The notes under the pieces: generated by a model
What the model was told of the DNA's origin: nothing
Seen by the model: the letters and a program-made list of their open reading frames with translations, nothing else
The model's database searches: none
Shown: positions 1 through 60,389 of the stretch, piece after piece
How the letters are laid out: each line of letters opens with the position of its first letter
Position numbering within the stretch: position 1 is the first letter of the stretch
Made by a program: the position numbers and the translations under genes
Assembly: GCA_018830885.1 (NCBI GenBank)
Contig: JAHJRI010000274.1
Span: 1-60,389, forward strand
DNA from: a bacterium
Lineage (GTDB): Bacteria; SAR324; XYD2-FULL-50-16
Direction of reading: 5' to 3'
DNA: 60,389 nt

Positions 1-92
1 ACACCTGTTCCCATATCGAACACAGCAGTAAAGTCCTTCAGCGCCGATGGTACTGCATGGGTAACCGTGTGGGAGAGTAGGACACTGCCGGA
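1..92 (+). rRNA. rrf: 5S ribosomal RNA, 3' part
   Basis: The window opens inside a 5S rRNA. The conserved ACACCTGTTCCCAT block, the AACACAGCAGT/AAG segment and the 3' GGGAGAGTAGGACACTGCC end are all present. The 5' portion lies outside the window. It is followed at once by a strong intrinsic terminator, so this is the end of an rRNA operon. The exact 3' end is set by similarity and could differ by a few bases. Confidence 0.93.
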
Positions 93-96
93 TATC

Positions 97-133
97 AAAA
101 AGCCCAGCTGGCCAACGCCTACTGGGCTTTTTT
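97..133 (+). terminator. Intrinsic terminator of the rRNA operon
   Basis: The stem AAAAAGCCCAG pairs with CTGGGCTTTTTT across a 14-nt loop and runs into a T tract. It sits 4 nt after the 5S end, as expected for the end of an rrn operon. Confidence 0.9.
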
Positions 134-250
134 GCGTTTTTTTAGGTTTGAACCTCATGAATTTATGTTAACCGTAACGGATTCAGGTCGATGGAAATAC
201 GGGATACAATCTTTAATATCAGGATCCTGGAACAGGATTAATTAGAGATG

Positions 251-270
251 AGTGCTGTCACAGCACTTTT
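251..270 (+). terminator. Short hairpin with T tail upstream of rpsB
   Basis: AGTGCTG and CAGCACT form a 7-bp stem with a 3-nt loop followed by only TTTT. It lies 130 nt before rpsB. It could be a weak terminator or part of the rpsB leader; the sequence does not decide. Confidence 0.4.
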
Positions 271-382
271 CCCGACAATGGGCGTATGTAAATTAGCAGT
301 AGTTAGATTAATCAAAAATATTTAAAATTATTGATTTACATAAACTTTTTCTGTCTTTTTGTAAAAAACCGATCCGCGACAT

Positions 383-399
383 CTTCTGGAGAAAAGAAG
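383..399 (+). promoter_or_regulatory. rpsB Shine-Dalgarno inside a small hairpin
   Basis: CTTCT (383-387) can pair with AGAAG (395-399), which puts the GGAG Shine-Dalgarno of rpsB in the 7-nt loop. Ribosomal protein S2 is known to autoregulate through the rpsB leader in other bacteria. Whether this short stem takes part here is only a guess. Confidence 0.35.
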
Positions 400-401
400 C
401 G

Positions 402-1364
402 ATGGCAGTAGTAACCGTAAGGCATTTATTTGAATCCGGGGCGCATTTAGGGCACAAAACCCAGAAATGGCACCCGAAAATGAAGCAATATATATATGGT
501 TCCAAATCTGGAATCTATATTATCGATTTACGTCAAACTTTAGAAAAGCTCAAGGCAGCTTACGAGTATGTTTTGAATATTTCGGCCAACGGTGGAAAAG
601 TCTTGTTTGTTGGGACGAAGTTTCAGGCGAGGGATATTATTGTCGAGGAAGCAGAGCGGAGCGACAATTTTTATGTCAATTTGCGATGGCTGGGTGGCAT
701 GTTGACGAATTTCAACACTATCAAACAATCCATTGTAAAATTGAAAAAACTGGAAGATATTGCGGGTCCGGATCTGGATTATGTAGGAGTTTTGAAAAAA
801 GAAGCGGTGAGAATGGAGAAGGAGCGGCGGAAACTTCAGAACGTTCTGGGCGGAATTACAGAACTGAGGAAGAAGCCGGCGGCAGTATTTATTATCGATA
901 TTAAACGGGAGTTTATTGCACTCAACGAAGCAAAAAAACTTGGAATTCCCATTATTGCAACGGCCGATACAAACTGCGATCCAAGAGGGATCGATTTTGT
1001 AATCCCCGGGAACGACGACTCCAGCCATTGTATTAAGCTTTTCACCAGCGTTATCGCGTCTGCCTCGATTGAGGGTAGAAAAATCTATGAATCAAAGATT
1101 GAAGAAGTAAAGGTCGAAAAGGATCAGGCTGAGAAAAAGGCTAAGAGCCCAGTCGGGATCAAGAAAAAGGATGTCGAAGAAAAACCGGCTGTTAAAGTGA
1201 AGAAAAAAGAGGAAGCTGTCAAAGCGGAAGAAACGGAGGGGGATGAAGTTGACGACGTGGCTGAAGCAGAAGACGTCATGGTTGAAACTGAAGAAGTTGC
1301 AGTTGAAACGGTAGAAATGGGTAAATCTACCGAAGAAGACGACACTGAAGAAAAGGAAGCATAA
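402..1364 (+). CDS. rpsB: 30S ribosomal protein S2 with long charged tail
   Basis: S2 binds 16S rRNA and helps hold S1 on the small subunit. The N-terminus (MAVVTVRHLFESGAHLGHKT), WLGGMLTNF and the FAIxDTNCDP-like segment ATADTNCDPRGIDFVIPGND are diagnostic. The conserved body ends near residue 230, and the protein then continues for about 90 residues of mixed Lys/Glu and finally Glu/Val-rich low-complexity sequence, so it is 320 residues against the usual 230-260. Such S2 tails occur in several lineages and are thought to be disordered. The ATG has GGAG ten bases upstream. rpsB is followed by tsf after 142 nt, the common bacterial order. Function is certain; the role of the tail is unknown. 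Confidence 0.97.
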   Translation: MAVVTVRHLFESGAHLGHKTQKWHPKMKQYIYGSKSGIYIIDLRQTLEKLKAAYEYVLNISANGGKVLFVGTKFQARDIIVEEAERSDNFYVNLRWLGGMLTNFNTIKQSIVKLKKLEDIAGPDLDYVGVLKKEAVRMEKERRKLQNVLGGITELRKKPAAVFIIDIKREFIALNEAKKLGIPIIATADTNCDPRGIDFVIPGNDDSSHCIKLFTSVIASASIEGRKIYESKIEEVKVEKDQAEKKAKSPVGIKKKDVEEKPAVKVKKKEEAVKAEETEGDEVDDVAEAEDVMVETEEVAVETVEMGKSTEEDDTEEKEA

Positions 1365-1506
1365 GTTGTGACCGCCGATAAGGAATCGACGGAAAATAAC
1401 CATTCAGGAGTGGCTGAACGGTGATGGCTGTGTTCAGTCGTTTATCAGGGCATTGAAAAATGATTCAACCACTTTTTATTAAAAAGCTTAAGTTTGGAGA
1501 AACGTC

Positions 1507-2349
1507 GTGAAAATAACCGCATCTATGGTTAAGGAACTCCGAGAAATCACCGGCGCAGGGATGATGGACTGTAAGAAGGCGCTGAATGAGTGTGACGGTG
1601 ACATGGAAGCTGCAAAGGAATTCCTGAGGAAAAAGGGCCAGGCCATTGCCAACAAGAAATCAAGTCGGGAAACGAAAGAAGGCGCAGTTAGCGTCTGTCT
1701 TAAAGGAAAGAAGGCTGCACTGGTTAAAATCGCTTGTGAAACTGATTTTGTGGCGATAAATGATAATTTCACAAAATTTATTGCAAAAATTGCTGAACAA
1801 GCGGTCGAAGCCGGTACCGCAGATCTGATGGAACAAACCACCAGTGCAGGGCCGATTAAGGAACAATTTGTAGAAGCAATTGCAAAGCTGGGTGAAAATA
1901 TTGTCTTGATCGATGGCCAGTACTGGGACGCCGGTGACAACAGCGTGATCAATTTCTATACCCACACCAACAATAAGATTGCAGTCTTGATAGAACTTGA
2001 AGTGGAACCTGGAACCGACAGGGAAAAAGCAATGGAAGCCGCCAAGAACATCGCGATGCACGTTGCCGCTTCTGATGTTAAGGCCATATCTGAAAACGAT
2101 CTGGATGAAGCGGTCGTTGAAAAAGAGAAGCTGTTTTTAATGGATCAGGCGAGAGAGTCAGGCAAACCTGAAGCCATCATCGAGAAAATGGTTATTGGAC
2201 GGCTGAACAAGTTTAAAAAAGAGGTCTGTCTCCTGGATCAGAATTATGTCAAAGACCCGGATCGCACAATTGAGCAGTATATAGCCGATGAAGGGCGTGC
2301 TGCCGGAGGGGCGCTCACAGTCAAGCGTTTTTTTAAAGAGACAATCTAA
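1507..2349 (+). CDS. tsf: Translation elongation factor Ts
   Basis: EF-Ts is the cytoplasmic guanine-nucleotide exchange factor that regenerates EF-Tu-GTP. The N-terminal UBA-like domain contains the signature VKELREITGAGMMDCKKAL, followed by AKEFLRKKGQA and the dimerisation/core domain with CETDFVAIND and MHVAASDVKAI. The length of 280 residues is normal for the long form. Translation starts at GTG 1507, preceded by TTGGAGAAACGTC; no ATG fits the conserved N-terminus. It lies between rpsB and pyrH. A strong intrinsic terminator follows the stop codon after only 8 nt, so tsf may be the end of a transcription unit with readthrough into pyrH. Confidence 0.97.
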   Translation: MKITASMVKELREITGAGMMDCKKALNECDGDMEAAKEFLRKKGQAIANKKSSRETKEGAVSVCLKGKKAALVKIACETDFVAINDNFTKFIAKIAEQAVEAGTADLMEQTTSAGPIKEQFVEAIAKLGENIVLIDGQYWDAGDNSVINFYTHTNNKIAVLIELEVEPGTDREKAMEAAKNIAMHVAASDVKAISENDLDEAVVEKEKLFLMDQARESGKPEAIIEKMVIGRLNKFKKEVCLLDQNYVKDPDRTIEQYIADEGRAAGGALTVKRFFKETI

Positions 2350-2357
2350 GACACACC

Positions 2358-2385
2358 AAGGGGACATCAAGTCCCCTTTTTTTTT
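2358..2385 (+). terminator. Intrinsic terminator between tsf and pyrH
   Basis: AAGGGGAC (2358-2365) and GTCCCCTT (2371-2378) enclose a 5-nt loop and are followed by a run of T to 2385. This is a classical terminator and lies just 13 nt before the pyrH ATG, so it could also act as an attenuator of pyrH. Confidence 0.88.
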
Positions 2386-2398
2386 GCCAAAAAATCAA

Positions 2399-3112
2399 AT
2401 GGAAAAAAAATATCAAAGGGTTCTTCTGAAACTCAGTGGTGAGTATCTGGGAGGACAGACCGGACACGGTTTCGATTTTGGGGTTATCAACATTCTGACT
2501 GACCAGATCATTCAGATTCATGATCTTGGCTTGGAAGTGGCGATTGTTCTTGGAGGTGGCAATTTTTTCAGGGGAACCAGGAGTATTCCTCTGGCGATGG
2601 ATCGGGTAGCAGCAGACCATATCGGGATGATGGCAACTGTGATGAATGCAGTTTGTGTGAAAGAGGCGCTGATTGCTAAAAACAGAAAAGTGCAGGTGAT
2701 GACGGGTCTCGAGGCTCCTTCAATAGCCCAAAAATTTCAAAAGGAAAGAGCGGTGAACCTGCTTGAATCGGGAAATATTCTGATATTTGCCGGCGGTACT
2801 GGAAATCCATTTTTTTCCACCGATACCGCAGCGGTTCTCAGGGGATTGGAGATCTCGGCCGATATCGTAATCAAAGGCACAAAGGTGGATGGTGTTTATG
2901 ATAAGGATCCTGAAACGGATGCATCAGCAGTAAAATTTGAAAGAATCAGTTATGAACAGGTTTTAAGCAGCAATCTGAAAGTGATGGATGGTGCAGCAAT
3001 TGCGCTTTGTCGTGAAAATAAAATGCCGTTATGTGTTTTAAGCATCGTTAACCCAGATGATCTTTACCGATTTGTAAGGGGTGAGGATGTCGGCACCATT
3101 GTACACGAATAA
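2399..3112 (+). CDS. pyrH: UMP kinase
   Basis: PyrH phosphorylates UMP to UDP with ATP in pyrimidine nucleotide synthesis; the bacterial enzyme is a hexamer of the amino-acid-kinase fold. Seen here: KLSGEYLGG near the N-terminus, VLGGGNFFRG, MDRVAADHIGMMATVMNA, IFAGGTGNPFFSTDTAA and KGTKVDGVYDKDP, all family hallmarks. The protein is 237 residues, the normal size, when started at ATG 2399. A longer in-frame start at 2288 would overlap tsf and span the terminator, so it is unlikely. No clear Shine-Dalgarno precedes 2399; the terminator tail fills that place. frr, often next to pyrH, is not present. Confidence 0.96.
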   Translation: MEKKYQRVLLKLSGEYLGGQTGHGFDFGVINILTDQIIQIHDLGLEVAIVLGGGNFFRGTRSIPLAMDRVAADHIGMMATVMNAVCVKEALIAKNRKVQVMTGLEAPSIAQKFQKERAVNLLESGNILIFAGGTGNPFFSTDTAAVLRGLEISADIVIKGTKVDGVYDKDPETDASAVKFERISYEQVLSSNLKVMDGAAIALCRENKMPLCVLSIVNPDDLYRFVRGEDVGTIVHE

Positions 3113-3149
3113 AAAGAATTCAGCATGTTCGCCGGATGGAATTAGCAGG

Positions 3150-3186
3150 TCCGGTATTCAGATTTGTGATTCAAATTTATACCGGA
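3150..3186. other. Strong two-segment hairpin after pyrH
   Basis: TCCGGTAT (3150-3157) pairs perfectly with ATACCGGA (3179-3186), and inside it AGATTTG pairs with CAAATTT around a 5-nt loop. No T tract follows, so it is not a typical intrinsic terminator. It may be a Rho-assisted end, a leader structure of the next gene or a protein-binding site. Confidence 0.55.
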
Positions 3187-3295
3187 ATATGTTAGTCTGG
3201 TGTTTCAGATGTTTCAAATAGAATCAGCAGTTTGAGATAGTATCACTGAGGTTTTGGTAAAGATTGAACAGATGAACCTGGTCAACGGAGGTATT

Positions 3296-3985
3296 ATGAA
3301 TCAGAGACAAAGATTTGCAATTCTTATTCTGGGACTGTTTTTTCTTCTCAGTCCTTTTATAACCCAAGCTGGAACGGTTTACCAACTGGATTTTTCAAAA
3401 CAAAAAAATGGTAGTGCGACGGACTGGTTCAAGGAAAATGAGTTCAAATTACAAACTGATGCAGACAAGGTTAAAACGCGGTTTGAAAATGGGGTGTTGT
3501 ATTTAGAGGTCGATAAGGATATTAATGGTCTCTTTACAAAATCTGTTCGAATTGAAGGCGCAACCAAAGTAAAAATCGAGTGGGGGGTTAATCGATATCC
3601 GGATGGCGCAAACTGGGAAACCGGAAAATTGAGGGAAGCCATTGGTTTTATAATTTCATTTGGGACGGAAAAAGTTTCCAGCGGAAGTATGGTTGTCCCG
3701 GATGTTCCTTATTTCATCGGAATATTTCTGGGACAACAGGAGAAGGAAGGGAAAGCATATACGGGGAACTATTTTAAAAAAGGGGGCCGATATTTTTGCA
3801 GTCCCTGTGGGAGTAAAGCAGGCGAGACGGTTGTGACTGATTTCGATTTGTCTGAGACGTTTAAGAAACAGTTTGGAAAAACAGTGGTTCCCTTTATTTC
3901 AGGTATTGGAATTGAGATTGACGCCCGTGATACAGACGGTAAATCCCAGGCAGTTATAAAATCTATCACCTTTTATTCTCCCTGA
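3296..3985 (+). CDS. Secreted protein, DUF3047-like
   Basis: I do not recognise a function. The 229-residue product starts at ATG 3296 behind GGAGGT, giving a clear signal peptide (basic MNQRQR, a hydrophobic stretch, and cleavage near TQAG). The mature part is beta-rich and contains KIEWGVNRYPDGANWETGKLREAIG and a GGRYFCSPCG segment with two cysteines. The W/R-rich core after an exported beta domain resembles DUF3047 proteins, but that is by eye only. It stands alone between pyrH and a long gene-free spacer. Likely periplasmic. Confidence 0.75.
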   Translation: MNQRQRFAILILGLFFLLSPFITQAGTVYQLDFSKQKNGSATDWFKENEFKLQTDADKVKTRFENGVLYLEVDKDINGLFTKSVRIEGATKVKIEWGVNRYPDGANWETGKLREAIGFIISFGTEKVSSGSMVVPDVPYFIGIFLGQQEKEGKAYTGNYFKKGGRYFCSPCGSKAGETVVTDFDLSETFKKQFGKTVVPFISGIGIEIDARDTDGKSQAVIKSITFYSP

Positions 3986-4832
3986 TAGATACCTGGTATC
4001 GATTATCGAAAGGACAATGTCCGTCATTTTTCCAGCAACAAGCAATACGGGTGATTCGGCACTGCGTGTTCGATACCGGAGTCATCCAAACAGGAAACGG
4101 TGACGGGGACCGATATTTAATCAATTTGAACATAAATTCAATAAGCTACCATCTCTAACGGCCGGGGATGATCGCCCGGGAGTTTATGGAACATCTTTAT
4201 TTGATTGAATGTTTATTTTTATGCTTGTACAATCTAAAGCAGATCTATTGATAGAGACATGTGCGGATGTGGTTAATCTATCCGCAAAAAAGGTAATGGT
4301 GACCTAGAGGATAACCTTTCTGATAATCGAATGAGGTGTGCTTCAGGCATAAAAATTGCCGATTAACCTAATTATGAATCATCCGGGGCATGGTTGAAAC
4401 TGATGAGAATACGTCCGAATCAACCAGCTGATAGACAGGTCACTGGGTGATTCCTGAAGATTAAAACATTATTGGTGTCGGTGCGCTTCTGGATATATGA
4501 ATTCGATTCAAAGGTATGCTGAACGAACGTTATCATCGCCGGGGGACCTTCTTATCCGGGGATTTTTCCGGAATAACAGCGCTTTTTTTTAGGAACTGTG
4601 GCTGAAAAACGCCTGAGGTTCCATGCAAATCATAAATGTGTTGAGCAATTAGAAGAATAGCGTGATTCAGGAGCCAGTATACATCAGGAGAGCATACGCG
4701 ATTTTTGGTTAGTTCCTTATGATTTAAAATCATCGGATCTTGACGACTCAGCAATTTTGATTTATTTTCTGGTAGAACAAATTAGAAATCAAATAGCATT
4801 GGATTTCGTTGGAAATTATTTTTGGAGTGATC
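3986..4832. other. 847-nt intergenic region with several inverted repeats
   Basis: No convincing gene was found. Inverted repeats stand out: TGCGGAT/ATCCGCA (4262-4268 with 4280-4286), AAAGGT/ACCTTT just after it (about 4288-4318), and TCCGG/CCGGA near 4555-4571 followed 11 nt later by eight T. These could belong to a small RNA or to leaders and terminators. The end of the region must hold the cheY promoter. A 73-codon reading frame on the minus strand (4533-4754) lacks a ribosome-binding site and shows no family features. Confidence 0.4.
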
Positions 4833-5213
4833 ATGGCGGCGAATAAAGATATGAGAATACTGGTAGTCGACGATTTTTCTACCATGCGGCGGATTGTAAA
4901 GAACATTCTCAGACAGTTGGGTTACAACAATGTAGTAGAAGCAGATGACGGTACAACCGCGCTGACAAAGCTGAAGTCTGAAAAGATCGATTTCTGCGTC
5001 ACAGATTGGAACATGCCCAAAATGTCAGGGCTGGAACTCTTGAAGGAAATAAGAGGTGATGAGTCACTGAAGGATATTCCCGTTTTAATGGTCACCGCAG
5101 AAGCGCTGCAGGAAAATATTATCACTGCAATTAAGGCAGGTGTAAGCAATTATGTCGTCAAGCCCTTTGATGCTGCGACGATGGCGGAAAAAATTGACAA
5201 GATTTTTGGTTGA
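4833..5213 (+). CDS. cheY: CheY-type single-domain response regulator
   Basis: A stand-alone receiver domain of 126 residues, the size of CheY. Phosphorylation would move it to the flagellar switch or another target. The acidic pair DD is in [17 protein letters not shown], the phospho-accepting Asp is in [15 protein letters not shown], the conserved Thr is in VLMVTAEA and the Lys in [11 protein letters not shown]. The [10 protein letters not shown] segment is typical of true chemotaxis CheY. ATG 4833 has TTTTGGAGTGATC upstream; the longer in-frame start is less likely. No other chemotaxis gene is adjacent. A small FliF-tail-like protein lies 12 kb away. Confidence 0.92.
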
Positions 5214-5385
5214 TTATTGCCCCTCGGTTTCACTCCCTCGATAAAACCCCTCTTCCGGAAGATATGAGGAGCTCAGACGCCGACTGGACTCCCTCTTCCC
5301 ATCTCCAGAAAGTCTCCAGAAAAGAATGGATGCTTGTTGTTACGGTCTCTTCCCTGGCCTTGCAAGAACCCCTTTGCAGGCGGAA

Positions 5386-6540
5386 TTAAGGGCTGCAGAT
5401 TTTTTTAAACCGTTGTGCAAAGGCTTCATTTTGCCAAAGGTGCCGGATGGATGGTTCCAGGTGAAGTTTTTGGCAGGCAGAGAAACGGTCTACCGCTGAA
5501 AAGTCGGATTCCAGGCTGGTATAAAACTCGCTTAGCCGAGACAGGGAGATAAATGCGATCAGACGTCCGATCTTCAGATCCTGATTGCCCGGATCTAGCC
5601 AGAGACCAAAATCAGCTGACTGCAACGCCTTTCTCAACTCCTTGTCCATTATCTGCCGGGAAAACCCCTGCGCGATCCGCTGAGCTGCTGTCTGATCAGA
5701 TCCGTCCCGTGTCAGAAGGACCTGAATACGCCCCGTTTTTATCTTCCGCCAGACCAGACTGACACTCCCATGTTTTGTCTTTTTTAAAATGAGCGTTTTT
5801 TCGGGCAGGGTTTTGCTGTTGAACAAATTCTCTCTGGGGGCGTTGAGTTGCGGTATATGAGGGCGGACAAACTTGGTGGATTGGGTCTTGATGGTGATAG
5901 TACTTTTTTCAACATCCAGGTTGACCAGTTGAAAATATGGGGGTTTTTCGTGGATCCAGAACTGAATGTTCCGCGGGCCGGTCCAGTAGAGTTCACTGCA
6001 CCATTCATTGTCACAGAGATTTGCCATCAGAAAGGGGAACGTTCGCAATGGCTGATTGTGAATAGTGATCAATTCGGGTTGTTGCCAGCAGACTAGATTG
6101 GGATTTTTACCTGTCAAGCGGGCAGCCAAAATGAGATCCTGGGGGATTTTAAGCGTTTTGGACAGCATTTGAAGAACCCTTTTTTCTTCCATTTTGTTCG
6201 CTGGCTGAAACCCCGCCAGTGAATGAATCCGGGTTCTAAATATGTAGGTGTAGTCACTGCTGATTTTCAGGTTCCCGGCGTCTATTTCATGGTACTCTTC
6301 AGAACCGTAGTTATAGAGCAGGTACTGATTGGGAAGACAGTTGAAAGCCGGTTTATCCGTTTGTACCAGAGATACCAGCAGAATTTTATATTTAAATGAG
6401 TTAAATACTCCCAGGGCTGTTTTATCCGGGGTCAATTCAGCCAGGAGTTTTTCCTGCTTTGCGTAGCTTGGATTTGTAACCAGTAACGAACAGAGGAATA
6501 AGCAGAAAAAAACCTTTTTCAATATTCCGTTTTGTTTCAT
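5386..6540 (-). CDS. Secreted protein of unknown function
   Basis: I do not recognise the family. The product is 384 residues from ATG 6540, which has AGGAAACGC directly upstream. An in-frame TTG at 6555 overlaps the stop of the upstream gene. An N-terminal signal peptide is clear (KKVFFCLFLCSLLVTNPSYA). The mature protein has no membrane segments and is mixed alpha/beta by appearance; it contains many aromatic and Lys residues and four scattered cysteines (CLPN, LCDNEWC, SACQK). It lies 11 nt downstream of the coiled-coil gene and is surely co-transcribed with it. The pair may form an envelope system, but no function can be assigned. Confidence 0.75.
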   Translation of the reverse strand: MKQNGILKKVFFCLFLCSLLVTNPSYAKQEKLLAELTPDKTALGVFNSFKYKILLVSLVQTDKPAFNCLPNQYLLYNYGSEEYHEIDAGNLKISSDYTYIFRTRIHSLAGFQPANKMEEKRVLQMLSKTLKIPQDLILAARLTGKNPNLVCWQQPELITIHNQPLRTFPFLMANLCDNEWCSELYWTGPRNIQFWIHEKPPYFQLVNLDVEKSTITIKTQSTKFVRPHIPQLNAPRENLFNSKTLPEKTLILKKTKHGSVSLVWRKIKTGRIQVLLTRDGSDQTAAQRIAQGFSRQIMDKELRKALQSADFGLWLDPGNQDLKIGRLIAFISLSRLSEFYTSLESDFSAVDRFSACQKLHLEPSIRHLWQNEAFAQRFKKICSP

Positions 6541-6551
6541 GCGTTTCCTGG

Positions 6552-7469
6552 TCAACCCAGCATTGCGCCGCCGATACCGCTATGCAGGGATATATAGCCT
6601 TCCCAGCGGACGTTTCGTTTTACCATTTCATCGGCAATGGTTTGCGCCAGGTGTTGCTCTTTTTCGTTCAGTACACCACGACAGGTTTCAATAGTCTTGA
6701 AAATACGATGCCGTTCTTTCTCCTGAAATACCTTTTCCTCTTCCAGTCGTTTCAGCTCTTCTTCCTTTTCCTGTTTCAACCTGATTTCCTCAAGACGCTT
6801 GGCCTCCGCTTCTTTTTCCAGCCGCATTCGCTCAGCTTCGGCTTTTCTGAGTTCGAGGGTTTTCTGTTTCTGAATACGCTCTTCTTCTGCTTTTTGTTGA
6901 GCCAGTTCCCTTAATTTAATTTTTCGCTCTCTTTCAGCCTGCCTCGCAGCTGCCTGCTCTTCCTCCAACCGCTTCCTTTCAGCATCGATTTTTCTTTTTT
7001 CTTCTGATTCCAGCAGTCGCTTCTCATGACGATCAGCAGCCTGTCGTGACCTGATATCGGTCGCATCCAGTGAAGTGCTGCGCCCTGCCGCTGGTCTTGC
7101 AGGGATGGAACCTGAGCGATTGACCACGCCTCGACCCGGGGAAGGGATTGGCGCTCTCCGGGAAGGACTTGGGGGCGGACTTTGCAGTGATGGAGATGGA
7201 GGCGGTGTTAGAACATGACTGCCACCGGGAGCGGTCTGCGGTTGGCGACCGGCTTCCTCTCGGGTAATCGGTGTGCGCAAGATACGGTGGTTAGCGTCAG
7301 GATCGTTTGAGGCAGCACTTCCCTTTGCCCTTCTTAATAATCCTCTCTGGGGTGGAAGAGAGCGTTGGCCTGGGGCGATTTTTGAATCACCGGATTGTTT
7401 TTCTTGATGGGTTCTTTTTCTCAGATAATCCGAGTTATCGCCGTTAGAAGGGGGTGTTTGATCAGCCAT
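6552..7469 (-). CDS. Proline-rich and coiled-coil protein
   Basis: Function unknown. The 305-residue protein has three parts. Residues 1 to about 135 are Pro/Ser/Arg-rich and likely disordered (for example TPPPSPSLQSPPPSPSRR). Residues about 135 to 260 are an almost uninterrupted Glu/Lys/Arg/Ala heptad-like coiled coil. A short conserved-looking end follows with NEKEQHLAQTIADEMVKRNVRWEGYISL. No signal peptide or membrane segment is visible. ATG 7469 has GGGAGATAACACGCT before it. It is the first gene of a two-gene unit with the secreted protein that follows. TolA- or IF2-like tails have similar composition, but no domain of either is present. Confidence 0.75.
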   Translation of the reverse strand: MADQTPPSNGDNSDYLRKRTHQEKQSGDSKIAPGQRSLPPQRGLLRRAKGSAASNDPDANHRILRTPITREEAGRQPQTAPGGSHVLTPPPSPSLQSPPPSPSRRAPIPSPGRGVVNRSGSIPARPAAGRSTSLDATDIRSRQAADRHEKRLLESEEKRKIDAERKRLEEEQAAARQAERERKIKLRELAQQKAEEERIQKQKTLELRKAEAERMRLEKEAEAKRLEEIRLKQEKEEELKRLEEEKVFQEKERHRIFKTIETCRGVLNEKEQHLAQTIADEMVKRNVRWEGYISLHSGIGGAMLG

Positions 7470-7757
7470 AGCGTGTTATCTCCCGAACATGAATCGTTGA
7501 ATATCAAATCCGCTTATCTTTGATGACTCTTTCCTTTGGTATTTAATCAGATAACGGAGAATTATTAAAGTGAAAAATGAACTGAATTGAAATTATGAAT
7601 TATTTTATAAACGTTGACCCGTGGGGGCGCTACCAAAGCGGTTAGCGGCATCCGTTTTCCGGTCCGTATCACGGTCAGTTGCATATCCTTCGGTCAACAT
7701 ACGCCGCGCATATTGCTCAGTTATTAAAAAAAGGCATCTTTTTGAGACCGACACGTT

Positions 7758-7946
7758 ACTATGGTGAGTGCACCAAATTTGTGTGGGTACCTATAAGCGG
7801 AAAGAGGTTGTTTGTTCAGAAAACCTTGGAAGCCAGGGATGGATTCCAGGAGCGCCAAGGATGGATTCATGCGTTTTTCTGAATAAATAACCCCTTGAAA
7901 CGGTTATGATCACATACCCACATGTTTTTGGTGCACCCACTATGGT
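7758..7946. mobile_element. MITE-like imperfect palindrome, 189 bp
   Basis: The two 32-nt ends are inverted repeats matching at 25 of 32 positions (7758-7789 with 7915-7946; core GTGCACCAAA and TGTGGGTA). A second inverted pair lies inside: GGTTGTTTGTTCAGAAAA (7806-7823) against the complement of 7875-7892. The centre holds two related tandem units, CAGGGATGGATTC and CAAGGATGGATTC. There is no transposase. This looks like a small non-autonomous element or a large REP/BIME-type repeat. No target-site duplication was identified with confidence. Confidence 0.6.
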
Positions 7947-7953
7947 TGCTGGC

Positions 7954-7982
7954 TTGACACAGGATAGGGGTTTGTCTATGAT
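7954..7982 (+). promoter_or_regulatory. Sigma-70 type promoter of the cystathionine gamma-synthase gene
   Basis: TTGACA (7954-7959) and TATGAT (7977-7982) are separated by exactly 17 nt, close to the housekeeping consensus. It begins 8 nt beyond the right arm of the palindromic element. Transcription should start near 7989, so the ATG at 7983 cannot be the main start of the gene. Confidence 0.7.
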
Positions 7983-8033
7983 ATGAAACTCATCGCAAGT
8001 CAAGTTCAACCAATGGAAAAGCGAGTAAAAGAG

Positions 8034-9218
8034 ATGGGCGAAAGAAAATTCAGCGCTTTCAGTACGCAGGCGATCCATGCAGGTGAAAGCCGGGAAAAAT
8101 ATGCGGACTCATTGACAACCCCTATTTTTCAGACTTCTACTTACACGTTTAAAGATAGTAAGGAAATTGAAGCATATACCAAAGACAACAAATTACGTTT
8201 TGAATATGGGCGGTATGGCAACCCGACCGAGAAGATTGCCGAGAAAAGGCTGGCGGCTTTGGAACAAGCAGAAGATTGTGTTCTATTTGCCTCTGGGATG
8301 ATGGCAATAACAACGACGATTCTTGCACTGGTGCATAGTGGCGATCATATCATTATCACAGACGACTGTTATAAAAAGACGCTGGAATTCTGTGAATCGT
8401 ATCTCAAGCGATTTGGCATTGAATGTACGATTGTGCCATTTGGTAACTATGAGCTGCTAGAGGCGTCGATCAAGGAAAACACCTGTTTCATATTTTCCGA
8501 ATCCCCCACGAATCCCTATTTGAACGTATTTGACCTCGAGAAATTCAGTCAGATTGGCAGGAAGCACAATGTTCTGACATTTATTGACAGTACGTTTGCC
8601 ACTCCTGTCAATCAGAGACCGCTGGAATTTGGTATCGATCTGGTTATGCACAGTGCTACAAAATATCTGGCTGGCCACAATGACATCCTGGCCGGTGCTG
8701 TCCTCGGCAATAAAGAGCAGATCAGCAGAATCAGAAGTCTTCATAAATCAATGGGCGGGTTGATTGATGCAAACTGTGCCTATCTCCTGTTGCGGGGTTT
8801 AAAAACGTTTCCCTTGCGGGTGAAACAGCAAAACGAGTCGACGCTAGAGCTCGCCCGGTATCTTCAAGCCCATCCCAAGGTGGAAAAGGTGTATTACCCT
8901 TTTCTGGAAAGTCATCCTCACTATGAAATCGCCAAAGCACAGATGGCTGGTGGAGGCGGGGTAACGTCGTTTGAGATCAAGGGAGATCTGGATGCCGCCA
9001 AACGATTTATTGATGGAATGGAAATGATATACATCGCGCCCAGCCTGGGGGGTGTCGAAACACTGATTACCCACCCTGCGCTGGTAAGCTACTATGATTA
9101 CACCCGGGAAGAAAGATACAGACTGGGGATTATCGATTCCCTTTTCCGGCTGGCTGTCGGGATTGAAGACACACAGGATATAATCGCTGATCTGGAAAAG
9201 GGGTTTGCCAGGATTTAG
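8034..9218 (+). CDS. Cystathionine gamma-synthase family PLP enzyme
   Basis: A Cys/Met-metabolism PLP enzyme, most likely cystathionine gamma-synthase or O-acyl-homoserine sulfhydrylase in methionine synthesis. Signs of the family: STQAIHAGE, YGRYGNPT, the ESPTNPYL motif, the IDSTFATP strand with the PLP Asp, and MHSATKYLAGHND with the Schiff-base lysine. TDDCYKKT, where many bacterial enzymes have a YGGT motif, resembles the plant-type branch (DCYRKT). The promoter ending at 7982 rules out ATG 7983; ATG 8034 gives a normal N-terminus (MGERKFSAFSTQ), and ATG 8013 is also possible. Substrate specificity cannot be read from the sequence; a lyase role is not excluded. Confidence 0.9.
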   Translation: MGERKFSAFSTQAIHAGESREKYADSLTTPIFQTSTYTFKDSKEIEAYTKDNKLRFEYGRYGNPTEKIAEKRLAALEQAEDCVLFASGMMAITTTILALVHSGDHIIITDDCYKKTLEFCESYLKRFGIECTIVPFGNYELLEASIKENTCFIFSESPTNPYLNVFDLEKFSQIGRKHNVLTFIDSTFATPVNQRPLEFGIDLVMHSATKYLAGHNDILAGAVLGNKEQISRIRSLHKSMGGLIDANCAYLLLRGLKTFPLRVKQQNESTLELARYLQAHPKVEKVYYPFLESHPHYEIAKAQMAGGGGVTSFEIKGDLDAAKRFIDGMEMIYIAPSLGGVETLITHPALVSYYDYTREERYRLGIIDSLFRLAVGIEDTQDIIADLEKGFARI

Positions 9219-9258
9219 TGCCGGTATAGGAACAGGTCGGTTCTATTCCGGGCACACC

Positions 9259-9762
9259 TTAATCTCTATGCCGGTTGAATGTATGAACCAGGAACCGGAC
9301 TGCCAGGACCAGAAAGAGCAGTCCTGTCAACAAGTACCAGGGGGAACCCCGTCTTATGAGACTGTAAGTGATGACCAGAAAAACAATTGCGGGCCAGGGA
9401 GGTCTGGTCCCAGCCTGATTAAGTCTGCTTTTTGGTATATCTGAGGCGGTCGTTTCCTCCTCCTGAAATTCTTTTTGCACTGTCCGGGCAATCTCTTCCA
9501 TCTCCTCTCTCGGAAGGTCAACGATGATTTCGAGGGCATCCAGAGTTGCTTTCAGATCAGCCTCTTTCTGTGCCTGTCCGTTTCGCTGTCTGGCTTTTTC
9601 CAATATCCGTCTGCGGATTTCTTCCAGGACCTGTTCCTCAGAGGTATTTTTTCCAGGGAAAATCTGACAGTAAAATCTCTTCATAAAACGGCTGATTGGT
9701 CGACTGAACTTAAAAGCAACCAGGCTAAGCATACTTGACAGACCGGACAATATGACAGGCAA
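9259..9762 (-). CDS. Small membrane protein with helical charged domain
   Basis: Function unknown. The product (167 residues from TTG 9762, 157 from ATG 9732) has a short basic hydrophobic start, a charged helical middle (SEEQVLEEIRRRILEKARQ) and a C-terminal pair of hydrophobic segments (PAIVFLVITYSLI and WYLLTGLLFLVLAVRFLV). The TTG immediately follows the TGA of the upstream 38-codon frame (TGATTG), which suggests translational coupling. The start codon is uncertain. It is transcribed toward the cystathionine gamma-synthase gene, whose stop is 40 nt away. Confidence 0.6.
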   Translation of the reverse strand: MPVILSGLSSMLSLVAFKFSRPISRFMKRFYCQIFPGKNTSEEQVLEEIRRRILEKARQRNGQAQKEADLKATLDALEIIVDLPREEMEEIARTVQKEFQEEETTASDIPKSRLNQAGTRPPWPAIVFLVITYSLIRRGSPWYLLTGLLFLVLAVRFLVHTFNRHRD

Positions 9763-9879
9763 TCAGGCTGTGGGTGTCTCAACACCGGCTTGAAGTATAT
9801 TTGCCGTGCTCATCCCGAACACAACGAGACTGGCGGCAAGACTCAATACCGCCAATCGTTTGATAGTGCTGTTGGACAT
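9763..9879 (-). CDS. Possible 38-residue exported peptide
   Basis: An ATG frame of 38 codons with a convincing signal-sequence-like profile: basic STIKR, the hydrophobic stretch LAVLSLAASLVVFGM, then a polar end (AGVETPTA). Its stop codon touches the start of the downstream membrane protein. No good ribosome-binding site is visible before the ATG, so it may be only a leader or chance. The tight junction and the residue pattern are the reasons to keep it. Confidence 0.4.
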   Translation of the reverse strand: MSNSTIKRLAVLSLAASLVVFGMSTANILQAGVETPTA

Positions 9880-10049
9880 ATTCAGTATCGCAAGAAAAGG
9901 TGGTTGAACAAAACACATCCAGATAGATTCTAAGAAAAAGTATCATAAATGTCTAAAAGAAAAACCGACTGGATATCACCAGCTTAAAATTGCTATCCCG
10001 CTTGGGATTGTATACAGGTCCTTTTTCAGATACATGGGGTGCCAAATCA

Positions 10050-10259
10050 ATGGAAGAAATCTTTAAACTTAAATCGGACTATATTGAATTGATCAAATTG
10101 CTGAAGGCTACCGGGCATTGTTCAACCGGTGGTGAGGCAAAACAGGCTGTTACTGAAGGGTTGATCAAAGTTGACGGTCAAACCGAACTACGCAAGAAAT
10201 GTAAGATTCGCAAAGGGCAGGTCGTGACATTTCAGGGCGATACAATCCAGGTGAGTTAG
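10050..10259 (+). CDS. S4-domain RNA-binding protein (YbcJ-like)
   Basis: A single S4 RNA-binding domain of 69 residues: the helix IELIKLLKATGHCSTGGEAKQAVTEG, then LIKVDGQTELRKKCKIRKGQVV, the typical alphaL motif, and a final beta strand. Length and sequence match the YbcJ/RlbA-type small S4 proteins, thought to bind structured RNA. ATG 10050 gives the standard N-terminus; an in-frame ATG at 9990 adds 20 non-conserved residues. It is transcribed toward lhr, whose stop lies 57 nt away. Confidence 0.85.
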   Translation: MEEIFKLKSDYIELIKLLKATGHCSTGGEAKQAVTEGLIKVDGQTELRKKCKIRKGQVVTFQGDTIQVS

Positions 10260-10315
10260 GGTGTTTGTTTGCCGGTAGTGTTGTGCTCCGTCAACAAGAC
10301 AGTTGCTGGAATATA

Positions 10316-13300
10316 TTAATTGAGTTTCCGATAGAGCGTAATGGTCTCGGTATCAGTCAGGACCTCAAAGGCGATACGCAGAATATCGAGGTAGTTGCTC
10401 TGAGCCGCTTTTTCACCATTAATGGATTCTACCGTGATCTTTCTTTTGGGCTGGAATTCACGGAACAGCAAGTGATGGAGAGAGCAGAGATATTGCATGA
10501 TGTGTGGGTCGTCAGCAGCAATATGGAAATTGAGGGAACTGCCCTGGCGCTCGGAAATAAGAACCAGTTGCCGGCCATGATAAACCAGATGGGTTCCCGA
10601 TACCCGTTTCGGTAGCTGTGTTTTAAACGCCTCAAGTTGGAGACCGCACAAAGAAGCCGGATCTGCTGCGTTTAGCCAGAATATGGCGTCTTCCGGGAGC
10701 TTTTTCTGAAGCAGGCGAAACGCCTGGTGGGAAATAAACTGGGGACCGGGAATCTGATCAAAAAAGTAGCCTGACAGGATTTCACCGGAAAGCTCCATCA
10801 GCCTGAGCGAACGGAAAAGACTGCTCCAGCTGAACAAGGGAAGTTCTCTTGCGAGTAGTTGCCGAAAAAGAACTCCATAGCGATCCAATAACTGCCTGAC
10901 ACGCTCTTTTTTCAGCTCCTCTTCTGCAATCAGACCTTCATCGGCTTCGGGCGTCTCCAGCCGAAACCAGCTTCCAGCAAAGGGGATGGAATTTTTCCAT
11001 GATTGAAAACCACCCCGTCTCAAGGGTTGGCGGGATCGTCGCCGGAATTGCTGATTGAGGGAACTTGTTTCCGAGACTCGGAATCGGTTCTTGATACCAC
11101 TGCGAACTGAAGAGAATGTATCATTGGCAATGTCGCCGTGCCAGACGGATTCCCAAAGCAAATCAGAGAGTGCTGCCGCACTTTTACGTGACAGTCTTAA
11201 AAGCCTGGAAAAACTGTATTGCCCGTCAGAATCCGGAATCAGTTGCTGCAGACGAGCCTGCATGGGCTGGCTGTTCGTGGAGTCAACAGCAGTTTCCCCG
11301 TTGTCACGATCATCAGCGTCCGGGTTCGTGCCGCCTTTCAGGAGCAGCAGATCGCCATCAAAGAAAAACGCGATTCGATTTTTTGCAGTTCCGATCCATC
11401 TAAGGTCCCCCTCCCGCATAATCGTATCCAGCCAGGCAGTTTCATAGGACTTGATTCTTGCCGGGAACAGCTCGCTTTCCCAAAGCTCGGCAGGCAATGA
11501 CAAACACAGCAGTTTTTCAAGGCTCTGAAAAAGGCCGTCAATGGTGGCTGCTGGTTGCGCAATTCCCTGAAACTGGGCCAGGAATAACGGCAATGTCTCT
11601 GCCGGCAGGGGTTGAAAGACAGGTATAGCGGTTTTGCGATTCAAACGGAGAAGAATCTCCAGGTTTTCCCGGTCGCAGATATCACAAGGATTGCCATCCC
11701 GGACCAGCTGTCCGGAGATAAGCTGTCCGGTTGCGATCAATTCAGTAACTTGGGGTTGAACAATTTTTAGTGAAAGACCCAGGGTGCGGCTGATAAACTC
11801 TGATGGCCGGGGGCCATAAAACTGCAACCATTGACATAGAAGGGTTTCGGGGTCTGCCTCGGATTGCTGGGGTATTTCCTGATGAACCGCAGTGCCCTTT
11901 TGTTTGAGCAAAGGATCAATTTTGCAGCTGTCTGAACTTGGGTAAAGGGTCTGGCGGATCAGTGGCAGCATCTCGAGCGATGCGATCAGGGGTTCCGTAT
12001 TGGGCGTGGGTTGAATGAGGATCAGTTTGGAGGCTGCAGACGCGATCAAATTGTCACAATCTTCTGCCAGATCCCTGTCGATGGCTTTTTTGAGGACTTC
12101 CCATTCAGACTTGGGTATCAAAACCCGCTCTTTGACCCAGTCGACCAGGTCTCGGGGAGATTGCGGGGTATATCCGGTATAAAGTCGCTGTCGTTTTTCC
12201 TCGAACTGAGCAATCAATTCCGGAGAAATGGCAGGCCGGAGATCCGGCGTGCGCATGATCTCAGCAATCAGATCTTCCCGCAGGTGTGATGTTTTACCTG
12301 CTATTGGTTGATCCTCCTGATACATATAAGTATTGATCTGATCCCAGGACATGTTCAATGCCAGTGGGCTGGGATGGCTGGTCGTTACATGGGTCCAGCG
12401 GATGATACCGGCGTCCAGTTCATCCAATTTGGTCTGCAGAGCGGTCAGATCAAATTCATCCTGGAAACATGAACGCCAGGTTTCCAGTAAAATGGGAAAA
12501 TCATCATAGGGCAGAACAGCATCCATCAGTTTCTGGGATCGTAATCGGCTCATCCAGAGCGGCAATCTTTCATTGATTCGATGACGGGTGATCAGAAGCG
12601 CGCGACTGGCACATTCCCGAAATCGGGCGCTGAAAAAACCGGAGCCTTCCAGCCGTTTTTTAAGATAAGTCTGATACGTTGACCCCCGGACCATCGACAG
12701 CAATTCAGAGGCTTCAATCTCGTTAGGTAACAGTAGGATGATACAATCATTTCCTGGGAAGATCTCCAGCCGCTGATCAAAACGATCCTCCCAGGCGGCT
12801 TCCAATGCCATGGCAAAAGGTCGGTTCAGTTTCCCACCCCATAATGTATGCAGAACGACCTGATGTCCGGGGGAAAATCCCGGCCCCCGGGTGACAGATT
12901 CAACCAGCAGGTGGTGCCGATGCGGCAGATCCGAGCCGGTATGCGCCTTCTGTTGTTTGAGAAAATCAACCAGCAAGTTGGTCGAGGGATCATCCAGGGC
13001 ATAAGTCTGCTGAATGGTTTCTTTATAATCCGGATCATTTAGCCTTTCATTTGCCTCTTCCATGAAGACGGCAATCTTTTGTGAAAGATGATGCCCCCGA
13101 TTGAATTCCTCACTTTTCCAGAATGGCATCTCCAGAAGTTGTGGGTGCCCCGGAGAGACAAAAACGTCGTTGTGCGTAATACGTTGAATTTTCCAATTCT
13201 GGGTTCCCAGGGTGAACGTCTTTCCGATCGTTGCCTCCCAGACAAACTCCTCATCAAGTTCGCCGATGCGGATATGTGTATCGTGATGCCTGAGGCTGAA

Positions 13301-14917
13301 GTATCCGCGGTCAGGAATTGTACCACCGGACATGTATAATGCCAGCAGGGCTCCTTTCCGGGCGGCTACGGTACGATCCATCCAGTCGACAGAGATGCGG
13401 GGTTTCAGCTCGCGAATTCGACTGTTGGCATATCGACCTGACAGCATATTCAGGACCAGGTTGAATGTCTCCTGCGAAAGGTCCCGATAGGGAAAACCCG
13501 ATGTCAGATGGGCATACAGCCGGTCTATGTCCCAGGTTTCGGTGCCGGTCATGGAAATAATGATCTGAGCCAGGACATCCAGCGGGCACAGCACAGGTTG
13601 AACAGGTTCGATATCCCTTTCCAGTACACTGGCAAAAAGGACAGCAGCTTGCAAAATATCAAAGGCGAAGGTTGGGAAAATGGTGCCACGGCTGATTTCC
13701 CCAACCTGATGGCCTGCGCGACCGATTTTCTGAATGGTGGAGGCAATGGAAAAGGGAGACTGGATCAGGATCACTTCATCGAGGTCACCAATATCAATAC
13801 CCAGTTCCAATGAGCTGGTGGCAACAATGGCCTTCAGAGCACCTTGTTTCAGTTTCTGTTCGACCTCCTGGCGGATTTCCCTGGATAATGAGCCATGATG
13901 GGCGTATGCCAGCGGCGGTTCTTCATTTTGGTTCAAGAGAAAGGTTATCTTTTCACAAAGACGACGACTGTTGGTAAACAGTAGCGTGGAGCGATTGGTG
14001 CCGATAATGTCTTTCAGGTGGGGGATCAATCCTTCCCAGATGGAATTCTGTTTTGTCTTCTTTTCAGCTTGCTCGGGAAACCGAATATTTATCTGGTAGG
14101 CCTTTGTATCAGTCGCGGCTATTGTGGTAACCGGACGCACTGGTCCCGGTGACACATCCCCCGGTTTTGCAGGCAGAAAACCGCCAATGTATGCTGCTAC
14201 TGTCTCCATGGGGCGAACCGTTGCAGACAGGGCGATGCGCTGAAACTCTCCTGAGAGGAGCACCAGTCTCTCGACAGCCGTCATCAAATGGACACCCCTT
14301 TTGGAATCAACAACCGCGTGTATCTCATCCAGAATGACAGTACGCAGATGGGAGAGCATGTTTTTGCCACTTTTGGAGCTGAGCAGCAGGTTGAGACTCT
14401 CCGGTGTGGTGATGAGTATTTCAGGTGCATGCCGCAACATTTGCCGTCGTTCAACCTGACTGGAATCACCGCTGCGGGTGAAAACCCGAATATTCGGAAA
14501 ATGGAGCCTGGCCGATTTAAATATTTCGGAAAGTTCAGACAGAGGAACGATGAGATTTCGCTGAACATCATTGTTCAAGGCCTTAAGCGGGGAAACATAG
14601 AGCACCTGCGTGCTGCCGCTGTCCCAGTTTTTCGTCATTAGCTGCTGGAGCGACCATAAAAATGCGGTCAGCGTTTTTCCACTCCCGGTGGGTGCTGTTA
14701 TCAGAACATGTTTCCCCGCAAGAATGCTGGGCCATGCCTTTTTCTGAATTCCGGTGGGCTGTCCAAACCGCTTTGTAAACCACTCTGCGATTAACGGATG
14801 AAATTGTGACAGGACGGTATTCGGGTCAGTTACAGGTTGCTTCACGTCGTTTTGTTGAATGGATTGTGGCGAATCGATCAAAAACCGGAAAAACCGGAAA
14901 TCGGCCAATGTGCGCAT
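10316..14917 (-). CDS. lhr: Lhr-type large ATP-dependent helicase
   Basis: A superfamily 2 DNA/RNA helicase of 1533 residues, the same size as E. coli Lhr. The N-terminal core has Walker A TAPTGSGKT, the DEIH box in VILDEIHAVVDS, motif III LSATVRP, and in the second RecA domain VATSSLELGIDIG and QKIGRAGHQVG (motifs V and VI). The following winged-helix and beta-bundle region is typical of the Lhr core, and the long C-terminal part corresponds to the Lhr-CTD with repeated winged helices. Lhr translocates 3' to 5' on single strands and is linked to DNA damage responses. The gene runs alone; its ATG is preceded by a 460-nt spacer. Reading frame is intact. Confidence 0.93.
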   Translation of the reverse strand: MRTLADFRFFRFLIDSPQSIQQNDVKQPVTDPNTVLSQFHPLIAEWFTKRFGQPTGIQKKAWPSILAGKHVLITAPTGSGKTLTAFLWSLQQLMTKNWDSGSTQVLYVSPLKALNNDVQRNLIVPLSELSEIFKSARLHFPNIRVFTRSGDSSQVERRQMLRHAPEILITTPESLNLLLSSKSGKNMLSHLRTVILDEIHAVVDSKRGVHLMTAVERLVLLSGEFQRIALSATVRPMETVAAYIGGFLPAKPGDVSPGPVRPVTTIAATDTKAYQINIRFPEQAEKKTKQNSIWEGLIPHLKDIIGTNRSTLLFTNSRRLCEKITFLLNQNEEPPLAYAHHGSLSREIRQEVEQKLKQGALKAIVATSSLELGIDIGDLDEVILIQSPFSIASTIQKIGRAGHQVGEISRGTIFPTFAFDILQAAVLFASVLERDIEPVQPVLCPLDVLAQIIISMTGTETWDIDRLYAHLTSGFPYRDLSQETFNLVLNMLSGRYANSRIRELKPRISVDWMDRTVAARKGALLALYMSGGTIPDRGYFSLRHHDTHIRIGELDEEFVWEATIGKTFTLGTQNWKIQRITHNDVFVSPGHPQLLEMPFWKSEEFNRGHHLSQKIAVFMEEANERLNDPDYKETIQQTYALDDPSTNLLVDFLKQQKAHTGSDLPHRHHLLVESVTRGPGFSPGHQVVLHTLWGGKLNRPFAMALEAAWEDRFDQRLEIFPGNDCIILLLPNEIEASELLSMVRGSTYQTYLKKRLEGSGFFSARFRECASRALLITRHRINERLPLWMSRLRSQKLMDAVLPYDDFPILLETWRSCFQDEFDLTALQTKLDELDAGIIRWTHVTTSHPSPLALNMSWDQINTYMYQEDQPIAGKTSHLREDLIAEIMRTPDLRPAISPELIAQFEEKRQRLYTGYTPQSPRDLVDWVKERVLIPKSEWEVLKKAIDRDLAEDCDNLIASAASKLILIQPTPNTEPLIASLEMLPLIRQTLYPSSDSCKIDPLLKQKGTAVHQEIPQQSEADPETLLCQWLQFYGPRPSEFISRTLGLSLKIVQPQVTELIATGQLISGQLVRDGNPCDICDRENLEILLRLNRKTAIPVFQPLPAETLPLFLAQFQGIAQPAATIDGLFQSLEKLLCLSLPAELWESELFPARIKSYETAWLDTIMREGDLRWIGTAKNRIAFFFDGDLLLLKGGTNPDADDRDNGETAVDSTNSQPMQARLQQLIPDSDGQYSFSRLLRLSRKSAAALSDLLWESVWHGDIANDTFSSVRSGIKNRFRVSETSSLNQQFRRRSRQPLRRGGFQSWKNSIPFAGSWFRLETPEADEGLIAEEELKKERVRQLLDRYGVLFRQLLARELPLFSWSSLFRSLRLMELSGEILSGYFFDQIPGPQFISHQAFRLLQKKLPEDAIFWLNAADPASLCGLQLEAFKTQLPKRVSGTHLVYHGRQLVLISERQGSSLNFHIAADDPHIMQYLCSLHHLLFREFQPKRKITVESINGEKAAQSNYLDILRIAFEVLTDTETITLYRKLN

Positions 14918-15381
14918 AGCCGCTTTGCAACTGGCATGGGCCTGAAAAACAGACTAATATTCAGATAACCCCGATCATTTTCAGGGATGGCATTGACAGG
15001 ATCAGACAACGAACCGGGTCAGCAGAAAAGCGGAAGCCGGTCCTGGAGATGGAAGTTGCTGATTAGGATGGGTTTTCAAAAATAAATCTGAAGAAAACCT
15101 CTCCAGGAACAATCCCCGATTGGTATCCATTCTATTATTATTTCCCGATCCTGGCAATTGAATCGGCTGAAACACACAGCCAGTCTCTCATTGCTGGATG
15201 AGAGGGTTGCATCTTGACCCGGGCTTGATGGTCATACCCGGCTTCTTTTTCTTTACAGGGTGGTGTTTAAAATTTAAAAATAGGTTCCGAAGCGGCTTTC
15301 CGTCTGCGAATAATCCACAAATTGATTCGGAAAGAGAAATAAACCGGTCGTTTGCACTCGAAAATTTTCAGGAGGGTCAAG
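14918..15381. other. 464-nt divergent spacer between lhr and hicB
   Basis: No gene is supported; in particular no HicA toxin frame is found before hicB. Near 15218-15242 a hairpin CCGGG/CCCGG is followed by the T-rich CTTCTTTTTCTTT, a possible terminator on the plus strand, although no plus-strand gene precedes it closely. Confidence 0.4.
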
Positions 15382-15780
15382 ATGGAGTTTTATTTTGCGA
15401 TTTTCAGGCAAACAGAGGATTCTGTTTCAGTATTCTTCCCAGACCTTGGAATTCCAGAGATCAGGGGAGGCACCTGGGACGATGCTTATGAAAACGCGAT
15501 TGCCGCTCTGGCGGAATGGCTTGTTGAAAAGGAAATGGATTATATCGCCGAACCATCACCTTATGAGGAGATTCGAAAGAAAAATCACAGCCAGGGAGAG
15601 ATCATCCCTGTTCCCGTCGATAAAGCACTCGTGAAAAACCAGCAGAAGACAAAACGCTTCAGCGTGGTTTTTCCGGAGTCGGTACTGCAGAAAGTGGACA
15701 GATACCGTCTCAAGAAAGGTGTTCGCCGGTCAACGCTGCTGCTTGACGCGGTTGTTGATTACATGAAGAACAAGAAATAA
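15382..15780 (+). CDS. HicB-family antitoxin-like protein, no HicA partner
   Basis: The 132-residue product has the HicB layout. An N-terminal partial RNase-H-like fold is seen in FYFAIFRQTEDSVSVFFPDLG and the segment TWDDAYENAIAALAEWLVE. The C-terminal part is a ribbon-helix-helix domain (FSVVFPESVLQKVDRYRLKKGVRRSTLLLDAVVDYM), usually a DNA-binding autoregulator. ATG 15382 has CAGGAGGGTCAAG upstream, an excellent site. HicA, a 60-residue dsRBD-like RNase, normally lies next to it, but none is found on either side, so this is an orphan regulator or the remains of a toxin-antitoxin pair. Its stop is 9 nt from the stop of the convergent zinc protein. Confidence 0.85.
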   Translation: MEFYFAIFRQTEDSVSVFFPDLGIPEIRGGTWDDAYENAIAALAEWLVEKEMDYIAEPSPYEEIRKKNHSQGEIIPVPVDKALVKNQQKTKRFSVVFPESVLQKVDRYRLKKGVRRSTLLLDAVVDYMKNKK

Positions 15781-15789
15781 CGGCTTGCA

Positions 15790-16734
15790 CTAAAGATACG
15801 TCTGCGCGTATTTTTTCAGGTTTTTTTGGGCGAACTGAATGATCTCCTTATTCTTGCGGAACTCTGACATGGCCTGAAACTTTGAAAACAGGCCCGGGAT
15901 GCTATTCTGGGGGAAACGACCCAGCGTCTTGGCAATATTTTTGTATTTCAGAGTTTTGGCTGTATTTACCGATATCCAGTGACACCAGCCGCGTGCCAGT
16001 TGTTGAAAGGGAGCGTTGTCCAGAAGATGGTGCAGATGATAGGATTGACAAATATCCGCCGCCGCGAGCTGACCTGTCATGAAGACAATAAACCATCGTT
16101 GTGGAAGGCTGGGGATAATATAGAAACGCTCTTTCAGATAGATGATCGGATACCCGAAACGTATCAGATCATCAAAAGAAGAAATCGGTTGCCCTCCTTG
16201 CTCACCAATCTGCATCCCCAGGATGACCCTCCAATCAAGCCAGTGAAAGTCTATCGGAGCAACAACCGCGTGTTGATGGCTTTTCAGGAAAGGAATCATC
16301 GATTGAATGGTGGGATTCAGATCGGTTCGCTTGTCGATATTGTCTTTTCTGCAAAACCGGCAGATATCACCTAACCCGATAATTTCTCCCTCAACAGCGG
16401 GAAAACGACAGGAAAAACAGCGGGATTTTGCCTCCGAAAAACATTTCTGGCAGACCTTTTTCCCATGGCCTGAATAGAAAGATGCGTTTTTCCAGATCTG
16501 TGTATTGCAGATGTAACAGATCATATCACTATCTTTGGAAAAGGAGGATTCGCAGAATTCGCAGACATCCCCGAATCCGGGAATATGCACCAGGGAACGG
16601 GAAGGAAATCGACATTGGAGGCATCGTTTGCTGGTTCTGAAACAACTCAGGCAAACTTTGACATGATGATCCTCATAAAAGGATTGCCCTGACGGGATGG
16701 GTTTTTCGCAAATATAGCAGTGTTCTTGAGACAT
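15790..16734 (-). CDS. LIM-like zinc protein with degenerate DA1-type domain
   Basis: The 314-residue protein has two Cys-rich modules: residues about 6-62 (CYIC, CLSCF, CLQC, CEFCESS) and about 73-130 (CYICNT, CQKCF, CFSC, CRFCRKD), each able to bind two zinc ions like LIM domains. The C-terminal part, about residues 135-314, resembles the DA1-like domain (PF12315) in length and in the order 'LP..., TG..LA, ..GWC.W'. The HExxH peptidase motif expected after LA is missing; the place reads LAAADICQSY. That assignment is by eye. ATG 16734 is preceded by GGGAGGATCACCATTC; a longer frame upstream to 16938 is not needed. Function unknown, perhaps a scaffold. Confidence 0.7.
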   Translation of the reverse strand: MSQEHCYICEKPIPSGQSFYEDHHVKVCLSCFRTSKRCLQCRFPSRSLVHIPGFGDVCEFCESSFSKDSDMICYICNTQIWKNASFYSGHGKKVCQKCFSEAKSRCFSCRFPAVEGEIIGLGDICRFCRKDNIDKRTDLNPTIQSMIPFLKSHQHAVVAPIDFHWLDWRVILGMQIGEQGGQPISSFDDLIRFGYPIIYLKERFYIIPSLPQRWFIVFMTGQLAAADICQSYHLHHLLDNAPFQQLARGWCHWISVNTAKTLKYKNIAKTLGRFPQNSIPGLFSKFQAMSEFRKNKEIIQFAQKNLKKYAQTYL

Positions 16735-17118
16735 GAATGGTGATCCTCCCGTTTTACCCCTGAAATCTGCGTTCTGGTGTGATCGACTGTTTACTGAAAC
16801 AGACGTTATTTCAACTTGTCTTCCGGGCGTATATAAAATATAAAAGCGAACTAAGCGAAAACACTTTTCCGGGTAGCTGTCTGAATGGCTATCTGATGCT
16901 ATCCTATACGATTCTGCCTGTTTTGTAACTGCTGACACTGGTATATCTGATCATCGCCTGATCGATAATGGTGCTTTATTCCCAGGGCGGGCAGACGATC
17001 GAATCTGTTGACTAATATTTGCCTAAAAACATCCGTATACATTACACTATGGTAACAGACGAGATATTCTGGGCCCAAAAGCGGCATCTTCGGAATTGTC
17101 CCGAATAAAGGGCGCAAA
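16735..17118. other. 384-nt divergent spacer
   Basis: No gene seen. It must hold promoters for the zinc protein (minus) and the small membrane protein (plus). A weak candidate for the latter is TTGCCT (17019-17024) with TACACT (17043-17048), 18-nt spacing. The stretch near 16830-16845 (TATATAAAATATAAAA) is AT-rich and could serve the minus strand. Confidence 0.3.
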
Positions 17119-17406
17119 ATGGCGGACTATAGTTCCATTTTACTGATTATAAAAGCGGTTATTGGCGTGATGGTTGTAGGTGCGGTGACCATCTTTGTGC
17201 TGCGCCCGCTGTTTAAAAACCTTAACATTTCGGAAAATCGATTGGGAGATTCCAGACAACTTCCCGGTCGTCGGTTTGAGGAGGAGTTGGAGATTCCGAC
17301 ATCCAAACAGACCGACGTTTCCCAAAAAACGATTATTAAAAAGGCTTTGGAAGATCCCAATAAAACCACACAACTGGTCAGAAACTGGCTCAAGGAAAAA
17401 AAATAG
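17119..17406 (+). CDS. Small membrane protein with FliF-like C-terminal tail
   Basis: A 95-residue protein with one N-terminal membrane helix (ILLIIKAVIGVMVVGAVTIFVL) and a cytoplasmic tail. The last 25 residues, including KALEDPNKTTQLVRNWLKEK, look like the extreme C-terminus of the flagellar M-ring protein FliF, which binds the switch protein FliG (pattern NPxxxAxxVRxWL). There is no ring-building domain. ATG 17119 is used; no strong ribosome-binding site is visible. It lies 90 nt before ccmD but is not an obvious Ccm component. Possible roles are anchoring FliG-like partners or an unrelated single-pass protein. Confidence 0.65.
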   Translation: MADYSSILLIIKAVIGVMVVGAVTIFVLRPLFKNLNISENRLGDSRQLPGRRFEEELEIPTSKQTDVSQKTIIKKALEDPNKTTQLVRNWLKEKK

Positions 17407-17495
17407 CCAACCCAAACAGACTGCAAAATCTGTCTACCCCCACTGTTTTTAGAATAATTGATTCGATTCGATGACGCAAACATCAGGACGTGGTT

Positions 17496-17639
17496 ATGCC
17501 AAAAAATGCTGAATATCTGATTTATGCATACGGAATCGCTGTCACAGTGATTTCTGTTTATTTCCTGCGGATGATTGTCAAGCTGAGATCTATTCGCCGA
17601 AAAATGAATGAGCTTTCAAACCAACATAAGCATGAATAG
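17496..17639 (+). CDS. ccmD: Heme exporter protein D (CcmD)
   Basis: A 47-codon gene. The product MPKNAEYLIYAYGIAVTVIS begins with the usual CcmD pattern: a short polar start, Tyr-rich entry, one membrane helix, then a basic tail (KLRSIRRKMNEL). CcmD is needed to release holo-CcmE from the CcmABC complex. The end overlaps the start of ccmE by 8 nt, which confirms the identity by context. Preceding bases GGACGTGGTT give a weak ribosome-binding site. Confidence 0.85.
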   Translation: MPKNAEYLIYAYGIAVTVISVYFLRMIVKLRSIRRKMNELSNQHKHE

Positions 17640-18069
17640 AAAGAGTCTGAAATTTGTGATTGGGGGCATTCTTATCGCTGGCGTGATTGTCGGCATCTTT
17701 ATCTCCGTTGGTTCGGAGAATATGACGTACTATTATACCCCGACTGAGGTTCTGGCCCATCCTGAAAAATATGCCGATAAAAAGATTCGCGTCATGGGTC
17801 TGGTTGAGCGGGGATCCATTCAATGGGTTCCGGGTGAGACCAAACTGGTTTTTAAGATCTCCGACGAGGCTGAGCAAATCCTGAAGGTGGAGTATCATGG
17901 TGCCAAACCGGATATGTTTCGAGAGGGTCAAGGTGTTGTTGTTGAAGGCAGCCTGCAGGGGAAAAGTCATCTGGCAGCGACGGTGCTGCTGGTAAAACAC
18001 AACGAAGAGTATAAAGTCTCCAAGCACTCGGAAAATAAGGAAGCCTATCTTAAAACAATGGAGCTTTAG
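17632..18069 (+). CDS. ccmE: Cytochrome c maturation heme chaperone CcmE
   Basis: CcmE is a membrane-anchored periplasmic chaperone that covalently holds heme and passes it to CcmF/H. The 145-residue product has the N-terminal anchor (KFVIGGILIAGVIVGIFISV), YYYTPTEVLAHPEKYADKKIRVMGLVERGS, a beta-barrel body and the heme-binding His in VLLVKHNEEY. Start ATG 17632 overlaps ccmD by 8 nt (translational coupling); an in-frame ATG at 17608 would overlap more and is less conserved. ccmF follows after 132 nt. ccmA, B and C are not in the window just upstream. Confidence 0.95.
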   Translation: MNRKSLKFVIGGILIAGVIVGIFISVGSENMTYYYTPTEVLAHPEKYADKKIRVMGLVERGSIQWVPGETKLVFKISDEAEQILKVEYHGAKPDMFREGQGVVVEGSLQGKSHLAATVLLVKHNEEYKVSKHSENKEAYLKTMEL

Positions 18070-18201
18070 CACAGAGGAATTGTGTCCATGTGCTGCCATA
18101 GTCCCGCATGCAGTTGCTGCGTTGCGGGTCTGGAACCCAGAGTGGCCATTACCAGTCGGATAATGACTGCCGTCGCCCAATAACCCGAACGAAGAATATG
18201 A

Positions 18202-20184
18202 ATGGTTGTCGATATTGGATATTTCTCTCTGCTTTCTGCCCTGGTTCTGGCGGTTTATGCCATTGTTGCCCTATCGGCAGGTATCCGGCGCAACAGTTAT
18301 AATCTGATTCTCTCTGCCCGCTATAGTGCTGTGATTATCCTGGTGCTGGTGGCCCTGGCCTATCTGGCGTTGACATTTGCGTTTTTCAACGATGATTTCA
18401 GTGTTCGCTTTGTTGCAGAACACTCCAGCACGGACCTGCCGGGTTTCTATAAATTCACAGCTGTCTGGGGGGGAATGCATGGGTCTCTGTTGCTCTGGGA
18501 ACTCATTCTCTCGTTTTTTACGGCGACAGTTGCCTTTCGGTACCGGAAATCAAACCAGGAAATTCTGCCCTATACCCTGATTATTCTGAATCTGATCTCG
18601 CTTTTCCTTTTGTTTCTCCTGATTGGCTGGAGCAATCCACTGGCACGGGCGTATCCTGCGCCATTCGAAGGAAATGGGATGAACCCTCTCCTGCAGAATC
18701 CGGGTATGGTTTTTCATCCGCCTTCTCTTTATCTGGGTTATGTTGCCTTCAGTATACCCTTTGCTTTTGCCATGGGTTCTTTGATGAGAGGCAAACTGGA
18801 TAGTCAGTGGATCTTGTCGACACGTCGCTGGACCCTCTTTGCCTGGTTTTTTCTGACCATGGGGATGATCCTCGGAGCGCAATGGGCCTATGTGGAATTG
18901 GGCTGGGGGGGATACTGGGCATGGGATCCTGTTGAGAATGGATCGTTGATGCCCTGGCTGACTGGAACCGCGTTTTTGCATTCGGTGATTGTACAGGAAA
19001 AACGCAACAATCTACGTATTTGGAACATGGTGCTGATTATTGCCACGTTCACACTTTCGATACTGGGCACGTTTATTACGCGTTCAGGTATTTTGAATTC
19101 TGTCCATTCATTTTCAAAATCGAATATCGGCCCGGCTTTTCTGATTTTTATGGTTGTTGTTCTGGTATTTTCGCTTGGGATGCTGTTCTATCGGCAATCT
19201 CTACTGACATCAAAAAGCCAGACGGCCGGTATCATCTGCAAAGAGAACTCCTTTCTTTTGAACAACATAGTCTTTGTGGTCATGTCATTCACGGTCCTAT
19301 ACGGTACCGTATTTCCACTGCTGGCTGAAGCGCTGGCCGATAAAAAACTGTCGATTCAGGCGCCATTTTTTAATACCATTATGGCGCCGGTAGCCATAAT
19401 GACAATTTTATTGATGGGCATCACGCATTTACTGGGATGGAAAAAAACCAGCCTGGCACTGCTCGGAAAAAACGTTTTTGTTCCTCTTCTCCTGGCGATT
19501 ATTTCCATGTCGGGCATCTATTTCCTCCTGGCTCCTCCCTGGCAGATGTCCTTTTTAGGCGGTGCCGCTATTTTTGGAGGATATCTGATTGTGCGGGATT
19601 TGATTCGCTCTCGTCGGATTCGTGATATCGGGATCGAGGCGAAACAAAAAGAAAAAATCGGTCTACGCTTCTTTAAATCATTAGTAAAAGATGGACGCCG
19701 GACGGGCGGGTTAATCATTCACCTGGGGATTGTTGCCATGACAATCGGTGTGTGTGGTGCATTTTTCAATCAGGAAAAGGCATTTACATTCGGTCCGGGT
19801 GATGAAGAAATCGTGGGTCGCTATGTGCTGAAGTTCAAAGAGCTCACCGAGTTCAACAAGAACAACGCCCGTAACGTCGGCGTTGCAGTTGAAATATTCA
19901 AGGGCGGCGAATCCATAGATGTCCTGAAGCCGGTAAAAGCTTTTTATCCAACTTCGTCCCAACCAATGACAGAGGTTGCGATTCGGCATACCGTCGTTGA
20001 AGATCTGTATATCAGTCTGGCATCGATCAACACGGATGGAACGGTCACGCTGAATGTCTATATCAACCCGCTGGTAAATTTTCTATGGGCCAGCACTATT
20101 TTCTTTATTGTCGGATTCGTCTACAGTATGTCGTACAAGCCGGTTCAATTGAGAAAAAAGGAAGCCAGTGTGAGTGGTATTTGA
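18202..20184 (+). CDS. ccmF: Cytochrome c heme lyase subunit CcmF
   Basis: CcmF is the polytopic inner-membrane protein that joins heme from CcmE to apocytochrome CxxCH. The 660-residue protein has many membrane segments, GGMHGSLLLWE, FHPPSLYLGY, and the tryptophan-rich heme-handling motif WGGYWAWDPVEN at residues 235-246. A large C-terminal periplasmic domain precedes a last membrane helix. Start ATG 18202 is preceded by AACGAAGAAT. The 132-nt spacer before it has several short inverted repeats. It is the central gene of the ccm cluster. Confidence 0.97.
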   Translation: MVVDIGYFSLLSALVLAVYAIVALSAGIRRNSYNLILSARYSAVIILVLVALAYLALTFAFFNDDFSVRFVAEHSSTDLPGFYKFTAVWGGMHGSLLLWELILSFFTATVAFRYRKSNQEILPYTLIILNLISLFLLFLLIGWSNPLARAYPAPFEGNGMNPLLQNPGMVFHPPSLYLGYVAFSIPFAFAMGSLMRGKLDSQWILSTRRWTLFAWFFLTMGMILGAQWAYVELGWGGYWAWDPVENGSLMPWLTGTAFLHSVIVQEKRNNLRIWNMVLIIATFTLSILGTFITRSGILNSVHSFSKSNIGPAFLIFMVVVLVFSLGMLFYRQSLLTSKSQTAGIICKENSFLLNNIVFVVMSFTVLYGTVFPLLAEALADKKLSIQAPFFNTIMAPVAIMTILLMGITHLLGWKKTSLALLGKNVFVPLLLAIISMSGIYFLLAPPWQMSFLGGAAIFGGYLIVRDLIRSRRIRDIGIEAKQKEKIGLRFFKSLVKDGRRTGGLIIHLGIVAMTIGVCGAFFNQEKAFTFGPGDEEIVGRYVLKFKELTEFNKNNARNVGVAVEIFKGGESIDVLKPVKAFYPTSSQPMTEVAIRHTVVEDLYISLASINTDGTVTLNVYINPLVNFLWASTIFFIVGFVYSMSYKPVQLRKKEASVSGI

Positions 20185-20304
20185 TTGTGGTATCTTGCAG
20201 CATGGTCAAAGGACTGATCAAGATTCAGGCAATGGTGTGACTCAACCAGGCCGGTTATGTCAAAAAAGTTGAAAATCGATATGGTTGTCATGGTTTAACC
20301 CCGG

Positions 20305-20844
20305 ATGAAGTCCATGAATAGAAAGCTATATTTTCTGTTGGGAATACTTTTCACCATAGGTCTTGTCATCATTCTGATCTATGGATTGTTCTACGCGAGC
20401 CGACCTGGCGAAATTCCGTCGGCCCTGATCAGTCAAAGCGCAAAACCCTTTCAAGCAACGACCTTTGATGGGCAGGCGATTTCCCTGACGCAGTTCCAGG
20501 GGCGTCCGGTCATATTGAATTTTTGGGCGTCCTGGTGCGTTGCCTGTCGACAGGAAGCACACATCATTGAGGCCGCCTATCAGGATTATGGAAAAAGTGG
20601 GGCCGTTTTTATCGGTATTGCCATCAACGACACGCGCGAAGCATCACTGGCCTTTATTCATCGCTATGGTAAAACCTATCTGCTTGCTCCGGATGACAGT
20701 ACAGGAACTATATCCCTTGATTACGGTGTGACAGCAGTTCCCGAGACTTTTCTGATTGATAAAAATGGTGTGATCACCGACAAGATTTTGGGCGCTATTA
20801 CAAGACAGACGATTGACCATTTTCTGGCCGGTCAATTGCAGTAG
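20305..20844 (+). CDS. ccmG: Thioredoxin-like CcmG/DsbE protein
   Basis: A membrane-anchored periplasmic thiol-disulfide protein that reduces apocytochrome c or CcmH. The N-terminal anchor YFLLGILFTIGLVIILIYG is followed by a thioredoxin fold with FWASWCVACRQEA (active Cys78 and Cys81), and the cis-proline loop VTAVPETFLIDKNGVI, typical of CcmG/TlpA. 179 residues. ATG 20305 and ATG 20314 are both possible. Context between ccmF and ccmH fixes the role. Confidence 0.93.
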   Translation: MKSMNRKLYFLLGILFTIGLVIILIYGLFYASRPGEIPSALISQSAKPFQATTFDGQAISLTQFQGRPVILNFWASWCVACRQEAHIIEAAYQDYGKSGAVFIGIAINDTREASLAFIHRYGKTYLLAPDDSTGTISLDYGVTAVPETFLIDKNGVITDKILGAITRQTIDHFLAGQLQ

Positions 20845-20888
20845 ATCTGGCATGGCCAAGTGAGCCTGCCTTGAATCGGATTTTAACC

Positions 20889-21335
20889 ATGAATATCAAA
20901 TCGCTTTATTTTTTTCTGATCGGAATTGCCTGTTTTGGATCGGTCTCCAGTGGAGTGGATCTGGATAACAGGGTAAGGGAGATTGCGCACCAGCTGCGCT
21001 GTCCAACCTGTCAGGCGATGTCCGTCAAGGAGTCGGATGCAGGAATCTCCCTCAACATGAAACAGCGTATTCGTGAGTTGTTGGAGGAAGGGAAATCGGA
21101 AGAGGAGATTCTTCGGTTTTTTGTGGATCGCTATGGTGAATGGATCCTCAGGTCACCCAAAAAGGAAGGTTTCTCATTGCTGCTCTGGACGATGCCCGGA
21201 CTAATCATAGTCATTACAGTGCTGCTGTTGTTTCAATACCTGCGAAAAAAATCACGCATGACGACCATTCCCGATACTCGGCCGCTGTCTGAAGATGAAC
21301 AACGGCAGATTGAGAAGGATCTGAAACGTTTATAA
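20889..21335 (+). CDS. ccmH: Cytochrome c maturation protein CcmH
   Basis: CcmH is the periplasmic thiol-reductase partner of CcmF. The product has a signal sequence or anchor (SLYFFLIGIACFGSV), the signature LRCPTCQ with Cys38 and Cys41, the three-helix bundle region (MKQRIRELLEEGKSEEEILRFFVDRYGEWI), and a C-terminal membrane helix. An in-frame TTG at 20871 is an alternative start adding six residues; ATG 20889 with CGGATTTTAACC seems better. Length 148 residues is normal for the CycL/NrfF-type form. Confidence 0.94.
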   Translation: MNIKSLYFFLIGIACFGSVSSGVDLDNRVREIAHQLRCPTCQAMSVKESDAGISLNMKQRIRELLEEGKSEEEILRFFVDRYGEWILRSPKKEGFSLLLWTMPGLIIVITVLLLFQYLRKKSRMTTIPDTRPLSEDEQRQIEKDLKRL

Positions 21336-21348
21336 ACGAGCCCCCCCC

Positions 21349-21621
21349 ATGCCGGATACCAGTCTGATTATTTCTGCTGTCTTAGCTGTGATTATCTCCT
21401 TTTTGGTGCTGATCAAACCCCTGTTTATGGAGAAACAGTCGCGCTATTTTAAATCGGATTCACAGAATGACACATTCAGTGAATCCCTGTCCGTTCTTGA
21501 GATGATTACGGAACTGAAGGGCGACTATCAAATGGGTAAGGTCTCAAAAGAGGATTATGATACACTGTCGTTGGAGTATAAGCATCGTTATTTGAAAGAA
21601 AAAGCGGGGGAGCAGGGCTGA
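21349..21621 (+). CDS. Short CcmI-like membrane protein
   Basis: A 90-residue protein directly after ccmH (13-nt gap). One N-terminal membrane helix (LIISAVLAVIISFLVLIKPLF) is followed by SLSVLEMITELKGDYQMGKVSKEDYDTLSLEYKHRYL, the pattern found in the N-terminal cytoplasmic loop of CcmI/CycH. The TPR apocytochrome-binding part of full CcmI is absent, so it is a minimal version, or a separate subunit often seen in deltaproteobacterial ccm clusters. Assignment rests on pattern and position. Confidence 0.7.
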   Translation: MPDTSLIISAVLAVIISFLVLIKPLFMEKQSRYFKSDSQNDTFSESLSVLEMITELKGDYQMGKVSKEDYDTLSLEYKHRYLKEKAGEQG

Positions 21622-21646
21622 TTCAGAAACCGACCATAACAGAGAT

Positions 21647-22468
21647 ATGCTGGGAAGACATAAAAAAAAGGTAAATTCAGAGACCAGGCGGTACAGAGGC
21701 AACCTGGTATTTGAGGATGTTGATCAAATGGGCTTACTGGAGGTCGTAGATGACCTGGACCAGAGATCTCTGCATTTCGGTACCTGGGAAAAACAAAGCG
21801 CCATGAGTCTGACCACGCATCATCAACTGATCCTGTCCTATACCAGGGCGATGATGGCAGGGCTTCTGTTTGTCGAGCGGCCTCATTCCATCTTGAATGT
21901 AGGTCTCGGAGGAGGCTCCATTCCTAAATTCTTCATGCATCACTTTCCTGATTGTGAAGTGGATGTTGTAGAAATCAGAGAGAAAGTCGTTGATCTGGCC
22001 TTTAACTATTTTCATCTCCCCCAGGCATCGCTCTTGAATATTTTTATATGTGATATCAAGGAATACTTTCGCACATCAAAAAAAAAGACATACGATATCA
22101 TTGTATTGGACGTTTTTAACAAAGATGGTATCGCCGATTCAATCAAGGGATTCTCATTTATGAGTATCTGTCAGAGTAGACTCAATGATAATGGTGTATT
22201 GATCATCAATCTCTGGAGTGAGCCGGAGCAGATTTATAAAAAAATGGTCTACAATATCTATAAATCCTTCAAAACGCAGGTTATGATCCTGCCGGTTGCG
22301 GATCGGTCAAATCACATCGTGATTGGGATCAACAGACCCGGTCTCAGGTATCAGGAGCATCTCTTAAAAAAGAAAGCCCTCCTTCTGGACGCGGTTTTTC
22401 AAGTCGGCCTTCCGGAGTTGTGTTCCCGTCTCTGTAACTTAAATAAAAGGTTCTTTACCGGTCCATAA
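21647..22468 (+). CDS. Spermidine-synthase-fold protein
   Basis: A Rossmann methyltransferase-fold protein of 273 residues similar to polyamine aminopropyltransferases. Seen: the N-terminal beta part with YRGNLVFEDVDQMGLLEVVDD, the cofactor loop ILNVGLGGGSIPKFF, the acidic strand end VDVVEIREKVVDLA, and the DIIVLDVFNKDG segment matching the catalytic-Asp region. The usual spermidine synthase substrate residues are not all evident, so it may be a SAM-dependent enzyme of other specificity. It is 25 nt downstream of the ccm genes and 13 nt upstream of the aminopeptidase. Confidence 0.8.
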   Translation: MLGRHKKKVNSETRRYRGNLVFEDVDQMGLLEVVDDLDQRSLHFGTWEKQSAMSLTTHHQLILSYTRAMMAGLLFVERPHSILNVGLGGGSIPKFFMHHFPDCEVDVVEIREKVVDLAFNYFHLPQASLLNIFICDIKEYFRTSKKKTYDIIVLDVFNKDGIADSIKGFSFMSICQSRLNDNGVLIINLWSEPEQIYKKMVYNIYKSFKTQVMILPVADRSNHIVIGINRPGLRYQEHLLKKKALLLDAVFQVGLPELCSRLCNLNKRFFTGP

Positions 22469-22481
22469 GAATGGGTCAGGT

Positions 22482-23858
22482 ATGTTGACTTCCCCCCCAA
22501 CCACCAGGCTAAACGGTACGATGGCTAAGAAGACGCAATTCTCAGACAGGTCGAGCATGAAACAGCAGCAGATCCTTAACCAACTGATTCAATTTCTGGT
22601 CGCTTCGCCAACCCCGTTTCATGCCGTCAGATTTATGACGGATTTGCTCGACACCCATGACTACATGGAGCTGATCGAAGCAGACAGGTGGCATCTAAAA
22701 AAAGGGGGTCGCTACTATGTCACCAGAGGCGGTTCATCTCTGATCGCTTTTCGTCTGGGCACAGATGACAATCCGGTGGAAGGCTTGAGTATCGTCGGCG
22801 CCCATACCGATAGTCCGGCACTGAAGATAAAGACGAATCCCCAACTCCGATTTAAAAATTACCTCAATCTGGGCGTCGAAGTCTACGGGTCGCCGATATT
22901 GAATACCTGGTTTGACCGTGATTTGTCGATTGCAGGTCGATTTGCCTATACGGATGCAAATCAACAGACAAAAACTGCACTCATCGATTTTAAAAAGCCG
23001 GTTGCAGTTATCCCGAATCTGCCGATTCATTTGGCGCCAACAGATTCCCAGAACGGGAAAATAAACCGTCAGACAGAGCTGCCGCCGATCCTGATGCAGT
23101 TTGACCCGGATAAAAAAGCAAAGCCAGAGTCATTTCAGGATGTCCTGTCGGCGGAAATAAAAAAACAGCTGCCAGAACTGACGATCAAGCAGGTCGACGA
23201 CTATGACCTCTGTTTCTATGACACGCAGCAACCAGCGATTGTCGGATATCATGATGAATTTCTCTGTGCGGGAAAGCTCGATAACCTGGTCAGCTCCTTT
23301 TCTGGTCTACTGGCGTTGATCGGCTCAAGGGGAACGAAAAGCACCATGCTTGTCTGCAATGATCACGAGGAAATCGGCAGTAATTCATATACAGGTGCTG
23401 CGGGACCTTTTCTGAAATCGGTTTTGGAAAGAGTTCTGAAAAACAGGGAAGACTACTATCGCTCAATGTCACAATCCCTTCTGGTATCAGTAGATAATGC
23501 GCATGGGGTGCATCCCAATTATCCACAGCGATTTGATACAAATAACGGATCGATCTTAAACAAGGGACCGGTGTTAAAAATCAATGCGAATCAGCGTTAC
23601 GCAACGAATGCAGAAACCAGTAGTATGTTTAGGCGGATTTGCCACGAGGCGAAAGTGCCTGTTCAGGAGTTTATCAATCGCAGTGATCTGAATTGTGGGA
23701 GTACAATCGGTCCCATTACGTCAACCAACCTGGGCATCAAGACCATTGATATCGGGGTGCCTACCTTTGCAATGCATTCCATAAGGGAGACCTGCGGTTG
23801 TCAGGATATTGAGTTCCTTTATCGTGCATTGCTCAGTCTGTTCAATTCACCCGCTTAG
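22482..23858 (+). CDS. apeB: M18 family aminopeptidase
   Basis: A zinc aminopeptidase of the M18 (aspartyl aminopeptidase) family that trims N-terminal residues of peptides; forms large tetrahedral assemblies in the cytoplasm. Metal-site motifs are clear: GAHTDSPALKIK (His, Asp), CAGKLDNLVSSF (Asp), NDHEEIGSNSYTGA (Glu pair), DNAHGVHPNYPQRFD, and FAMHSIRETCG with the last His. The protein is 458 residues from ATG 22482; ATG 22521 and ATG 22557 are possible and would still give a complete enzyme. It ends the plus-strand run; gcvH is convergent 39 nt away. Confidence 0.93.
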   Translation: MLTSPPTTRLNGTMAKKTQFSDRSSMKQQQILNQLIQFLVASPTPFHAVRFMTDLLDTHDYMELIEADRWHLKKGGRYYVTRGGSSLIAFRLGTDDNPVEGLSIVGAHTDSPALKIKTNPQLRFKNYLNLGVEVYGSPILNTWFDRDLSIAGRFAYTDANQQTKTALIDFKKPVAVIPNLPIHLAPTDSQNGKINRQTELPPILMQFDPDKKAKPESFQDVLSAEIKKQLPELTIKQVDDYDLCFYDTQQPAIVGYHDEFLCAGKLDNLVSSFSGLLALIGSRGTKSTMLVCNDHEEIGSNSYTGAAGPFLKSVLERVLKNREDYYRSMSQSLLVSVDNAHGVHPNYPQRFDTNNGSILNKGPVLKINANQRYATNAETSSMFRRICHEAKVPVQEFINRSDLNCGSTIGPITSTNLGIKTIDIGVPTFAMHSIRETCGCQDIEFLYRALLSLFNSPA

Positions 23859-23897
23859 CCTCCAAAGCGCCATTGGCACATGCTGCCCTTGTCAAAC

Positions 23898-24287
23898 CTA
23901 TTTCTTTTTCTTTGTCAATTCGAGATACTCTTCTTCATCTAATAAGTCAGCCTGGCTGATTTCGCCCGGATCAATCTGAAGTTTAACGATCCAACCGTTG
24001 TCGTAAGGTTCTGTATTTACCAGTTCTGGTTCTTCCACCAGTGCCAGATTGACTTCGATGACCTCTCCGGAGATCGGACAGTAAATCTCAGATACCGTTT
24101 TAACCGATTCAATATTTCCGACGACCTCTCCTGACTCGACAATGGTCCCTACTTCTGGAAGTTCAACATAAACAATGTCGGTTAACGCATCCTGGGCATA
24201 ATCTGTAATTCCAATCGTGACAATATCCCCGTCGATGCTTAACCATTCATGTTCATCAGTATAGAGCAATTCACTTCTCACTTCCAT
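23898..24287 (-). CDS. gcvH: Glycine cleavage system H protein
   Basis: GcvH carries the lipoyl group that shuttles the aminomethyl intermediate between GcvP, GcvT and the dehydrogenase. The 129-residue product shows YTDEHEWLSIDGDIVTIGITDYAQ and the lipoylation site ESVKTVSEIY (Lys63), with NTEPYDNGWIVKL near the end. ATG 24287 has AGGAGAAAAA upstream. None of gcvT, gcvP or lipoyl ligase genes is nearby, so it is a lone copy. It could serve glycine cleavage or, as in some bacteria, lipoate transfer or other H-like roles. No glycine riboswitch was recognised upstream. Confidence 0.95.
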   Translation of the reverse strand: MEVRSELLYTDEHEWLSIDGDIVTIGITDYAQDALTDIVYVELPEVGTIVESGEVVGNIESVKTVSEIYCPISGEVIEVNLALVEEPELVNTEPYDNGWIVKLQIDPGEISQADLLDEEEYLELTKKKK

Positions 24288-24952
24288 TTTTTCTCCTAAT
24301 AAGTAATTGGCTGCACCCGAAAGGATTGAAGCCTGTTCTGTTCATCAAACAATAGCAATAACTTGGATGACGGGAGGGTCATCGGTGTTATCAGACAACG
24401 GGTTTTTATAATGGCTGAAATTTCGATATTACAGATAGTTAAGCAGAGAGGTCCCGTTTTTTGAGACCGCTGCATACTTATTTAAGGATATTAAAAAGGA
24501 ACAAAAATAATTTTGCAATAGAAATATGTGAAAAACGGAAAAAAAACAATCCTGCTGTTTTATGTATTTTATTTGTAGATTTTAATGCTGCATTAAAAAT
24601 ATACGTTTTCTGCAGTTTTTATAAGGTCCATTGATGTTTTTTGCTGTTTTGCTACCAATAGGCTGATTTCCATAGACGCAACCTTAATGTTTATAAGCCC
24701 TTGTCAGCATCCCCGAAAAATTCACAAAAAGCTCTAAAAACAGACAAAGGGAAATCTGTTTGCAAATCCGGGGCTTTTATGGAATAGTTTCGGTGCAGCT
24801 TTTTGCGTGAGGTTCCAGCGATGTCCGACTTTAGCACGTTAACAGGGATGGTTTAAAAAAATACAATAGAGGTTTGATGAGAAAAGATAATTTGCTATAT
24901 CAGGTAGATTTGCAAGTCATGCTGATAGCCTTTTGCAGACCTAAGGCACTAT

Positions 24953-25162
24953 TTAATATGCCGATTTGTGATAGCCAACCATATACTCTGAAAAAAGAGC
25001 AGCGAGAATGGTGCCGCTAGAAATCAGCCATATGGTGGCCATGGGTAAAGTTCTGCTGAACTTGACGCGTCTCGGCGCTTTGTACCGTGCTGCAAAGAAA
25101 TCGATGCAGGTTTTGCGCGCCCGCAAAAAACCAATCAGGGTTCGTTGATAATTCTTGACCAT
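24953..25162 (-). CDS. Possible small membrane protein
   Basis: A 69-codon ATG frame with an Arg/Lys-rich first half (LRARKTCIDFFAARYKAPRRVK) and one membrane-like segment (ATIWLISSGTILAALFSEYMV). No ribosome-binding site and no known family. It is kept because the composition changes from AT-rich to coding-like exactly here. Confidence 0.3.
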   Translation of the reverse strand: MVKNYQRTLIGFLRARKTCIDFFAARYKAPRRVKFSRTLPMATIWLISSGTILAALFSEYMVGYHKSAY

Positions 25163-25214
25163 TGGTTTTGGGTTGCACCAATGAAGTTACCATGCCTTTT
25201 TGTACTAGTCGTTT

Positions 25215-25391
25215 ATGCTTTTAACAGGGTGTGCAGAATATACCTGCGCATCCTGTAAAACCCATTACTGGAAGAGTCAGTATTATTTCAGGTCGCTTTG
25301 GAAAATGTGGGAAATTTACTTGTCAAGCAATGACTGTCGTGTGGAGGAATATGATGGCGGTCGCTTGGATTTGTCTGGAAAGGAAAATTAA
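25215..25391 (+). CDS. Possible Cys-rich 58-residue protein
   Basis: An ATG frame ending 17 nt before the glutamate-synthase-like gene. The product has CAEYTCASCKTHYWK, many aromatic residues and an acidic end (CRVEEYDGGRLDLSGKEN). The C-x4-C-x2-C cluster and the reading-frame position suggest a real small metal-binding protein or a remnant. The ATG lacks a good ribosome-binding site. Another frame of similar length overlaps it, so confidence is low. Confidence 0.3.
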   Translation: MLLTGCAEYTCASCKTHYWKSQYYFRSLWKMWEIYLSSNDCRVEEYDGGRLDLSGKEN

Positions 25392-25408
25392 TTGCCTATG
25401 GAGGAAAT

Positions 25409-27049
25409 ATGATTGAATGGCCAAAAAAAAATGATGCACTGAATACAGTTAATCGCGGCGTTGCCTGTGAGTCAGGTCTGTGCACACTCTGTGACTCTGC
25501 CTGCAAGGGAAAATGTGAAACATGGTTAGCTTCCCTTCGGGGTAGAGAACTTCTCTATCCAAGGGATTTTGGCCGGATTACTTCCGGATCATCAAATGTG
25601 ACATCCATCGGGGTTGGTTATCATGCTCTGAGAATTCAGGGATATGCCTACGGCGCACATGGAATCGTCGAAGGCGGTTCCCGGGATCCTGATTTCTGCA
25701 AGTTTCCCAATGTGGATGTTGGTGCGACCTTCGGGAAAGAGATAAAAGTTAAAACACGATTGCCGATAATGACCGGTGCTCTGGGGTCAACCCGGATCGC
25801 TGAAAAATACTGGGATGGATTTGCTGTCGGGGCGGCATTGTGTGGGTTTCCCATTGTGATTGGCGAAAATGTCGTCGGTGTTGATCGAGCATCCGAGATA
25901 AACAATGGGCGAATCACCAAGGCGCCTGAACTGGAGCGGCGGATCGATAAATTTTTGCGATACTTTGATGGTTATGGGGCAATCTTTGTGCAGATGAATG
26001 TCGAAGATACCCGAAATGGTGTTGCAGAATATATTATAGACAAATACGGCGATCAGGTCATTATTGAGTTGAAATGGGGACAGGGTGCCAAAGATATTGG
26101 TGGTGAAATCCAGGTAAAATCGGTTGAATATGCAAAATTTCTAAAAACCCGCGGTTATATTGTTGATCCAGATCCCGATAGCATTGAAGCACAGGAATCG
26201 TTTGCAAGAGGGGCCCTGAAAACATTCGCCAGACACAGTCGTTTGGGAGCGACGAATCTAAATTCTCCTGCGGAAGTGCAGGATAGTTTTATGAAATCGA
26301 TCGAGGGGTTGCGCGCGCTGGGGTACAAGAGAATATCCCTCAAAACCGGTGCTTATGGAATGGAAGCACTGGCGATGTCACTGCGTTATTCGGCTGATGC
26401 CGAACTTGATCTTTTGACCATCGACGGGGCCGGGGGGGGGACTGGGATGAGTCCCTGGAATATGATGCAGAACTGGGGCGTTCCGTCGTTGCCACTGCAT
26501 GCCAAAACCTATGAATATGCCAAAATCCTGGATGAAAAGGGGATCAGGGTGCCCGATATCTCCCTGGCAGGGGGATTTGCACGGGAAGATCATCTATTCA
26601 AAGCACTGGCACTTTGTGCGCCCTATGCGAAAATTATCTGCATGGGACGTGCGCCGATGATTCCCGGTTTTGTCGGTGCCAATATTACCGGTGCGCTGGA
26701 TCATGAGGTGAGGGTTGCCGTTAATGGCTGCTGGGATAAACTGCCGCAATCTGTCCTGGAATACGGAACAAAACCCGAAGAGATTCTGATCGGCTGGGAA
26801 GATGTTCAGAAAAAAGTGGGCAGAAATGAGATGAAAGCGATACCGTTGGGAGCGGTAGCCATGTGGAACTATGCCGATAAACTGAGCTGCGGTCTGCAGC
26901 AGTTTATGGCTGGGGCCAGAAAATTCAAACTGGCAGAGCTGGATCGGTCGGATCTCATGGCGGCAAACAGGGAGACTGCTTTAGAGACGGGAATTTCTTA
27001 CATGTCCGATGCCCAGAACGAATCCGCCCTTTCTATACTGAAAGATTAG
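25409..27049 (+). CDS. FMN-binding glutamate synthase-like protein
   Basis: A 546-residue protein with the FMN/Fe-S synthase domain of glutamate synthase (GltB type, alpha/beta barrel). The N-terminus carries a Cys cluster (CESGLCTLCDSACKGKCETW) that could bind an Fe-S cluster. In the barrel: IELKWGQGAKDIGGEI, then LLTIDGAGGGTGMSPWNMM, which match the FMN-binding and glutamate-synthase motifs, and CMGRAPMIPGF. The glutaminase amidotransferase domain is absent, so ammonia must come from elsewhere or the reaction differs. Such stand-alone proteins are common in anaerobes and archaea. ATG 25409 follows ATGGAGGAAAT, an excellent site. It converges with hemB across a perfect hairpin. Confidence 0.88.
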   Translation: MIEWPKKNDALNTVNRGVACESGLCTLCDSACKGKCETWLASLRGRELLYPRDFGRITSGSSNVTSIGVGYHALRIQGYAYGAHGIVEGGSRDPDFCKFPNVDVGATFGKEIKVKTRLPIMTGALGSTRIAEKYWDGFAVGAALCGFPIVIGENVVGVDRASEINNGRITKAPELERRIDKFLRYFDGYGAIFVQMNVEDTRNGVAEYIIDKYGDQVIIELKWGQGAKDIGGEIQVKSVEYAKFLKTRGYIVDPDPDSIEAQESFARGALKTFARHSRLGATNLNSPAEVQDSFMKSIEGLRALGYKRISLKTGAYGMEALAMSLRYSADAELDLLTIDGAGGGTGMSPWNMMQNWGVPSLPLHAKTYEYAKILDEKGIRVPDISLAGGFAREDHLFKALALCAPYAKIICMGRAPMIPGFVGANITGALDHEVRVAVNGCWDKLPQSVLEYGTKPEEILIGWEDVQKKVGRNEMKAIPLGAVAMWNYADKLSCGLQQFMAGARKFKLAELDRSDLMAANRETALETGISYMSDAQNESALSILKD

Positions 27050-27055
27050 TGTCTT

Positions 27056-27082
27056 GGATCATCCCTGCTGCAGGGATGATCC
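27056..27082. terminator. Perfect hairpin between convergent genes
   Basis: GGATCATCCCTG and CAGGGATGATCC form a perfect 12-bp stem with a 3-nt loop between the stops of the glutamate-synthase-like gene and hemB. No long T tract exists on either side, but position and symmetry indicate a bidirectional transcription end. Confidence 0.75.
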
Positions 27083-27089
27083 AATTGGT

Positions 27090-28076
27090 TCAGCCATTCA
27101 GCCATCGAGCTACCTCTTTGGCATGGTATGTTAAGATCATGCTTGCCCCCGCTCTTTTGAATCCAAGCATGGTCTCCAGGACCACCTTTTTGTAGTCTAT
27201 CCAGCCGTTCAGGCTGGCTGCTTTGATCATGGCGTATTCACCGGAAACATTATAGACCGCGACCGGTACTTCGGAAACCTCGCTGACAGCCCGGACCACA
27301 TCCAGATAGGGCAACCCGGGCTTCACCATGACCATATCGGCTCCCTCGTCAATATCCAGCAGTGTTTCCCGAATGGCTTCCTTCACATTGGCCGGATCCA
27401 TCTGATAGGTCTTTTTATCACCATGCTTCGGGGCGCTGTCCAGGGCATCCCGGAATGGACCGTAATATGCGGAGGCATATTTGGCACTGTAAGCCAGGAT
27501 GCCAACATGAGTATATCCGGCTTCATCCAGAGCGTTTCGAATAAATCCCACCCGGCCGTCCATCATGTCGGACGGTGCAATGATATCTGCTCCGGCCCTT
27601 GCCTGGGAAACAGACATCTCGGCGAGAATCGGGAGCGTGATATCGTTATCGATCACCCCGTTTTTATCGACATAGCCATCGTGGCCGTCCGAACTGTATG
27701 GATCCATCGCCACATCGGTCATCACGGTCATTTCGGGAACCGAAGCTTTGATGGCAGCGATGGTTCGCTGATATAGACCATTGTCATTCGCCGACTCTGA
27801 CGCGCGCGCATCTTTGACGCTATCCTCCAGTGCCGGAAAAAGAACGACTGCAGGAACACCCAGTTGATGCAGGGTCTCACACTCCTGTACGATCAGATCA
27901 GAGGAGAACCTGGAAATGCCAGGCATCGATTCTACAGGCTGCTGCTTATTTGTCCCATCAATGATGAAAAGGGGCATAATCAGGTCTGAAACCTTGAGGT
28001 GGTTCTCCCTCACGAGGGACCGAATACTTTCGGAAACTCTGTTGCGTCTTGGTCGGGAAGTTAGGGTAATCGTCAT
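27090..28076 (-). CDS. hemB: Delta-aminolevulinic acid dehydratase
   Basis: HemB (porphobilinogen synthase) condenses two 5-aminolevulinate molecules in tetrapyrrole synthesis. The 328-residue protein has both active lysines: LAYSAKYASAYYGPFRD (Lys199) and VMVKPGLPYLD (Lys252, Schiff base). The metal loop reads DVAMDPYSSDGHDG, with Ala and Asp where zinc enzymes have cysteines, so it is of the magnesium/potassium type. ATG 28076. Heme made here could feed the ccm genes at 17-21 kb, though the two are not linked in one operon. Confidence 0.97.
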   Translation of the reverse strand: MTITLTSRPRRNRVSESIRSLVRENHLKVSDLIMPLFIIDGTNKQQPVESMPGISRFSSDLIVQECETLHQLGVPAVVLFPALEDSVKDARASESANDNGLYQRTIAAIKASVPEMTVMTDVAMDPYSSDGHDGYVDKNGVIDNDITLPILAEMSVSQARAGADIIAPSDMMDGRVGFIRNALDEAGYTHVGILAYSAKYASAYYGPFRDALDSAPKHGDKKTYQMDPANVKEAIRETLLDIDEGADMVMVKPGLPYLDVVRAVSEVSEVPVAVYNVSGEYAMIKAASLNGWIDYKKVVLETMLGFKRAGASMILTYHAKEVARWLNG

Positions 28077-28300
28077 GTCGTTTCTCTCCGGACAATAGGT
28101 TGAATGAAAATATCAGTACTTTGCCACGCAGGGCACCATTGATTGATGGCAGATGGACTCCCCATCCCTGTTTGAAAGTTGAAAATCGGTCAGGAATGCC
28201 CCCTGATGATCATCTGGATTAAATTATGCAAATACAGGTGTTTAAAGACAAGCAGAAATTCTTGATTTTCTTGAAATATTGAATAAATACAGTCAGGATG

Positions 28301-28348
28301 AAAAAAATGGGATCTTTTCTCATCGAAGACCCATCATCTCATTTTTTT
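28301..28348. terminator. Long stem flanked by A and T runs
   Basis: AAAAAAATGGGAT (28301-28313) pairs with ATCTCATTTTTTT (28336-28348) with one G-T pair and a 22-nt loop. It lies in the 473-nt divergent spacer between hemB and scpA (28077-28549), where nothing else was recognised. With A on one side and T on the other it could end transcription in both directions, but no gene ends close by. Confidence 0.4.
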
Positions 28349-28549
28349 TAATTGAACAGGAATATCGCCGGAATATGGTTTGGCGGGATGGTGACCGATA
28401 ATCCTGCCTCCAAAACGCCATTTTATTTGACCAAACAGTGCATGTCGATTCAAAATAGGGCATGTAAGTGTGGGTGCACAGAATCAGGATTGTTTTTAAG
28501 AGCAGGTTTCCCGGGTTGAAATCCGCTAAATATTCCTCAAACGTTTACT

Positions 28550-29359
28550 GTGGAAAGCGAAAATAAACAGCTGGAAATTTTTGATCTGTTGCAGGTCAAC
28601 TTGAATATCTTTGAAGGACCGCTTGATCTCCTGCTGGACTTGATCCGCAAGAAAAAGATGGATATTCGCGATATTTCGCTGGCAGAAATATGTGAACCCT
28701 ATCTGCAACAGCTCAATTTGATGGAAGCAATCAATATGGATATTGCCATCGAATTTCTCGATATTGCGTCTACCCTGATTCTGATAAAGTCGAAAACGCT
28801 GCTGCCCAATGAACCAACATCCATCGAGGAGGATGAGTTCCTGGATACGGAAGAGCAGCTGAAGCAAAAGCTGCTTGAGTATCTGAAATTTCAGATGATA
28901 GCTGAAGGCCTAAACCGGAGGGAGTTGCTGGGTCGCGAAATGTATGGCAGACCGGAAGTTGTTGAAACAGAATCAGAAACGGGCATTGAAAGCAGCATTG
29001 AAATGTTCGAACAACTGTCTGTCTATGCCTTGATCAAAGCCTATCGACAATTGATTATTAAAAAAGGTTACCAGAAGCCCCATGAAGTGGCACAGGAAAC
29101 CTATTCACTCGAAGAGAAGATACTGGAATTTCTAAAGATATTTCAATCGGGGGAAATGAGGACATTTCTTGATCTTTGTCCCCGAAATCCGACCAAACCC
29201 GAAATTATTATCTCATTTATGGCCATTCTTGAGCTGGCCCGGCTTTTTTTGATGCGGATTCAGCAAGTTCAGGAATTTGGCATTCTGCATTGTATCCCGA
29301 ACGACAACATCAGTGAATACCGGGCAGACTTTGAGATTTCCATTCCCAATGCGTCATAA
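28550..29359 (+). CDS. scpA: Segregation and condensation protein A
   Basis: ScpA is the kleisin of the bacterial SMC-ScpAB condensin; it bridges the SMC heads. The family start is clear: FEGPLDLLLDLIRKKKMDIRDISLAEICEPYLQQL in pieces, then IAIEFLDIASTLILIKSKTLLP. The C-terminal winged helix ends with the segment MAILELARLFLMRIQQ. The frame begins at GTG 28550 (VESENKQLEIF); no strong ribosome-binding site is visible, and the start is uncertain by some residues. scpB, normally adjacent, is not found next to it. The smc gene is 14 kb downstream in this window. Confidence 0.93.
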   Translation: MESENKQLEIFDLLQVNLNIFEGPLDLLLDLIRKKKMDIRDISLAEICEPYLQQLNLMEAINMDIAIEFLDIASTLILIKSKTLLPNEPTSIEEDEFLDTEEQLKQKLLEYLKFQMIAEGLNRRELLGREMYGRPEVVETESETGIESSIEMFEQLSVYALIKAYRQLIIKKGYQKPHEVAQETYSLEEKILEFLKIFQSGEMRTFLDLCPRNPTKPEIIISFMAILELARLFLMRIQQVQEFGILHCIPNDNISEYRADFEISIPNAS

Positions 29360-29494
29360 TAACGATGAGGTGTCACGGCGTTCTGTTGAAGAATCTTCCC
29401 GGATGGCGGAACTGTCTTGAAAATTAATATTTACAGATAGTTAAATAAATACAACAATGTATATAAAAACAGAGTCCGTATGCAAAGTCGCCAA

Positions 29495-29524
29495 TTGACA
29501 GATAAATATGTATTAAATTATATT
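29495..29524 (+). promoter_or_regulatory. Sigma-70 type promoter before DUF177 gene
   Basis: TTGACA (29495-29500) and TATATT (29519-29524) are 18 nt apart; a further TATAAT starts at 29524. Transcription should start only a few bases before the ATG at 29539, so the leader is very short and the mRNA may be nearly leaderless. Confidence 0.65.
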
Positions 29525-29538
29525 ATAATGTTTAGATT

Positions 29539-30054
29539 ATGAAAATTAAACTGCATCAACTTGATGAAGAGATATCCAAGTTCGATTTTCAGCTGGCGAG
29601 AAAGGATCTGCTTAAGCTGGAGCATCGATTTTCTTTTGATTCAATGGTTTGCAGTGCAGAACTGGCTCTTAAGAGGGATACGGTTCAGTTCCATGGTACC
29701 TATGCGGTCGAGATCGAAACCAGTTGTGATATTTGCCTGGAACCGGTTTCAATCAGGTTGGATCAGGAGTTTGATTTGATCCTGATAGATGAAGCAAGTT
29801 ACCTGGAGCCGGAAAGCGACTTTGAGATATCCACCCAGTCAGAAGATGTAGACTTTTACAGAGGGCAGGAAATCCTCCTGTCTGAGCACTTTGAAGATCA
29901 GCTCTTGCTGGATCTTCCTTTTTCTATCAAGTGTTCTGAAAATTGCAGGGGAATTTGCCCGAATTGTGGCGTTAATCGTAATGTTGAAAGTTGCCAGTGC
30001 TCTGACAATAGGGGAAGTTCCCCTTTTTCAATCCTTGGCGACCTGAAAGGGTGA
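29539..30054 (+). CDS. DUF177 / YceD family protein
   Basis: YceD (DUF177) is needed for 23S rRNA accumulation in some bacteria and is almost always encoded just before rpmF. The 171-residue product has the central ETSCDICLEPVSIRLDQEFDLI and the C-terminal zinc-like knuckle segments CSENCRGICPNCGVNRNVESC. The only plausible start is ATG 29539, which lacks a Shine-Dalgarno and lies just behind a strong promoter. rpmF follows after 70 nt. Confidence 0.9.
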   Translation: MKIKLHQLDEEISKFDFQLARKDLLKLEHRFSFDSMVCSAELALKRDTVQFHGTYAVEIETSCDICLEPVSIRLDQEFDLILIDEASYLEPESDFEISTQSEDVDFYRGQEILLSEHFEDQLLLDLPFSIKCSENCRGICPNCGVNRNVESCQCSDNRGSSPFSILGDLKG

Positions 30055-30124
30055 CTGTTTCACGTATTGATAACCCCTGACGATTCAGTGTTATCCCAAA
30101 AAACCATTTGTCAACGGAGATATC

Positions 30125-30304
30125 GTGGCTGTACCAAAAAGAAAAACCTCTCGGTCTGTGTCAAAACAGAGAAGGACCCATAAAAATCTGGAAAAAGTAA
30201 ACTTTATTAGTTGCTCCAACTGTCAGGAACTGATTCTTCCCCATCGTGTCTGCCCGAAATGCGGCCATCAGTATGGAAAACAGATTATTGCGATGGATGA
30301 ATAA
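30125..30304 (+). CDS. rpmF: 50S ribosomal protein L32
   Basis: A 59-residue zinc-type L32. The product starts AVPKRKTSRSVSKQRRTHK, followed by the zinc-binding cysteines in SCSNCQE and CPKCGHQYGKQ. It starts at GTG 30125 with CGGAGATATC upstream. Position between the DUF177 gene and plsX is the universal arrangement. Confidence 0.95.
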   Translation: MAVPKRKTSRSVSKQRRTHKNLEKVNFISCSNCQELILPHRVCPKCGHQYGKQIIAMDE

Positions 30305-30351
30305 GAGCCGTCGTTCTCGCTGCCGGATGTCAGCAGGAATGTTGTGACAGT

Positions 30352-31359
30352 ATGACAATCGCGATCGATGCAATGGGCGGCGACACGTATCCTGGAAATC
30401 CGGTGCAGGGTGCGGTGACCGCTGCTAATGAGTTCAGGATCCACGTCCTGTTGGTGGGGGATGAGACTGTTATTCAAACAGAGCTCAATCGACACAGATG
30501 GGACCGGTCCCGAATTGATATCGTTCACGCCAGTCAGGTCATTGAAATGGGTGAACCCGTTGCGTCAGCGGTGCGTGCGAAAAAGGACGCTTCCATGCGG
30601 GTCTGCTATGATCTGCACAAGAACGGTGTTGTCAACGGCGTTGTCAGTGCCGGAAATTCAGGGGCTATGCTGGCGGTGGGAAGATTCGTCCTGAAAATGA
30701 TTCCTGGTATCAGCCGGCCCTGTATCAGTGCGATGCTGCCATCCATGGGAGGGAAAGTACTCCTGGTTGATGCAGGGGCAAATATTGACTGTACACCGGA
30801 ACAGCTTCGACAATTTGCAATCCTGGGACATATTTATATGTCCGATCTTCATGCGATCCCTTCTCCGCGTATCGGTCTCTTGAATGTTGGATCTGAAGAG
30901 GGCAAAGGGGATGAACGTCGTAAAAAGACCTTCGACCTGCTGAAAGAAACCCCGTTGAATTTCATCGGCAATGTTGAAGGAGAGGACTTTTTCAGCGGAG
31001 ATGTCGATATTGTCGTAACCGATGGTTTTGCCGGTAATATTCTTCTAAAATCGGTGCAGGCGGCGGCATCGTTTACCGTCAAATTGACCACCCAGGAGAT
31101 AAACCGGTCGCTGTGGGCGAGGTTTGGGTCACTTTTGTTGAGATCCTCGTTCAAAAAGTTGCAAAAACAGATTAACTATGCCGAATTGGGGGGTGCCCCC
31201 TTAATCGGGTTAAGGGGAAACGGAATCGTCTGTCATGGCAAATCCAGCCCTGATGCCATTGAACATGGGATCCGTCTGGCGCAAAAGGCTGCTGATGAAA
31301 GATGGACAGAGAGACTCAGTGAAGGAATTCTGGCATACCAGGAGATCCTGAAACAATAA
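30352..31359 (+). CDS. plsX: Phosphate acyltransferase PlsX
   Basis: PlsX makes acyl-phosphate from acyl-ACP, the donor for PlsY in phospholipid synthesis. The 335-residue protein starts MTIAIDAMGGDTYPGNPVQG and shows SAGNSGAMLAVGRF, GANIDCTPEQLRQFA, GFAGNILLKSVQ and YAELGGAPLIG. It lies between rpmF and fabG. The fabH and fabD genes that usually come next are missing. Confidence 0.96.
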   Translation: MTIAIDAMGGDTYPGNPVQGAVTAANEFRIHVLLVGDETVIQTELNRHRWDRSRIDIVHASQVIEMGEPVASAVRAKKDASMRVCYDLHKNGVVNGVVSAGNSGAMLAVGRFVLKMIPGISRPCISAMLPSMGGKVLLVDAGANIDCTPEQLRQFAILGHIYMSDLHAIPSPRIGLLNVGSEEGKGDERRKKTFDLLKETPLNFIGNVEGEDFFSGDVDIVVTDGFAGNILLKSVQAAASFTVKLTTQEINRSLWARFGSLLLRSSFKKLQKQINYAELGGAPLIGLRGNGIVCHGKSSPDAIEHGIRLAQKAADERWTERLSEGILAYQEILKQ

Positions 31360-31414
31360 CAAACAGACCATTCATGATCTCATATTTTATGTGAACGAAA
31401 TAAGTGGATGAATT

Positions 31415-32155
31415 ATGATACATCTGAAAGGACAAACAGCTTTGGTTACGGGGGGTTCCCGCGGGATCGGCAAGGAAGTGATGACCAAACTGGCTCAGGC
31501 CGGGGCGGATGTCTGCTTTATAGACCTGATTTCAGATCTGGCCGGGCAGGTCGAAGAGGAAGTAAAGACCCATGGTGGACAGTGCGTTTTTTACAAGGGT
31601 AATGTGGCGGATCTGGATCAGTGCGTGAAAATTGCGGATGAGATACTGGAACGGTTCAGCAAAATCGATATTCTGGTGAACAACGCCGGTATTACACGGG
31701 ATGCCTTGTTTATGCGGATGAGTCGGGAGAACTGGGATGATGTTATCAATATCAATCTCGGCGGTATTTTCAATATGTGCAAGGCGGTGATTCGCCCGAT
31801 GGTCAAGGCGAAATATGGCAGAATTATCAACCTCAGTTCCATTGTCGGTTATACGGGAAATCCCGGTCAGGTGAACTATTCTTCCGCTAAAGCTGGTTTG
31901 ATCGGTTTTACAAAGTCTCTGGCGAAAGAAGTGGCCTCCAGAAATATCACCTGTAATGCGATTGCCCCAGGATTTATCAAATCGGATATGACGGACAAAC
32001 TGGACGAGACGCAAAAAAACGCCATGCTGGCCAACGTACCCATGAAACGGATGGGAACCCTGGAAGATGTGGCAAACGGGGTTCTGTTCCTGGCGTCACC
32101 GCTGGCTGATTATATTACCGGGACGACCCTCCATATCAATGGCGGGATGTTTTGA
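31415..32155 (+). CDS. fabG: 3-oxoacyl-ACP reductase FabG
   Basis: NADPH-dependent ketoreductase of fatty-acid elongation, short-chain dehydrogenase fold. TGGSRGIG at residues 12-19 binds the cofactor, NNAG follows, and the catalytic Ser142, Tyr155 and Lys159 are in INLSSIVGYTG and VNYSSAKAG. The end ADYITGTTLHINGGMF is typical of FabG. 246 residues. In this window it is the only ketoreductase that could serve the PfaC/PfaD synthase in trans, though that is speculation. Confidence 0.95.
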   Translation: MIHLKGQTALVTGGSRGIGKEVMTKLAQAGADVCFIDLISDLAGQVEEEVKTHGGQCVFYKGNVADLDQCVKIADEILERFSKIDILVNNAGITRDALFMRMSRENWDDVININLGGIFNMCKAVIRPMVKAKYGRIINLSSIVGYTGNPGQVNYSSAKAGLIGFTKSLAKEVASRNITCNAIAPGFIKSDMTDKLDETQKNAMLANVPMKRMGTLEDVANGVLFLASPLADYITGTTLHINGGMF

Positions 32156-32290
32156 ACGCGTGTTCTTTTGCAGACAGCAGAGGCTGATCAGGTGCCATTA
32201 ATCTGGTATCACATCGCCAAACCTTGAGATTTTGCCGCCGCCTTATATCTTGATTCGTGCAAAAATAACAGGGTTATAGAGAAAAAGGTT

Positions 32291-32319
32291 TTGACAGAGT
32301 TTTTTATTCGTTAGATATT
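32291..32319 (+). promoter_or_regulatory. Candidate promoter for acpP-fabF
   Basis: TTGACA (32291-32296) is followed 17 nt later by GATATT (32314-32319). It would give acpP and fabF a separate promoter with a leader of about 110 nt. ACP is needed in great excess, so independent transcription is plausible. Confidence 0.5.
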
Positions 32320-32438
32320 TTGTGTTCTTACCGGTTTCGAGGGGTGTGCTCTCGGACAACGGTACAAAGTGGCCGATTCCGGATTCTAGTAACGGTAAAA
32401 TATCTAAAAAAATTGATTTTCTATTTGGGAGAGAAAAA

Positions 32439-32687
32439 ATGAGTGTTGAACGAAGTGAAGTTGAAAGCAAAGTGATTGCTATTATTGTTGAGCAGCTTGG
32501 AATTGAAGAGGGAGAAGTTAAACTGGAATCCAATTTCATTGATGACCTGGGTGCAGATTCGCTGGATACAGTTGAGCTGGTCATGGCCTTTGAAGAAGAG
32601 TTTGACCTTGAAATTCCCGATGAGGAAGCTGAAAAAATTACAACTGTTGGTAGCGCAATTGATCACATTGTTGAAGCGATAAACTAA
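32439..32687 (+). CDS. acpP: Acyl carrier protein
   Basis: An 82-residue type II ACP. The phosphopantetheine site is [13 protein letters not shown] with Ser41; the acidic second helix ([20 protein letters not shown]) fits AcpP. ATG 32439 follows GGGAGAGAAAAA. It lies before fabF, as usual. It is the only ACP in the window, hence a candidate carrier for the large lipid synthase, which has none of its own. Confidence 0.97.
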
Positions 32688-32734
32688 GTCGACGCCTTAC
32701 CGGTTGCACCATAACCCGAAACTAGATGATCTGA

Positions 32735-33967
32735 ATGAGAAAACGAGTTGTAGTTACCGGAATCGGAACAGTCAATCCTCTGGGAAACGACCTGGAGACC
32801 ACCTGGGATAAGGTGGTCAAGGGTGTCAGTGGGATCTCTCGGATTACCAAGTTTGATGCCACTGGTTTTCCTACCCAGATAGCGGGTGAGGTGAAGGATT
32901 TTGATCCCCAGTTGTATATTGAAAAAAAAGAGATCAAGAAGATGGATATCTTTATCCAGTATGCCATTGCTGCAAGTGAAGAGGCAGTAAAAATGGCACA
33001 ACTGGAGATTCCGGAAGAACTGGGTCCTGATGTCGGGGTTTCCATTGGTGTCGGTATCGGTGGGTTGCCCAATATTCAATACTTCAGTAAAATCATAGAG
33101 GAGCGGGGACCTTCAAAAATTTCGCCGTTCTTTATTCCCATGACCATCAGCAATATGGCTTCCGGTTACGTTTCCATGAAATACGGGGCCAGAGGGTATA
33201 ACGCCACAACTACATCGGCTTGTTCGTCATCCAATCACTCTATCGGTGATGCCGCCCGCATTATCGAACGGGGAGATGCCAAAGTCATGATTGTGGGAGG
33301 GGCGGAATCAACCATCTCCTCTCTGGCAATCGGTGGTTTCGGGGCGATGAAGGCTCTTTCCCGCCGTAACGATGAACCTGAAAAAGCTTGTCGACCCTAC
33401 GACAGAGACCGGGACGGGTTTGTGCTGGGAGAGGGATGTGGTATTCTGATCCTTGAGGAGTACGAGTTCGCACGTTCCCGTGGGGCAAAAATTCTTGCTG
33501 AACTATCCGGTTATGGGTTCAGCTCCGATGCCTTTCATATCACGAAGCCATCACTGGAAGGTCCTCTGCTGGCAATGAAGAAAGCCATCGCCGACGCCCA
33601 AATTGATGGCGGGGATATCGACTATATCAACGCCCATGGAACGGCGACACCAGCCGGGGATATTAACGAACTCAAAGCCATTCGCAGTGCTCTGGGAGAC
33701 AAGGCAGCGGACCGTGTCTCAGTCAGTTCGACAAAATCCATGACCGGACACCTCCTGGGGGGTGCCGGGGGACTGGAAGCTGTTCTGATTATCAAGGCGA
33801 TGAAACACAGTCTGGTTCCGCCGACGATCAATATTGAAAATCTCGACCCCGAATGTGACATCGATGTGACCCCCAACGTGGCACGTGAAAAGGAAATTAA
33901 TGTCGCCATGAGTAATTCATTCGGATTTGGTGGTACCAACGCCACATTGATATTCAAAAAAATCTGA
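32735..33967 (+). CDS. fabF: 3-oxoacyl-ACP synthase II (FabF)
   Basis: The elongation condensing enzyme (KAS II). Thiolase fold of 410 residues with active Cys163 in TTTSACSSSNHSIGDAA and the two histidines in NAHGTATPAGD and STKSMTGHLLGGAGG; the end AMSNSFGFGGTNATLIF is typical. The residues after the active Cys (SSSNH) differ from the common ATG.H form, but the catalytic triad is complete. acpP precedes it by 47 nt, yggS follows by 12 nt. Confidence 0.95.
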   Translation: MRKRVVVTGIGTVNPLGNDLETTWDKVVKGVSGISRITKFDATGFPTQIAGEVKDFDPQLYIEKKEIKKMDIFIQYAIAASEEAVKMAQLEIPEELGPDVGVSIGVGIGGLPNIQYFSKIIEERGPSKISPFFIPMTISNMASGYVSMKYGARGYNATTTSACSSSNHSIGDAARIIERGDAKVMIVGGAESTISSLAIGGFGAMKALSRRNDEPEKACRPYDRDRDGFVLGEGCGILILEEYEFARSRGAKILAELSGYGFSSDAFHITKPSLEGPLLAMKKAIADAQIDGGDIDYINAHGTATPAGDINELKAIRSALGDKAADRVSVSSTKSMTGHLLGGAGGLEAVLIIKAMKHSLVPPTINIENLDPECDIDVTPNVAREKEINVAMSNSFGFGGTNATLIFKKI

Positions 33968-33979
33968 CCCGGGTAGCTG

Positions 33980-34663
33980 GTGACGACGAACCCTATCAAA
34001 GACAACCTGGCTGAGGTGTTACAAAGGATACGGGAGGCATCAGCAGGCAGGGACAACGTCAAGTTGATTGCTGTTTCAAAGACCAAGCCTGTCGAGATGA
34101 TCCTGGAGGCGTTCCAATGTGGTCAGCTCCGGTTTGGTGAAAACAGGGTTCAGGAAGCCCGGGACAAACAGCCACAACTTCCCGCGGCAATTGACTGGCA
34201 CCTGATCGGACCCCTGCAGAAAAACAAGGCTAAATACTGCCCCGCTATCTTCTCCACCATTCATACGATCCACCGTTTTGATGTCGCAGAAGTCCTGAAC
34301 GAAAAATGTCACAGTCTGAACAGGACGCTGGATATACTGATCCAGATGAACCTCACCAGTGAAGAAACCAAGTCGGGTGTAACCACCGTTGATGATTTGC
34401 GCCGGTTGGAAGACCAGATCATGCTGTTGGAAAACCTGCGTATTACCGGGCTGATGACCATGGGGGACTTTCATGCCACCGATGACGAAAACCGGAAAGT
34501 ATTTGCCCGTCTATACCAGATTAATCAGCAGGAAGCATCCCGTTTGGGGCTCAAAGACCAGATGGTAGAGATTTCGAGTGGCATGTCGGATGATTTTGAG
34601 CTGGCGCTGAAGGAAGGGGCAACCTACGTTCGGATCGGTAGTGCGATCTTCGGTTCCCGCTGA
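33980..34663 (+). CDS. YggS/PROSC family PLP-binding protein
   Basis: A pyridoxal-phosphate homeostasis protein of the YggS (COG0325) family, fold III, 227 residues. Seen: LIAVSKTKPVEMI with the PLP lysine, FGENRVQEARDK, WHLIGPLQKNKAKY, and SSGMSDDFELALKEGATYVRIGSAIFG at the phosphate-binding end. It starts at GTG 33980, 12 nt after fabF. These proteins bind PLP without known catalysis and affect amino-acid pools. Probably the last gene of the fab unit. Confidence 0.93.
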   Translation: MTTNPIKDNLAEVLQRIREASAGRDNVKLIAVSKTKPVEMILEAFQCGQLRFGENRVQEARDKQPQLPAAIDWHLIGPLQKNKAKYCPAIFSTIHTIHRFDVAEVLNEKCHSLNRTLDILIQMNLTSEETKSGVTTVDDLRRLEDQIMLLENLRITGLMTMGDFHATDDENRKVFARLYQINQQEASRLGLKDQMVEISSGMSDDFELALKEGATYVRIGSAIFGSR

Positions 34664-34744
34664 ACCGGTCGCTGTCTGATAGAAAATTCCACAATCGTAA
34701 AAACAGGGTGCATGGCCAGGGAGAAGGAGGATTACTCTTTGTCA

Positions 34745-34761
34745 ATTGGCACGACTCGTGA
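34745..34761 (+). promoter_or_regulatory. Weak sigma-54 promoter candidate
   Basis: ATTGGCACG (34745-34753) matches the -24 element very well, and the -12 side reads GTGAA, with GA where GC is expected at the right 10-nt distance. It lies about 75 nt before the M30-like lipoprotein gene. The imperfect -12 box lowers confidence. Confidence 0.35.
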
Positions 34762-34834
34762 AGCATTTCAAAGATAGAAGTTGGCTGATTTAATTCTGGT
34801 GTTGGTATTCTTAAGGGGCAAAGGAGTGATCAAG

Positions 34835-36643
34835 ATGACTACAGCTGTTAATAGTCCGACCAATAGAGATACGTTTATGAAAGAACCGCTAAGACTATTA
34901 TTTTTGTTGGGGTTCCTCTCTTTTTTTGCAATATCGGGCTGTAATACGGAAAGCGGGGATACGGTTTCGAATGTTTCACCGGTTGTATCCGGCACGCCGT
35001 CCGCATCCGGCAACGATACCTACCAGCATGTCGATCAGGAAGGGGGTCTGGGCAGTTTTCAATATACCCAGAATCTGGGATCTGCTCCCCAGGATGTGTT
35101 TTTCATTTTTACAAATACCAATAGTACAGATGTGACAACAGCGTCCAGCGTCAGTTCCCTGAACTCAGAGGACGCAGCAATATTGGCTGAAGAGGGACCT
35201 GCTTTGCAGTCGCCAACGGGCGATCCGGATCTGGAAGCCTATGCACGGGAGCATGGGGTTGGGCTGAGAGGCACGCCGCAGGCCACCGCCTTCAATGCCA
35301 ATCCACCCGATATGAACCAGGCCGACCCCGAAGCGGGGTACTCATTGGCAGCTCCGGAACCACTATACACAATAGTTGGGGATACCCACACTTTCATGAA
35401 CAGTTCCACCACAGATACAATTCCGTCGACCCTGCGACAAATTGTGACAGATGGGTCGGTCACACTCAATATCTGGGTGGCCAACGATGCCTGGGATACC
35501 TGTTCCAAATGGTACTGCCTTAATCAGACCATGGTGGACGCCGTTGCTGGTAAATTTCTCAAGCCCGGTAATGAAAATGATATCTATGACTGGATGACCA
35601 ACGTGTTTGGGGCTCCCTGGGGTACTCACATTTACAATAACCTGATTTCCGCAACCGCTGCCCAAACCATAGATATCCTGTTTTTCGACATCAGCAATGA
35701 CGGGAATCTCACGAATTCTGAACCCAATGGTGGGATCCTCGGGTTTTTCTGGTCAAAAGATAACTATCTGGTCAGCAGTACCAATTATTCGAATCAACGG
35801 CTTCTTTTTTATATGGACTCGGTGCTGACAGCCAAAAAGACTGACGCCACCTGGGAGATCTCCGACTATTGGCCGGCGGAAATGGTTTCTACCCTGGCCC
35901 ATGAATTTCAACATATGATCCATTTTTACCAGAAAACGGTGTCGCGGGCGTCAGGTACCGGAACGGAGACCTGGATCAACGAAATGACCTCCATGGTGGC
36001 GGAAGATCTGCTGGCGGACAAAATAGCTGTCAACGGTCCCCGGGGAGTGGCCTACAGTGATTATACTGCGGGCAGCGCAGGCAATACCGGCGGCAGACTG
36101 CCCCTCTATAACCGGTACAACTATATCGGGCCCACGGTCTGGTACAGCGGGAACAGCGCCCTGATCAACTACGCCATCAACTACTCCTTTGGCGCCTACC
36201 TGGCCAGGAATTTCGGGGGTGCGGCACTTTTTCAGAAAGTCGTCCAGAGCAGTAAAACGGATTATCAGGCCATTACCAGCGCGCTGACAGACCTGGGCTA
36301 CAGTGAGTCTCTGACCACACTGCTCCAGAAATGGGGCGTGACGGTGCTTCTGTCGAATCGGACAAATGCGACAAGCGGATACCAGTATAACACGGGCAGC
36401 AAATTTACATCCACGCTGAATGGGATCACCTACAACCTTGGATCAAGCAACATGTTTAACTATACCTATTCTGGGACTGCGGGACCTTATTTGTATACGT
36501 CCTCAACGCTCACAGGTCTGGGAGGACATTATAAGACGTCCAATACCTATGTTCAGGTGGGAACTGCTGCAACCGGGACCTTTACTAAAACGGTGAGTAT
36601 GGCATCTGGTATAAAACTGACCGTCGTTACCAAAAGCCGTTAA
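34835..36643 (+). CDS. Lipoprotein metallopeptidase, M30-like
   Basis: A 602-residue exported protein. The signal ends in a lipobox ISGC with Cys36, so it is a lipoprotein. After a Ser/Thr/Pro-rich linker comes a peptidase-like domain with LAHEFQHMIHF (HExxH at residues 356-360) and a likely third ligand Glu in WINEMTSMVAED, the arrangement of family M30 (hyicolysin). Chain features such as YWPAEMVSTLAHEF and the repeated YN..YN.GG segments suggest a beta-rich C-terminal region. ATG 34835 has AAAGGAGTGATCAAG upstream; the frame is open further upstream from TTG 34781. Probably surface or periplasm facing. Substrate unknown. Confidence 0.8.
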   Translation: MTTAVNSPTNRDTFMKEPLRLLFLLGFLSFFAISGCNTESGDTVSNVSPVVSGTPSASGNDTYQHVDQEGGLGSFQYTQNLGSAPQDVFFIFTNTNSTDVTTASSVSSLNSEDAAILAEEGPALQSPTGDPDLEAYAREHGVGLRGTPQATAFNANPPDMNQADPEAGYSLAAPEPLYTIVGDTHTFMNSSTTDTIPSTLRQIVTDGSVTLNIWVANDAWDTCSKWYCLNQTMVDAVAGKFLKPGNENDIYDWMTNVFGAPWGTHIYNNLISATAAQTIDILFFDISNDGNLTNSEPNGGILGFFWSKDNYLVSSTNYSNQRLLFYMDSVLTAKKTDATWEISDYWPAEMVSTLAHEFQHMIHFYQKTVSRASGTGTETWINEMTSMVAEDLLADKIAVNGPRGVAYSDYTAGSAGNTGGRLPLYNRYNYIGPTVWYSGNSALINYAINYSFGAYLARNFGGAALFQKVVQSSKTDYQAITSALTDLGYSESLTTLLQKWGVTVLLSNRTNATSGYQYNTGSKFTSTLNGITYNLGSSNMFNYTYSGTAGPYLYTSSTLTGLGGHYKTSNTYVQVGTAATGTFTKTVSMASGIKLTVVTKSR

Positions 36644-36757
36644 TAGCCATGGGAAGCCGGAAATTCCTTAAAAAGGGCGTTTTAACAGGGCTCTGTCCCT
36701 CATGGGAATTGATATAACCTTGAACCAGGCACCGGTATCGTCCAATCGGAGAAGTCC

Positions 36758-37138
36758 ATGAATCAGCAGTTAAGACAGGGGGGCGTTTTTCTGAAAATAG
36801 TCTACTCGCTGATTTTTCTGGGCGCACTGCTCATAATCCCGATTGAAAAGAATGCCATGTCACAGACCGATTGTGAGCGAGTAGCAGTCGCGAAAACCGT
36901 TCTTATGCAGATTCAAGGCAAAATATCGGTCAAGGGATCCGAACCGCACACCTATCTTTGTCTGAGCACGGACTCGGGGATAGATTATCGCCTGACAGGA
37001 GTGCTGAGAGAGGTGATCTGGAACCGATATCAACAGTTGACAGTCACATTGGAGGGTATTGTTACGAAAGCGGAACTCGGTCCCGGGTTTCCGGCGGAGT
37101 TTGAAGTGCATAAAATCATTACAACCGATCTGAAGTGA
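36758..37138 (+). CDS. Small exported protein, function unknown
   Basis: A 126-residue product with an N-terminal signal or anchor (VYSLIFLGALLIIPIE), two cysteines (DCERVA, YLCLSTDSG) and a beta-rich body (SVKGSEPHTYLCLSTDSGI in part) that resembles small OB-like or lipocalin-like folds. I do not recognise the family. ATG 36758 has CGGAGAAGTCC upstream. The next gene starts 31 nt after its stop, so they are probably co-transcribed. Confidence 0.7.
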   Translation: MNQQLRQGGVFLKIVYSLIFLGALLIIPIEKNAMSQTDCERVAVAKTVLMQIQGKISVKGSEPHTYLCLSTDSGIDYRLTGVLREVIWNRYQQLTVTLEGIVTKAELGPGFPAEFEVHKIITTDLK

Positions 37139-37169
37139 TCTCTTGAACACCCTTCTGGGAATAAAACTT

Positions 37170-37709
37170 ATGCGTTCTTACATCAAAACGTTTGTCACAA
37201 CCTTGATTTTGTGTCTGATCGCGACATCTGCACTGGCGGATATCCGGGTAGGGGTTGAGGTGCCGTTGTCTTACAGCTTCAAGTCGGCTGACGATGGGTC
37301 AAGCCTGGCAGCCGACGGACTTCCTGTGGGGTTTATCCTGTTGGCTCAGCTCCCGTTTTTCCCTGTCGGTGCAGGAATGGAGAGCTACGAGATAAAACTG
37401 GATCAAACGGGGAATCACAAAATATCAATGCTCATGGCAGATCTTTTCTATGTACTGCCGGTACCGGTTGTTAATATTGCAGTGGGTGCAGGCTATGGGA
37501 CCGTTGAAGTCAAAGGAGATAATGCCGCCTACTATGAACAAACCAACTGCTCCCAGTACTTTCTCAGGTTCGGGCTTCCCGTTGGTCCTCTGTTTGAGCT
37601 GATCGGGAGTGTTCATAATGTATTTGCACGGGTCAAGACCCGCAACAGCAATAACCTGCTGGAGGCGGGTGGCATCCTGACAACCTTTGGGATTGCGGTT
37701 GGTTTTTAG
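37170..37709 (+). CDS. Exported beta-barrel-like protein
   Basis: A 179-residue protein from ATG 37170 (GGGAATAAAACTT before it) with a signal peptide cleaved after ALA. The mature part alternates polar and hydrophobic residues, is glycine-rich, and ends GGILTTFGIAVGF with a terminal Phe, the pattern of small outer-membrane beta-barrels (OmpW/OprF-like size). A TTG at 37143 would add nine residues. No family was recognised with certainty. Confidence 0.7.
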   Translation: MRSYIKTFVTTLILCLIATSALADIRVGVEVPLSYSFKSADDGSSLAADGLPVGFILLAQLPFFPVGAGMESYEIKLDQTGNHKISMLMADLFYVLPVPVVNIAVGAGYGTVEVKGDNAAYYEQTNCSQYFLRFGLPVGPLFELIGSVHNVFARVKTRNSNNLLEAGGILTTFGIAVGF

Positions 37710-37747
37710 GGGGTTTGACAGGATCAACATATTCAGGAGTGTATAGC

Positions 37748-39067
37748 ATGAGTCAGGGTCCGAAACGGTGGAACGAACGCCTTTATATCAGGGATTTAGC
37801 AGACAGAGTGGGTGAGACCCACACCTTGCAGGGCTGGGTGCAGTTTACCTGCAAGTCGGGCAAAATCCGTTTCCTGGGGCTGAGAGACGGATCGGGGATT
37901 GTGCAGTGTGTCATGGTCCAGGAGGAGATGGAGAGTCAGCAATTCGACTTGTTTTCGCAGCTGAAGCAGGAAACCAGCATCCGACTGACGGGCGTCGTGC
38001 AGCCATCAGAACGATCCCAGTACGGGATCGAAATTCTGGCCAGAGAGATCGAAATTCTGGGAACCTCAAATCAGTTCCCCATTACGCCGAAGGAACATGG
38101 GATTGATTTTTTACTGGGGTATCGCCACCTCTGGTTACGTTCAAAGAGACAGGCTGCCATTTCGCAAATCCGCAGTACCATTATCCAGGCCATCCGTGAT
38201 TTTCTGTTCTCCTTTCATTTTGTACAGATGGATTCTCCGGTCATTACACGAAGTGTCGGTGAAGAACCAAAGGGCTTGTTCTCGGTTGATTATTTTGATC
38301 TGGGTACGGTTTACCTGGCACAGACCGGGCAACTCTATCTGGAAGCCTCGATCTCGGCCCATGGACGTGTTTTTTGCTTCGGCCCGACCTTTCTGCAGAG
38401 AAATCGAAAACAAGACGGCATCTGAGGGAATTCTGGATGCTGGAAGCGGAAATGGCTTTTTTCGATAATGATGATAATATGGATCTGGAAGAAGGATCTG
38501 ATCAAGTTCATCATCAACCGGGTTTTGGAACGGTCGGGATGGCAGCTGAAACAGCTGGAGCGGGATACGGAGATGCTCAGCAGCTGCCTCAAACCCTTCA
38601 AACGTTGCAGTTATACAGAGGCGGTAGATATTCTGCGGAAAAAAGGCAGCGCTGTTCAATGGGGAGAAGATCTGGGAGCGGCGGATGAAACCCTCCTCAC
38701 AGAGGATTCGGATGTTCCGGCGTTCGTCTATGATTATCCAAGGGCGGTGAAGGCTTTTTATATGAAAAACAACGAACTGGATCCGAGAACGGTCAAGTGT
38801 GCAGATCTGCTCGCCCCCGAAGGTTTTGGTGAAATTATCGGTGGCAGTCAACGTGAGGATTCCCTGGCGTTGCTGGAGACCAGAATCCGGGAAGAGAATC
38901 TTCCCATGGAAAACGATGAATGGTACCTCGATATCCGGCGTTATGGCACCGTGGTTCATTCCGGGTTCGGTCTGGGTCTGGAACGACTGGTCGGCTGGAT
39001 CTGCGTGATTCAGCATATTCGTGAGGCCATTCCTTTTCCGCGCCTGATGGAACGGGTGACCCCCTGA
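37748..39067 (+). pseudogene. asnS: Asparaginyl-tRNA synthetase with two compensating frameshifts
   Basis: Class IIb synthetase charging tRNA-Asn. The N-terminal OB domain (LQGWVQFTCKSGKIRFLGLRDGSG) and motif 2 region VFCFGPTF are in the first frame from ATG 37748 (AGGAGTGTATAGC before it). At about 38393 one base is missing, and the expected AEKSKTRRHLREFWMLEAEM continues in another frame. At 38494-38495 one extra G returns the reading to the frame coding DLIKFIINRVLE and on to motif 3 (GFGLGLERLVGW) and a TGA at 39065. The changes are -1 and +1 and just 100 nt apart, so all family motifs survive. Either two sequencing errors or a real lesion. Full length would be about 439 residues, normal for AsnRS. 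Confidence 0.88.
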
Positions 39068-39155
39068 CCGTTGAGGTTTTTGTCTGACTCAACAGCGGAC
39101 CATAAGCTTTCTGCGATTGCTCATTGATCTGTTTTTAATACAGAAAAAGGTTTAT

Positions 39156-39860
39156 ATGAAAATATGGGGAATTTCAGATACGCATTTTCAGCACGGACAG
39201 GTGGACTCGATGAGCAACTATGGCGAGGTCTGGGTTCACCATACGGAAAAAATAATAGAGAACTGGAAAGAGGTTGTCAGTGGGGAGGATCTGGTTCTGA
39301 TCGGTGGCGATATCGTCTGGTCCACCCGTCTTGATCAGGCCCTGACCGATATCCGCATGATCGACCGACTTCCCGGAAAGATGAAGATTATCATTCAGGG
39401 GAATCATGACTGCTGGTGGCAGGAGTATGAATCTGTTTGCGGCGCCATGCCGGAAACGATCGTTGCCCTGGAGGGAAATGCGGTCAAACTGGAAGGTCAG
39501 GTCATTTGTGGGACCCGCGGTTGGATATCACCCAACGATCCGGATTTTGAAGTCCTGGATCGCAATACCTTCGATCGGGAGATGGTATTGCTCAGGAACG
39601 CTCTCGATGCAGCCGTCAAACTGGACCCCGTGGATGGGATTCATCTGCTGATGCATTTCCCACCCTTTACGACCAATGGGTATCGGACCCCGTTTTTTGA
39701 TCGCATCCTGGAATATCCGGTAATCACCTGCACCTATGGTCATTTCCATGTCAAAAAGGAATGGGATGCGCTGCCAAAGGGGATGATCGAAGGCATCACC
39801 TTTCATTTGACATCCACAGACTACCTCGAAAATAAACCCGTCCTTATCTGGCAGGGATAA
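39156..39860 (+). CDS. Calcineurin-like metallophosphoesterase
   Basis: A 234-residue metallophosphoesterase with every metal motif in order: GISDTHF, IGGDIV, QGNHDCWW, LLMHFPPF and YGHFHV. It resembles predicted phosphohydrolases of the YmdB/YfcE-unrelated COG1768 type (single small catalytic domain). ATG 39156 is preceded by AAAAAGGTTTAT. Substrate unknown. It follows asnS by 88 nt and may share its transcript. Confidence 0.85.
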   Translation: MKIWGISDTHFQHGQVDSMSNYGEVWVHHTEKIIENWKEVVSGEDLVLIGGDIVWSTRLDQALTDIRMIDRLPGKMKIIIQGNHDCWWQEYESVCGAMPETIVALEGNAVKLEGQVICGTRGWISPNDPDFEVLDRNTFDREMVLLRNALDAAVKLDPVDGIHLLMHFPPFTTNGYRTPFFDRILEYPVITCTYGHFHVKKEWDALPKGMIEGITFHLTSTDYLENKPVLIWQG

Positions 39861-40030
39861 GTCCTGTCTCCCAAAAAAACAGTCTGAAAGCAACACTCAT
39901 CTGGAATTAACAAACACGGGTTTGCATGCCTAAGTTAATGACATTGAGCATGAAGTAGCAGAACGCTGCGGAATGCGGTTGGTCTGCAGGAATGTTTTGT
40001 GCTGGGAAGATTGCCTGGCTGGTATCTGAT

Positions 40031-40057
40031 CCGATGGAGAAACAGGTTCTCCATCGG
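40031..40057. terminator. Perfect 11-bp hairpin after icd
   Basis: CCGATGGAGAA and TTCTCCATCGG pair perfectly around a 5-nt loop, 73 nt beyond the stop of icd (minus strand) in the convergent spacer with the metallophosphoesterase. No T run, so it may act with Rho or as an mRNA 3'-end stabiliser. Confidence 0.65.
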
Positions 40058-40130
40058 TGAAAGACAAGTCCTCCGGCACAGGTTTTTGGCTCACCCGTGC
40101 AAGAGGACACTTTTCCGAATCAATCTCTAG

Positions 40131-42920
<2,790 letters not shown>

Positions 42921-43640
42921 ATGAAACTGGAAACGACCCACCTGACAAAAATCTACAATAAACGTACCGTCGTCAGGGATGTCTCCTTTAACATCTCCCG
43001 GGGAGAAGTTGTCGGGTTGCTGGGTGCGAATGGCGCCGGCAAGACTACCAGTTTCTATATGGTGGTGGGGGTTATCCGGCCACACTCAGGAACGATCCTG
43101 CTGGACAATGAGGATATTACCACTCTTCCCATGTACAAAAGAGCGCGCAGAGGACTGGGGTATCTGCCTCAGGAGGCCTCCGTCTTCAGAAAACTGAATG
43201 TTGAGGATAACCTCTTTGCCATTTTGCAGACATTGAAACTGACCCAAAAAGAACAGAGAAAAACAGCTGACCGTCTGCTCGACGAATTGCGAATCAACCA
43301 CATTCGGAAGAACAAGGGGTATTCACTGTCCGGTGGCGAACGAAGAAGAGTCGAAATCGCGCGGGCATTAGTGACCCGACCGAAATTCATGCTCCTGGAT
43401 GAACCTTTTGCCGGTGTGGACCCGATCGCCGTACTGGATATTCAGGAAGTAATCCGCGAGCTGGCCGGTCGCAACATCGGCATTCTCATCACGGACCACA
43501 ATGTCCGGGAGACCCTTGGTATCACTGATCGCGCATATATCATGAACGACGGGCAGATCATGGTGGAAGGAACCCCGGATTACATCATCAATAACGAGCT
43601 GGCCAAAAAAGTCTATCTGGGAGAGAATTTCAAACTCTGA
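42921..43640 (+). CDS. lptB: LPS export ABC transporter ATPase LptB
   Basis: The cytoplasmic ATPase that powers LPS transport through LptFG and the Lpt bridge. 239 residues with Walker [10 protein letters not shown] (35-43), [19 protein letters not shown], signature [15 protein letters not shown], Walker [14 protein letters not shown] and switch His in [11 protein letters not shown]. These match LptB rather than branched-chain amino-acid ATPases. ATG 42921. lptA/lptC and rpoN, common neighbours, are not present; smc follows after 46 nt. Confidence 0.95.
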
Positions 43641-43686
43641 TTCCGGATTGTCTCCAATCCCTCCAAAACTATAAAAACCAAGATTC

Positions 43687-46600
43687 ATGCGTTTGCTTCG
43701 TCTTGAAATCGCCGGCTTCAAATCTTTTTGTGACAAAACGGTGCTGAATTTTGTCCAGGATGGCATTTCAATCGTGGTGGGTCCCAACGGCTGCGGGAAG
43801 AGTAACCTGGTCGATGCCATCCGCTGGGCATTGGGAGAACAGAGCGCCAAACACCTGCGTGGCAGCAGCATGGAAGATGTCATCTTTGCCGGCAGCAGCG
43901 TCCGTCAGTCCGTCAGCATGGCCCAGGTCACACTGGTTTTCTCCAACCCCGAACATGACACGATTCCGAAGTATACCGAGTTCTCAGAGATTTCCGTAAC
44001 CCGACGGCTCTACCGGAGTGGGGAAAGTCAGTATATGATCAATAAAACCCCCTGTCGCCTGACGGACATCCGCGAACTGTTCATGGATACAGGTGTTGGT
44101 GGAAAGGGGTACTCGATCATTGAGCAGGGGAAAATCGAGCAGATCGTCACCAGTCGTGCGGAGGAGCGGCGATCGATCATTGACGAGGCTGCCGGGATCG
44201 TCAAGTTCAAGGCCAAACGCAAGGAAGCAGAAAGGAAGTTTGCAGCCTCCAAACAGAATCTGCTGCGCGTGGAAGACATCATTGCAGAGCTGGTTCGACA
44301 GGAGGAGACACTGCGGGAACAGGTCTCGCAGGCGGAAACCTATCTGTATGCGAAGGCCCGCCTGGAACGATTGCAGCACTGTACGGCGGCCACGCGCTGG
44401 TTTTACTTGACCGAAGAGGCCGACAAAATCATGGAGTCCCTTGAGAAAAACCGGTATTCCGAAGAAGAACTGGCGGTGACCATCGCCACTCTGGAAGTAC
44501 AGGGTGCGTCCCTTCAGCTCGCACTATCTGGAAAGGAGGCCGCCCAGGAGGATCTCCGGCAGACCATCCAGGGGCACAAGGAACAGATTATAAAGCTGGA
44601 GGGAAAGTTGGAGACCGACCGGGCGGCCATTGACAACCTGGATGAATGGCAGAAAAAAGGACTGGATGAAAGTCAACTGATCCAACGGCAGATAGAAACC
44701 ATTGAATTTCAAATCGCCAGTCACCAAAAGGATGAAGCCCTGTATGAAACCAGAATAGCGGAAACGACCATGCAATTGAACCGCCTGCTTGAATTTGAAA
44801 AAATCAAGGAGCGGGAACTGGTTGATAAACGCTCCAGTTTGGAGAAAAGCCAGTCGGAAGAACTGACCGTCGTCAAACGGATGAATGATGAGCAGAATCA
44901 GCTGAAGCAATCCCAGGAACGACGGGAAGAACTGAGGGAGAGTGAAACGTCGGCCAGAAATCAATTGGACCTGATGATGGCTGACGGTCTTGATCTGGAT
45001 GGTCATCTTGACTTGTCCATCAAGAAGCTGGAGGGCAAAAGAGAAGCGAAAACACTTTGTCAGGGCCGTATTGAATCACTGGAGCCGATCATCGAAGATC
45101 TGAACCAGCAGGTCAAAACCTGCCAGGATCGTCTCCAGTCATTGTCCCAGTCATCCAATCAGGCCGAAAACCGCTACCAGTCTCTCCAGGAGTTAATCGA
45201 CAGCCACGAAGTCTACGATTCGGCAACCAAAGTGTTCCTGGATTATCTGGACCGGCATCCCGGGCAGGCGCAAGCGGTCGGATATCAGGGCACGCTGGCT
45301 GAACTGGTTGCTCCGCCTCGGGAGGCACTGCCCCAGACAACAGCGTTTTTGAACCGCTACTTCAACCTGCTGGTCTTTTCATCGGTGGACCGTCTGCAGG
45401 ATCTTGTTCAAATAGTCAATGATTTGGAGGTCGAACAGCTGCAGCTGTTTTTCATGGACCTGATTGAAACGTCTCCTCCCGGGGAGAATGGCGAGTTCAA
45501 ACGCTGGATTCAAAGCCGGGCAGGCGAGTCAAACGCAGTGCCCCTGGCAGATTCATTTCAACTGGTCGACAGACCGCTTTTTGAGCTCAGCCGCGAAATG
45601 CTGCTGGAGGGGGCTGGTTTGATCGACCCGGATGCTGCCATTATGACCCGGGCCAAAATCTTTCTTCTGGGAAAACCCGGAAAATCAAACCAGGCAGGCC
45701 TGTTTTTTAAACGCCAGGAGGAGCTTGTCACACTCGAAAAGAGTCTGCAGCAATTCAAAATGGATATCCAGGCGGCGGATGACCGGTTGACCGAAACGTC
45801 GGTGCTTCTGGAAGAACATCAGCGGAACCTGGGCCGATACCGGAAAGAGATGATCGATCTGGATCTGGAGATTCTGGCTGCCGAAAACGAGCTGGATGCC
45901 AGAAAACTGGAGAAAGAGAGATTGCTGAACGGGCAGAAACTCTTGCGGGATCAGCTGGAGCAACTGCAACAATCCCGGCGTATCCTTGAGGAAAAAATCA
46001 CGGCTGTCTCCGTCACGGTTGACGAAAACCACAGCAGACATCTGGCGGTGCAGGCGGAAATTCAGAAACTGAGATCTGTCATCGATGCGGCAGATATGGA
46101 TAAGCAGGAGTATACCGAAGAATTGCAGCTGTTGAGAATCAATCTGGCCAGTCTGGAAGAGAAGCGGAAGAACAACCTGCTGATGGTGGAACGATTGGGA
46201 GAAGACCTCCAGCAGAAAAAGGAACAGCAGTTGGAGATCAACCGCCGTTTTCTGGAAACAAAGGATAAAAAGGCCGCGATTCATGCCTCGCTGGAAAAAT
46301 CAAACGAGGCGCTGCCCAGACAGTTAAAGTTGCTCGGTGCTGTTGAAATCGAACTGAAAACAGTGATGGACACCATCGAAAAGGATCGCAGCCGGTTTAC
46401 TGAAATCCAGACTGCGATTGTCAGGGAACAGAAAAAAAAGACCGGTCTGACAGACAGGAATCACAAACTCGATATCCGCCTGGCTCAGTTGACACAGGAA
46501 GCGAAAAATATTGCGGATAACCTCTATGCTGAGAACCGGATCATGCCGGCGGAACTGATTGAAACCTTCGATGTCCGGCAGTTTGATATTGAGGCCGAGG

Positions 46601-47280
46601 CGGAGACGATAACCCTTCTCAAACAGTCTATCGGTGGCATGGATGATGTCAACCTGGCAGCAAAAAAAGAGTATGATATCCTGAAGGAGAGACTCGATTT
46701 CCTGACGACCCAGTCGGCGGACCTGGAACAGAGCATCAGTGCCCTGGAGAATTCGATCAACAAAATCAATCAGGAATCTCGACGTCGGTTCAGAGATGTG
46801 TTCAAGCTGATCAATCAGCAGTTCAGCAAGCTTTTTCCGCAGTTGTTCGGCGGCGGCGAGGCCTACCTGGAGTTGACCGATGAGTCGGATCTATTGGAAT
46901 CAGGAGTGGAGATCATTGCCCAGCCACCCGGAAAGAAACTGCAAAACATGACTCTCTTGAGCGGTGGCGAAAAAGCGCTGACAGCCATCGCGCTGGTCTT
47001 TTCCATTTTCCAGATCAAACCCAGCCCCTTCTGCCTGCTGGATGAAGTGGATGCTCCGCTGGACGAAGCCAATAATGAACGATTCAACCGACATGTCAAA
47101 CTACTGACGGCGAACTCGCAGTTTATTATTATCACCCATAACAAGAAGACCATGGAGATCGGTGATGCGCTCTTTGGTGTGACCATGGAAGAGCCGGGGA
47201 GTTCCAAAATCGTTTCGGTGGATTTTAACCGTTTCGAAATGGGGCCGGAAACGGAAACCGCCTGGGTGGAAGGATTCTAA
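43687..47280 (+). CDS. smc: Chromosome segregation protein SMC
   Basis: The ATPase of the bacterial condensin, acting with ScpA and ScpB. 1197 residues. Head: MRLLRLEIAGFKSFCD, Walker A GPNGCGKSN (32-40), KYTEFSEISVTRRLYRSGES and the Q-loop region. Two long coiled coils (about 165-500 and 660-1020) flank a hinge (about 515-660), whose sequence (RVAPPREALPQ-type start, LFFMDLIET) is diverged from the usual SMC hinge. The C-terminal head carries LLSGGEKALTAIAL and Walker B CLLDEVDAPLDEAN. It starts at ATG 43687. The PfaC-like gene begins 107 nt after its stop. Confidence 0.95.
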   Translation: MRLLRLEIAGFKSFCDKTVLNFVQDGISIVVGPNGCGKSNLVDAIRWALGEQSAKHLRGSSMEDVIFAGSSVRQSVSMAQVTLVFSNPEHDTIPKYTEFSEISVTRRLYRSGESQYMINKTPCRLTDIRELFMDTGVGGKGYSIIEQGKIEQIVTSRAEERRSIIDEAAGIVKFKAKRKEAERKFAASKQNLLRVEDIIAELVRQEETLREQVSQAETYLYAKARLERLQHCTAATRWFYLTEEADKIMESLEKNRYSEEELAVTIATLEVQGASLQLALSGKEAAQEDLRQTIQGHKEQIIKLEGKLETDRAAIDNLDEWQKKGLDESQLIQRQIETIEFQIASHQKDEALYETRIAETTMQLNRLLEFEKIKERELVDKRSSLEKSQSEELTVVKRMNDEQNQLKQSQERREELRESETSARNQLDLMMADGLDLDGHLDLSIKKLEGKREAKTLCQGRIESLEPIIEDLNQQVKTCQDRLQSLSQSSNQAENRYQSLQELIDSHEVYDSATKVFLDYLDRHPGQAQAVGYQGTLAELVAPPREALPQTTAFLNRYFNLLVFSSVDRLQDLVQIVNDLEVEQLQLFFMDLIETSPPGENGEFKRWIQSRAGESNAVPLADSFQLVDRPLFELSREMLLEGAGLIDPDAAIMTRAKIFLLGKPGKSNQAGLFFKRQEELVTLEKSLQQFKMDIQAADDRLTETSVLLEEHQRNLGRYRKEMIDLDLEILAAENELDARKLEKERLLNGQKLLRDQLEQLQQSRRILEEKITAVSVTVDENHSRHLAVQAEIQKLRSVIDAADMDKQEYTEELQLLRINLASLEEKRKNNLLMVERLGEDLQQKKEQQLEINRRFLETKDKKAAIHASLEKSNEALPRQLKLLGAVEIELKTVMDTIEKDRSRFTEIQTAIVREQKKKTGLTDRNHKLDIRLAQLTQEAKNIADNLYAENRIMPAELIETFDVRQFDIEAEAETITLLKQSIGGMDDVNLAAKKEYDILKERLDFLTTQSADLEQSISALENSINKINQESRRRFRDVFKLINQQFSKLFPQLFGGGEAYLELTDESDLLESGVEIIAQPPGKKLQNMTLLSGGEKALTAIALVFSIFQIKPSPFCLLDEVDAPLDEANNERFNRHVKLLTANSQFIIITHNKKTMEIGDALFGVTMEEPGSSKIVSVDFNRFEMGPETETAWVEGF

Positions 47281-47386
47281 ACCATGGTTTTCCGATTGGT
47301 GGATTTAAGATAGACTATCCGGAGTACAGGCCTGTTTCTGGCCATGGGCCGTTCACCGAATATAAGCATATACAGGGAAAAAACGG

Positions 47387-50300
47387 ATGCAAAAAATAGC
47401 TGTCATCGGGATGTCATGTCTCTTTCCAGGCGCTGTAACGCCGGGTCAGTTCATGAAAAATCTGTATCAAAACAGGGATTCGACATCTCAGCCCACAGAA
47501 AAACAGATGGGCATCGATCCCGCACTGTATTACAGCCCTGTAAAAGGCCAGACGGACAAGTATTACAGTATGAGGGGGGGCTACGTCCGGGACTTCGCTT
47601 TTGATTCCACCCTGTTTGATGTCCCTGCCGAGGAGCTCGAAGGGCTGGATGATATCTATCAATGGTCCCTCTATGTCGCCCGGGAGGCCCTCAAAGACGC
47701 CGGTTATCTTCAAAATCCGTCGTCTCGCGCCGGCTGCGGTGTTATCATGGGAAATCTCTCCTTTCCAACCAAATCCTCCAACCGGCTTTTCTTACCGATC
47801 TATCATCATGTTATGGGGAAGGCTGCCCGTAAATTGACCGGTCTGCAGGAATTAAATCTGAATGATGGCCAGGAAAACCTGCATGGCGACTTCATCCACA
47901 GCCGCATCTCAGGCTATCCCACGGCACTGGTGGCAAAGGCCCTGTCCCTGTCGGGCAGCTATTTTTCAATTGATGCCGCCTGCGCCTCATCTCTCTATTC
48001 AGTGAAGATTGCCTGCGACTACCTGGAGAATGGAAAGGCAGACATGATGCTGGCTGGGGCGGTCAGTGCAGCAGATCCGTTTTTTGTAAACATGGGTTTT
48101 TCGACCTTCACCGCCTATTCTGATCGTGATGAAAGCCGACCCCTGGATCGCAATTCAGGCGGTCTGGTGTCTGGCGAAGGGGCGGGCATGCTTGTCCTGA
48201 AGCGTTATGAAGACGCCCTGAAGGACAGGGACAGGATCTACGCCGTTATCAGCGGAATCGGGCTGTCGAACGACGGCAGGGGAAAATCAGTGCTCAGCCC
48301 CAGCGCTCAGGGGCAGGTGCTGGCCTATGAACGGGCCTATGCCAATGCCCGGGTTAAACCGGAAGCGGTATCCTATATCGAATGCCATGCAACCGGAACA
48401 CCGGTGGGTGATGTTGAGGAGATTGCTTCACTGGCACAGTTTTTTGGACGATATCAGGCACGTCCGCTGATTGGTTCAGTGAAGGCCAATTTTGGACATC
48501 TCCTTACCAGTGCCGGCATGGCCAGTATGCTGAAGGTGATCCTCAGCATGGCGGAAGGACAGATTCCAGCCACTATCCACCTCAAGGATCCGGTGTCGTC
48601 GTCTGACGACGTCATCTCTGCCCGGCAGGTTGTCGCGGAGAACATGGCCTGGCCGGGTGTTCCATCTGTTCGCTATGGAGCTGTCAATGCTTTCGGTTTC
48701 GGAGGCAGTAATGCCCACATGATTTTTGAACGATCAGATGAAAAGAAACTGCTGAAATCCAGGGATGCAATCCTGGCCAGAAAACAGCGTAAGAAAAAGG
48801 AGACACTTCCAGCCATGGCCATTGTCGGCATGGATGCCCATTTCGGATCGAGTAATGGTCTGGATGCGTTCGACTACACGTTGTATACCCAAAAGCAGCA
48901 GTTCAGGCCCCTGCCGGCCAACCGTTGGAAAGGGTTTGAAAAACATGCCGATCTGCTGGCTCGTTTCGGCTTCAGTGGGGAAACTGTTCCCAGGGGGGCG
49001 TTTATTGAGGACTTTAATTTTGATGTGCTGCGCTACAGGATCCCTCCCAATGAAGTAGAGGCCATGATTCCTCAGCAGTTGCTGATGATGAGTGTGGCAG
49101 ACAGGGCAATCCGGGATGCCAGGATAAAAGAGGGTACCCATGTCGCTGTGCTGATTGCAATGGAAGCGGATCCTACCCTGCACCAGTTCCGTGGGAGGAT
49201 TGACCTGGATTGGAAGCTTGAACAGGCGCTTTCTCTCGCACAGCGTGATCTGGATGAGATACAGATGGCGGAACTGCGGACAACCCTCAAGGATGCTCTC
49301 CGAAAAGCGGTGCAGGTCAACGAATTTACAAGCTTTATCGGCAACATCATGGCCAGCAGGATCGCCTCATTATGGGATTTTTCAGGACCGGCGTTCACGG
49401 TTTCCTCGGAAGAGAATTCCGTTTTTAAGGCACTGGAAGTGGCACAGATGCTTCTCAGCAGTGGCGATGCAGAGGCAGTCGTCGTCGGCGGCGTCGACCT
49501 TGCTGGCAACGTGGAGGATGTGCTGATCCGGAACCGAATGATGTCAGCGGTCAATTCTGGAAAAACCTCCTCTGGTATCGAAAAGGATGTCAACGGCTGG
49601 ATGATCGGGGAAGGCGCAGGTGCCATTGTCCTGAAACTGCCCGAAGTGGCGAGAAAGGAAAAGGATCGCTGTTATGCCATGATCGACAGCATCACCCTGA
49701 AAAAGGCGGATGAGGTGACGTCGATGACGTCCGCCTGCAGCGAAAGTTTGCAGAAGGCGGGCTTGAAACCTTCGGATATCGGTTATCTGGAGGTGACCGG
49801 GGCGGAAACTGGGGTGGATGAAAAGATTGACGCATTGCTTGGGGCTTACCGGACCTCCTCTGCCGATCTCAGTTGCGCTGTGGGCAGCGTAACAGCCAGT
49901 TTTGGGCACTGTTTCGCAGCTCTGGGTATGGCCAGTCTTATCCGAACTGCACTGGCGCTTTATCGCCGCTATATCCCTGGCGTACCCGGTTGGGATAAGC
50001 CGAAGCGGAAGGCGACCTGGAAAGGGAGTCCCTTTTATGTGGAAACAGAATCGAAAAGCTGGTTTCTGGATCCAGGTCACTCGAAAAGAGTGGCGGCTAT
50101 CTTTGGCACCGGCCTGGATGGTACCGCGGCCCATCTGATCCTGTCGGAAAACCTGGACCCGAGAAAACGCAGCAGCAGTCTTCTGCAAGAGACGCCGCTG
50201 CGGTTCTTCCCGGTGGCAGCGAATGACAAAAAGGGGCTTTTCCTGAAACTGGCGGATTTGCGGCATGATGTGGCATCGACTGGGAACCTGATCCAGCTGG

Positions 50301-53300
50301 CTGGTGAACAGGCTGAGAAAGTCAAGTTGGACCGGGACGCAAAATACGTCCTGACGATTGTAGGGGATGACAGAACCCGGCTGATACAGGAGATTGATGC
50401 GGCTCTGGAAGGTGCTGAGACCGCTTTTTCAGAGTACAGGGAATGGATCTCACCCGCAGGCAGCTATTTTACGCCCGAACCTCTGGGCAAACGGGGTAAG
50501 GTGGCGTTTGTCTACCCCGGTGCCTTCAACTCCTATCTGGGCATGGGACGGGACCTCTTTCAGATCTTTCCGGAGCTGGTCGATCTTATTTCCACGTACA
50601 CGACGCAGCCTGAACGGATGATAAGGGACCGGTTGATCTATCCCCGCAGTCTGTCCCGTCTTTCAGAGTCTGAAAAGGCCGAAAAACAGTCCGCATTGGA
50701 AAACAACGCCATCGCCATTTTCGAATCCGGGATCAATACCGCTATTCTGAATACCGCAGTTGCCAGGGGTGTTCTGGGAATCCAGCCGGAGATGGTCTTC
50801 GGTTACAGCATGGGGGAGGTCTCCATGAACTTTGCCATGGGCATCTGGGAAAGTACGGATAAGATGAGCAAAATCCTGCATACGCACCCGATTTTTCTGG
50901 AGCGTCTGGCTGGACCGATGAAAGCAGCCCGCGAAGCATGGGGGTTGCCTCCCGGGGATCCGGATCAGACCGAGGTCATCTGGCACTGCTACACCATCAG
51001 TGGCTCTGCCGAACAGGTCCGGGAAGCGGTTGGAGCAGAAGAACAGGTCTATCTGATTATTATCAACTCTCCTGACGAGGTGGTCATCGCTGGCGAAAAG
51101 GAAGCCTGCCGTCGTGTAGTGGCATCGCTGCCTTACCGATATGTCCTGACACCCATGAGCGATACCATCCATTGCGACATTGTCCGACCTGATTATGAGG
51201 CCATTGCCCATCTCCATGACTCTCCGGTCGCCTTTGACCCCGGTATTCCCTTCTATTCCGCTGCCCGCTATGAACCAACACCGCTGACTGCTGAAACCAT
51301 CGCTGATAATATTGCGCAGGTCTACTGTAAAACAATTGATTTTCCCAGGCTGGTCAACCGGGTTTATGAGGATGGCGCCAGGATATTTCTGGAGCTGGGA
51401 CCTAAAGAGGGGTGCTCCAGGTTTATCACCCATACCCTGGGAAATCGGGAACATCTTTCCCTGAGCATGAACCGCAGGGGAGCCGATGATATGACCACCC
51501 TGGTTAAAGTGGTATCAAAACTGCTGAGTCATCGTGTCAATCTGGATCTTTCCCTTCTGGTCCCCCGCGTTACGAATGAGGGTCGCACACCCCCGAAGAT
51601 GATCAAAAGAATCATTCTGGGGAGTGAAGACAAGGTATCGAAGATCCTGGAGACCGATATTCGTTCTCCTTCCAAGCCACAGATGAAGACAATCGTTGAG
51701 GCACCCGATACAACAGCAGCCAATCCCACCCTCGTCTTCGACGTGCAGTCTCAGTTGGCTGCCCACCAGACACAAATCAGTGCCAGCCACCGGGCATTCC
51801 TGAATGCCCGTCATGCGTCGCTTCAGGAACTGCGGGAGAGGATCAGGCTGCAGATCGCAATGTCAGACCATCCGAAGGGGGAACCCGCTCTGGATGGTCA
51901 GCCTGAATCTGATGGATACCCGCTGGAGGAACTCCCTCGACAGAGAGTCAGACCACCGGGTGTTATCTGGGACGAAACAGATCTGCTCGAATTTGCCGGC
52001 GGCAAGATCGCCAATGTTTTTGGTGAGGCGTATGCCGTCATCGATTCATACAAATACCGGGTCAGGCTGCCCCTCCCTCCCTATCTGCTGGTGAACCGCG
52101 TGACAGGGCTGAATGCCAGGAGGGGAGAATTCAAGCCCTCATCGCTGACGACGGAATACGATGTCCCCTACAATGCCTGGTACAGTGTCGATGGACAGAT
52201 TCCCTGGGCGATTGCCAGTGAGGCGGGGCAGTGCGATCTGCTGCTGATCAGTTATCTGGGAATCGATTTCCAGAGCAAGGGTGAACGCTATTACCGCCTG
52301 ACCGACTATACCATGACCTTCATGGACGAGCTTCCCAAAGAGGGCGATACGCTCCGCTATGAGATTCGAATTGAGTCCTTCATGAAATTGGGTGCGGCAC
52401 TCTTTTTTAATTTTTCCTACGATTGTTTCGTCAGGGACAGGTTGATTTACAAGATGACCGGAGGCAGGGCCGGTTTTTCGACGGATGAAGAGCTGGCTCA
52501 GGGAAAGGGGGTTGTCTTCTCCCGAGTTGAGGAGGAAAATCGCCGGCGCATGCCGAAACAGCATTTTACGCCGCTGATCAATTGTGAACGGACCCGTTTT
52601 GACAGGGAGGCCCTGCTGCATATCACCCGGGGGAATGTGGCCGGCTGTCTGGGACCTGTCTATGATCAGCAGGGGGAGAATCCGTCGCTGCGCTTTTCAG
52701 CGGAAGCGATCATGATGCTGGATCGGATCGTTTCCATCGACAGATCCGGTGGTCCCTGGGGCCTGGGGGAGGTGGTGGCGGAAAAAGACCTCGCCCCCGA
52801 TCACTGGTACTTCCCCTGCCATTTCAAGGACGATAATGTGCTGGCAGGAACACTGATTACAGAAGGGTGCGTGCAACTGCTGGAGTTCTATATGCTCTAT
52901 CTGGGGCTTCAGGTTTACACAAAAGATGCCAGGTTCCAGCCGGTGAAAAACCGGCCCTACGTCATTCGGGCCAGAGGACAGATTATACCAACGGACACAC
53001 GCTTCAGCTATCGCATGGAGGTCATCGAGGTGGGCGTGTCGCCCCGAACCTATGCCCGGGCCAATTTTTATATCATCATGAATGACAGGATCATTGTCGA
53101 TTTCAGGGATCTGGGCATCGAAATGGTGGAGAAGGCGCCAGGGCAGGCTGTGGCTGTAAATTCTGCACAATTCGATCGTCACCATATCGATGCATTTGCC
53201 ACCGGATCCCTGTCGGATTGTTTTGGGCCGGAGTATGATATCTATAAGGAGCGCAGGGGGCCCCGCACGCCCAACGGGGACCTGCAGTTGATCAGCCGGG

Positions 53301-54304
53301 TGTTGCGAGTTGACGGACAACGGCATGATTTCAGCCAGCCCGCCAACCTGATTTCAGAATACGATGTGCCGGCAGATGCATGGTTTTATAGAAACAGCGC
53401 TTATCCGGTGATGCCCTATTCGATGATGATGGAAATCGCCCTGCAGCCTTGCGGTTTTTTGGCGGCCTACATGGGCGCCACCATGCTTTACCCGGATTCG
53501 GAGATGTGTTTCAGGAACATGGATTCGGACGCCACGCTGCTCGCCTGTCCTGATATGCGCGGGAAGACGATTACAGCCCATGCCAGACTGTTTAATGTCT
53601 TCAAGGCCGCCGAAACGGTCGGGCTCAATTTCGACTATACGCTCGAAGTCGATGGAGAACCTTTCTATAACGGTACCACCCTCTTCGGATATTTCACACC
53701 ACAGGCACTGGCTATGCAAAAGGGACTGGATCGGGGTGAGATAGTCCCACCCTGGTCTGAAAGGGAAAATATCCCGGGTACACGGGCTGTGGAGATCGAT
53801 TTGAAATCCGCTCAGGCGCAGGGCACCTATTATCGGGCGCAGCCGGCAAAGCCCTATTACTGCCTGAATGGGCCACAACTGGATTTTCTCGATCGAGTCT
53901 GGATCTATGCCGATTCCGGCAAATACGGCCTGGGATATATCCTCGCTTCAAAAAAAGTCGATCCCCGGGACTGGTTCTATCCCTGCCATTTCTTCCAGGA
54001 TCCGGTCATGCCGGGATCTCTGGGAGTGGAGGCGATGATCCAGGCCATGCGACTTTTTGCCCTGCAGCAGGACCTGGGTGCGGATATGAACTCCCCCCTG
54101 TTCACCAGCATACCGGGATTGACACGCTGGAAATATCGGGGACAGATCACCCCCGACAACGAAACCATGGATATCGAAGTCCATATTAAAAAAGTCCTGA
54201 AACACCAGGGACAGATCGTCATCACGGCTGATGCCAATCTATGGAAGAATAAAATGCGGATCTATGAAGTGACCGATGTCGGCATCGCTCTGGTGGAAGC
54301 ATGA
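47387..54304 (+). CDS. pfaC: PfaC-like lipid megasynthase, KS-CLF-AT-DH-DH
   Basis: A 2305-residue synthase of the PUFA/secondary-lipid type. Domains: ketosynthase 1-450 with Cys199 (DAACASS), His334 (HATGT) and His371 (NFGH); a second KS-like fold about 475-920, where the active Cys is replaced by Glu676 (SSEENS), i.e. a chain-length factor; acyltransferase about 1035-1395 with GYSMGEV (Ser1141) and His1262; then four hot-dog folds of the FabA type from about 1530. Folds 2 and 4 keep the active motif CHF (His1812, CHFKDDNVLAGT; His2201, CHFFQDPVMPGS); folds 1 and 3 do not, as in known PfaC dehydratase pairs. No ACP, ketoreductase or enoyl reductase is inside. An AT between CLF and DH is like myxobacterial Pfa3. 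ATG 47387 follows AGGGAAAAAACGG. pfaD is next. Confidence 0.93.
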   Translation: MQKIAVIGMSCLFPGAVTPGQFMKNLYQNRDSTSQPTEKQMGIDPALYYSPVKGQTDKYYSMRGGYVRDFAFDSTLFDVPAEELEGLDDIYQWSLYVAREALKDAGYLQNPSSRAGCGVIMGNLSFPTKSSNRLFLPIYHHVMGKAARKLTGLQELNLNDGQENLHGDFIHSRISGYPTALVAKALSLSGSYFSIDAACASSLYSVKIACDYLENGKADMMLAGAVSAADPFFVNMGFSTFTAYSDRDESRPLDRNSGGLVSGEGAGMLVLKRYEDALKDRDRIYAVISGIGLSNDGRGKSVLSPSAQGQVLAYERAYANARVKPEAVSYIECHATGTPVGDVEEIASLAQFFGRYQARPLIGSVKANFGHLLTSAGMASMLKVILSMAEGQIPATIHLKDPVSSSDDVISARQVVAENMAWPGVPSVRYGAVNAFGFGGSNAHMIFERSDEKKLLKSRDAILARKQRKKKETLPAMAIVGMDAHFGSSNGLDAFDYTLYTQKQQFRPLPANRWKGFEKHADLLARFGFSGETVPRGAFIEDFNFDVLRYRIPPNEVEAMIPQQLLMMSVADRAIRDARIKEGTHVAVLIAMEADPTLHQFRGRIDLDWKLEQALSLAQRDLDEIQMAELRTTLKDALRKAVQVNEFTSFIGNIMASRIASLWDFSGPAFTVSSEENSVFKALEVAQMLLSSGDAEAVVVGGVDLAGNVEDVLIRNRMMSAVNSGKTSSGIEKDVNGWMIGEGAGAIVLKLPEVARKEKDRCYAMIDSITLKKADEVTSMTSACSESLQKAGLKPSDIGYLEVTGAETGVDEKIDALLGAYRTSSADLSCAVGSVTASFGHCFAALGMASLIRTALALYRRYIPGVPGWDKPKRKATWKGSPFYVETESKSWFLDPGHSKRVAAIFGTGLDGTAAHLILSENLDPRKRSSSLLQETPLRFFPVAANDKKGLFLKLADLRHDVASTGNLIQLAGEQAEKVKLDRDAKYVLTIVGDDRTRLIQEIDAALEGAETAFSEYREWISPAGSYFTPEPLGKRGKVAFVYPGAFNSYLGMGRDLFQIFPELVDLISTYTTQPERMIRDRLIYPRSLSRLSESEKAEKQSALENNAIAIFESGINTAILNTAVARGVLGIQPEMVFGYSMGEVSMNFAMGIWESTDKMSKILHTHPIFLERLAGPMKAAREAWGLPPGDPDQTEVIWHCYTISGSAEQVREAVGAEEQVYLIIINSPDEVVIAGEKEACRRVVASLPYRYVLTPMSDTIHCDIVRPDYEAIAHLHDSPVAFDPGIPFYSAARYEPTPLTAETIADNIAQVYCKTIDFPRLVNRVYEDGARIFLELGPKEGCSRFITHTLGNREHLSLSMNRRGADDMTTLVKVVSKLLSHRVNLDLSLLVPRVTNEGRTPPKMIKRIILGSEDKVSKILETDIRSPSKPQMKTIVEAPDTTAANPTLVFDVQSQLAAHQTQISASHRAFLNARHASLQELRERIRLQIAMSDHPKGEPALDGQPESDGYPLEELPRQRVRPPGVIWDETDLLEFAGGKIANVFGEAYAVIDSYKYRVRLPLPPYLLVNRVTGLNARRGEFKPSSLTTEYDVPYNAWYSVDGQIPWAIASEAGQCDLLLISYLGIDFQSKGERYYRLTDYTMTFMDELPKEGDTLRYEIRIESFMKLGAALFFNFSYDCFVRDRLIYKMTGGRAGFSTDEELAQGKGVVFSRVEEENRRRMPKQHFTPLINCERTRFDREALLHITRGNVAGCLGPVYDQQGENPSLRFSAEAIMMLDRIVSIDRSGGPWGLGEVVAEKDLAPDHWYFPCHFKDDNVLAGTLITEGCVQLLEFYMLYLGLQVYTKDARFQPVKNRPYVIRARGQIIPTDTRFSYRMEVIEVGVSPRTYARANFYIIMNDRIIVDFRDLGIEMVEKAPGQAVAVNSAQFDRHHIDAFATGSLSDCFGPEYDIYKERRGPRTPNGDLQLISRVLRVDGQRHDFSQPANLISEYDVPADAWFYRNSAYPVMPYSMMMEIALQPCGFLAAYMGATMLYPDSEMCFRNMDSDATLLACPDMRGKTITAHARLFNVFKAAETVGLNFDYTLEVDGEPFYNGTTLFGYFTPQALAMQKGLDRGEIVPPWSERENIPGTRAVEIDLKSAQAQGTYYRAQPAKPYYCLNGPQLDFLDRVWIYADSGKYGLGYILASKKVDPRDWFYPCHFFQDPVMPGSLGVEAMIQAMRLFALQQDLGADMNSPLFTSIPGLTRWKYRGQITPDNETMDIEVHIKKVLKHQGQIVITADANLWKNKMRIYEVTDVGIALVEA

Positions 54305-54326
54305 TTGACACAGAAAAGGAGAAGCA

Positions 54327-55976
54327 ATGAAAACTGAAGATAACCGGCTTCACTATTTTGGGAAACTGTCAGAGCAGCTGTTCGTCTGGGAAGGACCGGA
54401 ATCATCCCTGGCATTTGATTCGGAGGGGATGTCCAGGGTGCTGCTCAACCTGGATCAACCCTGTTTTGCAGTGAGAAAAGAAGGGCATATCGGATTGACC
54501 AACGAGGGAAAACTGCAGGCAGCGACCCCTTCGGCAGCGGGAGCACTGTCGCTGCTGGCATACAGTCAGCCGTTGACACCTGAGATGCTGGGAGATGATG
54601 CGTTTTGCCGGTTTCATGGCAGCAGCTATGCCTATTATGCCGGCTCCATGGCACATGGTATCTCTTCTGAAAGCCTGGTGACGGCCCTTGGCAGAAAGGG
54701 CTATCTGGCTTCATTCGGGGCCGGCGGCATCACACAGGTGGCGTTGGAAGGAGCCGTTCAGCGCATCCAGAAGGATTTGCCCCATGGGCCATACGCCTTT
54801 AACTTGATCCACAATCCCTTTGCGGAAAACCTGGAACGCATGGCAGCGGAGACCTATCTCAAGTTCGGGGTTCAGACTGTCGAGGCCTCCGCATTTATGG
54901 ATTTGACCCCGTATGTGGTTTACTACCGGGTCGCCGGTCTCAGCCTCAATCCTGAAAACGGGATTGAGATCGGTAATCGGGTGATTGCCAAAGTCTCCAG
55001 GCGGGAAGTCGCGACAAAGTTCATGGAACCGGCACCGGACAAAATTCTGACCCTCCTGCGGGAGCAAAACCTGATTACCGAAGCTCAGGCCCGGATGGCA
55101 AAAAAGGTGCCCGTGGCGGATGATATCACTGTAGAAGCCGATTCGGGAGGACACACCGATAACCGGCCACTGGTATCGCTACTCCCCTCGATGCTTGCCC
55201 TGCGTAATGAAATCCAGGAAAAACAGGGCTATCAGCAGCAGATCAGAGTCGGGGCGGCCGGTGGTATTGGAACCCCGGAGTCCGTTCTGGCTGCCTTCAT
55301 GATGGGTGCGGCGTATGTTGTCACGGGATCTGTCAACCAGTCCTGCCTGGAAGCGGGAACCTCGGACCATGTCCGCAAACTGCTGCCACAGGTGGGCATG
55401 GCAGACGTTTGTATGGCGCCGGCGTTTGATATGTTTGAAATGGGGGGGAAACTTCAGGTGGTGAAAAGAGGAACTCTCTTTCCCATGCGGGCGAAAAAAC
55501 TCAATGACCTCTATCTTGCTTACACATCCATTGACGAGATTCCAGCTGCAGAAAGGGACAAGCTGGAAAAGCAGGTTTTTCAGCGCTCCCTTGATTCGGT
55601 CTGGGACGAGACCATGGCATATTTCAGGGAGCGGGATCCGGAGCAGATCAACAAGGCGCTGGTCAACCCCAGAAAAAAAATGGCCCTCATCTTTCGCTGG
55701 TATCTGGGACTGACCTCTCACTGGGCAAACAGTGGGGAAACGGGCAGGGAAATGGACTATCAGGTGTGGTGCGGACCTTCCATGGGGGCTTTCAACGACT
55801 GGGTCAGAGGCTCATACCTGGAAATCCCTGAAAAACGGCGGGTAACCGATGTGGCGCATCACCTGATGACCGGCGCCGCCTATCTTTATCGGCTGCAACA
55901 ATTGAAACTGCAGCAATTGCGGTTTCCGAACCATTTCAGCCGCTATCGACCGACCAGCCGCTCATTGCCTGGTTAA
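54327..55976 (+). CDS. pfaD: PfaD-type enoyl reductase
   Basis: A 549-residue FMN-dependent enoyl reductase of the PfaD / 2-nitropropane-dioxygenase fold, which reduces enoyl-ACP in PUFA synthases. Characteristic segments: GSSYAYYAGSMAHGISSE, FGAGGITQVALEGAVQRIQ, YAFNLIHNPF, ADSGGHTDNRPLVSLLPS, GAAGGIGTPESVLAAFMMGAAYVVTGS in parts, and the C-terminal WCGPSMGAFNDWVRGSYLE. ATG 54327 is preceded by AAAAGGAGAAGCA. It follows pfaC by 22 nt, so it is co-expressed. A hemerythrin-like gene converges with it. Confidence 0.95.
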   Translation: MKTEDNRLHYFGKLSEQLFVWEGPESSLAFDSEGMSRVLLNLDQPCFAVRKEGHIGLTNEGKLQAATPSAAGALSLLAYSQPLTPEMLGDDAFCRFHGSSYAYYAGSMAHGISSESLVTALGRKGYLASFGAGGITQVALEGAVQRIQKDLPHGPYAFNLIHNPFAENLERMAAETYLKFGVQTVEASAFMDLTPYVVYYRVAGLSLNPENGIEIGNRVIAKVSRREVATKFMEPAPDKILTLLREQNLITEAQARMAKKVPVADDITVEADSGGHTDNRPLVSLLPSMLALRNEIQEKQGYQQQIRVGAAGGIGTPESVLAAFMMGAAYVVTGSVNQSCLEAGTSDHVRKLLPQVGMADVCMAPAFDMFEMGGKLQVVKRGTLFPMRAKKLNDLYLAYTSIDEIPAAERDKLEKQVFQRSLDSVWDETMAYFRERDPEQINKALVNPRKKMALIFRWYLGLTSHWANSGETGREMDYQVWCGPSMGAFNDWVRGSYLEIPEKRRVTDVAHHLMTGAAYLYRLQQLKLQQLRFPNHFSRYRPTSRSLPG

Positions 55977-56035
55977 CGGTCGCTTAAACAGTCATACCGG
56001 AACCAGTCAGCTGTTTCAGACCTTCCACGCGGCCA

Positions 56036-56644
56036 TTAGTGTGCGCGGACTTTTTCGAGTTGCACGCGTTTTTCCTGATACTGATCGCCAAACACTTCTG
56101 CCAGCTGCGTGTCCATCTGCGCCACCAGCTTTTCGCTGTATGCAAGTGTCTCAGGACCCAGACGCGCTTCCTCCTTTTTGAACTCTTCCATAAAGCCTTC
56201 CATTTCCGCTTCTGTAAACGTTTTTCGGGCCATGGGAAAAAAGACATGGTTTTCCCGGTTGAGATGGGCCCGTTGCAATTGATAGAAGTATCCAAGGTTT
56301 TCGAAGAGTTTTGCCCTCTGGACTTCCGACCCTTCCAGATAACCGTCTATGGAGCGAGCAATCGCCTTGACAAAAGTTCTCCCCCGTTCATGCTGTTCCC
56401 TCAGGGATACAATCTGCGGGTCAATGGTGCCGCCTTTTTTTTCCGCCAATTTTAAGAATATGACGTACTCCTCCTTATAATGATGGTAGGTATCCAAAAA
56501 GGTATTTGAAAAATCCAGTGTTTTTTCCAGGAACTCTTTGGGCAGTTTTCCACCGGTCCCCATCAGATCGATGGCAATTCCCAGGGTGTCCAGATACTTC
56601 CGTACAAGGCGGTGTTCATCCACCAGGATATCGATGACTGACAT
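56036..56644 (-). CDS. Hemerythrin HHE domain protein
   Basis: A 202-residue four-helix protein with the HHE cation-binding pattern: VDEHRLVRKYLD, TYHHYKEEYVIF, REQHERGR, and AHLNRENHVFFPMA, giving the His/Glu ligands for a non-heme di-iron site. Such proteins sense or store O2 or protect against nitrosative/oxidative stress. ATG 56644 with TGGAGAACACT is the best start; ATG 56656 also fits. The gene lies between pfaD (convergent) and the sigma-54 activator gene (same strand, 222 nt upstream). It may be a target of that regulator. Confidence 0.88.
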   Translation of the reverse strand: MSVIDILVDEHRLVRKYLDTLGIAIDLMGTGGKLPKEFLEKTLDFSNTFLDTYHHYKEEYVIFLKLAEKKGGTIDPQIVSLREQHERGRTFVKAIARSIDGYLEGSEVQRAKLFENLGYFYQLQRAHLNRENHVFFPMARKTFTEAEMEGFMEEFKKEEARLGPETLAYSEKLVAQMDTQLAEVFGDQYQEKRVQLEKVRAH

Positions 56645-56866
56645 AGTGTTCTCCATTTTTTGGTTTTTGATAAACAAGCAAATCCGCAACTGTCTTCCAA
56701 ACTGATTACTGAAAAAACTGTGCCATGTTACCGTTGAAGCGTTCAAGCGAGCAATAGCAGGCATGGAGCGGTGATGTCGTATCCGGAAAGGGGGGGAAGT
56801 TTAACTGCATTGTCTGCCTGGTTTTCGGCAGAGGGGGATTTCATCGCCTGGAGCCAGGTGCTCGTT

Positions 56867-58429
56867 TCAGAAATCGGGTGCCTGATAGAGGACCATGGCT
56901 TTTCTGCCGAAGGGGACCCCCAGCTTACGCATTTTCTGACGCAGGGTACCCGGTTTCAAACCCAGCAGGGCGGCTGCTCCTGATCTGCCTTCGACTCTTC
57001 CTCCGCTTTGTGTCAGTGCCTGCCGGATTGCTTCTGCAATGGTTTCGTCCAAGGGCCTGCATGTTGCCGGTGGAGATTGGTTGAGCGCTGTTGATGGTTC
57101 CGGTCTGGCCGGCTGGAGGTCATCAAAGGTTAATGGCTGATCCTGGTTGATGATCAAAGCCCTTTCAACAACGTTCTCCAGTTCTCTGACGTTGCCAGGC
57201 CAGTCGTGGGACAGGAGCCTGTCAAGTGCGGAGGGGGCTATTGTGGGCATATGAGACAGCAGGAGTTCCTTTGATTTCTTCTGGATAAAGTGGCGGACCA
57301 GCAATGGAATGTCGACTTTTCTGCTGCGGAGGGGGGGGATGGTAATTGGAAAAATTTTCAGACGGAAATAGAGATCCTCGCGAAACTCACCTTGCTGGAT
57401 CATCCGCGCCAGGTTCCGATGGGTTGCAGCGATGATCCTGCAATCGACACGAACCGGTTTTTCGCCACCGACCCGTTCGATCTCTTTGTCCTGCAAAACG
57501 CGCAAGAGGCGGACCTGTGCCTCCAGGGGCAGTTCTCCGATTTCATCCAGGAAGATAGTACCCCCGTCGGCGCGTTCGAACCGGCCCCGTTTACGCATCA
57601 AGGCCCCGGTAAAGGCTCCTTTTTCATGTCCGAAGAGTTCACTGTCCACCAGGGATTCTGAAATGGCCCCGCAGTTTACTTTGATAAAGGGACCCTCTCT
57701 CCGGGGAGAGCTGTGATGAATCGCCTGCGCGATAACTTCCTTGCCGACACCGGTTTCTCCCATCAACAACACGGGGCTGTTCTTGGGGGAAACCTGACGG
57801 ACGGCTTCCATGACATCTTTCAGTCCATACTCGGCGCCGATGACTTTCTGCTCTGTCAGTTTCAGCAGTTCATCCTCAAGATAGCGCTTATCGTCGACCA
57901 GCAGATTCTTCAATTGCTGAACCCTGCGATAGCGGATCCCATTCGTCAGGGCGATCCCCAGGGGCTCATTCAGCGAGGTCAGGAGCCTGACATGCTCAGG
58001 GGTATAGGCCACCTTTTTTTCACTGACGATGATCAGGGCTCCCATCCGCTTTCCGGAAAGCACCATCTCAATCACAATACTGGCGCTGCTTGGCCAGCCG
58101 AGCTCTGTCGGGATTCTGGATTGTTGCTGTCCCTCACTGTTGGTGTCATAGATCGTGATCCGCGGGTCGGTAAAGGCCGTTTTCAAACGAGCGATCTCGT
58201 TTTTCGTCACTGAGAGCCGGAGTGGCAGGGTATCGCAACTCGACAGGCTGGCAGTTGCAATGGTTTCGTATTCCTGTTCATCCGGCAGGTAGATGACGAA
58301 TCCCATAAAATCGGCAGGAATATAGTCCCGGATATAAAGCAGACAATCTCTCAGTGCTTCGCTGATTTCCAGGTTGCCACAGATGCGCAGTGTTGCCTCC
58401 CGGAAAAATATATTTTCATCAATGATCAC
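56867..58429 (-). CDS. Sigma-54-dependent activator with GAF domain
   Basis: An enhancer-binding protein of about 520 residues. The N-terminal part (to about 175) resembles a GAF sensory domain preceded by the ATLRICGNLEISEALRDCL segment common in deltaproteobacterial regulators. The AAA+ domain has Walker A GETGVGKE (about 224-231), the sigma-54 contact loop GAFTGA (about 271-276), FLDEIGELP and GEFREDLYFRLKIFP. The end is a Fis-type helix-turn-helix (SGAAALLGLKPGTLRQKMRKLGV). No receiver domain. Start GTG 58429 has GAGAACACTT upstream; TTG 58441 is an alternative. It faces the NMO-like gene across a spacer with a sigma-54 promoter. Confidence 0.93.
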   Translation of the reverse strand: MIIDENIFFREATLRICGNLEISEALRDCLLYIRDYIPADFMGFVIYLPDEQEYETIATASLSSCDTLPLRLSVTKNEIARLKTAFTDPRITIYDTNSEGQQQSRIPTELGWPSSASIVIEMVLSGKRMGALIIVSEKKVAYTPEHVRLLTSLNEPLGIALTNGIRYRRVQQLKNLLVDDKRYLEDELLKLTEQKVIGAEYGLKDVMEAVRQVSPKNSPVLLMGETGVGKEVIAQAIHHSSPRREGPFIKVNCGAISESLVDSELFGHEKGAFTGALMRKRGRFERADGGTIFLDEIGELPLEAQVRLLRVLQDKEIERVGGEKPVRVDCRIIAATHRNLARMIQQGEFREDLYFRLKIFPITIPPLRSRKVDIPLLVRHFIQKKSKELLLSHMPTIAPSALDRLLSHDWPGNVRELENVVERALIINQDQPLTFDDLQPARPEPSTALNQSPPATCRPLDETIAEAIRQALTQSGGRVEGRSGAAALLGLKPGTLRQKMRKLGVPFGRKAMVLYQAPDF

Positions 58430-58461
58430 AAGTGTTCTCAAATAGCAGTGTCACAAAACTG

Positions 58462-58499
58462 CTTTATAATACAGATTTGCACCAAACTGTATTATAAAG
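58462..58499. repeat. Perfect 13-bp inverted repeat, probable operator
   Basis: CTTTATAATACAG (58462-58474) and CTGTATTATAAAG (58487-58499) are exact inverted copies with a 12-nt spacer. It lies 20-33 nt before the activator's start codon, overlaps TATAAT sequences and the adjoining AGCAGT/ACTGCT pair (58444-58463). The geometry fits a dimer-binding operator of the activator gene. Confidence 0.65.
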
Positions 58500-58619
58500 T
58501 AGAAATTTCTATCTCATAGTAATAGTTTACCCTGTTTTGAGGCAAGCAGTTTCTGGAAACGGGGTTAGTGATGACATCAACCTGTTGATATAAAAGTCAT
58601 TGTAAAAGAGTAGACGGTC

Positions 58620-58635
58620 TGGCACCCTTTCTGCT
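58620..58635 (+). promoter_or_regulatory. Sigma-54 (-24/-12) promoter candidate
   Basis: TGGCACCCTTTCTGCT has the full TGGCAC element, GG and GC separated by the obligatory 10 nt, and TGCT at -12. It is directed toward the NMO-like gene (ATG 59069) and stands next to a divergent sigma-54 activator gene. If used, the leader is about 430 nt long. Confidence 0.6.
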
Positions 58636-58891
58636 ACTGAGTAGACTCAGATTGGAAAACAACCCGTTCACACTGCAACGGTTTCTGATCCGGCTGGTTC
58701 TGAAAAATAACAGTCTTCCTGGCAGGATACCCCGTTTGAATGAAAAAGCGTTGTTGTCATCAAACCGTTGTTGATTTTCAGGTTGAGACATATCAGGGGT
58801 TGAAAAAATGTGAGACAGCCCTTGCCTGATGTCCGGCAGGGACCTGAAATTTCGGTTCGGTTTAACCGCCTCTGTTTAAAAGTGCTGCTGC

Positions 58892-58976
58892 GGGGTATTG
58901 ACACCCCCTGGCGCTAACCGCCAGGCATTCCATGAATGCCGCGGATAAAACCGGCAGGGAGTCTGTCTGCAGACAG
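58892..58976 (+). other. Run of hairpins in the leader of the NMO-like gene
   Basis: Consecutive stems: GGGGT/ACCCC (58892-58907), CCTGGCG/CGCCAGG with loop CTAAC (58907-58925), GGCATTC/GAATGCC with loop CAT (58924-58940), GCCG/CGGC (58938-58955) and the perfect palindrome CTGTCTGCAGACAG (58963-58976). A further stem CCCTTGCC/GGCAGGG lies at 58819-58841. The neighbouring stems overlap by a few bases and could be mutually exclusive, like a regulatory leader or a cluster of operators. Confidence 0.5.
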
Positions 58977-59068
58977 TGAAAACCATAACAGTCAGGAAAG
59001 TCCGGAAACTTCAGCCGGTTATTCAGAAAGATAGAAATAATGAATCAGATAAAGCAAGGAGAAGCGGA

Positions 59069-60025
59069 ATGAAAACACGAATTACTGAACTACTGGGGGT
59101 TGATCATCCCATCCAGGTTGGAACCATGATGCACATCAGCAATGCTGAATTTGTTGCTGCCTGTGCCAATGCAGGTGTATTTGCCTGTATGGCCACGGCC
59201 ATGTTCCCCGATGAGGTTACGTTGCGGGATGAGCTGGCCAAAGCGAAGGATTTGACGGATAAACCGTTTGGGGTGAATGTCTCCCTTTTCCCGGGTCACG
59301 ATGCCAGAACAGTGGATGTGACACTTGATATTGTCGCTGAAGCGGGCATCAAGATCATTGAGACAGCCGGGCGCAGCCCCCAGCCGCATCTGGAGAAAAT
59401 CCGCCAGAACGGGGCTATTCATGTGCACAAGTGTGCCCGTCTGCGGGATGCCATCAAGGTGGATAAACTGGGTGTTGATATTGTCTCGATTGTTGGCGCG
59501 GAGTGCGGCGGACATCCGGGCATGGAAGATGTCAGCACACTGGTTCTGATCCCCGAAGCTGCCGCCAGTATCAAAGCCCCGTTGTTCGCAGGCGGTGGCT
59601 TCTGTGACGGAGCCACCTTGGTGGCTGGTCTGGCCATGGGAGCAGAAGGGGTGATCATGGGCAGCCGCTTTCTCAATACGGATGAGTGCCGGATTCATGC
59701 CAATACCAAAGAGCGATTTCTGAGAGCAGAGTTGACCGATACGATGGTGATTCAGCGATCCATCCACAGTCCGGTCCGGGTTCTGCAAAACGAGTGGGCG
59801 CTGAAAATTCTGGAGATGGAAAATAGCGGTGCAACCCTCCAAGACCTGCTGCCGAAACTATCCGGGCAGCTTTCCGGCCAATCCTGGCTGACCGGCGGGG
59901 ATGACGCGGTCTTTCCCTGTGGCCAGGTGATCGGTCGTGTCAAGGAGACACTGCCGATCAAAGCCCTGGTGGATAAGATTATTGCCGAGGCAGGTGCAAC
60001 CCGGAAGCGGCTGGCAGCTATCTAA
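59069..60025 (+). CDS. Nitronate monooxygenase family flavoprotein
   Basis: A 318-residue TIM-barrel FMN protein of the nitronate monooxygenase / FabK family. Seen: TRITELLGVDHPIQVGTM, FGVNVSLFPG, IKIIETAGRSPQPH, VGAECGGHPGMEDVS with the active-site-region His, FAGGGFCDGATLVAGLAMGA and GVIMGSRFLNTDEC. ATG 59069 has AAGGAGAAGCGGA upstream; a longer frame to 58976 is likely untranslated leader. Members oxidise nitronates or reduce enoyl-thioesters. Proximity to PfaD, which has the same fold, is suggestive but does not decide the function. Confidence 0.9.
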   Translation: MKTRITELLGVDHPIQVGTMMHISNAEFVAACANAGVFACMATAMFPDEVTLRDELAKAKDLTDKPFGVNVSLFPGHDARTVDVTLDIVAEAGIKIIETAGRSPQPHLEKIRQNGAIHVHKCARLRDAIKVDKLGVDIVSIVGAECGGHPGMEDVSTLVLIPEAAASIKAPLFAGGGFCDGATLVAGLAMGAEGVIMGSRFLNTDECRIHANTKERFLRAELTDTMVIQRSIHSPVRVLQNEWALKILEMENSGATLQDLLPKLSGQLSGQSWLTGGDDAVFPCGQVIGRVKETLPIKALVDKIIAEAGATRKRLAAI

Positions 60026-60389
60026 AGGGATTCAATTCCATCGGTCAGTGCTTCACCGGCTGATCGAGCCCGTCATTCGAATCTGAATGAAATACCTCCC
60101 CAGGGGCTTTGCAGGTGGACCGGTTACTGGGCACCTGCATGACAGAACGACCCCAAGAAAATCCTTGATCTTCTGATTCAGATCATAACTCAGCTCTCCT
60201 CTACGGCTTTAAGCTTTACAAATGCCCGTTTTTTGCGTTGGGCTCATGAATACTGGCGATCGATAACAACAGGCCTTTGCCGGGTGGAGACGGAACATGA
60301 GTTTTATTAGATCTTTAAAGGGTGTTGAGAAAAAACCGGCAAACGCTTATTATTCCTTGCTTTAAACGGAAGAACCTCTATAATGGTAT
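60026..60389. other. 364-nt end of window, one hairpin
   Basis: TGCAGGTG (60110-60117) and CACCTGCA (60132-60139) form an 8-bp stem that may end the NMO-like transcript, although no T run follows. A 22-codon ATG frame at 60298 (GGAGACGGAAC upstream) is too short to call. Nothing else was recognised. Confidence 0.4.

Follow-up and report, generated by a model that had tools for sequence, protein, structure and literature searches.

A PfaBC–PfaD locus of a SAR324 bacterium as part of a Pfa-type synthase split over two loci, with a conserved A-run inside pfaA

A fused pfaBC has already been described in the Type C and Type I secondary lipid synthases of Deltaproteobacteria, and some described types of Pfa synthase have no linked phosphopantetheinyl transferase (PPTase) (PMC3098273). 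The loss of pfaE can be complemented by EntD (PMC2901515). Here we analysed a pfaBC–pfaD pair in a window of 60,389 nt (the whole stretch of DNA under study) from a SAR324 bacterium. The window belongs to genome G000, which comprises 7.41 Mb in 496 contigs and is 93.1% complete, with an estimated contamination of 6.4%. The locus had initially been annotated as a two-gene lipid synthase without PfaA, ACP, ketoreductase (KR) or PPTase. We conclude that the locus encodes PfaBC and PfaD as one half of a Pfa synthase of a known kind whose genes are split over two loci. The complete iterative synthase is probably encoded by these two unlinked loci, with its PfaA built by slippage at a run of ten A residues. 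This slippery pfaA junction lies outside the window and is the most interesting outcome of the check.

The pfaBC–pfaD locus in the window

The first gene, pfaBC (47387..54304, + strand), encodes a protein of 2305 aa, and its KS-CLF-AT-DH-DH make-up rests on ORF, domain, motif and PDB evidence: Pfam detected two ketoacyl-synthase units, one acyltransferase and two FabA dehydratases. The ketosynthase domain (aa 2–460; 47390..48766, +) is matched by PF00109, PF02801 and PF16197 and carries the catalytic motif DAACASS at aa 196. A second ketosynthase-like unit follows at about aa 478–935 (48818..50191, +, the end being approximate), delimited by a second stretch of PF00109 (48818–49636) and by a match to PDB entry 6riw that reaches aa 859. 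A motif scan found no second DxACxSS motif in the 2305-aa protein, which is consistent with the second unit being a chain length factor. Further downstream lies a PfaB-type acyltransferase (aa 993–1391; 50363..51559, +; TIGR02816, PF00698 and the PfaB entry 9ry8) with GYSMG at aa 1139. Two stretches are matched by PF07977. The first FabA-type dehydratase was located through its active-site region HFKDDNVLAG in a motif scan (aa 1812–1821; 52820..52849, +), and the second (aa 2163–2295; 53873..54271, +) is marked by PF07977 together with HFFQDPVMPG at aa 2201. The best PDB sequence relatives are 6riw ‘ORF10’ for aa 1–859 (7e-242) and 9ry8 ‘PfaBs’ for aa 1000–1394 (3e-39).

After a gap of 22 nt, pfaD (54327..55976, +) encodes a trans-acting enoyl reductase of 549 aa. 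It scores 652 bits against the PfaD family TIGR02814 (cut-off 449), is also matched by PF18328 (PfaD_N), PF21607 and PF03060, and has PfaD 4yx6 as its best PDB sequence relative (5e-197).

The pair is flanked by smc (43687..47280, +), an ORF that is the conserved upstream neighbour of the locus, and by a convergent hemerythrin-domain gene (56036..56764, −; PF01814) that lies outside the synthase and has no homologue beside pfaD in two genomes of genus g4 (G004 and G008). Between these flanks, no ACP, KR, PPTase or PfaA stands beside pfaBC–pfaD, and Pfam found no PP-binding domain in the 2305-aa protein. The initial annotation was therefore correct on both ORFs and their coordinates, on the domain make-up including the enoyl reductase, on the flanks, and on the lack of an ACP motif in the large protein.

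The rest of the synthase and its inheritance

The missing parts are found elsewhere in the same genome. On contig C365, a single ORF of 1489 aa (pfaA1) contains a KS (8.9e-61), a MAT and three PP-binding/ACP domains, and the adjoining ORF of 831 aa (pfaA2) contains a KR and a PKS-type DH. Contig C179 carries the single convincing PPTase match in the genome (2.3e-10, 234 aa), an EntD/Sfp-type protein with a GSITH motif. The ORF pair thus supplies a PfaA with KS, MAT, tandem ACPs and KR, while the window supplies the KS-CLF with two FabA-type DHs and a fused AT, as well as PfaD. No cluster-linked PfaE-type PPTase was found, only the unlinked EntD-like one, and the genes do not form one contiguous cluster, occupying two loci in genera g1 and g4. 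All essential parts of the synthase are present in the genome, but they are unlinked.

The genome search proposed in the initial annotation therefore recovered both a PfaA with tandem ACPs and a PPTase. The lack of PfaA, ACP, KR and PPTase holds for the locus and fails for the genome. The proposal that the carrier must act in trans is borne out, in that the PfaBC/PfaD pair has no ACP of its own and the ACPs reside on an unlinked PfaA, one of the options that had been named. The finding that was to reduce the locus to a split standard cluster, the rest of a synthase elsewhere without its own pfaC, is largely what we observed: pfaA is there, pfaB is fused within PfaBC rather than separate, and pfaE is replaced by the unlinked EntD-like PPTase.

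A self-contained minimal synthase, in which PfaBC and PfaD would use housekeeping AcpP and FabG to make a distinct product independently of PfaA, might be suspected from a locus with neither carrier nor KR and with AcpP and FabG in the same window. We regard this as very unlikely. The genome has its own dedicated PfaA, which brings tandem ACPs and KR-DH, the same genes are clustered with pfaA in sister genera, and pfaA and pfaBC/pfaD occur together in most SAR324 genomes. AcpP and FabG, at 31–34 kb of the window, are part of a normal plsX-fabG-acpP-fabF block and need not be invoked as partners, and the initial suggestion of a minimal secondary-lipid system is not supported.

The comparison of gene order in relatives, likewise proposed at the outset, revealed the same two-locus layout with the same neighbours in g1 and g4. 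smc lies directly upstream of pfaBC in the window, in a genome of the same genus (G001), and in G004 and G008. The pfaA neighbourhood runs radA..pfaA2-pfaA1..ndk, with both radA-side and ndk-side neighbours common to G000, G004 and G008, while its flanks are seen in part in G001 (ndk side) and G009 (radA side). Between G000 and its congener G001, pfaA1 is 77–79% identical and a partial pfaBC 82% identical, with syntenic flanks. In G008 both loci lie on one 274-kb contig, at 21.6–26.0 and 172–181 kb, 146 kb apart. Because the assembly has 496 contigs and 6.4% contamination, the membership of the G000 contigs rests on this synteny with relatives. The same contamination estimate is what could suggest that C365 (pfaA) or C228 (pfaBC–pfaD) came from another organism, an explanation that we consider extremely improbable, since both neighbourhoods match those of G001 and the g4 genomes. 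A contig break or contamination as the cause of the split was rejected on the strength of synteny (G001, G004, G008 and G009) and of the single contig of G008.

Thus the two-locus split is real and inherited. Elsewhere in SAR324, pfaA adjoins pfaBC in g2, g5, g7 and g11, and sbcCD-like genes lie between pfaA2 and pfaBC in sister genus g6. On a tree of PfaA KS-AT, g1 and g4 form one clade (100/99 support). In a Beggiatoaceae-like genome (G059), too, pfaA is on a different contig from pfaBC–pfaD, which lies far from the ends of its own. Given this second case beside the g1 and g4 clade, the split probably arose more than once. The genes of a PUFA-type megasynthase can therefore stay divided between two unlinked loci through the descent of more than one genus, and cluster mining that demands pfaA beside pfaC will overlook or misinterpret them, as happened in the initial annotation.

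A conserved A-run at the ACP–KR junction of pfaA

In G000, pfaA1 ends in the codons GCA TCA AAA AAA AAA CTG AAG AAC TGA, which contain a run of ten A residues (A10). When the frame is set back by one base at the end of the run, what follows is KKKTEELIHPIERKTVRLKQLPAP..., which leads directly into the KR-DH protein. A run of A9–A12 is present at the ACP-to-KR boundary of pfaA in all 27 readable SAR324 junctions, against a background of only ten other runs of at least nine A on both strands of 573 kb of SAR324 DNA. In 23 of the 27, KR-DH is encoded in the −1 frame (A9 in 11, A10 in 8, A11 in 4), and in the other four (G002, G005, G007 and G013) it is in frame with the run. The frame relation is constant, at −1 in 23 of 23 split junctions, despite a run length of 9, 10 or 11. 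On the PfaA KS-AT tree, the state switches between split and fused at least two times, and the run persists throughout. Plain codon usage was rejected as the origin of the run: although AAA makes up 70% of Lys codons, only 17 of the 83 KKK tripeptides in SAR324 ORFs are encoded entirely by AAA, and the junction itself accounts for nearly all 17.

Coding selection in the −1 frame begins directly after the run. Within the 120 nt that follow it, single-change codon pairs among 12 genomes of g9 were 898 synonymous versus 320 nonsynonymous in the −1 frame, with no stops, and 159 versus 967 in the 0 frame, with 27 stops; these counts are phylogenetically non-independent, and their informative part is the contrast between the frames. 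No ATG, GTG or TTG occurs in the −1 frame ahead of the selected stretch in G011, G019, G020, G024, G043 or G050. The first −1-frame start codons lie at variable, non-conserved sites 51–187 nt downstream. One of these genomes, G050, has a −1 frame that ends after 218 codons; its run was apparently lengthened by substitution rather than insertion, and the frame relation was kept.

These observations bear on two other readings of the junction. If pfaA1 and pfaA2 had arisen by plain gene fission, they would be independently initiated and the A-run would be incidental. Split PfaA proteins are indeed known from Types D and H (PMC3098273), and Persicobacter psychrovividus has a different pfaA split that lacks the run. 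Nevertheless, fission is unlikely here, as it leaves unexplained why no readable SAR324 junction, whether split or fused, lacks the run when it is so rare elsewhere, why −1-frame selection precedes any start codon in several genomes, and why the downstream start codons are so variable in position. Less likely still is an artefact of sequencing or assembly, with every pfaA being one in-frame gene. Homopolymers are error-prone, the SAR324 sequences are mostly draft metagenome assemblies, from which the split junctions are taken and in which a miscall in a single genome is possible, and the same run is in frame in four SAR324 and 46 cyanobacterial genes. However, random errors would scatter the frame, whereas a single relation holds across all split genomes at three run lengths and was kept in G050 through an apparent substitution. 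Chlorogloeopsis fritschii PCC 6912 is one of the cultured isolates that also have a split junction. Even if the frame break were artefactual, the deep conservation of the run would remain.

The run extends beyond SAR324. Three Beggiatoaceae genomes have the same junction with A10 or A11 and a −1 relation, and 52 cyanobacterial loci carry the run at the junction, compared with 14 other such runs in 1.44 Mb of cyanobacterial DNA. The junction could be read at 62 loci of the genome scan: 46 have the run and are in frame, six have it and are split (four by −1, two by +1), and ten are in frame but lack it. The split cyanobacterial loci L149 and L164 need +1, not −1, which, like the end of the −1 frame after 218 codons in G050, counts against the slippage reading. 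Many cyanobacterial sites read GGAGGTG-A10-G, a Shine-Dalgarno-like string beside A_AAA_AAG, and the genomes with such sites include complete or nearly complete ones (L132, L144 and L168). At the SAR324 junctions, inspection by eye revealed no obvious Shine-Dalgarno-like stimulator. The run is not universal: it is absent from Persicobacter JZB09 and a Streptomyces plasmid, both in frame, from a Chloroheliaceae locus (L118), and from the ten fused scan loci.

Proposed mechanism and comparison with known systems

Runs of nine or more A or T can give transcriptional slippage, and A_AAA_AAR heptamers can give −1 ribosomal frameshifting. Since SAR324 has kept nine or more A residues at this site without obvious stimulators, transcriptional slippage is favoured there; at the cyanobacterial junctions, ribosomal shifting is equally possible. 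In the 0 frame, pfaA would yield KS-MAT-ACP3 and then terminate; the full KS-MAT-ACP3-KR-DH would result from ribosomes shifting by −1 or from a transcript with one extra A. A surplus of the ACP-bearing KS-MAT over KR-DH is one possible reason for having two forms of PfaA.

We infer that PfaBC and PfaD assemble with PfaA and act in trans on acyl chains carried by its tandem ACPs, which the unlinked EntD/Sfp-type PPTase would activate. The KS-CLF would extend the chain, the AT of PfaBC would load or offload it, the FabA-like DHs would dehydrate or isomerise, and PfaD would reduce. The product may be a secondary lipid, probably with a polyunsaturated or polyene long-chain acyl group. An Ole hydrocarbon is not indicated, as no OleA-like gene was seen: for OleA, a FabH-like thiolase, the 93% complete genome gave only weak PF08541/PF08545 matches in ORFs of 473–491 aa, each beside a second conserved ORF, and no OleA-sized protein.

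With somewhat less confidence than for the two-locus synthase with its slippage-built PfaA, we favour a broader reading, in which one programmed slippage site (A9–A12), located where the tandem ACPs give way to the ketoreductase, is common to the PfaA/HglE-type megasynthases of SAR324, Beggiatoaceae and Nostocales. This site would give KS-MAT-ACPn forms with and without KR-DH, the fused or shifted phase of the junction determining their ratio, and in the clade of the window it occurs alongside a pfaA separated from pfaBC–pfaD. If so, slippage would set the proportion of reducing PfaA (with KR-DH) to carrier-only PfaA, as it does in DnaX for tau and gamma, and many ‘split’ or ‘frameshifted’ annotations of pfaA or hglE would represent one gene. 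We found no report in the literature of slippage or frameshifting in pfaA, PUFA synthases, hgl or polyketide synthases; pfaA slippage is not mentioned in a recoding survey (PMC3711429), nor in the part considered here of a review (PMC5009743).

By gene and domain content, the system resembles Types C and I, which combine a fused pfaBC (KS-CLF-AT-DH2 in Type C) and pfaD with a PfaA of KS-MAT-tandem ACP-KR (PMC3098273). Unlike those single clusters, it has an unlinked pfaA that is split at the A-run, and an EntD-like PPTase instead of an adjacent PfaE. With Types D and H it shares separate ORFs for pfaA1 (KS-AT-ACPn) and pfaA2 (KR) (PMC3098273). In contrast to those types as described, the SAR324 ORFs lie in overlapping frames across a conserved A9–A11 run, and the second has no proper start codon. 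Cyanobacterial heterocyst glycolipid (hgl) islands, an assignment inferred from gene order for the sampled loci, have a PfaD about 58–64% identical, and most sampled loci also carry the A10 run at the boundary between ACP and PfaA2. They differ from SAR324 in that most of their PfaC homologues are shorter, spanning about KS-CLF-AT, an additional break interrupts the KR part, and they are mostly in frame at the run. The junction also recalls dnaX frameshifting and transcriptional slippage in its A-rich run (A_AAA_AAG in many cyanobacterial junctions), in its predicted short and long forms, and in having a site that is in frame in some genes and shifted in others. Here, unlike in dnaX, the gene encodes a lipid megasynthase and slippage is a prediction from sequence.

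Adenine runs at the pfaA ACP/KR boundary

In G000, the genome that holds the window, the ACP/KR junction of pfaA (contig C365; L028:5994-6030) contains a run of adenines, and so do the matching sites of a further 26 SAR324 genomes. Across G000 and these 26, a run of A9-A12 is kept at the boundary, and the half of pfaA 3' of the run is mostly in the -1 frame. From these sequences, we predict that the run is a programmed slippage site in SAR324 pfaA. At two cyanobacterial junctions (L149 and L164, Nostoc), both with A9, joining the halves would take a shift of +1 instead of -1; an A10 that was in frame may recently have lost one base there.

Genes accompanying the window pfa genes

The FAS II block plsX-fabG-acpP-fabF (window 30352-33967) lacks fabH and fabD, and no convincing match to FabH (PF08541/PF08545) was found in the G000 genome, which is 93% complete. 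A nitronate-monooxygenase-family flavoprotein is encoded 3 kb downstream of pfaD (window 58976-60025). In genomes G003, G005 and G007, the gene immediately upstream of pfaA encodes a homologue with 42-44% identity to it (L107:3780-4745, L109:4471-5439 and L111:4171-5136).

Separation of pfaA from pfaBC-pfaD

In genus g6, sbcD/sbcC-like genes (L102:1-4238, genome G006) lie between pfaA2, the KR-DH half, and pfaBC, an order that is apparently a step toward the two-locus layout. Outside SAR324, the Beggiatoaceae-like Gammaproteobacteria bacterium B20_G6 (G059; L229/L230) carries pfaBC-pfaD mid-contig and pfaA on a different contig, a two-locus layout of apparently independent origin.
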